34,054 nucleotides of DNA. It comes from Candidatus Omnitrophota bacterium. Its GTDB lineage: Bacteria > Hinthialibacterota > Hinthialibacteria > Hinthialibacterales > JAKPRU01. A model generated the notes under the pieces. It did no database searches, had not been told where the DNA came from, and worked only from the letters and a program-made list of their open reading frames with translations. Both the position numbers and the translations under genes were made by a program. Positions within the stretch are counted from its first letter, which is position 1. Every line of letters starts with the position of its first letter. The stretch covers positions 1 to 34,054 of the forward strand of contig JAKPYU010000796.1 of assembly GCA_029568995.1 (NCBI GenBank), in the 5' to 3' direction. Of this stretch, positions 1 to 34,054 are shown in pieces.

Positions 1-11
1 TGAATCACGGT

Positions 12-353
12 TCAGACTTCTTCCGCCGAATGCACGAATCCCAACTGAACTCTCACTGCTCGGTCGATTTGCCGCATGTCCTCGCGCGAGAGTCTTCCCA
101 CCTGGTTCAAGAGACGTTGCTTGCTCACCGTTGTGAGCTGGTCCGCCATCGCCTTGTTGCGTTGATTGTTGAGCGTGATGTATGCCTCACTGGGATACAG
201 GCGTGCAACATTCGTGGTAAGAGGGACAACTTGGACACGGTTCAGATACCGATTCGATGCGTCATTGCTGACAATGACGGCAGGTCTTTTTTTTCGGGCC
301 TCGCCGCCTATGGAGGGATCGAAACAGACCCACCAGACCTCACCTCGGTTCAT
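12..353 (-). CDS. mazF: MazF/PemK-family toxin (endoribonuclease)
   Basis: This 113-residue protein has the full length and look of a MazF/PemK toxin, a small beta-barrel ribonuclease that cuts mRNA until its antitoxin neutralises it. Visible family marks are the opening RGEVWWV, the loop [14 protein letters not shown] (conserved basic residues and Arg-Pro-Ala), and VVPLTTN, which carries the conserved Thr region of the active site. The ATG at 351-353 lies inside the last codons of the upstream antitoxin gene (14-base overlap), so the two are probably translationally coupled and transcribed from the promoter at 604-632. Nothing looks truncated. The family assignment is firm; RNA target specificity cannot be read from the sequence. 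Confidence 0.9.
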
Positions 354-570
354 CGCTTACGTCTCCGACGGTTGCCTCCGACCACTCCAGGGCCTCAGTT
401 TCACGGTCTTCGTCCTGCGCCATTTCCGCATAAGCGCGCTCCATTTCCTCATCCAAAACATGAGGACGAACAAGGTCCTCAATGAAACGGCTGATTCTGC
501 CGGAGCCGATTCGACTGTGAAGCCCCGCATAGACTTCCTCTCCAACGGTGATGGTCAATTTCCTTTGCAT
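340..570 (-). CDS. MazE-type antitoxin (ribbon-helix-helix-like)
   Basis: A 76-residue protein that starts [17 protein letters not shown] and continues with [16 protein letters not shown]. This is the pattern of ribbon-helix-helix-like antitoxins encoded just before MazF toxins: a short beta strand, two helices that would bind DNA as a dimer, and an acidic tail ([17 protein letters not shown]) expected to wrap around the toxin. I chose the ATG at 568-570 because homology begins there and a strong promoter lies just upstream. The same frame stays open to 933, but that extension runs through the promoter and a hairpin repeat and is not protein-like. It overlaps mazF by 14 bases. By analogy with the family it probably represses its own promoter. 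Confidence 0.85.
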
Positions 571-586
571 GGCTCGTCCACCCCAT

Positions 587-613
587 ATACGTATTTTACA
601 CGTATTATACGTA
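587..613. promoter_or_regulatory. Candidate operator repeats at the toxin-antitoxin promoter
   Basis: Three copies of the core ACGTA occur at 589-593, 600-604 and 609-613, the first within the perfect palindrome ATACGTAT (587-594). They overlap or follow the -10 box, so a protein bound there would block transcription. Antitoxin autoregulation of this kind is usual; that these repeats are the site is inference. Confidence 0.5.
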
Positions 614-632
614 GGAGTCCGACACTTGTCAA
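604..632 (-). promoter_or_regulatory. Sigma-70-type promoter of the toxin-antitoxin pair
   Basis: On the minus strand there is a perfect TTGACA (627-632), a 17-base spacer and a perfect TATAAT (604-609), about 34 bases before the antitoxin ATG at 570. This is the best consensus promoter in the window. Confidence 0.8.
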
Positions 633-670
633 AATGGGAGACCGCCCGCACACGGCGGAATCCAAGCAAG

Positions 671-697
671 GCGGCAGCTGAGCTGCCGCACTCCAAG
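671..697. repeat. Dispersed hairpin repeat, family A, copy 1
   Basis: GCGGCAGC (671-678) and GCTGCCGC (682-689) form an 8-bp stem with a 3-base loop, followed by CACTCCAAGG. The same stem-loop with the same flank recurs at 18932-18957 (opposite orientation) and 19057-19084. It sits between the toxin-antitoxin promoter and the end of the large repeat protein. Confidence 0.75.
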
Positions 698-701
698 GGC
701 G

Positions 702-723
702 CTTCAGCCCCGAAGGGGCGAAG
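702..723 (-). terminator. Possible hairpin terminator after the 1317-residue protein gene
   Basis: GCCCC-GAA-GGGGC with outer CTTC/GAAG pairs forms a strong hairpin about 40 bases past the stop codon at 761-763. There is no clear U-tract, so it may be a repeat or a transcript-stabilising structure rather than a true intrinsic terminator. Confidence 0.3.
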
Positions 724-760
724 TATGCCAGCGAAAAGCAGCACCCCGGACACGCTGGAT

Positions 761-3700
761 TTACTCAAGAACGAGACGCGCATTCGTGATATTTTCTTCG
801 CCGACTTCAACCGATTGTTTCTTGCTGACCCCGATGGAATAGCGGGAGGACCATATTTCGTATCGGCCCGGTTGGACGTCACTGAACGAGAATACTCCAT
901 ACTCGTTGGCTTGGGTTGAGCGGCGGGGACCATATTTCACAGCACATTGCGTCTTGTGATTCAGCGCGAACGGCAAACCGATCTGCACGAAAGCCCCATT
1001 GGCAGGCTGGCCCCACCGGTCAACCACCCTGCCGGACAAGGTCGCGCCTTCCAGAGAGATGCGCATGAACTTTTCCTCTGCATCACCGATGGAGACATCA
1101 AGAATACGGAATGGTGTATCCGGATTCTCTGCATCTTCCGCTCGCAGAAAAACATAATAATCTCCCGACGGAACATTGGTGATCGAGAAGCGCCCCAGCA
1201 GGTTGGTCGTCGATTCCCAAAGAAGAAACGGATCGGTATCCGCTTTGGGAAAGAACTTGATTTTCTTTCCGATAACCGGCATACCCCGGCTCATAACGAT
1301 TCCCTTCAGGACTCCCCCGCTTTGGATGTCGGGATGGACAATCACGTTCTCAGGAACATCCGATGAGAGTGGGTAGAGCGCCCGGGGGGAATCTCCGATC
1401 TCCAGGAAAACCGAATCGCCCGGCGAATAGTGCTCGGCTTTCGCTCGTCCTTCGGCATCGGTGGATCTGCCGCGCATACTATCATTAAATGGGGGCCAGA
1501 GGACTTTGTATTTTGTGTCGGCCCAGGGCGAACCATCCGGTTTTTTGAGAATAAAGGGTATGGGATTGTGCGGTCTATAGGGAGTCGGTTCCAGGCGAAC
1601 CGCGCCGAGCTGCGTAGTCACTCCTTCCGTCACCGAGACGCAGGTGACGGAAGCAGTCCCCCAATCCGCGTGCAGCATAAGGTTGTATGATCCCTGGGGA
1701 ATGTGGGAGAAAGAGAATGCGCCGTCGGGATTGAGTTCGAACTTTACACCCGTGTACCGGTCCGGAAGATGCACCTGGTTTTGAGGTCGCAAATCCGCGG
1801 TGCTTTGCGGAAAGAATTTCAAATACAGACTATTGTAGTTTCTTGGCGGACCTTCGGCATAAACCCTGCCGACCATTCTTCCCTCTTTGCGAAGAGGAAC
1901 ATAAGTGGTTTTGATTTCAGCCGGTTTCAGATCGAAAGGGCCGACTGCGCGGGCGGCATATCCGGGAGCAAAGACGACGAACTCGTATTTCCTGGTCGGG
2001 AGATTCTCGATCAGGAAAACGCCGCTGGCATCCTTGATGGTTTTCCCGTGGAGGAAGGCCTGCGCTTCCGGCCACCCTTCGCTCCATGAATTGTCCAATT
2101 CTCCCGACAGGGCAATTGTGAATTCGCGAATCGGCTGAAGGGTTTGCGCATCGACCACGGTTCCCGCTAATTTCGGTTTCTCCTGGAGTTCACCGAAACG
2201 GATGACCAGATCGGTTTGACCGGGTTCCACATTTTCAACCGTGACTTGTTGGTCCAGTTTGCTTCCCAACTTGCTTCTTGTCGCTTTCAGGTCGTACGCA
2301 GAATCCTGAAGCATGGCGAAGGAGAATCTCCCATCGCTTCCTGTTCGTACGCCCGGGATTATCCCAATGGATCTTGTTATGGGATAATTCCGGATCTCTT
2401 CGAGACGTTCCTTACTTTTGGCCACCTCTTCAATACTGACCTGGATGCTTTCAAGGGGTGAATCGGTGGAATCCACCACAATCCCGGCAATTGCTCCGAC
2501 TTCCTTTAGGCAGATATTCACTTCCGTGCATTGTCCATCGACAACTTCAATCTCTTCGCTTGCTTCGGGTTGATAGCCATCCATGGCGGCCACAACAGTG
2601 TACTTGCCGGCCTTCAGCGGAGTCGCAGAACGAAATCCCCCCTCTTCATCCGTTTTGACCAGATTCTTGTCCGGTTTTTGTCCGGTGAGATCCAGGAAGA
2701 TGCGACCGTCAATAGATATATACCCAATTACAGGGCAGAAAACCCGCGCTCCGACAATCGGAGTGCCGCTGGCATCGTTCACCCGCCCGGCGATGGACCC
2801 TCCGACGCCCAAGACGATGTCTTTTATGACCGGATTGCTATCGGGCAAAAGGACCGGACCCACCTTGGTTTCGACAAATCCCGATGCGTAGGCAACAAGA
2901 GTAAGACCTTTCTTCCCGGCAGGGTGGCCGGTTGTAGGGAGGCGGGTGAATTTGTACGCACCATCGGATTGGCTCTTGACCTTTCGCTCGTCCCAACAGA
3001 TGACGGCGTCCGAAACCGGCTTGCTGTTTGGATCGAGAACATGTCCCTCGATCAATCCACCCGGGAAAAGTTCCAAGACAATGTCATCCTTTGACTTTGC
3101 AGAGGACAGATCGACAACTTTCACGCAAGGCAATGATCCCCGATATGTCCGTAATGCCAATTCAACACCGTAAGGCTCGCAGAATCCCTCTGCCCCGGCG
3201 ACAAAACCGTGTTCGCAGGCCGACAGATTGTCGAATTGAAACCACCCGTCTTTGTCGGTCTGAACGGTCCTTTTCTTCCAGGTCCAATCCGGTGCTAATC
3301 CGGCACTCCATATCTCCCGGTTTGCGTCCGCACGTCCGCCGCTTGCTGCCGTGCGGGTCACTTCCGCATCCGGGACGGCCTCCCCGTTATCGGCGCGAAT
3401 GACCCTGCCTCGGACTGTCCGAGGTGAGGCGAGAGCCAGCGTCAAACCTGTTTTTGAGGCACTCTCTTCGAGATGGACGGTTTCGCAGGTTTCCTTCTCC
3501 CGGTTGGGACGTGAAGGATCATCGACCACCCCGAATCCTCCCCCAACAGAGACATAACCATCTTTTGATGCGGCTACCGTGTAGTAGTTATCCGGCAAGC
3601 CGGTGAATTGAAAAGACCCGTCGATTCCGCTTGAGGTCTCCGCGAAGTCGGATATACGAGTTGTCTGGGGATCGCAAACCAGTCTCACCCTTGCATCCGA

Positions 3701-4714
3701 AATGGGCAGCCTGGTGTCGTGGTCGATGACAGTCCCGCTAATGGAGCCTGTGCCGGTCGACTCGGAAACATCGTAGCCCGCCGCTTTCAAATCGAACACT
3801 CGCGGATCGATTGGATTGAAAGACAACTCTGTGATATCACTTCGGTGCGTTAACCTGCCGTCAGCGTAAGTTTCCGTTCCCTTCAGGAACCACTGACCGC
3901 CTTCGACGATCTGAAAGGTGATCTCCAAACGTGTGCCGAAGTTCCGGTCGGGTCTGCTACAGATCATCTTCCTGGGAGCGAATCCCTCGGCTGTTCTGTA
4001 ATAGCCTTCGGGAAACTCCCAAACTGCGTTGCCGAAGAGACTCCGGTCGGAATAAAAATCCAACGGCGCGATGCCTTCCGCACGCAGGAGAACAAAGGTC
4101 TTCGGGTCTATGCACCAGCGGACTCCGCTGAAGGTATGCGAAAGATGCCCACCATAATCGACATAGCTGGCGTTGATCTCCGCCATGCCTTCAAAATCGG
4201 GAGACTCCAACACGGGACACTCGATGCCCTCGATCATGCGGGTTCCGGCGATATGCAGGGATCTGGGCATCGGTCTCCCGACCGCTTCCAGGATTAGACA
4301 ACGGAACCCCGATGCAAGGCCAATTCCGGCCATGTTTCCGAGAGTCCCCGGTCGTGTGTATCTCAGGATTTTCTCCCCCAGACTATTCGTATAGACATAA
4401 ATGCCATCGACGTATATCCGCTTTTGCAGATGACTCGAAGGATCTCCTTGTATTCGCATCCGATTCGGATTCCGGTACCAGACGGTGGTTCTGGCTCCCG
4501 GATGGCCAGAGGCCAAAGTCCCTTCCTGTATCGTATACGTCACATCCCACAATCGAGGCTCCAGCCATGACCGGTTGGCTTCGACGACTCTTTGCCAGAT
4601 CGCCTGCGCGTCCCGGATATCCGGCTGTTGACTGAAGACGGGAAAGGAATAGAAGAGAACCGGAAGAACAACAAGAATTGGGTAAAACTGAAGAAATCTG
4701 TGCAGCTGGATCAC
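761..4714 (-). CDS. Exported protein: LolA-like domain plus about ten carboxypeptidase-regulatory-like repeats
   Basis: A 1317-residue exported protein. I chose the GTG at 4712-4714 because GGAGG lies 5 bases upstream (4720-4724); a TTG at 4741 in the same frame has no such site. The N terminus is a signal peptide (hydrophobic FYPILVVLPVLFYSF, cleavage near VFSQ). Residues of about 30-310 resemble LolA/outer-membrane lipoprotein-sorting proteins (TTVWYRNPNRMRIQGD, then a long antiparallel beta pattern). From about 323 to the end there are roughly ten beta-sandwich repeats of the CarboxypepD_reg type, with repeat starts such as GSISGTVIDHD, GGLIEGHVLDPNSKPV, GSIAGRVNDASGTPI and ATLSGRVVDRWGQPA, and ends such as G.F.F..LP.G.Y. 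Repeats of this kind usually serve as stalks or binding modules. No peptidase or other catalytic domain is visible. A periplasmic or surface structural or binding role is inferred. Confidence 0.85.
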   Translation of the reverse strand: MIQLHRFLQFYPILVVLPVLFYSFPVFSQQPDIRDAQAIWQRVVEANRSWLEPRLWDVTYTIQEGTLASGHPGARTTVWYRNPNRMRIQGDPSSHLQKRIYVDGIYVYTNSLGEKILRYTRPGTLGNMAGIGLASGFRCLILEAVGRPMPRSLHIAGTRMIEGIECPVLESPDFEGMAEINASYVDYGGHLSHTFSGVRWCIDPKTFVLLRAEGIAPLDFYSDRSLFGNAVWEFPEGYYRTAEGFAPRKMICSRPDRNFGTRLEITFQIVEGGQWFLKGTETYADGRLTHRSDITELSFNPIDPRVFDLKAAGYDVSESTGTGSISGTVIDHDTRLPISDARVRLVCDPQTTRISDFAETSSGIDGSFQFTGLPDNYYTVAASKDGYVSVGGGFGVVDDPSRPNREKETCETVHLEESASKTGLTLALASPRTVRGRVIRADNGEAVPDAEVTRTAASGGRADANREIWSAGLAPDWTWKKRTVQTDKDGWFQFDNLSACEHGFVAGAEGFCEPYGVELALRTYRGSLPCVKVVDLSSAKSKDDIVLELFPGGLIEGHVLDPNSKPVSDAVICWDERKVKSQSDGAYKFTRLPTTGHPAGKKGLTLVAYASGFVETKVGPVLLPDSNPVIKDIVLGVGGSIAGRVNDASGTPIVGARVFCPVIGYISIDGRIFLDLTGQKPDKNLVKTDEEGGFRSATPLKAGKYTVVAAMDGYQPEASEEIEVVDGQCTEVNICLKEVGAIAGIVVDSTDSPLESIQVSIEEVAKSKERLEEIRNYPITRSIGIIPGVRTGSDGRFSFAMLQDSAYDLKATRSKLGSKLDQQVTVENVEPGQTDLVIRFGELQEKPKLAGTVVDAQTLQPIREFTIALSGELDNSWSEGWPEAQAFLHGKTIKDASGVFLIENLPTRKYEFVVFAPGYAARAVGPFDLKPAEIKTTYVPLRKEGRMVGRVYAEGPPRNYNSLYLKFFPQSTADLRPQNQVHLPDRYTGVKFELNPDGAFSFSHIPQGSYNLMLHADWGTASVTCVSVTEGVTTQLGAVRLEPTPYRPHNPIPFILKKPDGSPWADTKYKVLWPPFNDSMRGRSTDAEGRAKAEHYSPGDSVFLEIGDSPRALYPLSSDVPENVIVHPDIQSGGVLKGIVMSRGMPVIGKKIKFFPKADTDPFLLWESTTNLLGRFSITNVPSGDYYVFLRAEDAENPDTPFRILDVSIGDAEEKFMRISLEGATLSGRVVDRWGQPANGAFVQIGLPFALNHKTQCAVKYGPRRSTQANEYGVFSFSDVQPGRYEIWSSRYSIGVSKKQSVEVGEENITNARLVLE

Positions 4715-4886
4715 GACATCCTCCGCTTCCGAAGATATCAACCTGCGTCCGGGTAGAATCTGCGATTTCCCAGATATGCTCGCTTTTCACTTCCAAAACG
4801 GGTGATTGGAGGAAGATGTCACGCATGGAAGTCCGATATCTCTCACAACATACGGAACTTACACTCCTGAGAAAGCTCGCCAGCAA

Positions 4887-4992
4887 CCGTCATTGCGAGC
4901 GAAGCGTGGCAATCTGGCTGTTCGAACGAGCGAGCCTGAGATCGCCACGTCGCAGCCCTTCGCAGACTCCGGGCGGCTCCTCGCGATGACGG
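4887..4992. repeat. MITE-like inverted-repeat element of the CGTCATTGCGAG type
   Basis: The ends CCGTCATTGCGAG (4887-4899) and CTCGCGATGACGG (4980-4992) are inverted copies with one mismatch. Inner arms GCGAAGCGTGGCAATCT and AGATCGCCACGTCGC also pair. Elements with this terminal sequence are known as dispersed repeats in several unrelated bacteria. No protein is encoded inside. Confidence 0.7.
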
Positions 4993-5261
4993 GTCATCGC
5001 CGTTCCGCGAGGTCATGCTTTTTTGATCCCAATCACCGGCTCCGCCGGAGTCGCGCCAGGAAGGTCTGATAACCAGTTCATGAAAGCGCTTTTCGGATTG
5101 AGTAGGACGCCGCATAAAGACAGCACACCCTGTTCCACCAACTCCAATCACCCGTCAGTAGAACCCCCATCACTGCGCGAGATACTTGACCCGATAGAAA
5201 CACATTCCATCGGTAAAGCAATTCTATCACGCCAGCATGGGGGTGTATATAAGGAAATGTA

Positions 5262-5320
5262 TTCCGCAATCCGCAATCCGCAATCCGCAATCCCCAATCC
5301 GCAGTCCCCAATCCGCAATC
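5262..5320. repeat. Tandem heptamer tract (AATCCGC unit), copy 1
   Basis: About eight head-to-tail copies of AATCCGC, some varied to AATCCCC or AGTCCCC, end four bases before the HD-GYP stop codon (5324-5326). A shorter tract of the same unit lies inside a coding gene at 29793-29826. There are no spacers, so this is a simple tandem repeat and not a CRISPR array. Confidence 0.85.
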
Positions 5321-5323
5321 GGT

Positions 5324-5935
5324 TCATCCGCTCCGGTAAACAGCCAGGATCTCGTCCAGCCATTCGACGAACAGGCCGACGATGGCCGGATCGAAATGCG
5401 TCCCGGAACTCTCGCGAAGGATCTGGATACTTCGGTCGATGGGGATAGGTTCCTTGTAGCATCGGGTCCCCACCAGGGCATCGAACACATCAATCACAGA
5501 GATAATCCTCGCTTCCAACGGGATCTTGTCCGCCTGAAGCCCCGATGGATATCCGGCTCCATCCCAGCGTTCATGGTGGCTCAACGCGATCCGCGCCGCC
5601 ATGCGAACCAAGGGGGCATCCGAATCCCCCAGGATCTCCGCGCCGACAGATGTGTGCCGTTTCGAGATCTCGAATTCCTCCGGCGTGAGCGGCCCCGGCT
5701 TAAGCAGAACCGTTTCCGGCACAGCGATCTTGCCGATGTCATGGGCCAGGCTGGCATGTCCGAGCATGGCCACCTGGGATTCCATCCAGCCGATATGCCG
5801 CGCGATGACCTGGCTGCACAGGCTGATCCGCCTCAAGTGGACAGGGACATCCGGATCGCGGCACTCCGCCACACAGGCAAGCCGGGTCAGGAATTCCGTC
5901 AGGTGACCGTCTGAATCGTGAGGTTCGCTTCCCAT
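5324..5935 (-). CDS. Stand-alone HD-GYP domain protein (probable c-di-GMP phosphodiesterase)
   Basis: A 203-residue protein made almost entirely of one HD-GYP domain, a metal-dependent phosphohydrolase that typically breaks down cyclic di-GMP. Metal ligands and signatures are present in order: the HDIGK motif in LAHDIGKIAVP, a conserved His in KRHTSVGAEIL, HH in ALSHHERWDG, the GYP motif in DGAGYPSGL, and a late Asp in SVIDVFDAL. It lacks the receiver, GAF or membrane domain usually attached to HD-GYP, so the signal input is unknown. The ATG at 5933-5935 has only a weak ribosome site. It diverges from the NHL protein gene across a 264-base gap. c-di-GMP commonly controls type IV pili and surface attachment, which would fit the pilus genes further on, but that link is inferred. 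Confidence 0.88.
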   Translation of the reverse strand: MGSEPHDSDGHLTEFLTRLACVAECRDPDVPVHLRRISLCSQVIARHIGWMESQVAMLGHASLAHDIGKIAVPETVLLKPGPLTPEEFEISKRHTSVGAEILGDSDAPLVRMAARIALSHHERWDGAGYPSGLQADKIPLEARIISVIDVFDALVGTRCYKEPIPIDRSIQILRESSGTHFDPAIVGLFVEWLDEILAVYRSG

Positions 5936-6064
5936 GGTGAGCGTATTCTAGGTCGTCCGGTGCAGAAGGAATACCCAAGCCATGGGGGAGAACAGGGCCG
6001 TTCCCGCCGTTTTTTGGCACTTTGTATATCTAAAGATCCTGGAGATCCAGACGATAATCGTAGA

Positions 6065-6088
6065 AAGTATGTGGGACGCCGCATACTT
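6065..6088. other. Hairpin in the HD-GYP / NHL intergenic region
   Basis: AAGTATG (6065-6071) and CATACTT (6082-6088) form a 7-bp stem around a 10-base loop, in the 264-base gap between two divergent genes. It may be an operator or an RNA structure in the leader of the NHL gene. I could match it to no known riboswitch. Confidence 0.3.
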
Positions 6089-6199
6089 GCACTGTATTGG
6101 ACTGCTTCTTGAGGCCGCTATATCGGGGCGCGGCAATGGCCGGTGGGATGGATCCCGCCGCCCAGGGACGGGGTGAAATCCTGTGCAGGAGACATGCGC

Positions 6200-9100
6200 A
6201 TGTACGCCGCCGCCCACCCCCAATCTTATCCCCGTCCGTGGATGCACTCTATTCTCATCGTATTCCTGACGACCCTCTTCCTTCTCTGGGCGGCCCACGT
6301 TGCCTCCGGCCAGACACCGAATTCCTATTCCATATTGAATTTTGCCGGGGCGGGGATTGCGGGATTCGCCGGGGATGGTTCTCCGGCAGTCGAGGCCCGG
6401 TTCAATACCCCCTGGAACGCCGCCGTCGACCCCGACGGGAATGTCTTCATCGCAGATCGCGACAATAACCGCATCCGCCGGATCGACCGGCGAGGCATTG
6501 TGAGCACGTACGCGGGCAACGGATTCGCCTCCTTCTCCGGAGACGGCGGACCCGCCACCGATGCTTCACTCAACAAACCGAAAGGCGTCGCCGCACTGTC
6601 GGACGGCTCCATTCTCATTGCGGATACCGACAATCATTGCATCCGCAAGGTTGACCGCGGTGGGATCATTACCACCTTGGCCGGAATCGGACGGTTTGCG
6701 GGTGTCGGCGGTGAGGTCGTCCCCGCCACGGAAGCGCTGTTCAAAATGCCCTCCGACCTTGTGGTAGATGCTACCGGAAATGTGTATGTCGTGGACAGCT
6801 CCAATTTCCGAATCCGTGTAGTCGATCCATCCGGCGTGGTTCGAACTATCGCCGGTGTGGGGGGAACGGAGTTCGGCTATGCGGGGGACGGCGGACCCGC
6901 CACGGAAGCATTGCTGCTTTATCCATCCGGCATTGATCTCGACAGCCAGGGCAACATCTACATCGTGGACCAATTCAATAGTGTCGTCCGAAAAGTCGAC
7001 ACAAGCGGAATCATTACAACCATCGCCGGAATCGGCCAACAAAACGGATTCTCCGGAGACGGCGGACCGGCGACGCAAGCCAAGATGACCTATCCGCAGG
7101 ATGTGTTGATCGACGATCTCGGAAACATCCTGATCAGCGATTACAAAAATCACCGCATTCGTCGCGTAGACCCGAGCGGAACCATCGAAACCATCGCCGG
7201 GATCGGTAAGAACGGCTATTTCGGCGATGGCGGCCCTGCTCTCCTGGCGTGGCTCAATAATCCGGTTGGACTCGTACTGTACAGCCAGGACAGCTTTCTG
7301 GTTGTGGATTCTCTGAACCACCGGGTCCGGGAAGTCACGCTCCGCGATCTGTCCCAGACTCCGACACAGACTCCAACCTCCACACGAACACCCACCGCGA
7401 CAGCGACCAGTACGCCGACACCCCGACCATCGAATACACCCACGAATACACCCACCCCGCTGCCGGTTAACCAGCTGGCTCCCGGCATCAGCGCGGGCCG
7501 AACCGGGGTTTATTACACCAATACAAACCGTGTGTATATTCCGGTGGAACCGAAACAGGGAACGGTTCGCGTCGTTCTTTCCTCTACCGAGAACGGCAGC
7601 GGTCCCCTGTCGGTCAATGACACGCTGGCTCTGGACGTTACACGACCGGACGGAACCATCGCAAATGCAACCGTCACATTCAGCGCCGCTAATCCCATCC
7701 GACCCGCGGAAAATGTCACCAGCCTTTTCCAGAAAGGCGAACACCTAGTCACCATCCGCCTTTCCAACCTGACAACGGACACCGGAACCGAGCCGCAGAC
7801 GAATACGGCGGTCTGGGTGGCGTTGCTGCTGGCGCCGGAAATCCGCAATATTCCCGACTTGCGACTGACCGTCGGCGAAGACCTGACAGCCGCACTGGAT
7901 TTGGATGACTATGTTATCGATCGGGATTCCGGTCAGGCGGGACTGAAATGGACTTACGAAATAAAGGGAACGGTTCGTGACCTCACCATTAACGATCAGA
8001 ATGTGATCTCCGTCCGCGCTGCCGCAACTCCGACGGAAGGGTCCATTATTTTCAGAGCGACCGATGGCGTGTTCTCGGCGAGTGATGAAGTGGTTGTGAA
8101 AACATCTACTTTCCTGATCGACCCCTTCATGAAAGATCCCGCGCCCCTGTTGGAGGATTACTGTTTCATTACGCCGTATTCCATGTACAACCAGATGCTT
8201 CCGAACGGCGTGTACGCCGCGGATATTCCATTCTCCGCGACATTCACAGGCGGTCTGGGCCTGGAAGCCGCGAATATCGCGCGCGGTCAAGCTTACTTCT
8301 TCAGTACGTTCCCCGGCGGATTGGTCGAGAACCCGCTGCCTGTCAGTCTCCGCGCCTACCGGATGAACAATCGAAGAGACCGGGACGGGGCGCTGATTTA
8401 TGTATCCTCCTGCATTCCGCCGATTGACGGCGATGCGGAAGCCGATTACGATTTCTCCGCGCTCACACTCGGATCGACCTCCTGGATGGTGGGGCTGGGG
8501 GGCGGCGGAACAGCCCGTCTGGGCGATGTTCCTCTCTCTCTTGATCCGCTGGCTACAGACGGCCATGGGTTGCTGGTCACGGTCGCACCCGGAAAGAGCG
8601 TCCTCCTGATGACACCGTATATCGACACGGGAGAGGGCACAATTACCATCCAGGGATATTTCGCGGCAGAGAATCCCGCGGAACCCCGCGATCTGCCGGA
8701 TATTTCCATCGGATTGTTCGCCGACAGCTCCAATCTTTCCATCAATACGATTACTGCCGACGAGATCAAAGGCGGCGGGCAGTATCAGCTCGTTACCAGT
8801 ACCTACGACAGCCCCACGGATCTCCTTCAGGGAGTTATCCAGATTTCCGCCCGACCCTATGCTCGCTCAACCGCGTACGTCTATATCGACAACATCCGTG
8901 TCTACCGCAGCGCACGGAAAACGGACCGCGCCCTGGGAAAAACCGAGATCAAAACCGCGCCGTTCGATGGAACATTCGAGTCCGTTCTGCTGGGACTCGG
9001 AGACATGGTACAGATTGACCCGACGAATACGAGCGGAGGAGAGGCCTATCTTACTCTGCTGTACAACCATGATCTGTTTGCAGGTGGTCGGTCGCAATCG

Positions 9101-9517
9101 ATGATCCTGAACCTGACCGATCCTCTCGGATATGTGCGCCTCCTGGCCGGGCCGCTTCCGCTCCCCGGGATCACATTTCCACGCACCATTACCGCGCAAT
9201 GCCATGTCAAGGCGGTGAAGAACGGAGAAGGATACTTTGCCATTGCGATGACGAACGGCCTGCACACGGCGGTGACCTACATGAGCAACGATAACCTTCC
9301 CCGCAACGGCGACTGGGTAAAAGTCTCCGTGACCGGCGACTTCCGCGTTCAGGCTGGAATCAATCCGATCCTGCTCTTGCAGAATCGGTATCTCCCCGGC
9401 GCGGTTCCCGGCCTGGTGAAGGATGCGGCAACCCTGGCGGTCGACGATATCACCGTTCACGCCGTTCAGGACCCCTCCTGGTTCTGGGACAAGCAAAGCC
9501 TGCGGTACGAGAACTGA
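6200..9517 (+). CDS. Secreted NHL-repeat beta-propeller protein with Thr-Pro linker
   Basis: About 1105 residues. I chose the ATG at 6200 because AGGAG (6187-6191) lies 8 bases upstream; starts at 6143 and 6194 are in frame but less well placed. A signal peptide follows (hydrophobic ILIVFLTTLFLLWAA, cleavage near VASGQ). Residues of about 40-380 form six NHL repeats of the pattern GDGGPAT.A....P.G...D..GN..I.D..N..IR.VD, a complete six-bladed propeller. A low-complexity linker of TPT and TPTP steps (about 384-423) joins it to a 680-residue C-terminal part of beta-rich modules. Two stretches there, ending YVYIDNIRVYR and LAVDDITVHAV, resemble jelly-roll carbohydrate-binding domains. No catalytic motif is visible. 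A surface or extracellular binding role is likely; the ligand is unknown. Confidence 0.85.
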   Translation: MYAAAHPQSYPRPWMHSILIVFLTTLFLLWAAHVASGQTPNSYSILNFAGAGIAGFAGDGSPAVEARFNTPWNAAVDPDGNVFIADRDNNRIRRIDRRGIVSTYAGNGFASFSGDGGPATDASLNKPKGVAALSDGSILIADTDNHCIRKVDRGGIITTLAGIGRFAGVGGEVVPATEALFKMPSDLVVDATGNVYVVDSSNFRIRVVDPSGVVRTIAGVGGTEFGYAGDGGPATEALLLYPSGIDLDSQGNIYIVDQFNSVVRKVDTSGIITTIAGIGQQNGFSGDGGPATQAKMTYPQDVLIDDLGNILISDYKNHRIRRVDPSGTIETIAGIGKNGYFGDGGPALLAWLNNPVGLVLYSQDSFLVVDSLNHRVREVTLRDLSQTPTQTPTSTRTPTATATSTPTPRPSNTPTNTPTPLPVNQLAPGISAGRTGVYYTNTNRVYIPVEPKQGTVRVVLSSTENGSGPLSVNDTLALDVTRPDGTIANATVTFSAANPIRPAENVTSLFQKGEHLVTIRLSNLTTDTGTEPQTNTAVWVALLLAPEIRNIPDLRLTVGEDLTAALDLDDYVIDRDSGQAGLKWTYEIKGTVRDLTINDQNVISVRAAATPTEGSIIFRATDGVFSASDEVVVKTSTFLIDPFMKDPAPLLEDYCFITPYSMYNQMLPNGVYAADIPFSATFTGGLGLEAANIARGQAYFFSTFPGGLVENPLPVSLRAYRMNNRRDRDGALIYVSSCIPPIDGDAEADYDFSALTLGSTSWMVGLGGGGTARLGDVPLSLDPLATDGHGLLVTVAPGKSVLLMTPYIDTGEGTITIQGYFAAENPAEPRDLPDISIGLFADSSNLSINTITADEIKGGGQYQLVTSTYDSPTDLLQGVIQISARPYARSTAYVYIDNIRVYRSARKTDRALGKTEIKTAPFDGTFESVLLGLGDMVQIDPTNTSGGEAYLTLLYNHDLFAGGRSQSMILNLTDPLGYVRLLAGPLPLPGITFPRTITAQCHVKAVKNGEGYFAIAMTNGLHTAVTYMSNDNLPRNGDWVKVSVTGDFRVQAGINPILLLQNRYLPGAVPGLVKDAATLAVDDITVHAVQDPSWFWDKQSLRYEN

Positions 9518-9585
9518 TTCCGACCGGCGTTGCTCAAGAGATCTCTCTTTCCGATTTCCGGCACCCTTGTGCCCGGCATTCTCCT

Positions 9586-9597
9586 GGAATGCATTCC
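9586..9597. promoter_or_regulatory. 12-bp perfect palindrome upstream of the rhamnoside cluster
   Basis: GGAATGCATTCC is a perfect palindrome 63 bases before the first gene of the cluster. It could be an operator for a cluster-specific regulator. A 12-mer palindrome can arise by chance, so this is tentative. Confidence 0.25.
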
Positions 9598-9660
9598 CTG
9601 CAAGACGTACAATCAGATCCTCTCGTCTGAGGAGCAAAATCGCTATAACAGGAGCACAGG

Positions 9661-10719
9661 ATGAATTCACGGGAACGGATCAGTCTGACTCTGCAACATC
9701 GCGAACCGGATCGTGTGGCCATACAGGATGCGCCCTGGGAGACCACCGTTGTTCGCTGGCGAAAGGAAGGATTTCCGGAAAATGTCGAGCCGGAAGAGTA
9801 TTTTCACTATGAGATGTCCGGTTTCGGTGCGGATACTTCGTTCCGGCTCCCAGAGGAAACTGTCGAGGAAACCGACGAATATGTTATCAAACGAAACAAC
9901 AACGGCACTCTCCTTCGAAACTGGAAACATACGGCCTCCACACCGGAAATGATCGAATTTACAATCAATTCGTGGGAAGCCTGGGAAGAACACCGGCCCC
10001 GTATGGCCATGGCCAGAGACCGGATCGAGTGGGAGAAGGACTTGGCTCGCAACCGCCGGGAGCGCGAGGCCGGACGCTGGTGCTGTTACAACGCGGCAAT
10101 CGGATACGACCGAACCCAGGGGATCGTCGGCTCCGAGAATCTGCTGATGGCCATGCTGGATGATCCCAAATGGGTTTTCGACATGTTTGAGGTCGCAATC
10201 GACCTCACGATCGCCTGCGCGGAGGAAATGCTGGCAGGCGGATTCGAGTTCGACGGTGCTTTCATGTATGACGACATGGGGTACCGTAACGCTTCCCTGT
10301 TTTCCCCTCATACCTATCGCAACCTTCTGTTTCCGCTGCATAAACGAATCTGCGATTTCTTCCATTCCAAGGGCCTGCCGGTTCTTCTGCACAGCTGCGG
10401 GCGCGTAAGCGAACTCGTCCCGCAACTGATCGAGGCCGGATTTGACTGCCTGCAGCCGCTGGAGTCAAAAGCAGGTATGGATCTGATTCAACTGAAAAAG
10501 GACTTTGGAGAGAGACTATGCTTCATGGGTGGAATCGATGCCCGCGCAATGTCCCATCCCGATCCATCCGTGATCGAGGAAGAAATCAGAACAAAGATTC
10601 CGTTCGCCATGAAAGGCGGGGGCTATATCTACCATTCGGACCACTCGGTCCCGGATGATGTGAGCTTCGAGCAATACAAACGTGTGATTGAGTTAGTCTT
10701 GAAATATGGGACATATTGA
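9661..10719 (+). CDS. URO-D superfamily protein, MtaA/CmuA-like
   Basis: A 352-residue member of the uroporphyrinogen decarboxylase fold family, opening with the family signature NSRERISLTLQHREPDRVA. It resembles the methyltransferase branch (MtaA, CmuA) rather than the haem enzyme. HSCG gives His244 and Cys246, the first two ligands of the H-x-C zinc site that activates thiols in MtaA. Cys263 lies nearby, but the C-terminal position where MtaA carries its last Cys instead reads HSDHSVPDD, with His. The start ATG follows AGGAG (9650-9654) by 6 bases. It is the first gene of a run with the mutarotase (32-base gap) and the rhamnosidase. URO-D proteins are frequent in sugar clusters of environmental bacteria and may handle methylated or other modified sugars. 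That role here is inferred, not shown. Confidence 0.8.
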   Translation: MNSRERISLTLQHREPDRVAIQDAPWETTVVRWRKEGFPENVEPEEYFHYEMSGFGADTSFRLPEETVEETDEYVIKRNNNGTLLRNWKHTASTPEMIEFTINSWEAWEEHRPRMAMARDRIEWEKDLARNRREREAGRWCCYNAAIGYDRTQGIVGSENLLMAMLDDPKWVFDMFEVAIDLTIACAEEMLAGGFEFDGAFMYDDMGYRNASLFSPHTYRNLLFPLHKRICDFFHSKGLPVLLHSCGRVSELVPQLIEAGFDCLQPLESKAGMDLIQLKKDFGERLCFMGGIDARAMSHPDPSVIEEEIRTKIPFAMKGGGYIYHSDHSVPDDVSFEQYKRVIELVLKYGTY

Positions 10720-10751
10720 TTATTGATCGGCTATCGAAAGGATAAGCAACA

Positions 10752-11177
10752 ATGAGTACTCGACCGATTTGTTTGTTGCCTGCCGCGCTTGTTCTCGCGC
10801 TGATCTTTGGCACAGGCTGCGCCCACCAGCCGAAACAGGTCCAGCGTTATGGCATGGTCATCGGAGTCAATCCTGAAAAGGTAGAGGAATACAAAGAGTT
10901 ACACCGGAACGTCTGGCCGGGCGTACTGAAGATGATCAAAGAATGCCATATCGAAAACTATTCGATCTATATGCACGAATTGGATGACGGGCGAATTTAT
11001 CTCTTCAGTTATTTCGAGTACACAGGCGATGATTTTGAGGCGGACATGGCAAAGATGGCCGCGGACAAGACGACCCAAGAGTGGTGGTCTCATTGCGAAC
11101 CCTGCCAGATTCCCATCAAAAACCGCAAAGAAGGCGATTGGTGGGCGAATATGGAAGAGGTATTTCACCTTGATTAA
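10752..11177 (+). CDS. L-rhamnose mutarotase family lipoprotein
   Basis: A 141-residue protein whose residues from about 32 on match the L-rhamnose mutarotase (RhaM/YiiL) family, which interconverts the alpha and beta forms of L-rhamnose. YGMVIGVNPEKVEEYKELH is followed by NVWPGV, including the active-site Tyr and His region, then YSIYMHE and YFEYTGDDFEADM, with TTQEWW near the end. Unlike the cytoplasmic E. coli enzyme it begins with a lipoprotein signal peptide: LLPAALVLALIFGTGC with a lipobox ending at Cys. It is therefore probably anchored in a membrane facing the periplasm. AAAGGA lies 9 bases before the ATG. It sits between a URO-D protein and a GH78 rhamnosidase, which supports rhamnose as substrate. 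Family confidence is high; true mutarotase activity of the exported form is inferred. Confidence 0.85.
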   Translation: MSTRPICLLPAALVLALIFGTGCAHQPKQVQRYGMVIGVNPEKVEEYKELHRNVWPGVLKMIKECHIENYSIYMHELDDGRIYLFSYFEYTGDDFEADMAKMAADKTTQEWWSHCEPCQIPIKNRKEGDWWANMEEVFHLD

Positions 11178-11185
11178 CCTTCCCT

Positions 11186-11214
11186 GTAGGGGCACGTTGC
11201 AACGTGCCCCCTAC
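11186..11214. repeat. Palindromic repeat between mutarotase and rhamnosidase genes (family H)
   Basis: GGGGCACGTTG (11189-11199) is followed at once by its exact complement to 11210, giving a 22-base perfect palindrome flanked by GTA/TAC with one extra C. It ends just before the rhamnosidase ribosome site. Repeats built on GTAGGGGCAC/GTGCCCCTAC arms are known as dispersed elements in other bacteria. Here it may also act as an RNA hairpin that tunes expression within the operon. Confidence 0.7.
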
Positions 11215-11229
11215 CCCATGGAGAATGAC

Positions 11230-13734
11230 ATGACATCAAAGACTCTCGATCTTTCCCCGGCGCGATGGATCTGGTATCCCTCCGGGCGCTGCCTGCAAAA
11301 CACATTTGTTCTGTTTCGTCGCGAATTGGACCTTTCTGGTGCTCCCAAAGCGGCAACCGGGTGGGTTGTTGCAGACAGCCGTTACCGCCTGTTTGTGAAC
11401 GGGCAACGGGTTCAGTGGGGACCCGCACCGGCGGACCCGCAACACCTGGAGGCCGATCCGCTGGATCTGACATCCCTTCTTCATCCGGGCAAGAATGTTA
11501 TTGGCTGCGAAGTACTCTTCTACGGGCGCGGGGAAGGTACCTGGCCGCTCGGCAAACCGGGATTCCTGTTTCAACTGGATATCGAAACAGCAGACGGGAA
11601 TACGAGATCTCTCGTCTCCGATTCATCCTGGCAAGCGCACATGGCGCGCTCCTGGCAGCCGGGACATTACACCCGCTGGTACCTGAGAGCCTTGCAGGAG
11701 GAATTTGACGCCCGCCTGTATCCGTATGGCTGGACCACCGCCGGATTTGTCCCCGATGCGGACTGGCTGCTTGCCATGGAACAGAACTGCCCCGCCGACA
11801 TGCCGGTTCTCTGTTCCACTTATGATGACTACATGATGGATATCATCGGGGACAAAGACCGTTGCGACCTCTCTCCGCGGAGTATTCCTCTACTGAACGA
11901 GGAATTGATTCCAGTCAAGAATCTATCTGAATCCCTATGGATTGCCTGGGATCGTCCTCCACGGGAGTATTTCGATTGCCGGACACCGAATGCATTCCGC
12001 GCGGTCGGCTCACCGTGCGCCGATGAGACGGGGCCGGGGAAATGGCGCGTTGTCCTCGACGGAACCCGTGGCGCAGCATTGACGTTTGAACTTGCCGAAC
12101 AGATTGTCGGTTGGCCCTATTTCACGATCCATGCACCCGCTGGAACCGTTGTGGAATTATTGGTACACGAGGCGCACGAAACTGGCGGCCCACCCCTTCT
12201 GAATACCCATTGGGAATCCTGGTCACGATTCGTTTGTAAAGAAGGCGAGAACACCTTCGAGCCGTTCGACTATGAATCGTTACGATGGCTGCAACTACAC
12301 ATTCACGGCATAGTTGGGGAAGTCCGAATTGAGCGAGTCGGTGTCCGACGTCGGATTTTTCCCTGGCCTCATATCCCGCAAGTATCCTGCTCCGATCCGG
12401 ATTTGCAGAGTCTTCTGGATGCCTCGATCAATACGCTGCACAACTCGGCGCAGGAGACTCTTGTGGACGGCATGGCGCGGGAACGCCAGCAATACAGCGG
12501 CGATTGCGGTCATCAGGCTCACGCGATCTACTTCGCGTTCGGTGAGACACGTCTTCCCGGACGATATATCCATACCTATAGTCAAGGGATAACTCATGAA
12601 GGGTATTTTCTGGATTGCTGGCCTGCGTATGATCGTCTCTGCCGCGTGATGCAGCGCCAACTCTTTCTGTCCAAGTGGGGACCCATTCTCGATCACGGAA
12701 TCGGATTTGTATTCGATTGCTTTCATCACTACATGTATTCGGGAGATCTGTCATCCCTGGAGAAACCGTTCGCGGCTCTGACACGGTTTGTAGAGTACTT
12801 GCGGAGGATTCGACGATCGGACGGCCTTCTGCCGGTAGAGGATATCGGGACGCCGTGTGTGTGGATGGATCACATCGCGTATCAACAGACACGGCATAAG
12901 AAATGCGCGTTCAATCTGTATGCCTCGGCCATGCTGGAGAATGCTTTCGCGCCTCTTTGCATGGCTTTCGGGGATACCGGTCTGGCTCGCGATTCGCAGT
13001 CGCTTGCCCGGGAGATCCTGGAATCTGCGGTGAAGCATTTCTGGCATCCTGAACGAGGCCTGTTTTGTGTGAATCTGCCGTGGCGATCCGAGGAACGAGA
13101 GGATCGTTTCTGTGACCGGTCTCTCGCAACCTCTATCCTTTTCAATCAATGTCCCGGTGATAGAACAGAGGCTGCATTGCGGATGCTGGTGGAATGCCCG
13201 CCGGAGATGGGATTCTCCTATCCGGCAAATGCCGGTTGGCGTCTCTGGGCGCTGGCGAAGGCGGGACGAATAGATGTCATTCTGAAAGATTTCCGCGAGC
13301 GGTGGGCCACCATGGATTCGGTTCGACTCAACAACACCTTGCAGGAAGACTGGGATGCCAGGCCGGATTCTACCGCCTCGGAATGGAGTCATTGCCCGGT
13401 CGCCCCGCTTTACCTGTTCTACATGGCAGTTGCAGGGATTCGACCGTTGGCGCCCGGATTCTCCCGTTGCGAAATCCGTCCGCAGTTGGGCGATCTGGAA
13501 CACGTGAGCCTTGTCGCGCACACCGCGTCGGGACCGATTCGGTTTGAGTCGGATGGAAAGCCAGGCAGTCGCTCTCTCCGCATTCAGCTGCCCGAGCGTT
13601 GCAGCGCCGAGTTGATCCTCCCTGCGGATGAGCACGTGGATCTGTCCTCACTGCCCTCCCCCGTTCCGCCGGGGCACAAGCGTTACGCCCTGCCTTCGGG
13701 AAAGGAGACGGCGTTGCAGTTGAGGACGGTTTAG
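11230..13734 (+). CDS. Alpha-L-rhamnosidase, glycoside hydrolase family 78
   Basis: 834 residues. I chose the ATG at 11230 because GGAG (11220-11223) lies 6 bases upstream and the sequence becomes protein-like there; the frame stays open upstream but runs through the mutarotase gene and the palindrome. N-terminal beta-sandwich modules (WIWYPSG, FRRELDL, VVADSRYRLFVNGQ) precede an (alpha/alpha)6 barrel. The GH78 catalytic motif reads DGMARERQQYSGD, keeping Asp413, Glu418 (general acid) and Asp425, and the general-base Glu sits at about 706 in LQEDWD. C-terminal beta domain IRPLAPGFSRCEIRPQLG is typical. The enzyme inverts and releases terminal L-rhamnose from glycosides. There is no signal peptide, so it is probably cytoplasmic, in contrast to its lipoprotein neighbour. 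Confidence 0.92.
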   Translation: MTSKTLDLSPARWIWYPSGRCLQNTFVLFRRELDLSGAPKAATGWVVADSRYRLFVNGQRVQWGPAPADPQHLEADPLDLTSLLHPGKNVIGCEVLFYGRGEGTWPLGKPGFLFQLDIETADGNTRSLVSDSSWQAHMARSWQPGHYTRWYLRALQEEFDARLYPYGWTTAGFVPDADWLLAMEQNCPADMPVLCSTYDDYMMDIIGDKDRCDLSPRSIPLLNEELIPVKNLSESLWIAWDRPPREYFDCRTPNAFRAVGSPCADETGPGKWRVVLDGTRGAALTFELAEQIVGWPYFTIHAPAGTVVELLVHEAHETGGPPLLNTHWESWSRFVCKEGENTFEPFDYESLRWLQLHIHGIVGEVRIERVGVRRRIFPWPHIPQVSCSDPDLQSLLDASINTLHNSAQETLVDGMARERQQYSGDCGHQAHAIYFAFGETRLPGRYIHTYSQGITHEGYFLDCWPAYDRLCRVMQRQLFLSKWGPILDHGIGFVFDCFHHYMYSGDLSSLEKPFAALTRFVEYLRRIRRSDGLLPVEDIGTPCVWMDHIAYQQTRHKKCAFNLYASAMLENAFAPLCMAFGDTGLARDSQSLAREILESAVKHFWHPERGLFCVNLPWRSEEREDRFCDRSLATSILFNQCPGDRTEAALRMLVECPPEMGFSYPANAGWRLWALAKAGRIDVILKDFRERWATMDSVRLNNTLQEDWDARPDSTASEWSHCPVAPLYLFYMAVAGIRPLAPGFSRCEIRPQLGDLEHVSLVAHTASGPIRFESDGKPGSRSLRIQLPERCSAELILPADEHVDLSSLPSPVPPGHKRYALPSGKETALQLRTV

Positions 13735-13748
13735 TCCGGCCTCTTCGC

Positions 13749-13773
13749 CCGGGAGAGGGCTGGGGTGAGGGCG
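13749..13773. repeat. Dispersed repeat, family C, copy 1
   Basis: A 25-base segment (GGGAGAGGGCTGGGGTGAGG core) just after the rhamnosidase stop codon is identical to 14990-15014. The two direct copies bracket the WD40 gene. Confidence 0.8.
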
Positions 13774-13925
13774 TTCTTGGTCGCCGGTAGTACCTTGCCT
13801 GATTCCATTCTCGTTTGGCTGTATGTCAGGCTAATTCGTTTGCAGAACACCAGGTAGACAAGTTGGGTTACTACATACACTGCCAGCCCGTATATCCTGG
13901 CAAACGGTTTCTGAAGGGGGAAGAA

Positions 13926-14963
13926 ATGAAAAGGTTTTTTTTTCTTGTTATTGTCTGCGGTGTGGCAGGCCCATCTCTTGCAGAACAAGTGGTCACACCT
14001 TCGCGACAAGTGGGCTTGCATGGAGAAGACTGGATACACCAAATGGTCTTCTCTCCGGACGGGAAGCAGATCCTTGCCGGATGTGCGGATGGATCTGTGA
14101 AGTTGTGGGACACGGGGACAGGAGCTCTTCTTCGCACATTTCAGCATTGCGGCATGATCCGCCGCATGATTCGCACGCATCACTTTCATCCGTCTATAGC
14201 ATTTTCCCCCGACGGAACGAAGATTCTGACCGGGGGCATGAATGGATCAGGCATTTTGTGGAACGTGGCTGATGGCAAAACTGTCCGCACTTTCTCAGGA
14301 CCGGAGGGGCGTTTTGAAAATGTCTTGTTTTCTCCCGATGGATCTCGGATTGCAGCGCAGGATAGGCATCAGGTAATGGTCTGGAACACGGAAACCTCTC
14401 AGCTTGTGCGTTCTATTCCAGGTGGAGGGCGAATCATTGGATTCTCGCCGGACGGACGCCGTATTCTCATCGACATGAAAGACGGGATGTCCCTATGTGA
14501 TGTCGAGACCGGTGAAGTAGTCCGCACACTCAGGGCACGTGGCTATCACGGCGCTTTCTCGCCGGACGGCTCGAAGGCGATTGTGGGCGTGATTTATGGA
14601 ATGTCTGCATTGTGGGACCTGAGTACCGGGGATAAGATCTTTGAGTTTCAACCGCATACGAGTGGTCTCTGGTGCATGAGATTCTCGCCCGATGGCAAGA
14701 AGATTATCACCGGCGGAGAAACCTATACCCCGGCGTCCACTTCTGTGGGAGAAGCGAGAATATGGGACGCAGCAAATGGGGACCTTCTGTTCACTCTCTC
14801 CAGTCCCACATACATCGGGAGTACAGTGAGCGCCTTTTTTCTGCCCGATGGACAGTCTGTCTTGACAGCAGCCAACGACGGCTCGGTGCTGTACTGGGAC
14901 ATTTCTGGATGCAATGAGATTGACAACATGCGTGTCAATGTCCTTTCAGGCGATGGTTTCTAA
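13926..14963 (+). CDS. Exported WD40-repeat protein, seven-bladed propeller
   Basis: 345 residues. The ATG at 13926 is preceded by a purine-rich AAGGGGGAAG stretch and opens a signal peptide (KRFFFLVIVCGVAGPSLAE). Seven WD40-type blades follow, each with FSPDG or a close form and ending in WD or WN: LAGCADGSVKLWD, LTGGMNGSGILWN, VMVWNTETSQ, LCDVETGE, ALWDLSTGD, ARIWDAANGD and LYWDISG. Seven blades make a closed propeller, so the protein looks complete. WD40 proteins are usually scaffolds; no partner is evident. Identical 25-base repeats lie on both sides of the gene, which has no operon partner in the correct spacing. Confidence 0.88.
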   Translation: MKRFFFLVIVCGVAGPSLAEQVVTPSRQVGLHGEDWIHQMVFSPDGKQILAGCADGSVKLWDTGTGALLRTFQHCGMIRRMIRTHHFHPSIAFSPDGTKILTGGMNGSGILWNVADGKTVRTFSGPEGRFENVLFSPDGSRIAAQDRHQVMVWNTETSQLVRSIPGGGRIIGFSPDGRRILIDMKDGMSLCDVETGEVVRTLRARGYHGAFSPDGSKAIVGVIYGMSALWDLSTGDKIFEFQPHTSGLWCMRFSPDGKKIITGGETYTPASTSVGEARIWDAANGDLLFTLSSPTYIGSTVSAFFLPDGQSVLTAANDGSVLYWDISGCNEIDNMRVNVLSGDGF

Positions 14964-14977
14964 ACATAGAGTCACTG

Positions 14978-15014
14978 CCCCCTCTCTCTCCGGGAGAGGG
15001 CTGGGGTGAGGGCG
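14978..15014. repeat. Dispersed repeat, family C, copy 2, with hairpin
   Basis: CCCTCTC and GAGAGGG form a 7-bp stem (14980-15000), followed by CTGGGGTGAGGGCG. The last 25 bases (14990-15014) are identical to 13749-13773. It lies just past the WD40 stop codon and could also end that transcript. Confidence 0.7.
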
Positions 15015-15104
15015 CCAATACATCCCCTCGCCCGCCATTCCTCTTGAGCCATATCCCATCCCAATGGAAAATCTGTGGAAATATCACGTGGGAGGTGTCA
15101 CCCG

Positions 15105-15437
15105 ATGAACGAGCAATCCGGACCGAGGGAAGTGACTTTTCAGGATTTCATTTTCATGATGTCCACATCGGCCCTGGTCGGCTTGGGGCATGTCCCCAAT
15201 CCGGTCACCAACAAGTACGAGACAGATCTGGAATCCGTGCGCCAAACCATTTCCCTGTTGACCATGATCCAGCAGAAAACGAAAGGCAATCTCACATCGG
15301 ACGAGGACGATATGCTGGAGCGGCTTCTTCATGAGCTGCGGATGGGGTATATCACCAAGGCCAAGGAAGGCCCCACCGAATCCCCTGCCGAAGAAGAAGA
15401 GAAGGAAGAAAGACCCGGGAGAATCATTCTTCCGTGA
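15105..15437 (+). CDS. DUF1844 family protein
   Basis: 110 residues. The ATG at 15105 is chosen because GGAGG (15091-15095) lies 9 bases upstream; a start at 15075 has no such site. The core TFQDFIFMMSTSALVGLGH, then a Pro-Val-Thr stretch, DLESVRQTISLLTMIQQKTKG and LTSDEDDMLERLLHELRMGY, is the conserved DUF1844 domain, of unknown function, common in Deltaproteobacteria, Acidobacteria and candidate phyla. The last 25 residues are a charged, Glu-rich tail. It stands alone between the WD40 gene and the sugar-acid cassette. Family assignment is confident; no function can be given. Confidence 0.85.
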   Translation: MNEQSGPREVTFQDFIFMMSTSALVGLGHVPNPVTNKYETDLESVRQTISLLTMIQQKTKGNLTSDEDDMLERLLHELRMGYITKAKEGPTESPAEEEEKEERPGRIILP

Positions 15438-15507
15438 AATCCGGTATTGCTTCACGGTGGCATCTGAGAGTGTGTCTCAAGATCTGCCAACGAGCTCGAC
15501 AGCCTAT

Positions 15508-15543
15508 TCCCCAAAGTTTGGGGGAGATACAGAGGGGGTTGAT
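15508..15543. repeat. Dispersed repeat, family B, diverged copy
   Basis: TCCCCAAA-G-TTTGGGGGA forms a hairpin, followed by GAGGGGGTTGAT. The layout (CCCC/GGGG stem, G-rich stretch, TTGAT end) matches the exact family B copies at 17732-17771 and 29728-29767, but with many changes. Confidence 0.5.
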
Positions 15544-15603
15544 CTTATTACACTTAATCGACACACCACCCGCCCTTAAGCCCCCGAAGTCCCACCCCCA
15601 CGG

Positions 15604-15669
15604 TTGACAAGAAGATCATTCTGCTATACAAGTATCTATTGACACTCGTATATCTTATTACATGTATCT
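15604..15669 (+). promoter_or_regulatory. Promoter/operator region of the oxidoreductase-aldolase cassette
   Basis: Two TTGACA boxes occur at 15604-15609 and 15639-15644 in an AT-rich stretch before the gene at 15722. TATACA at 15625-15630 could serve the first, although a 15-base spacer is short. Two near-palindromic sites, ATACAAGTAT (15626-15635) and TTACATGTAT (15658-15667), lie 32 bases apart and share 10 of 12 bases when extended to ...CT. Such paired sites suggest a dimeric repressor such as a GntR- or LacI-type sugar regulator, which is not encoded in the window. Confidence 0.45.
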
Positions 15670-15721
15670 TCGGTAAACAGACCTCAGGTGCCTCTATGCT
15701 TGCAGGCAGGAGAGATTCGAG

Positions 15722-16735
15722 ATGCGCTTTCTGATCATCGGTTGTGGCTCAATGGGCAAACGTCGAGCGAGGGTCCTCAAGAAACTGGGATATGAGGATG
15801 TTCTTGCGCTGGACACCCGGACAGATCGCCTGGAGGAGATGCACTCCCAATCGCCTCATGTTCGGGGATTCGGAAATTTCGACCGTGCGGTTGAGGCTGG
15901 CGCAGACATGGCGCTGATCTGTGTCCCACCGCACTTGCACATTGATTTCCTGTTGAAATGTATCGACTTACGTCTTCCCACATTCTGCGAAGGTCCTCTC
16001 GTGATGACCCTGGATGACATGGATCGGGTGATTGAGGGGGCGAACAAGAGGCAGGTGTTCGTCGCACCCAGCTGCACCTACCTCCACGCCGAGGTCCATC
16101 ACAAGGTCAAAGAGATCATCGACAGCGACAGAATCGGCAAACCGCTCGCCATGATCTCCCATGTCGGGCATCACGTCGCCAACTGGCATCCCTACGAGGA
16201 CTATCGCCGCTTTTACGCGTCGAAACGCTCCGAAGGCGGGATGTGTTTCGATATGCTTCCGCACGACTTCCACACGGTGGAGTACCTGCTCGGCGATGTC
16301 TGCGGACTTTCCTGCATGGCACGAATGCGGTCCGAGAACATCGAAACCGATGAGGGAGCGTGCGATGTCTACGATGTGATTCTGGACATGAAATCCGGCG
16401 CTTCAGTGGTGGTTCACCAGGACATGTTTCAGCGTCCTTTCGGACATTACCGCAAAATCATGGGCGAAAGCGGGGCGGTGGAATGGAACTGGAAAACTGT
16501 CCGGCTCTGCGAGTACAAGGGATCTCAATTCCACGATGAACCCGAATGGGAAACCGTTCCGCTGAGTGAGAATTACCACCTGGAAAACGCCTACGATGGC
16601 GAGATTCTTCACGTCATCCGGGCCTGTGAAGGAAAAGAAAAATACCTCATGCCGCTGGAGAAAGAGAGACGGATTCTCGAATGGATGCTCGCATGTGAGG
16701 AGAGTTCCAGAAAAGGAATCCACATTACCTGGTAG
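15722..16735 (+). CDS. Gfo/Idh/MocA family NAD(P)-dependent oxidoreductase
   Basis: 337 residues with an N-terminal Rossmann fold (FLIIGCGSMGKRRARVLKKLG, a GxGxxG-type nucleotide site) and the C-terminal alpha/beta domain of the family (GGMCFDMLPHDFHTVEYLLGD, where the catalytic Asp-x-x-x-His region sits). These enzymes usually oxidise or reduce sugars or sugar acids. The usual Glu-Lys-Pro motif reads Glu90-Gly91-Pro92 here (FCEGPLVMT), so the conserved Lys is missing; substrate or chemistry may differ. A GGAG-type site lies upstream of the ATG. The aldolase gene follows 33 bases later on the same strand, so the two probably share a transcript and a pathway. Confidence 0.88.
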   Translation: MRFLIIGCGSMGKRRARVLKKLGYEDVLALDTRTDRLEEMHSQSPHVRGFGNFDRAVEAGADMALICVPPHLHIDFLLKCIDLRLPTFCEGPLVMTLDDMDRVIEGANKRQVFVAPSCTYLHAEVHHKVKEIIDSDRIGKPLAMISHVGHHVANWHPYEDYRRFYASKRSEGGMCFDMLPHDFHTVEYLLGDVCGLSCMARMRSENIETDEGACDVYDVILDMKSGASVVVHQDMFQRPFGHYRKIMGESGAVEWNWKTVRLCEYKGSQFHDEPEWETVPLSENYHLENAYDGEILHVIRACEGKEKYLMPLEKERRILEWMLACEESSRKGIHITW

Positions 16736-16768
16736 CCCCTCGCGGGACTCAACAGAAGGAGTCATTCA

Positions 16769-17686
16769 TTGACACAAACCACATTTGCACTCAAAGGGAT
16801 CTTACCCGCCCTCAGTACACCGTTCGCGCCGGATGGAACCGTCAACATATCGGTATTGCGCCGCATGGTCCGGTACCACCTGTCCGTCGGCTGCCATGGA
16901 TTTTTTGTCTGCGGAACCGCCGGAGAGGGTTTGCTGCTCTCCCGTGACGAGCGACGGCTTGTTGTCGAAACGGTCATGGATGAAATTGCGGGGCAGGTTC
17001 CCATTATTGTCCACGTCGGCACAGTTTCCACCCGCGAATCGGCGGCGCTTGCCAAAGATGCCGCCGAGCTGGGCGCGTCCGCAGTCTCCAGCATTCCGCC
17101 CGTGTATTATCCCGTCGGCCTGGAGGGAATCATCGAGCATCTGAAAGCCATCTCCGGTGCATCGGGTCTCCCCACATACTATTACCATATCCCCATCATC
17201 TCCCATGTTCCCCTTGTCCTGAACGATTTCATGGAAATCATCGACCAGGTACCCGGCCTGGTGGGATTCAAGTTCACCTTCCCGGACTTGCACCTCCTGT
17301 GGTGTATCCTGGATGCCGCCGGGCCGGATTCGATTTCAATCCTCTACGGAATGGACGAGCAGCTGCTTCAGGGATTGATCAGTGGGGCTGTGGGCGGCAT
17401 CGGTTCGACCTATAATTATCAGTCGAAGACGGTTGTCCAACTCTACGAGGCGTTCTGCCGGGGGGATCTCGACACCGCTATGCAGATGCAGCGGAAAGTC
17501 AACGCCGTGGTGAGGATTCTCCGGAAGTACGGCGGGAACCTGGCAACGGAAAAAGAAATCATGAAAATGCTGGGGTATGAAGTCGGGCAGCCGCGCGGCC
17601 CCATACGCCCGTTCCCGCAGGACCGCACCGCGCTCATCCGAAAAGAGCTGGAGGATATCGGTTTCTTCAACGGACGCATGATATAA
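16769..17686 (+). CDS. Dihydrodipicolinate synthase / N-acetylneuraminate lyase family aldolase
   Basis: 305 residues of the DapA/NanA (beta/alpha)8 aldolase family, which split or join pyruvate and an aldehyde through a Schiff base. Visible residues: the GTAGEG loop (49-54) that binds the keto-acid carboxylate, Tyr139 in YYYHIP, and the Schiff-base Lys168 in VGFKFT. The FKFT form and YYYHIP resemble neuraminate or sugar-acid lyases more than true DapA. The start codon is TTG at 16769, supported by AAGGAG (16756-16761) 7 bases upstream; no ATG fits. Next to the oxidoreductase it most likely belongs to a catabolic route for sialic acid or a 2-keto-3-deoxy sugar acid. Exact substrate unknown. 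Confidence 0.88.
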   Translation: MTQTTFALKGILPALSTPFAPDGTVNISVLRRMVRYHLSVGCHGFFVCGTAGEGLLLSRDERRLVVETVMDEIAGQVPIIVHVGTVSTRESAALAKDAAELGASAVSSIPPVYYPVGLEGIIEHLKAISGASGLPTYYYHIPIISHVPLVLNDFMEIIDQVPGLVGFKFTFPDLHLLWCILDAAGPDSISILYGMDEQLLQGLISGAVGGIGSTYNYQSKTVVQLYEAFCRGDLDTAMQMQRKVNAVVRILRKYGGNLATEKEIMKMLGYEVGQPRGPIRPFPQDRTALIRKELEDIGFFNGRMI

Positions 17687-17731
17687 CGGCTCGCAGAGTA
17701 GGCAACGCGGTGTCTCAAGCAGCTCGGGATT

Positions 17732-17771
17732 TCCCTCCCCAAGATTGGGGAGGGTAGGGTGGGGTTGATAA
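17732..17771. repeat. Dispersed hairpin repeat, family B, copy 1
   Basis: CCCTCCCC (17733-17740), loop AAGATT, GGGGAGGG (17747-17754), then TAGGGTGGGGTTGATAA. All 40 bases are identical to 29728-29767, which lies inside a gene. Here it is 45 bases past the aldolase stop codon and may also act as a transcript end. Confidence 0.85.
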
Positions 17772-17875
17772 GTCCAGCAGATTCAATACCCTTAGTCACA
17801 AACGGGCAAGCCCCTCTCCAAAGACTCTTGCCGTCAGCCGAACATGCGGCATAATCATGACGGAGGTAAGATGTG

Positions 17876-18343
17876 ATGAACGAGTCGTCCGATCCTGACG
17901 AGAAGTTTGTCCTCTCTGCCTTTGCGCAGCTTATGCAGGAAATTCGGGATCAAACAAATCAGGTGCATAGTTGGACAAAGCTATATTTGTCAATTCAGGC
18001 AGCACTGGCTGTGGCCCTATCATTTCTTATTAAGCTCGGCTCCAATGGGGGATTCATTGTCAACGCGGGCAACGCGGGGAGTATTGTCATCCCCATCCTC
18101 GGTATTGCGACCAGTTGGTGCTTGACAGACATCATCCTGCATGAGATGAGTTGGCAGGGGGAGTTCATCAGGCAAATTCGGAAGCTCCCCAAGTTACCAG
18201 CGATATACCCAGTTGACCCAGATCCGCGAGGTCGCAGTTATATCGGCAAGCGGTTCTGCGTGCTCCGAATCTTTCTCATTGCTGGCTGGGCAATTTGGTT
18301 ATCTGTGTCAGTCTATCAAATCATCTGGGGCGGCACGGCATAG
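17876..18343 (+). CDS. Small membrane protein, unrecognised
   Basis: 155 residues, not matched to a family I know. GGAGG (17862-17866) serves either the ATG at 17876 (9-base spacing) or a GTG at 17873 (6 bases); I took the ATG. After a polar N-terminal 40 residues there are about three hydrophobic stretches: YLSIQAALAVALSFLI, SIVIPILGIATSWCL and FLIAGWAIWLSVSVYQII. A basic, Pro-containing loop (RQIRKLPKLPAIYPVDPDPRGRSYIGKR) lies before the last, so an inner-membrane protein is likely. The gene stands alone between a family B repeat and the next unassigned gene. Confidence 0.7.
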   Translation: MNESSDPDEKFVLSAFAQLMQEIRDQTNQVHSWTKLYLSIQAALAVALSFLIKLGSNGGFIVNAGNAGSIVIPILGIATSWCLTDIILHEMSWQGEFIRQIRKLPKLPAIYPVDPDPRGRSYIGKRFCVLRIFLIAGWAIWLSVSVYQIIWGGTA

Positions 18344-18468
18344 AAGCGACGTCAACATGCGGTCGCGTAGCCGGATGACGACTGGTTGGAGCATCGGGCC
18401 TCTGTGCCGCGAAAAGGGTGTTTTGACATGTCATCATCTCCGCAATTCCATTTAATCGGGAGAATCCC

Positions 18469-18921
18469 ATGATTTCCTGCACCGAATTTATCTGGGTATA
18501 CGGCGAACTGTTCCGATTCCTCGAAGAACACGGCGGCGAGGCCAAGGTCATTGAGTTCTGGCAGGGCATCGCCGACAAGTTCCTGTGGAATCTGCGTCAG
18601 TACATTGAGGAAGACGGCCTCAAGGGGATGCACCGATACTGGACTCATACCCTGGGCGAGGAGGGTGGAAAGCATCGATTGACCCTGTATGACGACATGT
18701 TTGTGATCGACATGCACGACTGCCCATCGGCCAGGTTAATCTTCCAGGACCGACGGATCCCGCCTTATGAAAAGTACTGTGAACACTGCCGATGGCTGTA
18801 CCCCCCGCTGATCCGCCAATACGGATACGAAGTGGACTACCACATCATCGACTGCGAAAAGGGGATGTGCCGAATGACCGTCCGCAAGCCCCCCGGCGCG
18901 AAGACACCGGATAAAAAGTAA
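18469..18921 (+). CDS. Cysteine-rich soluble protein, ATC-hydrolase-like pattern
   Basis: 150 residues. GGGAG (18458-18462) lies 6 bases before the ATG. The C-terminal half is rich in Cys and His: FVIDMHDCPSARL, EKYCEHCRWLYPPL, and YHIIDCEKGMCRMTV. The order HDCP, YCxHC, IxxCxxGxC resembles the L-2-amino-thiazoline-4-carboxylate hydrolase-like family, whose members often carry YCxH and GDPxCxF, but the match is from memory of motifs and I am not sure. The Cys pairs could bind a metal. No signal peptide or membrane segment. No operon partner is clear. Confidence 0.65.
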   Translation: MISCTEFIWVYGELFRFLEEHGGEAKVIEFWQGIADKFLWNLRQYIEEDGLKGMHRYWTHTLGEEGGKHRLTLYDDMFVIDMHDCPSARLIFQDRRIPPYEKYCEHCRWLYPPLIRQYGYEVDYHIIDCEKGMCRMTVRKPPGAKTPDKK

Positions 18922-18931
18922 TCGCAATTCT

Positions 18932-18957
18932 TTGGAGTGCGGCAGCGTAGCTGCCGC
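18932..18957. repeat. Dispersed hairpin repeat, family A, copy 2
   Basis: TTGGAGTGC leads into GCGGCAGC (18939-18946), loop GTA, GCTGCCGC (18950-18957). Orientation is opposite to copies 1 and 3. It lies 10 bases past the stop codon of the preceding gene. Confidence 0.75.
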
Positions 18958-19012
18958 CGTCGCGTGAATTTCCTTTTCCGTCGAAGTTACGATTAAAGAA
19001 CGCGCAGCACAA

Positions 19013-19042
19013 CCGTCATTCCGGACTCGATCCGGAATCCAG
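19013..19042. repeat. Dispersed hairpin repeat, family E, copy 1
   Basis: ATTCCGGA (19018-19025), loop CTCGA, TCCGGAAT (19031-19038), within the frame CCGTC...CCAG. A related copy with a different loop lies at 33209-33238. Hairpins of the CGTCATTCCGG...CCGGAATCCAG type are common dispersed elements in bacteria. Confidence 0.7.
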
Positions 19043-19056
19043 ACAGAGACAATAAG

Positions 19057-19084
19057 GCGGGAGCTGCGCTCCCGCACTCCAAGG
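19057..19084. repeat. Dispersed hairpin repeat, family A, copy 3 (compensatory change)
   Basis: GCGGGAGC (19057-19064), loop TGC, GCTCCCGC (19068-19075), then ACTCCAAGG. Compared with copies 1 and 2, the fifth base of the left arm is G instead of C and its partner is C instead of G, so pairing is kept. It sits between two converging genes, 16 bases before the end of pilC. Confidence 0.75.
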
Positions 19085-19100
19085 AAAAACTCTCCGCCCT

Positions 19101-20345
19101 TTACTTGATCGCGTTCGTCACGCTGAAGATTGGGAGATAGAGCGCGACGACGACGGTCCCGATGATGCCTCCGAGCATCACGATCAGCAGCGGCTCGATC
19201 AGCTTCGCCAATCCGTCTACCGCGTCGTCCACCTCGCGTTCATACGCTTCCGCGACCTTGATCAGCATCTTATCCAGCGCGCCGGTTTCTTCTCCGACCG
19301 CGATCATGTGGACCACCAGTGGGGGGAACACCGGAAACGCCCGCATCGGCTCGCTCACCGTATCGCCATCGCGGATGGATGCGTGGATGTCAATCATGGC
19401 GCGGGAAATGACCTCATTCCCGGAGGTATCCTTTACGATCAACAGGGTCTGAAGAATCGGTACACCCGTATCCAGCAGCGTTCCGAAGGTTCGGGCGAAA
19501 CGCGCCACGGCGGATTTCTGCAGAATCGCCCCGAAAATGGGCAGCCGGAGCTTGATCCGGTCCATCACGTAAGCGCCGAAATCCGTAGAGGTGAACAACT
19601 TGATCGCCGTAATCGTCCCAATAATCACAGTCGGCGGTATCCACCAATTGACGACAATCCAATTACTGAAGTCGATCAGGTATTGCGTCAGAACCGGCAA
19701 ATCGGCTCCAAGACCGGAGAACATTTCGGCAAACTTGGGAACCACGAAAATCAAAATGATACTGACCACGGTCAAGGCGATTGTGATAACCACGGCCGGA
19801 TACCACATGGCGCCTTTGACCTTCGAGCGGACGGCGGCGGCTTTCTCACTAAAGAGCGCCAGACGTTCCAGCACGGTTTCCAGCGCACCGCCCAACTCGC
19901 CTGCCTTGATCATGTTCACATAAAGACGGTTGAAAATACGGGGGTGTTTAGCCATGGATTCCGAGAGGGTGGACCCGCCTTCGACGCTCTCGATCATGCT
20001 GTGAATCGCATCCTTCATATTCCGGTTCTCGACTTGCTCTTCCAGAATCTGCAAGCTGCGCAAAAGCGGCAGACCGGCACCGACCAGGGTCGATAACTGC
20101 CGGGTAAACGCGGAAAGATCCTTCAGGGGAACCTTGCCGCGCGAAATGGCCATGCTGATCCATTTGAAAATCGGAAGATCGGCCAGGTCCATCTGCCCGA
20201 CGCCGCTCTTGAGCCTGGCAACCTCGGTGGTGAAATACCCCATGCTACGGAGTCGCTCGACAACGGCCTCTTCACCGGTGGCATCGATATTTCCTCGAAT
20301 CTCTTTGCCACCTTTGTCGAGGGCCTTGTAGGAATACAGTGCCAT
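19101..20345 (-). CDS. pilC: Type IV pilus inner-membrane platform protein PilC (GspF family)
   Basis: 414 residues, normal for PilC. The N terminus ALYSYKALDKGGKEIRGNIDA is the family signature. Two copies of the T2SS-F domain follow: the first includes FTRQLSTLVGAGLPLLRSL, the second FARTFGTLLDTGVPILQTL. Membrane segments include VVITIALTVVSIILIFVV, a segment around WWIPPTVIIGTITAI, and the C-terminal LLIVMLGGIIGTVVVALYLPIF. PilC sits in the inner membrane and couples the cytoplasmic motor ATPases to the growing pilus. AAGGAG (20354-20359) lies 8 bases before the ATG, and the PilB gene ends 39 bases upstream, so they form one operon. No pilin, prepilin peptidase or PilMNOPQ genes are in view. 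Confidence 0.95.
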   Translation of the reverse strand: MALYSYKALDKGGKEIRGNIDATGEEAVVERLRSMGYFTTEVARLKSGVGQMDLADLPIFKWISMAISRGKVPLKDLSAFTRQLSTLVGAGLPLLRSLQILEEQVENRNMKDAIHSMIESVEGGSTLSESMAKHPRIFNRLYVNMIKAGELGGALETVLERLALFSEKAAAVRSKVKGAMWYPAVVITIALTVVSIILIFVVPKFAEMFSGLGADLPVLTQYLIDFSNWIVVNWWIPPTVIIGTITAIKLFTSTDFGAYVMDRIKLRLPIFGAILQKSAVARFARTFGTLLDTGVPILQTLLIVKDTSGNEVISRAMIDIHASIRDGDTVSEPMRAFPVFPPLVVHMIAVGEETGALDKMLIKVAEAYEREVDDAVDGLAKLIEPLLIVMLGGIIGTVVVALYLPIFSVTNAIK

Positions 20346-20384
20346 GGTCGATTCTCCTTCGCCGTCTTCCCGGCTTGATCCCGT

Positions 20385-22247
20385 TTACTGTACCGTAGAG
20401 TGCAAAATTTCCTCCGGGGTGGTAATCCCCTGGATCACTTTCTGCCAACCGTCTTCGCGCAGAGTCCGCATTCCATCCTTGCGTGCCTGGTGGAATATCT
20501 CGGAACTGGCCGCACGCTTCAACACCAATTCCTTGACCAGATCCGTCAACGTCAATAACTCAAAAATCCCGGCCCGTCCCCGATACCCCGTATAGTTACA
20601 TTCGGAGCACCCTTTTCCATGGAAAAATGTGATATTGGCAACATCTTCGGGGCTGACACCCATCTCCTTCAAAACGTACGGATCCGGGGTATAGGGTTCC
20701 TTGCAATCCAGACAGATCACGCGCACCAGGCGCTGGGCCACTACGGCCACAACCGCCGATGTAATCAGGAACGGTTCGACGTCCATATCGATCAGACGGG
20801 TCAGGGTCCCCGGCGCATCGTTTGTGTGCAGGGTGGAGAGCACCAGGTGTCCGGTCAGCGATGACTCGATAGCCATGGAAGCCGTCTCCAGGTCACGAAT
20901 CTCTCCCACCATGATGATGTCCGGGTCCTGACGAAGAATGGAGCGAAGACACCGGGCAAAGGTCAATCCCACCGCCTGGTTGATATTAACCTGGACAATC
21001 CCGTCCATCTGGTACTCGACCGGGTTCTCGGTGGTAATCATTTTCAGCATGGGGCTGAAGATTCGCGCCAGCGAGGCGTACATCGAAGTCGTCTTTCCAC
21101 AACCTGTCGGGCCGGTCACCAGGACAATCCCGTTCGGACGGTTGATCACTTTTTCATAAATCTCCAGCGTGTCCGGCAGCATCCCCAGCTGGTCCAACTG
21201 AAGCCCCATGACCTCGCTGTCCAGGATACGCATCACGACGCTTTCGCCGTTCACGGTCGGCAGGCAGGACACACGAAGTTCCACGTTCCGGTCGGCCATG
21301 GCCAGCTTGATACGACCGTCCTGCGGAAGACGACGTTCCGCAATGTTCAGTCCGGCCATAACCTTGACACGAGAGATGATCGCATTTGTCAAATGTTTCG
21401 GCGGCGGGACCGTTTCGTGCAGAATGCCGTCCACGCGGTATCGGATACGAAGCGAACGCTCAAACGGTTCGATGTGCAAGTCGGAGGCGCGTTCCTTGAT
21501 CGCCTGCAAAAGAACCAGGTTCACCAGTTTCACAATGGGAGCCTCGTTTGCGATCCGTTCCAGGTCCCCGAAATTCTCCTCCTTCAAGTCGATCACGTAT
21601 CGTTCGCTCTGCAGCGATGACAAGACCTCGTCCACGGATTCCTGGCCGGTCCCGTAGTACTCATCGATCAAAGATTGGATTTCGTCCGCATTTCCGATGA
21701 CGCCTTCGATCTCATGCCCCAGCCACACCCGCAAATCGTCGATGGTGCGCACATTGAGCGGATCGACCAGGGCAATCGTGACCACACTGGTTTGTTTGTT
21801 GAGCCGGACGGGAAAGACTTTGTATTGCCGGGCGAGCTCGGGAGAGACCAGGTTCAAGGCCTCTTCATCGAATTCGATTTCCGAAAGTTTGACAAACGGC
21901 ATCCCGACCTGGGTGGCATACAGTTTCAACAGGTCTTCTTCGGTCGCATAATCCGAAGTCGATTCCGCTGCCGCCTGCTCCATCACCGCATCGCGAACAG
22001 ACTGTGCGGCTTCCTCCCCGACGTATCCCTTGCCGGTACCCCCATCCCCGAAGGATTCGTCACCCATTTCGGAGAGATCTTCCCGTTGTTCTTTGGGAGT
22101 CTCTTCCTCACCTTCCAGTAGTGCAAGCGTACTGGCGGCAATGTCCGCCGCCGGTGCTCCGGAGGCTTTTCTTGTTTTTTCCTGGCCCGGTGCCGGAGCC
22201 GGCGTTGCCTCGGGAGCCTTCGTTTTTTTTCTGCCTAATCCCAGCAT
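20385..22247 (-). CDS. pilB: Type IV pilus extension ATPase PilB (GspE family), copy 1
   Basis: 620 residues. After a low-complexity Ala/Pro/Glu N-terminal 80 residues comes an MshEN domain (EDLLKLYATQVGMPFVKL, ending DEIQSLIDEYYG), which in relatives binds c-di-GMP or contacts the platform. The ATPase domain has Walker A GPTGCGKTTS, an Asp box region, Walker B IIMVGEIRDLETA and the His box HLVLSTLHTNDA. A zinc-binding four-Cys motif follows: CLDC and CSEC. PilB powers pilus assembly in the cytoplasm. AAGGAG (22253-22258) precedes the ATG by 5 bases. Walker A has Cys where the usual residue is Ser (GPTGSGKT); this is a known variation and should be functional. Confidence 0.94.
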   Translation of the reverse strand: MLGLGRKKTKAPEATPAPAPGQEKTRKASGAPAADIAASTLALLEGEEETPKEQREDLSEMGDESFGDGGTGKGYVGEEAAQSVRDAVMEQAAAESTSDYATEEDLLKLYATQVGMPFVKLSEIEFDEEALNLVSPELARQYKVFPVRLNKQTSVVTIALVDPLNVRTIDDLRVWLGHEIEGVIGNADEIQSLIDEYYGTGQESVDEVLSSLQSERYVIDLKEENFGDLERIANEAPIVKLVNLVLLQAIKERASDLHIEPFERSLRIRYRVDGILHETVPPPKHLTNAIISRVKVMAGLNIAERRLPQDGRIKLAMADRNVELRVSCLPTVNGESVVMRILDSEVMGLQLDQLGMLPDTLEIYEKVINRPNGIVLVTGPTGCGKTTSMYASLARIFSPMLKMITTENPVEYQMDGIVQVNINQAVGLTFARCLRSILRQDPDIIMVGEIRDLETASMAIESSLTGHLVLSTLHTNDAPGTLTRLIDMDVEPFLITSAVVAVVAQRLVRVICLDCKEPYTPDPYVLKEMGVSPEDVANITFFHGKGCSECNYTGYRGRAGIFELLTLTDLVKELVLKRAASSEIFHQARKDGMRTLREDGWQKVIQGITTPEEILHSTVQ

Positions 22248-22296
22248 GGTTTCTCCTTGCTTTATCCGACCGGGTCGGATGCTTGCCCAGTCTTTA

Positions 22297-23352
22297 TCAG
22301 GAAAACATCAGTTTATGGCGCATGTCTTCCGGATCCTGACACCGTTCCATGGCGGTCTCCGCCGTAATGAGATCGGCTTTCACCAACCGCAGCAGAAATG
22401 CATCCAGGGTTGTCATTCCCAACCGTGCACCGGTCTGAATCATGGAAAGAATTCGGTTGGTTTTCCGTTCCCGAATCAGGTTCGCGATAGCCGGTGTCAT
22501 CAGCATGATTTCATAGGCCGCGATTCGGCCCTTGCCTCCCTTTCGTCCCATCAACTGCTGGGCGATGGAGGCAATCATGGTCACAGACAACTGCATTCGG
22601 ATCTGCTCCTGCTGGTTGACCGGGAATGCGTCCACGATTCGGTTGATGGTCTGGGAGGCGCTGTTGGTGTGGAGCGTGGCGAACACCAGGTGGCCGGTTT
22701 CCGCCGCCGTGATGGCGGCGCTCATGGTTTCCGGGTCGCGCATTTCGCCGACCAGAATCACATCCGGGTCCTGGCGCAACGCCGCCCGCAATCCATGCGC
22801 AAAGGAAACCACATCGATATGCAGCTCCCGGTGCGTCACAATGGACCGCCGGTGCGGATGGTAATACTCAATCGGGTCTTCAATCGTGATGATGTGCGTA
22901 TCGCGTTCGCGGTTGATATAGTCGATCATTGACGCGAGGGTTGTCGTCTTCCCGGAACCCGTCGGCCCCACAACCAGAACGAGTCCACGAGGTCGATGCA
23001 GCAGCTCCTTGATCGCGTCGATGGGCAATCCCAGCTGCTCGAAACTGAGAATGCGGGACGGAATCAGACGCATGACCATCCCGTAATTCCCCATGTTTCG
23101 GAAGATGGAAACACGGAACCGGGCCAGGTTCTGGAACGCATACCCATAGTCGGCAGAGCCGATTTCCGCGATGGCCTCGCGGTGCATGTCCGGCGAGATG
23201 CTCTGCATCAGGTATTCCGTGTCCTCGGGGCGGAGCGGCTCGTTTCCAAGATCCTCGAGTCGACCGTCAATCCGAATCACGGGGGGGCGGCCCACGCGCA
23301 AATGAAGATCGGAAGCATCCCGCTCCACGACAATCTTCAGAAGATCCGTCAT
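22297..23352 (-). CDS. pilT: Type IV pilus retraction ATPase PilT
   Basis: 351 residues, normal for PilT. The ATG at 23350-23352 gives the usual N terminus MTDLLKIVVERDASDLHLRVG; the frame is open upstream, and a TTG at 23385 with GGAGG 11 bases before it is an alternative that would add 11 residues. Motifs in order: Walker A GPTGSGKTTTLASM, Asp box ITIEDPIEY, Walker B VILVGEMRDPETM, His box HLVFATLHTNSA and the retraction-specific AIRNLIRE-like segment AIANLIRERKTNRI. PilT depolymerises the pilus to pull the cell or take up DNA. It sits between two PilB genes, 49 and 91 bases away. Confidence 0.93.
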   Translation of the reverse strand: MTDLLKIVVERDASDLHLRVGRPPVIRIDGRLEDLGNEPLRPEDTEYLMQSISPDMHREAIAEIGSADYGYAFQNLARFRVSIFRNMGNYGMVMRLIPSRILSFEQLGLPIDAIKELLHRPRGLVLVVGPTGSGKTTTLASMIDYINRERDTHIITIEDPIEYYHPHRRSIVTHRELHIDVVSFAHGLRAALRQDPDVILVGEMRDPETMSAAITAAETGHLVFATLHTNSASQTINRIVDAFPVNQQEQIRMQLSVTMIASIAQQLMGRKGGKGRIAAYEIMLMTPAIANLIRERKTNRILSMIQTGARLGMTTLDAFLLRLVKADLITAETAMERCQDPEDMRHKLMFS

Positions 23353-23443
23353 TTCATATTTGGTAGTCTTTCTTGTGTTGACCAAGGTCCAATCTGCCTC
23401 CGGTGCCTGAAGTATAAACTTCGGTTTATCGTTCGATCCGGGC

Positions 23444-25159
23444 CTATATCTCGTCGCCCGCGGTAATTCTCGCCACCTCAACCATCGTGGTATCCCCACG
23501 GAGAATCTTCTTCCATCCGTCCTCACGCAGGGTGCGCATGCCCTGTTGCCGCGCCACTTTGCGGATCACGTCGGAACCGGAGTTCTCCATAACCAGGTTC
23601 CGAATCTCGTCCGAGTTCTCCATGACTTCGTGAATGGCGGTACGGCCTTTATACCCTGTATAATTGCAGATTTCACAACCGCGTCCGCGATAGAACGGTA
23701 CGCCCTTATACTCATCCGGTTCAAATCCGAGGTTCTTAATAATCGTGGGATCGGCCTCGTATACTTCCTTGCATTCTTTGCAGATTGTTCGCACAAGACG
23801 TTGGGCAATCACGGCCTGGATGGCGGAAGCCACCAGGAACGGCTTGATCCCCATTTCCACCAGACGGGTATTGGCTCCCGGTGCGTCATTCGTGTGCAGT
23901 GTGGAGAAAACCAGGTGCCCGGTCATGGCCGCGCTGATGGCGATTTCACCGGTTTCCAGGTCACGAATTTCACCGACGAGGATGACGTTCGGCGCCTGGC
24001 GTAGAATGGACCGCAGAGCCTTGGAGAAAGTCAATCCGATTTCGTCATTCACCTGAACCTGGTTAATTCCCTCGATCTGATATTCCACCGGATTTTCCAC
24101 GGTGACGATTTTCGTATCGACATTATTGATGACGTTCAGCGCGGAATAGAGTGTTGTCGTCTTCCCGGAACCGGTCGGCCCTGTCATGAGGATGATCCCG
24201 TTTGGACGGCGAATCATCGATTTGAATCTCTCGATGTTGTCCTCCAGGAATCCGATCTGCTCCAATCCCAGAAGTACTCCGGATTTCTCCAGAATACGGA
24301 GCACGATGCTTTCTCCGTGAAGAGCGGGAAGGGCGGACACACGGAAGTCCAATTCCCTTCCGAGCACCACCTGCTGAATACGACCGTCCTGAGGCACGCG
24401 CTTCTCGGCCAGATCCATTCCGGCCATCAGCTTGAGACGAGACAGGATCGGCCCCTGCAGCGTCTTGTCCGGCGATTGGATCTCATGCAGCACACCGTCA
24501 ATTCGGAACCGGATTCGGAACTTGTCCTCGAATGGTTCAAAATGGATATCGGAAGATCTCATGCGTAGCGCTTCGGTGAAGATCAAATCCACAAGCCGTT
24601 TGATGGGACCTTCTTCATCGGTTGTGATTTCCCGTAACGCCTGCTCATATGTGGCGGGACCATCGGAGGCGGCTTCGCTGATTTCGGTCAGCATATCCTC
24701 CACCATCGCGGTCTCCCCGGTGTAATAACGTTCGATAGACCATTTAATTTCGTCCGGGCGGGCAAGAACCCATCGCAATTGTCTGCCGGGAAGCAGAAGA
24801 GAGACCGTGTCCATGGCCTCCACATTGTGTGGATCGCCCACCGCCACCGTGACTTTCCCATCTTGAGAATCGGTGACGATCACGTTGTACCGCATCGCGG
24901 TTTTTTTCGGCAGCAGATTCACCACTTCCGGCAACAGGCGGGTTTTGCGAAGCTGAATCACTTCCATCCCCGTCTGTTTGGCAAGGACCTCCATCCGGTC
25001 CTCAACTGCGGTGGTTTCCACCGTGGAGTAATCGATATCGGAAATGCGTTGTGCGCTTTCCTCTTCGGAGGCTCCTACTCTGCCGCTCTTCGGCTCGAAA
25101 TCGGTGTCTTCCGTATCTCCATTGAGGATCGCAGTGTTTTCCGTCTGTTCCTGAGCCAT
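23444..25159 (-). CDS. Type IV pilus assembly ATPase PilB (GspE family), copy 2
   Basis: 571 residues from the ATG at 25157-25159, chosen because the upstream extension (to 25249) is not family-like; GGAG and AAGGA lie just before it. An acidic N terminus is followed by an MshEN domain (VLAKQTGMEVIQL to DEIKWSIERYYTG), then the ATPase core: Walker A GPTGSGKTTTLYSAL, Walker B VILVGEIRDLETG, His box HLVFSTLHTNDA and the four-Cys zinc motif CKEC and CEIC. It is a clear paralogue of the PilB encoded at 20385-22247. Two extension ATPases may serve different pilins or a second secretion system, or one may be a regulatory partner. A candidate promoter lies upstream in the 183-base gap. Confidence 0.92.
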   Translation of the reverse strand: MAQEQTENTAILNGDTEDTDFEPKSGRVGASEEESAQRISDIDYSTVETTAVEDRMEVLAKQTGMEVIQLRKTRLLPEVVNLLPKKTAMRYNVIVTDSQDGKVTVAVGDPHNVEAMDTVSLLLPGRQLRWVLARPDEIKWSIERYYTGETAMVEDMLTEISEAASDGPATYEQALREITTDEEGPIKRLVDLIFTEALRMRSSDIHFEPFEDKFRIRFRIDGVLHEIQSPDKTLQGPILSRLKLMAGMDLAEKRVPQDGRIQQVVLGRELDFRVSALPALHGESIVLRILEKSGVLLGLEQIGFLEDNIERFKSMIRRPNGIILMTGPTGSGKTTTLYSALNVINNVDTKIVTVENPVEYQIEGINQVQVNDEIGLTFSKALRSILRQAPNVILVGEIRDLETGEIAISAAMTGHLVFSTLHTNDAPGANTRLVEMGIKPFLVASAIQAVIAQRLVRTICKECKEVYEADPTIIKNLGFEPDEYKGVPFYRGRGCEICNYTGYKGRTAIHEVMENSDEIRNLVMENSGSDVIRKVARQQGMRTLREDGWKKILRGDTTMVEVARITAGDEI

Positions 25160-25272
25160 AACTCCCGGTTCCTTTTGAAGAGGGTTGCTTTCTGATGGTT
25201 GCAGAATCCGTACTGCCTCGGATGGCGCGGCCGGACAAAACCACGGCACGATGATTCGTCACCCATCTAAAA

Positions 25273-25302
25273 ATGATAGCCATTCCGCGAAAGAGCCGTC
25301 AA
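25273..25302 (-). promoter_or_regulatory. Candidate promoter of the pilus motor operon
   Basis: On the minus strand TTGACG (25297-25302), an 18-base spacer and TATCAT (25273-25278) each match the sigma-70 consensus at five of six positions. It is in the largest gap of the minus-strand run and would give a leader of about 105 bases before the second PilB gene. Confidence 0.4.
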
Positions 25303-25342
25303 GCAATCATCCCGATATTGCCCTTCGACTCGCTCGTTCGTT

Positions 25343-27919
25343 TCAAGCCCCCGGAGAGCCGATCCAGCCTGCAATCCGCTCGATCATCACCCGGACATTC
25401 GGTTGATCGGGCTTGTATCGCAGAGAAGTGGAAAGCGCTCGGTGTGCCGATTGATATAAGCCCTGGTCCGCATACAACTGCCCCAGCAATCGATGCCCGT
25501 CCGCCGATGTCGGCTCGATCCGCAGGGTGTTCTGAAAAGCCTCTTCCGCCTCCGTATATCTTCCCAAACGAACCATTGTCACACCATGGTTCATCCAAAT
25601 CCAGGCGTCATCGGGACGTTGTTTTGCAGCCTGCTGCAAGAGAAGTGCGGCTCTCGCCCAGTTCTTCTCCATCGCGGCCAGGTATCCATGTAAGGCCAGA
25701 ACCGCCGGTCCCGCGCCCTGCCGAAACGGTCCCAGCAACTTCCGCACTTTCTCGATTTCTCCGTTGCGCAGTAGTAACAGGCAATACTCCGCATTCAAAT
25801 CCGAACGATCCGTGCTCGACTCCTCGGCTTCGGTGAAATAGCGCTCGGCAACATCCGTGTCTCCGGCTTCCCATGCCAGGCAGGCCAGATTCCGTTGCAC
25901 TGCACTTCGATTCGATCCCAGCTCGAGCAAGTCCTGATAATACTGCTGTGCAACATCCGAATTGCCCCGTAGCCGGAAGAGATACGCCAACCGATCCAGG
26001 GCCGGAACAAAATCCGGATTTTTCTCCACGATGGAACGATACCGCAAAATGGCTTCTTCAGGCTGTCCAGCCTGTTCCAGCCGGGAAGCAATCTCGTACG
26101 CGTAGAACGGGGTTCCGTCAGCGGGAGGCTGTGTCTCCGTGCCGCCTGCCTGGCCGGTAATCCCAAACCGCAGCGCGAGCGCCTTGGCCGGGTCGTACAG
26201 GGGAGAATCGGCCCGCGTGAGTCGATACAGCAACTCCCCTGCCCGGTTCCTGTCTCCGGACATCGCAGTGCAGCAGGATCGGATCAGATCGCACCAATCC
26301 GGAAACGCCGGGTCCGGGTCCACATGGGTCGAATCAATTCGATTCAGGAGTATTTCCGCTTCGGAATACCGGCCCTGTATGGCAGCAAGCACCGACTTAA
26401 GCAACAGGTATCGGTTGGAGGGCAACAGATTGCTTTGCTTCAGCGCCTCTTCCGCCTCGTCGAATCGGTAAGCCCTTATCAGCAGTTGGACACGAAGCCA
26501 GAGGTCCTCGGCGGTATTGCCTTCCGGGACATGCGCCAATGCCAGCCGAAGATGTCCGGAATGCTGTTCCGCCAAGACGGAAATCCGCACAAGGCGCGGA
26601 TCGCCCGCAAGTCGGGCGCTGACACGCGAAAGAGTTTCTCGCGCCTCTTGCGGTCGGCCCAGGAAAAGGGCCGCCAGCGCCGTATTCAGAAACGCCAGCG
26701 GCGGTGCGGACTGCCGAAGAACCGCCTCGGAACTCTCCAGGGCACGCGTCGGATTCCCTTCCAGGAGTGAGGCCGTCTGCTGAAAGAAAGCCACCCAGAT
26801 ATTCTCCGGAACGCCATCGGATGAGGCCCCGGCAAACGGGGGACCCGTCCAACTCTCACCGACAGCGCATTTCCGGATCGCCTCCTCCAGAAGTCCTGCG
26901 ACAAACACCGGCGATTCCTGGATCAACTCGCGCAGGGTCGATTCCGCTTCGTCCCGCTGACCGGCGACCAGATACGCTTCATACAACTGAAGAAGCAGAA
27001 TCGGAGACTCAACCTTGTCCTTGACGGGGGATAACATCTCGGTGATGCGGGTCGGTTCTCCCATCAGTGCGTAGATCGCCGCGAGATTCAAACGCGATTG
27101 AAATCCCTCCGGCGTATTCTGTTCTGCAATCTCTTGCAGCGAAGAGGCCGCTTTCTCGATGAATCCCTGGTGATAGTCCAGAAGCGCCCGTTGCCGGGTG
27201 ACCGCCGGAGCCGGTGCGCCCAGTTCCAACGCTTCGCGGAAATCGGATTCGGCGTGATCGAATTGACGTTTCACCAGACGGATCTCCCCGCGCAGCAAGT
27301 AAGCCCTCGCGGGATTCTCCATCAGGTTGATGGCCTGTTCCGCTGCCGATCCCGCTTCCGCCAGGTTGCGCTGGGCAAGCGCCACTTTTCCCAGCACGAG
27401 ATGCGCCAATCCGATCCCTGGGTCCTGGGCAATCGCCAAGTTGAGGAAATGGCGGGCCTCGGACAACAGTCGCTCGGAATAGCCGCCACTCTGAAGCAAT
27501 CTCACCGCGGCGGTTCCCACCAGCGACTGAGTATTGTATTCGGGGGTTTCGCCAAGCACGGTGAACTGTTCCTGCGCGGCTTCCGCGTCGCCCGCATCCA
27601 GTTGAATCCAACCTGCGAGATCCAAAGTCTTCGGGTCCCGTCCGGCAGGCGGAATAAACGACGTGAGAGTCATCAATGCGGCATCGGTCTCTCCAAGCCC
27701 CCGTTGCGCCTGCGCCACGATCAACGACACGTCAAGGTCTCGTTTGTCCCGCTCATAGACCTGTTTGACCGTTTGCAGCGCCTCCTGCCATCGGCCTTTT
27801 CTCAAGTGGGCCTTTGCCACAATCAATGCAGAACTACGCTCGTATCGGATATACAGCACAAATCCGATCACGAGACCCAGAAGCACAGCGAGTACGAGAG
27901 GAACCAGAATCTTCTTCAT
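25343..27919 (-). CDS. Membrane-anchored TPR-repeat protein
   Basis: 858 residues. The N terminus KKILVPLVLAVLLGLVIGFVLYIRYERS is a single transmembrane anchor or uncleaved signal, placing the rest in the periplasm. The remainder is a long array of TPR-like helix pairs, e.g. KGRWQEALQTVKQVYERDKRDLDVSL, GRYSEAEILLNRI, GNSDVAQQYYQDLLELG, GRYTEAEEAFQNTLRIEP and GLYQSAHRALSTSL. There are perhaps 15-18 repeats, a scaffold for protein partners. The start ATG follows AGGGA (27926-27930), which overlaps the stop codon of the upstream membrane-protein gene; the gap is 3 bases. This resembles the TPR proteins encoded with exopolysaccharide or pilus systems, but the partner is unknown. Confidence 0.88.
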   Translation of the reverse strand: MKKILVPLVLAVLLGLVIGFVLYIRYERSSALIVAKAHLRKGRWQEALQTVKQVYERDKRDLDVSLIVAQAQRGLGETDAALMTLTSFIPPAGRDPKTLDLAGWIQLDAGDAEAAQEQFTVLGETPEYNTQSLVGTAAVRLLQSGGYSERLLSEARHFLNLAIAQDPGIGLAHLVLGKVALAQRNLAEAGSAAEQAINLMENPARAYLLRGEIRLVKRQFDHAESDFREALELGAPAPAVTRQRALLDYHQGFIEKAASSLQEIAEQNTPEGFQSRLNLAAIYALMGEPTRITEMLSPVKDKVESPILLLQLYEAYLVAGQRDEAESTLRELIQESPVFVAGLLEEAIRKCAVGESWTGPPFAGASSDGVPENIWVAFFQQTASLLEGNPTRALESSEAVLRQSAPPLAFLNTALAALFLGRPQEARETLSRVSARLAGDPRLVRISVLAEQHSGHLRLALAHVPEGNTAEDLWLRVQLLIRAYRFDEAEEALKQSNLLPSNRYLLLKSVLAAIQGRYSEAEILLNRIDSTHVDPDPAFPDWCDLIRSCCTAMSGDRNRAGELLYRLTRADSPLYDPAKALALRFGITGQAGGTETQPPADGTPFYAYEIASRLEQAGQPEEAILRYRSIVEKNPDFVPALDRLAYLFRLRGNSDVAQQYYQDLLELGSNRSAVQRNLACLAWEAGDTDVAERYFTEAEESSTDRSDLNAEYCLLLLRNGEIEKVRKLLGPFRQGAGPAVLALHGYLAAMEKNWARAALLLQQAAKQRPDDAWIWMNHGVTMVRLGRYTEAEEAFQNTLRIEPTSADGHRLLGQLYADQGLYQSAHRALSTSLRYKPDQPNVRVMIERIAGWIGSPGA

Positions 27920-27922
27920 GGT

Positions 27923-30256
27923 CTATCCCTGGGGTTTCAACCGGGCCAGGATCATCCCATCCTTATTGTACACAATTTCCAGAACGGAGCTCTGCCAAAA
28001 TGCTTCAAGGTTCTGCCATCCCGGATCCGCTTCAATCGCGGTGCGAACAGACTCATGCCACACACGCACCTGCTCCCACCGGGCAGCGGCATCTCTCATC
28101 CTCAATGGCTCCAGGTCCCGCAATCGTCCAAGAAACTCCACGGTCTGCCGCGCGGGAAGGCACAGAAGCCAATATGCAGGGAACTCCATAGATTGATTGT
28201 AGTCCTGAATCGTTTTTTTGTCATAAAGAACGTACCCGATCCCCTGTTTCCTGAGGGCATTCACGATTCCCTGCACCGTCCCCGTCTCCCGCGCAATCCC
28301 GATCAACGGTGGCGTATCGAACCAGTCCGCCCCCAGGTATCGACGGAGACAATGAAAGTTGTAATGCTGCCCGTGAATCAGGATCTTCTCATCCGGCGGA
28401 ACAAATTGTGCCACCGCTTCAAAGCCATGGTAAAACGTGCGCGTCGTCTGGTTGATCAAACGCAGATACCGCTCCTCATCCACAATGCCCCCGACCACCC
28501 GCCAGGGCGAAAACCCGTTCCGGTCGCAAAATTTCCCGGCATTCCACAAGCCGTAGTACGCCACCACAAAAACCACCAGCCACCGAAAGACAACTTGTCG
28601 CTGCCAGAGACCGGCCGTGCATACCGCGAGCGGGATCGCCAGCACACTCAAACACGGCAACAGAAACCGCGCATCCCGGTAGGTCCAGGCCCAAATCACA
28701 AACAGCACGCCTCCAAACACCGCCAGCAGTCTCTTGGCGGTCGCTTCTGGCCCAAAGAAGAACAATCCAGGCAGACCGATCAGGTACAACGCACTGACCG
28801 GCCAATCTCCGAAATTGTTCTTGCCGATATCAATCGGCGACCAGAGCGGCTTGATTATCAGACCGAGTGTATTCACGATTTTTTCGGGAAAGGACAGAAA
28901 CCCCGCCGCATTCAGATCCCCTTTCAGCCCGGCATGAAAAGAGAAAAACGCCGCGTTTGCCGCAGACCATTCCCCTTCGCCAAACACGCCGATTCCCATC
29001 GGATAAACCGGATTCCCGTGATAAAACACATTCTTGATATACCAGGGGGATGCAACCAGGAACGCAATCACGGACCCCACGATGACCCCCTTGCACCTTC
29101 TCCAATTCCACAAGCCGGAAAATTGTGGAATCATCAACAATAGGGAAAGAGAAAAAAGAAAAATCAGCGCCGTGTATTTGCATCCCAGCAGCCACCCGCC
29201 CGCCATTCCGTACAGCAGCGCGGATCGCCAGGAAAATGTCTGAGTGTTTACAAGATGAATCCCGGCAGCAACTGCCAGCAGAAGATACGCGCACAGCCCC
29301 ATTTCATTGAACGCCCACGATGCCAGGATCGGCACAAAGGGAATACTCGCAAAAAACGCCATGGCGAGTCCGCCCGCCACGCGCCCACCGCCCAGCACGG
29401 CAATCCGGTAGATCAATCCCAGGCAGGCCACCAGCATCGACCAATGAATCATCTTCGCCACGGACGGCAACTCGAACGCCAGCGGGATTGCATACAGAAT
29501 GTCGATGGTCATCGGGAAATTGGAAAACGAAAGGTGTGGGATACGCAGGAAACCGCCCTCTTCCAGCCAGATCTTTGGTGTCGTGAGATGATACCGAAGC
29601 GCATCGGATTGGGTCGGCGGCAACAACGACGAGAAAAAAGAACCCGCCAACAGCGCAATACACACAACACTCAGAACGACCGCCGACGGCGTCCGGAGGA
29701 GCAAATCTCCAAGGGTTTTCCAGAATCTCCCTCCCCAAGATTGGGGAGGGTAGGGTGGGGTTGATAATTCCGCACACTCTTCTCCTCGGCCTGCAATCCG
29801 CAATCCACAATCCACAATCCGCAATAGAATGGGTGGCACAGGCATCTTGCCCGTGAAATATTCCCATACCCCCGCCACACACCCCACCCCCAACAGGCAC
29901 GCAATTTCCGCAAAATGAAACCTCTTCAGCGCCGCCAACATAAACAGCCCATGCGACAGCAATCCCCAGCCGATCAGCGTTGACACTGCCCACGAGTGAA
30001 GCCATTCCACTTGCGGAATCAGCCGACGAAGCAGGAGTCGCCCCGCTCCCCAGCCGGAAAACCAGAACACCAGTAACAACGCATACTTCTCCCAATGACC
30101 CGTAATGGTCTCAATCCGAAATAGAAGAAACACATCCGCCCCGTAGGCGTGAATAAAATCCCACCGGATGGGAGTTCCGAGCAACTGTTTCGGGAGAATC
30201 GCAAGTGCGGCGACCACAATCAATCCCAGGCAACAGAGATCTCGCCGTTGTGTCAT
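27923..30256 (-). CDS. Multi-pass membrane protein, GT-C glycosyltransferase-like
   Basis: 777 residues with about a dozen or more hydrophobic segments across the first 600 residues and a soluble C-terminal domain of about 180. The first periplasmic loop region reads PPTQSDALRYHLTTPKIWLEEGGF, in the style of GT-C lipid-linked sugar transferases (acidic residue and YHL near the first loop), so it may add sugars to a lipid, protein or pilin. This is inferred from layout only. Residues of about 135-179 (TGKMPVPPILLRIVDCGL onward) are not native-looking: they are encoded by three dispersed DNA repeats stacked at 29728-29855, kept in frame in a loop between membrane segments. The ATG overlaps the DUF4911 stop (ATGA). 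Confidence 0.78.
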   Translation of the reverse strand: MTQRRDLCCLGLIVVAALAILPKQLLGTPIRWDFIHAYGADVFLLFRIETITGHWEKYALLLVFWFSGWGAGRLLLRRLIPQVEWLHSWAVSTLIGWGLLSHGLFMLAALKRFHFAEIACLLGVGCVAGVWEYFTGKMPVPPILLRIVDCGLRIAGRGEECAELSTPPYPPQSWGGRFWKTLGDLLLRTPSAVVLSVVCIALLAGSFFSSLLPPTQSDALRYHLTTPKIWLEEGGFLRIPHLSFSNFPMTIDILYAIPLAFELPSVAKMIHWSMLVACLGLIYRIAVLGGGRVAGGLAMAFFASIPFVPILASWAFNEMGLCAYLLLAVAAGIHLVNTQTFSWRSALLYGMAGGWLLGCKYTALIFLFSLSLLLMIPQFSGLWNWRRCKGVIVGSVIAFLVASPWYIKNVFYHGNPVYPMGIGVFGEGEWSAANAAFFSFHAGLKGDLNAAGFLSFPEKIVNTLGLIIKPLWSPIDIGKNNFGDWPVSALYLIGLPGLFFFGPEATAKRLLAVFGGVLFVIWAWTYRDARFLLPCLSVLAIPLAVCTAGLWQRQVVFRWLVVFVVAYYGLWNAGKFCDRNGFSPWRVVGGIVDEERYLRLINQTTRTFYHGFEAVAQFVPPDEKILIHGQHYNFHCLRRYLGADWFDTPPLIGIARETGTVQGIVNALRKQGIGYVLYDKKTIQDYNQSMEFPAYWLLCLPARQTVEFLGRLRDLEPLRMRDAAARWEQVRVWHESVRTAIEADPGWQNLEAFWQSSVLEIVYNKDGMILARLKPQG
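29728..29767. repeat. Dispersed hairpin repeat, family B, copy 2 (inside a gene)
   Basis: All 40 bases match 17732-17771, including the CCCTCCCC/GGGGAGGG stem. On the coding (minus) strand it reads in frame as LSTPPYPPQSWGG within the 777-residue membrane protein. Confidence 0.85.
29793..29826. repeat. Tandem heptamer tract (AATCCGC unit), copy 2 (inside a gene)
   Basis: About four to five units of AATCCGC/AATCCAC. On the minus strand it encodes the segment LLRIVDCGLRIAG of the membrane protein, which is the well-known translation of this tandem repeat. Confidence 0.8.
29831..29855. repeat. Dispersed repeat, family F, copy 1 (inside a gene)
   Basis: GGTGGCACAGGCATCTTGCC followed by CGTG, read on the minus strand as a GGCAAGATGCC-type hairpin and translated TGKMPVPP. 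A related copy with fully paired arms lies at 33167-33187. It directly abuts the heptamer tract. Confidence 0.65.
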
Positions 30257-30504
30257 GATGGAGAATCCATTGGCCCGGTGGGCGGTTCCAGTTCGAGCGG
30301 CATTTCTTTCTGAAGCGCCTCGATGAACCCGTAAAACTCACTCAGGCAGGACGGAGAAACCCAGAACACCACCCGCCCCTCTTTCGGAGCAATGCTCCGC
30401 ACCACCGCTAATCCCTCGCAGGCATCCAGTTGCGAGTTCAAATACCCGATTTCATGCGGCGCAACCCGCCCCTTGATGATCAAGACATCCCGCGTCGGAT
30501 TCAT
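30253..30504 (-). CDS. DUF4911 family protein
   Basis: 83 residues. The ATG at 30502-30504 overlaps the stop codon of the upstream M24-like gene (ATGA), and its own stop overlaps the ATG of the downstream membrane-protein gene in the same way, so all three are translationally linked. The sequence TRDVLIIKGRVAPHEIGYL, then AVVRSIAPKEGRVVFWVSP, and FIEALQKEMPLE at the end matches the DUF4911 domain: a small alpha/beta fold of unknown function, about the usual length. I can add no function; the context suggests a cytoplasmic accessory. Confidence 0.8.
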   Translation of the reverse strand: MNPTRDVLIIKGRVAPHEIGYLNSQLDACEGLAVVRSIAPKEGRVVFWVSPSCLSEFYGFIEALQKEMPLELEPPTGPMDSPS

Positions 30505-31610
30505 GATCGAACCAGAATGTCCGGTCGTTCGTATTTCTTGCTGCCGATCCCGATTTCCAGCATCGGCCAATCGCGCGCCGCCGTGACAAATTCGATCCGC
30601 TTGGCGTGCACGAGCAGCGTATCTTCGCTCTTCGTTCCCGTGATGGAGGGATTCCAGGCCACCGCCTGCCCCTCATGTACCAATTCCCTCGAATCGGGAA
30701 TCGCTTTGAACAATCGACCCAGGTAACCGGATGGTCCGCCCTGGTGGTGCAATTCCCATTCATCCGCAAATCCCTGTTTTGCATAGCACGCCTGTGCCTT
30801 CCGAAAGATCTCTCCGTAGGAAACACCGGGGCGCGTTTCATGGATAAACGTCGCATCCACCGTGCAGACCGCCTTGTGTTTTCGCGCCAGGTCATCGGGA
30901 ACAGGACCGAAATGGACCAGCCGGGTCAGATTGGCAATCAGCCCCCATCGTCGGGCGCAAAGAACCAGCATGACACAATCCTCCACTCGGTTGGCCGTCG
31001 GAATGGGGTGTCGATGTTTCCGAAGCCGTTCGTCCGCCGCAACAAGAATCAACGCAGGCCAGATCTCCCGTTTGTGCGCCTCGGCGGACAGAATCCCCGC
31101 AATCTCGAACTCACTCATACCTTTCTTGATGTTCAAACAGGCGGTGCGAACGGCCTCCTCGGAACGTGTTCCGATCCATCGGTATCGATCCTGCTCGGCC
31201 TCGGTCAGCACGCTGTAGCACTCCAGAATGTGACTGCGCACTGTCGGGTCGGTTTCCGACACCCACTTCCCCCCATCGATAATGTCTTCTATTTTCGCCG
31301 CGAGGGCACGAGATTCCTTGTGCCAGGGATAGTGGAGATCCACCAGGTCGAGGCCGGGGAATTCCTCGTCCAGCAGACGCGGTGTCTCAATGCTCGAACA
31401 GATAAGCGACACGGAATCCTGGGTCACCAGAAGCGGCCCGCAGGACTCTACCGAGGCAAACATGATGAATGTCTCCGCGCCGCCGGTCAGCCAGGCAATA
31501 GTGCTTTGCTCGGTCAGCAGGAGACCATCCAGTCCGAGATTCTCGATAATTCGTCTGATTTTCAACAACTTCTCTGCAAATTCATCGCGACGACTCTGTT
31601 CCACCGGCAT
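30501..31610 (-). CDS. M24 (Xaa-Pro peptidase-fold) protein lacking the usual metal ligands
   Basis: 369 residues from the ATG at 31608-31610, preceded by AAAGGAAG; the start overlaps the end of birA by 29 bases. Residues 1-150 look like a creatinase N-terminal domain (FAEKLLKIRRIIENLGLDGLLL, STIAWLTGG). The rest has the pita-bread fold order, including MSEFEIAGILSAEAHK and HHQGGPSGYLGR. The canonical M24 ligands are not kept: the first Asp region reads LVLCARRWGLIANLTRL, where active members have D.G....Y.SD.TRT, and the late Glu region reads WNPSITGTKSEDTLL. The protein is therefore probably not an ordinary metallopeptidase; it may bind a substrate or catalyse without metal, as creatinase does. 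Confidence 0.75.
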   Translation of the reverse strand: MPVEQSRRDEFAEKLLKIRRIIENLGLDGLLLTEQSTIAWLTGGAETFIMFASVESCGPLLVTQDSVSLICSSIETPRLLDEEFPGLDLVDLHYPWHKESRALAAKIEDIIDGGKWVSETDPTVRSHILECYSVLTEAEQDRYRWIGTRSEEAVRTACLNIKKGMSEFEIAGILSAEAHKREIWPALILVAADERLRKHRHPIPTANRVEDCVMLVLCARRWGLIANLTRLVHFGPVPDDLARKHKAVCTVDATFIHETRPGVSYGEIFRKAQACYAKQGFADEWELHHQGGPSGYLGRLFKAIPDSRELVHEGQAVAWNPSITGTKSEDTLLVHAKRIEFVTAARDWPMLEIGIGSKKYERPDILVRS

Positions 31611-32463
31611 CGTTTTTCTTCCTTTCGTGTAATAGGGACATTCCATTTTCGGGCAGCTCTTCAAGAGGGACAAGACCTGTGATCTCCGGAGGACGGAATC
31701 GGCGCTGCTTTCCTTCCATTTCACGCAGCACCAGGCATCCTTCGAGGTCGATTCCCTCCACAATCCCCGCGAGAATCTCCGCCCCATGGGTCAGCTGCAC
31801 CGCACAGCCGACCGTCGAGCAGAGATCCATCCAACGCCGATACAACACCGGCCACCCGTCGCGATTCAATCGCTGCCACCAGTCACCAAGCGAGTTGAGA
31901 ATACCTGCAAGCAAGATGTTACGGTCCCACGCACGGTCGTGGATCTCGCACAGGGAAATTGCCCGGTCGCGCAGTTCCGGCGGCCTGTCCGAGGCCTGGC
32001 TGGAGACATTCAGGCCAATCCCTACCACAGCAAGTGAATAACCGGCCCTGGTCTCGGCCATGACACCCCCGATCTTCTTTCCGTTTGCAATCACATCGTT
32101 CGGCCACTTCAGCAACACCGCCACATCGGCATCTCGCATCAGCATCTCCGCCACGGAAACCGCCGCCCAGATCGACAAGTATCCCGATAGTTGAGATTCC
32201 TCCCACGGCACGGCCACGGACAACAGAAGGTCCTTTCCGGTCGGGGATATCCATCGGCTGCCGGAACGTCCTCGACCCATTGTCTGGCAATCCGCCGTCA
32301 CCACGGTTCCCGTCCCCGCTCCCCGCTTGATTTCCACCCAGAGCACATCATTGGTTGATTCGCAGGAGGGGATATGGATCAATGGATCGCCAAACGGGTG
32401 CCCATCCAACCGGCTCTGAACCAGTGGGGGAGAGATCACGCTGCGTTGGCCTGAGTCGGGCAA
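31582..32463 (-). CDS. birA: Biotin--protein ligase BirA, without DNA-binding domain
   Basis: 293 residues, starting at TTG 32461-32463, chosen for GGAG (32472-32475) 8 bases upstream and the loss of a membrane-like N terminus seen from the ATG at 32550. Motifs: SCESTND near the N terminus, GRGRSGSRW (adenylate-binding loop, about 63-71), LKWPNDV (about 118-124), GKKIGGVM with the catalytic Lys, and GIGLNV (about 148-153). The C-terminal beta domain includes ILAGIVEGIDLEGCLVL. It attaches biotin to carboxylase carrier proteins in the cytoplasm. The N-terminal helix-turn-helix of E. coli BirA is absent, so it is a class I ligase that does not repress transcription. It is the first gene of the minus-strand run. 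Confidence 0.92.
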   Translation of the reverse strand: MPDSGQRSVISPPLVQSRLDGHPFGDPLIHIPSCESTNDVLWVEIKRGAGTGTVVTADCQTMGRGRSGSRWISPTGKDLLLSVAVPWEESQLSGYLSIWAAVSVAEMLMRDADVAVLLKWPNDVIANGKKIGGVMAETRAGYSLAVVGIGLNVSSQASDRPPELRDRAISLCEIHDRAWDRNILLAGILNSLGDWWQRLNRDGWPVLYRRWMDLCSTVGCAVQLTHGAEILAGIVEGIDLEGCLVLREMEGKQRRFRPPEITGLVPLEELPENGMSLLHERKKNDAGGTESSR

Positions 32464-32652
32464 AGATGTTTCTCCAATCAGGAATTGAAAAAATACAATA
32501 ACGCAAATTCCGGAGAACCACCATGAACGTAAAGTCCCATGACATCTCATGGAACAGGAGGATCTTCACTTCCAGTTCGGCTTCCGGTGTTTTATCTTAA
32601 TAGAGTCTGAAATATACCGACCGCTCATGCGATTCCTTTTGGTTGGCAACTT

Positions 32653-33138
32653 ATGCGCGTTGAATTTATCAATCCTTTTCTTGAGGCTGCCGACGAGGTT
32701 TTAATTCAGCTGATTCAGCTCAAAACCATCCGTGGCCGTCTGGCGTTGAAAATGCCGAACCAACCCTATCCGGAGATTTGTATTGTTCTGGGAGTGGTCG
32801 GAAAGGTTGAGGGGCAGGTTATTTACGGAATGCAGGATGACTGCGCTCGAAAAATCGCATCCCGCATGATGATGGGATTGCCCGTCGAGAGTCTGGACGA
32901 CATGGCGAAAAGCGCCCTGGCCGAACTCGGCAACATGGTCACCGGCCGCGCGAGTATCGGCCTGGAATCGGCGGGGTATCCGTGCGACATCTCCCCCCCG
33001 ACTCTGATCACTGCGAAGAACATCACCGTGTCTTCTCCCTCCACGCAGATCCTCGTGGTTCCCCTGGAGACCGAGCTGGGCATCATCGACCTGCATGTCG
33101 GTCTCGAAGAATCGCGGGGAGATAAAAGAAGACGGTAA
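32653..33138 (+). CDS. cheX: CheX/CheC-family chemotaxis phosphatase-like protein
   Basis: 161 residues with one CheX-like domain: RVEFINPFLEAADEVLIQL at the start, a central GKVEGQVIYGM strand pair, and the phosphatase helix signature in SALAELGNMVTGRA (Glu, two residues, Asn), which in CheX inserts into CheY-P to remove phosphate. The C terminus (ILVVPLETELGIIDLHVGLEE) matches the last beta strands. It would act on a CheY-like response regulator in the cytoplasm. In pilus-bearing bacteria such proteins often belong to a twitching-motility signal system, but no CheA or CheY is in the window. It diverges from birA; its ATG has a weak ribosome site. Confidence 0.85.
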   Translation: MRVEFINPFLEAADEVLIQLIQLKTIRGRLALKMPNQPYPEICIVLGVVGKVEGQVIYGMQDDCARKIASRMMMGLPVESLDDMAKSALAELGNMVTGRASIGLESAGYPCDISPPTLITAKNITVSSPSTQILVVPLETELGIIDLHVGLEESRGDKRRR

Positions 33139-33166
33139 TCCGATCTCTCTTCAGAATCCGGAATTC

Positions 33167-33187
33167 GGGGGCAAGATGCCCCCGCTC
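33167..33187. repeat. Dispersed hairpin repeat, family F, copy 2
   Basis: GGGGGC (33167-33172), loop AAGAT, GCCCCC (33178-33183), then GCTCCC. It lies about 30 bases past the cheX stop codon and might also work as a transcript end, though no T-run follows. Confidence 0.6.
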
Positions 33188-33208
33188 CCTTCTCTTTCAT
33201 CTCGCCCG

Positions 33209-33238
33209 CGTCACTCCGGCGAAAGCCGGAATCCTGGG
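33209..33238. repeat. Dispersed hairpin repeat, family E, copy 2
   Basis: TCCGGC (33215-33220), a GAAA tetraloop, GCCGGA (33225-33230), within the frame GCGTCAC...ATCCTGG. It shares flanks with the copy at 19013-19042. The GAAA (GNRA) loop is especially stable in RNA. Confidence 0.7.
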
Positions 33239-33397
33239 TCCGTGATGCCATGAATTCGCTTGATTTCCGGCGGGCACAGGGTAAGTTAAAAGCGTAAGAC
33301 GGGATGCGAGTGAATCCCGAGTTCAGCCCAATTCAAAGGAGGAATCCTGATCCGACAACCTCTTGACCAGGAGGTTGCTTGTGTCTTGGAGAAGAAC

Positions 33398-33667
33398 ATG
33401 CCCGTTATCTCAATGTTTTATGGGGTTATTGTACATTTGTATTTTCTCGACAACAAACGCCACAAGAAGCCGCATATTCATGTACGGTATCAGGAACATG
33501 AGGCAGTGGTTGGAATCCCGGAAGGAGATCTGCTGGAAGGCGCAATCCCGGGGAGCAGAATGAGACTGGTCCTTGCGTAGATTGAGATCCACAAGGATGA
33601 GCTCATGGCAGATTGGGAACTTGCCGTTAACGGTCAGCAGCCATATAAGATCGAACCACTGAGGTAG
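33398..33667 (+). pseudogene. DUF4160 gene interrupted by an in-frame TAG
   Basis: The frame encodes PVISMFYGVIVHLYFLDN, then KPHIHVRYQEHEAVVGIPEGDLLEG, an unmistakable DUF4160 domain. TAG (33578-33580) interrupts it after 60 codons. The same frame then continues IEIHKDELMADWELAVNG...PYKIEPLR to a second TAG at 33665-33667, which is exactly the normal DUF4160 C terminus. Relatives usually have Trp at the interrupted place (A-W-I-E), so a TGG to TAG change is the simplest reading. GGAG (33388-33391) lies 6 bases before the ATG; a stronger AAAGGAGG (33335-33342) sits 7 bases before an in-frame ATC at 33350. The DUF2442 partner begins 2 bases after the second TAG. The family function is unsettled; such pairs are often listed as toxin-antitoxin-like. 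Confidence 0.85.
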
Positions 33668-33669
33668 AA

Positions 33670-33951
33670 ATGAATCCAAGGGTCCAATCGGTAATACCGA
33701 CAGACGATTATCAGCTCATCATTCTATTCACCAATGGTGAGCGGGGAACGTACGACTGTACGCCGCTCCTGAGCTTCGGCGTTTTTCAGGAATTGAAGAA
33801 TATGGCGTATTTCAAACAGGCTCGGGCGGTTCACGGAACGGTCGTCTGGCCTCACGAACAGGATATTTGCCCCGATACGCTGTACATGGAGGCAAACCGG
33901 GAATCCGTATCCAACGATAAGGAAAATCAGGGCGCGCATGGCCAAGATTAA
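33670..33951 (+). CDS. DUF2442 family protein
   Basis: 93 residues. The opening PRVQSVIPTDDYQLIILFTNGERGTYD, followed by LSFGVFQELKN and later GTVVWPHEQDICPDTLYMEA, is the DUF2442 domain at full length. The last 17 residues are a polar tail. GAGG (33661-33664) precedes the ATG by 5 bases and overlaps the end of the DUF4160 frame, so the two genes were built as a coupled pair. DUF2442 proteins are commonly found next to DUF4160 proteins and are thought to act as the partner, possibly the antitoxin-like one; this is not proven. The gene itself looks intact even though its partner is broken. Confidence 0.88.
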   Translation: MNPRVQSVIPTDDYQLIILFTNGERGTYDCTPLLSFGVFQELKNMAYFKQARAVHGTVVWPHEQDICPDTLYMEANRESVSNDKENQGAHGQD

Positions 33952-34016
33952 CTCAGCATAATGTTCATGAACGTTGAAAAACACGGTAAGCAATCTCGCT
34001 CCAGTCGGAGGTTTCG

Positions 34017-34054
34017 ATGACAAATTCATTTCAGGCGAAACTCGCGTGCGGATG
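34017..34054 (+). CDS. Start of a gene cut by the window end
   Basis: GGAGG (34007-34011) lies 5 bases before an ATG that opens 12 readable codons (MTNSFQAKLACG) and runs off the edge. The N terminus resembles HpcH/HpaI-type aldolases, which often begin with a short NSF..KL..G stretch, but 12 residues are too few to claim it. Confidence 0.5.
   Translation, partial: MTNSFQAKLACG

Follow-up and report, generated by a model that had tools for sequence, protein, structure and literature searches.

A URO-D superfamily gene paired with a GH78 gene in a Candidatus Omnitrophota bacterium: a possible role in O-demethylation of 6-deoxyhexosides

A contig of a Candidatus Omnitrophota bacterium (JAKPYU010000796.1) raises the question of why a protein of the URO-D superfamily should be encoded beside a sugar mutarotase and a glycosidase of family GH78. 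The window, that is, the whole stretch of DNA analysed, comprises 34,054 nucleotides. To our knowledge, many proteins labelled as uroporphyrinogen decarboxylase have no assigned role. The first-pass annotation of the window suggested a modified, perhaps O-methylated, rhamnoside as the substrate and was aware of no described pathway with this trio. This agrees with our literature search, in which nothing was found on URO-D proteins with a rhamnose mutarotase, on URO-D proteins with a rhamnosidase, or on corrinoid demethylation of sugars.

The gene unit and its conservation in the genus

The URO-D, mutarotase and GH78 genes are open frames packed tightly on one strand (Table 1), and the three-gene set is real, since Pfam assigns all three proteins above the respective cut-offs. 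The mutarotase reached 106 bits with the rhaM family, and the N-terminal, six-hairpin and C-terminal GH78 domains reached 44.8, 48.8 and 30.8 bits. Downstream of the GH78 gene, Pfam identifies a WD40 protein and a DUF1844 protein, followed by the oxidoreductase and the aldolase listed in the table.

Table 1. Features of the unit and its surroundings, in window coordinates
Feature	Position	Strand	Basis
NHL-repeat protein, exported-looking, upstream, kept with the URO-D/GH78 pair in both congeners	6194..9517	+	Pfam
URO-D superfamily protein, 352 aa	9661..10719	+	Pfam PF01208, 69.6 bits; MtaA alignment; model pLDDT 88.7
Exported mutarotase (predicted), 141 aa, lipobox-like FGTGC, L-fucose-mutarotase branch	10752..11177	+	PF05336; 7byw against 1x8d; N-terminus
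Perfect 22-base palindrome, 5' of the GH78 gene	11189..11210		Sequence
GH78 family enzyme (predicted), 838 aa, without export signal	11218..13734 (ATG at 11218; or from 11230)	+	Pfam; RhaB 2okx alignment; conserved start
Gfo/Idh/MocA oxidoreductase, downstream; tie to the unit merely suggested	15722..16735	+	Pfam
DHDPS-family aldolase, downstream; tie to the unit merely suggested	16769..17686	+	Pfam

With all its domains above the Pfam cut-offs, the 838-aa enzyme is a predicted member of GH78. Its alignment with RhaB (PDB 2okx) scored 98 bits and matches the catalytic acid region (VDGMARERQQYSGD aligned with VDCPSYEQVFWVGD), whose residues we take to have the same catalytic roles as in RhaB; Glu706 lies near the second catalytic Glu of RhaB, where the alignment is out of register. 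No export signal was seen at the N-terminus. Upstream of the start, the frame of the window stays open, mostly across the mutarotase gene. In the congeneric locus L100, it closes 66 bases before the start with no start codon in between, which excludes there a signal missed through a wrong start. The earlier statement that the rhamnosidase lacks an export signal therefore holds against this objection.

Two congeneric genomes, G001 and G002, both titled Candidatus Omnitrophota, carry the genes for the NHL protein, the URO-D protein and the GH78 enzyme in the same order (loci L098, JAKQSI010000088.1, and L100, JAKPRU010000184.1). As in all stretches from relatives, genes were called here by simple codon scores in place of a gene finder. 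The proteins are 87% (URO-D) and 88-89% (GH78) identical to those of the window, and the pair is found with order and spacing kept in all three genomes of the genus. The mutarotase gene is absent from the unit in two of the three, where scraps of its 3' end remain: 20 codons in L100 (NRKEVHCRCADMEEVFHLD-stop, where the window reads NRKEGDWWANMEEVFHLD-stop) and 7 codons in L098 (EVFHLD-stop). These remnants indicate that the trio is ancestral and that the mutarotase was deleted in two of the three genomes, and is thus dispensable. Consequently, the trio proposed by the first-pass annotation is not a fixed unit; its co-occurrence was borne out for the URO-D/GH78 pair and failed for the mutarotase, and the unit is URO-D and GH78 more than a trio.

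The loss of the mutarotase would also be expected if the genes were neighbours without a joint role, and the URO-D/GH78 pairing merely shared ancestry in one genus. The URO-D orthologues of more distant relatives indeed have different neighbours (L099 and L101, 57-58% identical, and L102). The constant order and spacing in three genomes argue against this explanation, as do the recurrence of URO-D genes with GH78 in another phylum and the occurrence of URO-D proteins from separate branches beside L-fucose-type mutarotases, both described below. We therefore give it little weight and consider it the least probable of the explanations discussed here.

Type, export and neighbours of the mutarotase

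The first-pass annotation labelled the mutarotase as a rhamnose enzyme. It scored 130 bits over the whole domain against the L-fucose mutarotase PDB 7byw and only 36 bits against the E. coli rhamnose mutarotase 1x8d. An orthologue of the C614 type in G001 behaved likewise (114 versus 35 bits), whereas a control protein from G003 showed the reverse pattern (34 versus 168 bits). An identity as L-rhamnose mutarotase TIGR02625 was rejected at 52.2 bits, below the cut-off of 99.6. By these scores, the window protein is assigned to the L-fucose-mutarotase (FucM) branch and not to the rhamnose branch, and the earlier label was abandoned.

The export call fared better, as the N-terminus has a hydrophobic stretch and a lipobox-like FGTGC ending at residue 23, which is, by the lipobox rule, consistent with a lipoprotein. 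Among 25 rhaM places, N-terminal signals, as judged by hydrophobicity and motif in place of a dedicated predictor, are clear in the window, L107, L116, L118 and L123, and possible in L121. Genes for SSF-type symporters lie beside L-fucose-type mutarotases in G005, G008 and G011, two of the three being confirmed by Pfam. This adjacency is what a part in uptake would lead one to expect, more than a step shared with the GH78 enzyme. The argument that the sugar would be re-formed and released on opposite sides of a membrane is therefore weak, since exported forms recur and three members of the branch adjoin genes of the sodium:solute symporter type.

The 25 places comprise 14 L-fucose-type and 11 other mutarotases, where the former are defined by similarity to the window protein of at least 127 bits, with the exception of C614, whose fragment at a contig end was counted alongside its full-length orthologues. 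A URO-D gene is directly adjacent to 6 of the 14 (window, C614, G001, G002, G007 and G058) and to none of the 11. As three of the six loci are orthologues within the genus, four are independent. In a tree of URO-D proteins that excludes pieces of fewer than 300 aa, the partners of L-fucose-type mutarotases fall on separate branches, with 5 changes for a group of six that takes in L121 (near, not adjacent) and omits L113.

Metal site of the URO-D protein and corrinoid genes

Pfam and the AlphaFold model both assign the UroD fold to the window protein, and the model matches UROD with a Z of 26 and MtaA with a Z of 23. The modelled fold alone does not separate a methyltransferase from a decarboxylase, which counts against the reading favoured below. 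Two specific identities were rejected. The haem enzyme HemE is better represented by a copy on C366, the top-scoring one in the genome (406 versus 69 bits), whose neighbours are, by eye, HemN-like and protoporphyrinogen-oxidase-like. A thiol methyltransferase of the MtaA/CmuA type is contradicted by 54.5 bits with TIGR01463, at a cut-off of 235.4, and by the residue at the third ligand position. In the alignment with MtaA (4ay7), the H-x-C motif corresponds to His244 and Cys246, and the last Cys of MtaA to His328; Asp205 is conserved. These residues of 4ay7 we take to be the MtaA zinc ligands, in agreement with a His-Cys-Cys rule. The metal site is thus probably His244-Cys246-His328, as predicted from the alignment; the H-x-C pair proposed earlier is present, and the third MtaA ligand is replaced.

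A preprint gives His-Cys-Cys as the ligand set of S-methyltransferases in the superfamily; in O-methyltransferases, Cys is replaced by carboxylates or non-ligands (PMC10418091). His328 is neither Cys nor a carboxylate, so that it points only mildly to oxygen. As a predicted third ligand it differs from the carboxylate named for O-methyltransferases, which again counts against demethylation, and UROD also has His at this position. CdmB is described as working without zinc (PMC13222342).

The genome containing the window has 36 URO-D matches, two of which are pieces in one region on C296. Its only B12-binding_2 match is a free-standing corrinoid protein of 217 aa on C180, and an identity as a piece of MetH was rejected accordingly. 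In addition, it encodes one copy of the corrinoid activator RACo (on C540), two homocysteine methyltransferase domains and, apart from the dihydropteroate-synthase-like protein, a further pterin-binding one. The genes for the corrinoid protein, RACo and the pterin-binding methyltransferase all lie away from the unit. No corrinoid gene was found near the unit or near most of the URO-D genes of this genome, which counts against the favoured reading. These proteins can form a split methionine synthase comparable to that of Phaeobacter inhibens (PMC5764234). The corrinoid protein, RACo and the pterin-binding protein may have this purpose alone, which would likewise count against the favoured reading; in Ruegeria pomeroyi, such a hub additionally serves glycine betaine demethylation (PMC12478193).

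An alternative is a corrinoid-free activity of the URO-D protein on free sugars or sugar acids, e.g. that of a metal-dependent lyase, isomerase or decarboxylase; the association with RACo would then stem from an anaerobic lifestyle and a split methionine synthase. This would fit the URO-D genes of this genome, most of which stand alone or next to unrelated genes, and several of whose products lack H-x-C. The unit on C614, with Gfo/Idh/MocA, 3-keto-disaccharide hydrolase and symporter genes, and the His shared with UROD point in the same direction. We regard this alternative as unlikely, though the strongest of the competitors, because URO-D genes of the H-x-C and D-x-C types lie within corrinoid gene groups of relatives and RACo is present in all 13 URO-D-rich genomes outside the class.

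These gene groups were found with custom-built profiles, and Pfam was used to check a single representative each of MtaB, DUF1638, S-methyl_trans and RACo. In G012, genes for RACo, DUF1638, two URO-D proteins (HSCG...THDI and VDCG...DHRV), MtaB and a corrinoid protein lie on one strand, and G010 has a similar group with one URO-D split in two pieces. A URO-D gene with HSCG...HNI adjoins that of a corrinoid protein in G003 and G004; the same run in G003 also contains a homocysteine methyltransferase, DUF1638, a URO-D of the HICG...GCE type and RACo. Within the class, URO-D proteins without a thiol-type site thus neighbour corrinoid genes, and the tree places the window protein in a clade of 18 rows (support 100/99) with two members from corrinoid clusters.

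Across 145 genomes, RACo is present in 25 of the 26 with at least five URO-D matches, a threshold picked after the table had been inspected, compared to 26 of the 119 others. When only genomes from outside the class are considered, RACo occurs in 13 of 13 versus 26 of 118. The scoring covered at most 13 candidates per genome, with genome size and anaerobic lifestyle left uncontrolled. The sole URO-D-rich genome without RACo, G002, is in 1270 contigs, and the class member without URO-D matches, G013, is also without RACo. This co-occurrence is no proof of partnership. Together with the neighbourhoods in relatives and the non-thiol metal site, it backs the earlier proposal that ties the URO-D protein to methyl transfer by corrinoids.

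Proposed role and comparison with known systems

A parallel was found in Subdoligranulum variabile by tblastn against plasmids, which returned three records and provides an example rather than a survey. The record OY725838.1, a plasmid entry that may be chromosomal, has consecutive genes for GH2, URO-D, URO-D, a ROK kinase, URO-D and GH78. At other places in the record, GH38 genes and ABC transporter genes of the solute-binding-protein type neighbour URO-D genes, and RACo adjoins DUF2284 and a URO-D of the HNCG...GCD type. No corrinoid protein was found in this record, which counts against the favoured reading. Similar pairings of URO-D and glycosidase genes in other bacteria suggest a so far undescribed way of using methylated sugars or plant glycosides.

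We assign a rough probability of 0.42 to the reading in which the URO-D protein serves as a metal-dependent methyltransferase for the corrinoid-linked demethylation of an O-methylated 6-deoxyhexoside, with the methyl group on the sugar or the aglycone. This reading was chosen because of the constant URO-D/GH78 pair in the genus, the RACo co-occurrence and the corrinoid set of the genome, because of the non-thiol URO-D groups in relatives, the shared clade and the change from Cys to His at the third MtaA ligand, and because of the adjacency to L-fucose-type mutarotases and the S. variabile URO-D genes near GH78, GH2, GH38 and RACo. The unit would then be a small utilisation set, in which the GH78 enzyme would cleave the glycoside in the cytoplasm after its import. 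At its His-Cys-His metal site, the URO-D protein would bind the O-methylated sugar or glycoside, from which it would transfer the methyl group to Co(I) in the corrinoid of the sole free-standing corrinoid protein. RACo would hold the corrinoid reduced, and the pterin-binding and homocysteine methyltransferases would carry the methyl group onward. Outside the inner membrane, the exported mutarotase may interconvert anomers of the free 6-deoxyhexose and aid uptake. Of the earlier O-methyl-rhamnoside idea, the O-methyl part has gained indirect support, and rhamnose as the sugar is not established.

A narrower possibility is that only the aglycone is demethylated. The substrates would be methoxylated plant phenolic rhamnosides, from which the GH78 enzyme would remove rhamnose while the URO-D protein would act through the corrinoid hub like the aromatic O-demethylases of acetogens. 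The presence of GH78 in the unit fits this, and two sources describe OdmB, VdmB and MtvB of the superfamily as demethylating methoxyaromatics (PMC13222342) and list rhamnosidases and corrinoid O-demethylases among flavonoid-modifying enzymes (PMC8398226). Related URO-D genes beside a mannosidase family, GH2, sugar-type ABC transporters and an L-fucose-type mutarotase point to the sugar instead, which makes this possibility rather improbable.

In a wider form, demethylation of the sugar would not be confined to this unit. Among the 36 URO-D matches there would be many sugar O-demethylases, each specific for its substrate and dependent on a corrinoid. Some would be encoded alongside a glycosidase or mutarotase, and all would feed one shared corrinoid/methionine-synthase hub. 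The same plan would exist in gut Bacillota such as S. variabile, as an anaerobic counterpart of the oxygen-dependent demethylation of methylated sugars. We consider this extension doubtful. Should many proteins with the uroporphyrinogen decarboxylase label prove to be corrinoid-dependent demethylases associated with glycosidases, a widespread misannotation would turn into a legible marker for the use of methylated glycans or methoxylated glycosides in anaerobes, and carbohydrate breakdown would be linked to one-carbon and methionine metabolism. The S. variabile cluster would make the reading testable in a gut species.

Among known systems, the window protein shares fold and superfamily with MtaA, Mlp proteins, OdmB, VdmB, MtvB and CdmB. 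Its similarity to MtaA/CmuA is weak, with His-Cys-His instead of His-Cys-Cys. Like the corrinoid methyltransferases of the UroD superfamily, its relatives are grouped with a corrinoid protein and RACo, whereas the window gene has no corrinoid genes alongside and is linked to GH78 and a mutarotase. The predicted GH78 enzyme is a distant relative of the alpha-L-rhamnosidase RhaB, with the same domains and VD-x4-E-x6-GD stretch, and here has no export signal. The mutarotase resembles FucM (PDB 7byu, 7byw) over the full domain and differs in its exported, lipobox-like N-terminus and in its URO-D and GH78 neighbours. The closest match to the proposed hub is the split methionine synthase/glycine betaine hub (MtgBCDE with RamA and DUF1638), which likewise has a single corrinoid protein, pterin-binding and homocysteine methyltransferases and RACo, a set able to serve several methyl donors. 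The methyltransferases for these donors belong to the MttB-type family there, whereas here they would be URO-D proteins.

Mutarotase genes with and without URO-D neighbours

Within the class Hinthialibacteria, G013 is the only genome in which no URO-D match was found, and the corrinoid activator RACo is also absent from it. Despite these absences, an exported L-fucose-type mutarotase is retained (stretch L107). In a genome of another phylum, a URO-D gene adjoins the gene of an exported protein with two matches to the mutarotase family rhaM (L123).

Features located in the window and in the compared stretches
Feature	Position	Strand	Context
Perfect palindrome, 22 bases	window, 11189-11210		precedes GH78 gene
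Exported protein, 245 aa, two rhaM matches	L123:7666-8403	-	another phylum
Corrinoid gene groups	L205:4432-11039; L204:4935-13591		class relatives
Large protein, ~1000 aa	L074:3217-6288	-	adjoins corrinoid protein gene, genus
Large protein, ~1000 aa	L109:3446-6373	+	adjoins URO-D and mutarotase pair, G007
URO-D orthologue and downstream genes	L213:3376-6848	-	G009
Several URO-D genes amid glycosidase and RACo genes	L227:40690-49999 and L228:1-15844 (OY725838.1)		Subdoligranulum variabile

Palindrome upstream of the GH78 gene

The core of the palindrome occurs once in the window and was not found in the 37 stretches of the same genome that were compared (L038-L074).

Corrinoid and URO-D gene neighbourhoods

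The tabulated corrinoid groups contain MtaB, DUF1638 and RACo together with several URO-D genes; in the corrinoid group of G010, one URO-D is split into two pieces. The two large proteins have similar N-termini, and neither has a Pfam match. In G009, the next genes after the URO-D orthologue encode an iron-sulfur-type protein and an aldehyde ferredoxin oxidoreductase. In S. variabile, the genes interspersed with URO-D include those for GH2, GH38, GH78, ROK kinase, ABC transporter, PocR-type regulator and RACo.

Follow-up and report, generated by a model that had tools for sequence, protein, structure and literature searches.

A short stretch of a gene for a predicted membrane protein consists of three dispersed DNA repeats, all traversed by an intact reading frame. 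The stretch is missing from homologues in order-level relatives and carries a different hairpin in two congeners. Corresponding differences are observed in two further genes, and the host gene is under purifying selection outside the insert. We propose, with a probability of about 0.7, that the encoded loop constitutes a permissive in-frame slot which was colonised by short dispersed hairpins in the ancestor of the genus and has been turned over since.

The host gene and its three in-frame repeats

The window (34,054 nucleotides from a Candidatus Omnitrophota bacterium) spans an entire contig of a metagenome bin of 6.3 Mb and 807 contigs, hereafter G000; it is compared with two congeners (84% identical), G001 and G002. 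The features considered are the following.

27923–30256, minus strand: host gene of 777 codons with intact frame, encoding a membrane protein of predicted GT-C glycosyltransferase fold
29720–29862, minus strand: repeat-derived protein segment (about residues 132–179), of lowest model confidence and missing in order-level homologues
29725–29771, plus strand: repeat B, a 9-pair hairpin with tail AGGGTGGGGTTGAT, including the exact 40-mer at 29728–29767
17732–17771, plus strand: exact 40-base intergenic copy of B
29793–29825, plus strand: heptamer tract (GCAATCC)n, encoding LRIVDCGLRIA on the gene strand (TRF, GCAATCC × 4.7)
5260–5322, plus strand: intergenic heptamer array of the GCAATCC unit (TRF, 5263–5320), longer than the tract in the gene
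29832–29855, plus strand: repeat F, a short hairpin with GGCATCTTGCC core, encoding FTGKMPVPP on the gene strand; a decayed copy is present in both congeners
14980–15012, minus strand: copy of D10, the family found at the position of B in the gene of the congeners

No Pfam model matches the host protein. It is, by its predicted structure, a GT-C-fold membrane protein: the AlphaFold model (pTM 0.85) matches in fold comparison the human and archaeal oligosaccharyltransferases (STT3/PglB/AglB), ArnT and DPY19. The model's pLDDT falls below 50 at residues 138–152 and 154–175, that is, in the repeat-encoded stretch, and elsewhere at a few short spots only. This stretch connects two predicted long helices (115–135 and 190–210), and the repeat-encoded segment is predicted to be a flexible loop between two membrane helices, unstructured and exposed.

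Outside the insert, comparison with G001 yields a dN of 0.077 and a dS of 0.49 (dN/dS ∼0.16), and the host gene is thus under purifying selection. The repeat-derived segment is the fastest-evolving part of the protein, with a nucleotide identity of 0.60–0.62 versus 0.86 for the rest and a dN of 0.42–0.46 versus 0.08. From one conserved anchor to the other the window protein comprises 117 residues and those of the two congeners 111 and 103, compared with 79–89 in seven order- and class-level homologues, so that the segment is lineage-specific. The initial annotation had put the added length at about 45 residues; this agrees with the ∼43 codons from F to B, but the net difference from the order- and class-level homologues, 28–38 residues, is somewhat smaller. 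Homologues that lack the repeats and yet have a conserved segment of equal length at this place were searched for and not found.

Repeat B (∼45 nt) is represented by an exact 40-mer, TCCCTCCCC...GTTGATAA, found both in the host gene and at 17732–17771, between a gene ending at 17686 and one starting at 17873 (expected in shuffled sequences: 0). Nine copies with ≤3 mismatches are present in G000, nearly identical to one another, compared with 0 and 1 in the congeners, which suggests that B is a newcomer in the host gene; among 98 genomes searched the family is confined to the genus. As RNA, the B hairpin folds stably (−19.1 kcal/mol; z −3.4), and Rfam gave no match anywhere in the window.

The heptamer is far more abundant: its 21-mer has 567 overlapping matches genome-wide in G000, and 19-mer matches number 347 in G000, 24 in G001 and 12 in G002. 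Six unrelated genomes also contain it; among these, G053 matches the reversed control as well. The tract in the window gene equals that of the congeners plus exactly three units, i.e., 21 nt, so that the frame is kept. The CAATCCG heptamer is amplified about 14-fold in G000 relative to the congeners, for example at 5260–5322 of the window. Two matches in other genes (L232:421 and L260:3370) were rejected as insertions, being ordinary coding sequence (PPAIGNPT and FGMRMADA).

Repeat F (24 nt, GGTGGCACAGGCATCTTGCCCGTG) has 38 copies in G000. Its pattern occurs in the three congeneric genomes and one class-level relative, and is met sporadically among unrelated genomes (5 of ∼276); six order-level relatives of other genera lack it. 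Reversed-pattern controls across the genome were zero for B, the heptamer 21-mer and F alike, excluding chance. It had been noted that each of the three repeats recurs elsewhere in the window outside genes. This is confirmed for B and the heptamer, and for F it is true only loosely: the copy in the gene is the sole one in the window at ≤3 mismatches, and its nearest relative there is a stem-changed hairpin, CGGGGGCAAGATGCCCCCG, near 33168–33186. That F-like hairpin adjoins a GTCACTCCGGCGAAAGCCGGAATCC repeat (33166–33237), and the G001 orthologue carries repeat F2 at this place.

Different repeats at one site in congeners and in further genes

DNA alignment reveals that in both congeners F survives at the site in decayed form, together with a single heptamer unit and GGCCGA, followed by a D10 hairpin (∼40 nt) in place of the window's B. 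The hairpin of G002, CCCTCACCCCGACTCTCTCCCGCAGGGAGAGGG, is a clean D10 member and that of G001 a decayed one; D10 in the congeners and B in the window are oriented alike with respect to the coding strand. A further D10 copy is located in the window at 13739. Since different repeats are found there in the congeners, the site in the host gene represents a re-used spot. The host gene shows neither a target-site duplication nor a clean exchange of one hairpin for the other, and because the sequence surrounding B does not align with that surrounding D10, a larger segment may have been replaced.

The same pattern emerges elsewhere. A gene for an AddB-like helicase-nuclease with UvrD and PDDEXK domains contains an in-frame D10 in G000 and an in-frame B3 at the same place in both congeners. 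A gene of the O-antigen ligase family, Wzy_C-A, carries B3 in G000, F3 plus D10 in G001 and neither in G002, although the proteins of G001 and G002 are 95–96% identical; the order relatives have no repeat at this site. A second Wzy_C gene harbours D10 in all three species, doubled in two of them. Both Wzy_C inserts immediately precede a hydrophobic stretch, and across these genes D10 is read in several different frames, as would be expected of a repeat with five open frames out of six. By eye, no target-site duplication was seen at the B copies or at the empty Wzy_C-A site, and the terminal inverted repeats with target-site duplication expected of a MITE were not found.

The proposal that the repeats tolerate translation is borne out: all six frames of F and of the heptamer are open, as are five of D10 and four of B. 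Because most repeat reading frames are open, nearly any family would be acceptable in a flexible-linker slot. Such tolerance does not imply that the repeats are common in genes, from which they are strongly depleted.

Dispersed repeats and re-occupied sites in the genus

Repeats were sampled in 0.57 Mb of G000 (partly picked for repeats) and 1.28 Mb of G001, scoring twelve and later eighteen families; reversed controls were about zero except for one AT-rich heptamer. Family B3 was recognised by a de novo repeat search. Many copies apparently inside genes but near gene starts were left out, since these starts were probably misplaced by the simple gene finder. The depletion in genes holds although 84–87% of the sampled sequence is coding.

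The initial annotation took the landing of three repeats side by side as a sign of a hot spot. Three independent landings are not supported: F and D10, in this order, closely spaced and in fixed orientation, occur together at 6 loci in G000 and 5 in G001 (0.7 and 0.4 expected), and because this composite recurs in the same orientation, F and the hairpin in the host gene probably did not arrive separately. The pairs T-E, C-E and H1-H2 likewise exceed chance; F-H1 and B-H1 were each seen once (0.45 and 0.48 expected). As regards the hot spot, the host-gene site is indeed re-used, but general clustering is modest. With placement confined to intergenic space, clusters of unlike families number 21 versus 13.0 expected in one case and 15 versus 7.0 in the other (∼1.6–2-fold), and specific partner pairs, which carry the excess, were hence preferred to a general hot spot. 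A comparison with uniform placement (20 versus 2.5) was set aside, as it ignores that the repeats avoid genes.

Several other arrangements were observed. T-E composites, sometimes joined by B2 or C, occur in fixed orientation at L184:19723-19895, L173:18818-18909 and L234:16554-16817; at the orthologous site L266:3302 T-E is missing and F is found instead. B3 is directly followed by B2 at L214:6394-6467 and L159:9596-9669, nearly identical between congeners, above most repeat sites. The dominant family of G001, CCAGGCAGGGACGCCTGGCCTACT, is both dispersed and arranged in tandem arrays (L158:11766-12095 and L166:14042-14542) and is rare in G000. In the window, an intergenic GTCATTCCGGACTCGATCCGGAATCCAG repeat (18930–19084) is flanked by two D4 hairpins in opposite orientation.

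Orthologous positions provide a measure of re-use. Seventeen repeat sites of G000 have alignable flanks in the G001 sample, and 202 repeat-free intergenic sites treated in the same way served as controls. An annotated repeat is present in G001 at 14/17 repeat sites versus 2/202 controls (Fisher p ∼2e-17). Four of the 14 occupied sites hold the same family, four the same family plus another, and six a different family. Re-occupation by a different family is thus found at 6/9 non-same sites versus 2/202 controls (Fisher p ∼2e-8). Shared ancestry explains the 'same' class. The 'different' class points to re-use or replacement, but 3/6 of its cases fall within the B-type group and call for caution. 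B, B2, B3, B4 and D10 share a common layout, a G/C-rich hairpin plus tail, and some of the apparent swaps could therefore represent one ancient diverged element. Unrelated families also replace each other, namely W2/F2, D10/C and T-E/F.

Proposed origin of the insert and comparison with known systems

The permissive-slot reading envisages the following course. Short hairpin repeats would spread through the genome, and selection would purge them from genes unless they fall in frame within flexible linkers. The common ancestor of the three species probably already had, in the host gene, a composite of F and a D10-like hairpin with a heptamer seed between them. In the lineage of the window the heptamer would have gained its three units with the frame kept, and the D10-type hairpin would have been exchanged for B, the subfamily that expanded in G000. 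The length of the heptamer tract would change by slippage, with steps of three units being kept in genes. Slots in genes and permissive intergenic spots alike would thus turn over, one repeat yielding to another. Both the direction of change, with B as the derived state, and the ancestral composite are suggested by a comparison of three species, no outgroup having the segment. Transposition may have brought about the exchange, or else repair that used another repeat as template, and the segment itself would appear to be without function.

A different history is quite conceivable, in our judgement, yet falls short of being the probable one: a single ancient hairpin may have resided in the slot throughout, its subfamily identity changing by gene-conversion-like copying with no new insertion. 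At L192:18195 (B) versus L245:13871 (B2), the hairpin has its place and orientation in common but a sequence that is that of distant copies, and conserved flanks adjoin it, as they do at L173:10408 (B) compared with a diverged B in G001; the near-identity of the B copies in G000 also supports copying in place. However, exchange between the unrelated families named above argues against it, and so does Wzy_C-A, where the empty site of G002 and the F3 plus D10 of G001 require gain or loss. Independent insertions into a hot spot, at which the DNA of the site or the resident hairpin attracts further mobile repeats, would readily yield re-occupation by unlike families at 6/9 non-same sites and the partner pairs (F-D10, T-E, C-E and H1-H2) above chance. 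Yet such re-use can be explained by a permissive location alone, and with placement in intergenic space alone the clustering of unlike families is only 1.6–2-fold above expectation; we therefore regard attraction by the site as rather doubtful. Related to it is the tentative idea that any place once occupied by a hairpin attracts unrelated hairpins which overwrite the same spot, also in protein genes. Three of the four intragenic slots examined in the genus fit this, and if true, proteins would carry exchangeable repeat cassettes.

That the loop or an mRNA hairpin serves the protein or its expression is improbable. Some repeat-derived stretch is kept in all three species and the B RNA hairpin is stable, but the segment is the fastest-evolving part of the protein, varies among congeners both in length and in sequence, is missing in order relatives and is predicted to be unstructured. 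Least credible of all is a chimera assembled at short repeats. The genome is indeed a metagenome bin of 807 contigs, but the flanks belong to the same gene and stand in the same order in two independent congener bins, and the frame is open. Moreover, an insert of this size is short relative to usual assembly word lengths and reads, which likewise counts against an artefact.

Hairpin repeats next to heptamers have a precedent: in heterocystous cyanobacteria (Nostoc and relatives), Elhai et al. in 2008 (cited in PMC2884548) reportedly described 20–30 nt hairpin repeats lying, nested, in or next to tandem heptamers. By description the present arrangement is similar, with F and B flanking the heptamer tract, though F-H1 and B-H1 pairs show no clear enrichment in the sample; to our knowledge, in-frame exchange in genes did not feature in that cyanobacterial work.

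The permissive slot described here may also be compared with three further systems. REP elements, i.e., GTAG- and CGTC-tagged repeats with RAYT transposases, are likewise short palindromes and mostly intergenic, and intragenic ones are known, many of them in repair genes (PMC3733652, PMC3116915). The consensus sequences of B, F and D10, however, have no terminal GTAG or CGTC tag (the GTAG in B lies inside the tail only and not at the end of the palindrome), which excludes this class. Genes for RAYT-type Y1_Tnp proteins were not found in G000 (94% complete); G001 has three and G002 two. Dimorphic small variable segments are short loci with conserved flanks, often in open reading frames, that hold one of two unlike segments, and such replacement is general in bacterial species (PMC2884548). 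Unlike alternatives at one short locus in an open reading frame are found here too, but the dimorphic segments vary at strain level and are of general occurrence, whereas the alternatives here are members of dispersed repeat families.

The closest parallel is provided by the Rickettsia palindromic elements RPE-1 to RPE-7 (100–150 bp), which reside in open reading frames without breaking them and encode exposed protein regions; RPE-4 at a locus of one species may be matched by RPE-6 or RPE-7 in the orthologue of another, examples being genes for a recB-family exonuclease and an O-antigen ligase (PMC3767692). Here too, palindromic dispersed repeats lie in frame in protein genes, different groups occupy an orthologous locus, the kinds of host gene match (AddB-like and Wzy_C), and the encoded segment falls in a non-conserved loop predicted to be exposed (pLDDT <50, missing in homologues). 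The units are, however, much shorter (B ∼45, D10 ∼40 and F 24 nt), and we thus do not claim membership; the phylum is unrelated, and a heptamer tract is stacked in. The repeats described here would accordingly resemble the Rickettsia elements in their mode of action, a likeness by description. In-frame palindromic repeats that differ between orthologues, known in Rickettsia, are now found in an unrelated, uncultured bacterium with a larger genome. As a practical consequence, predicted proteins can contain peptide strings, such as TGKMPVP, RIADCGL and PLPEGEGE, that are translated DNA repeats and not conserved motifs. Finally, the authors of the Rickettsia study left undecided whether hot spots for insertion or a single diverged element lay behind their pattern (PMC3767692), and the present genus offers an independent system for this question, in which unlike families exchange and one site is empty in a near-identical congener.
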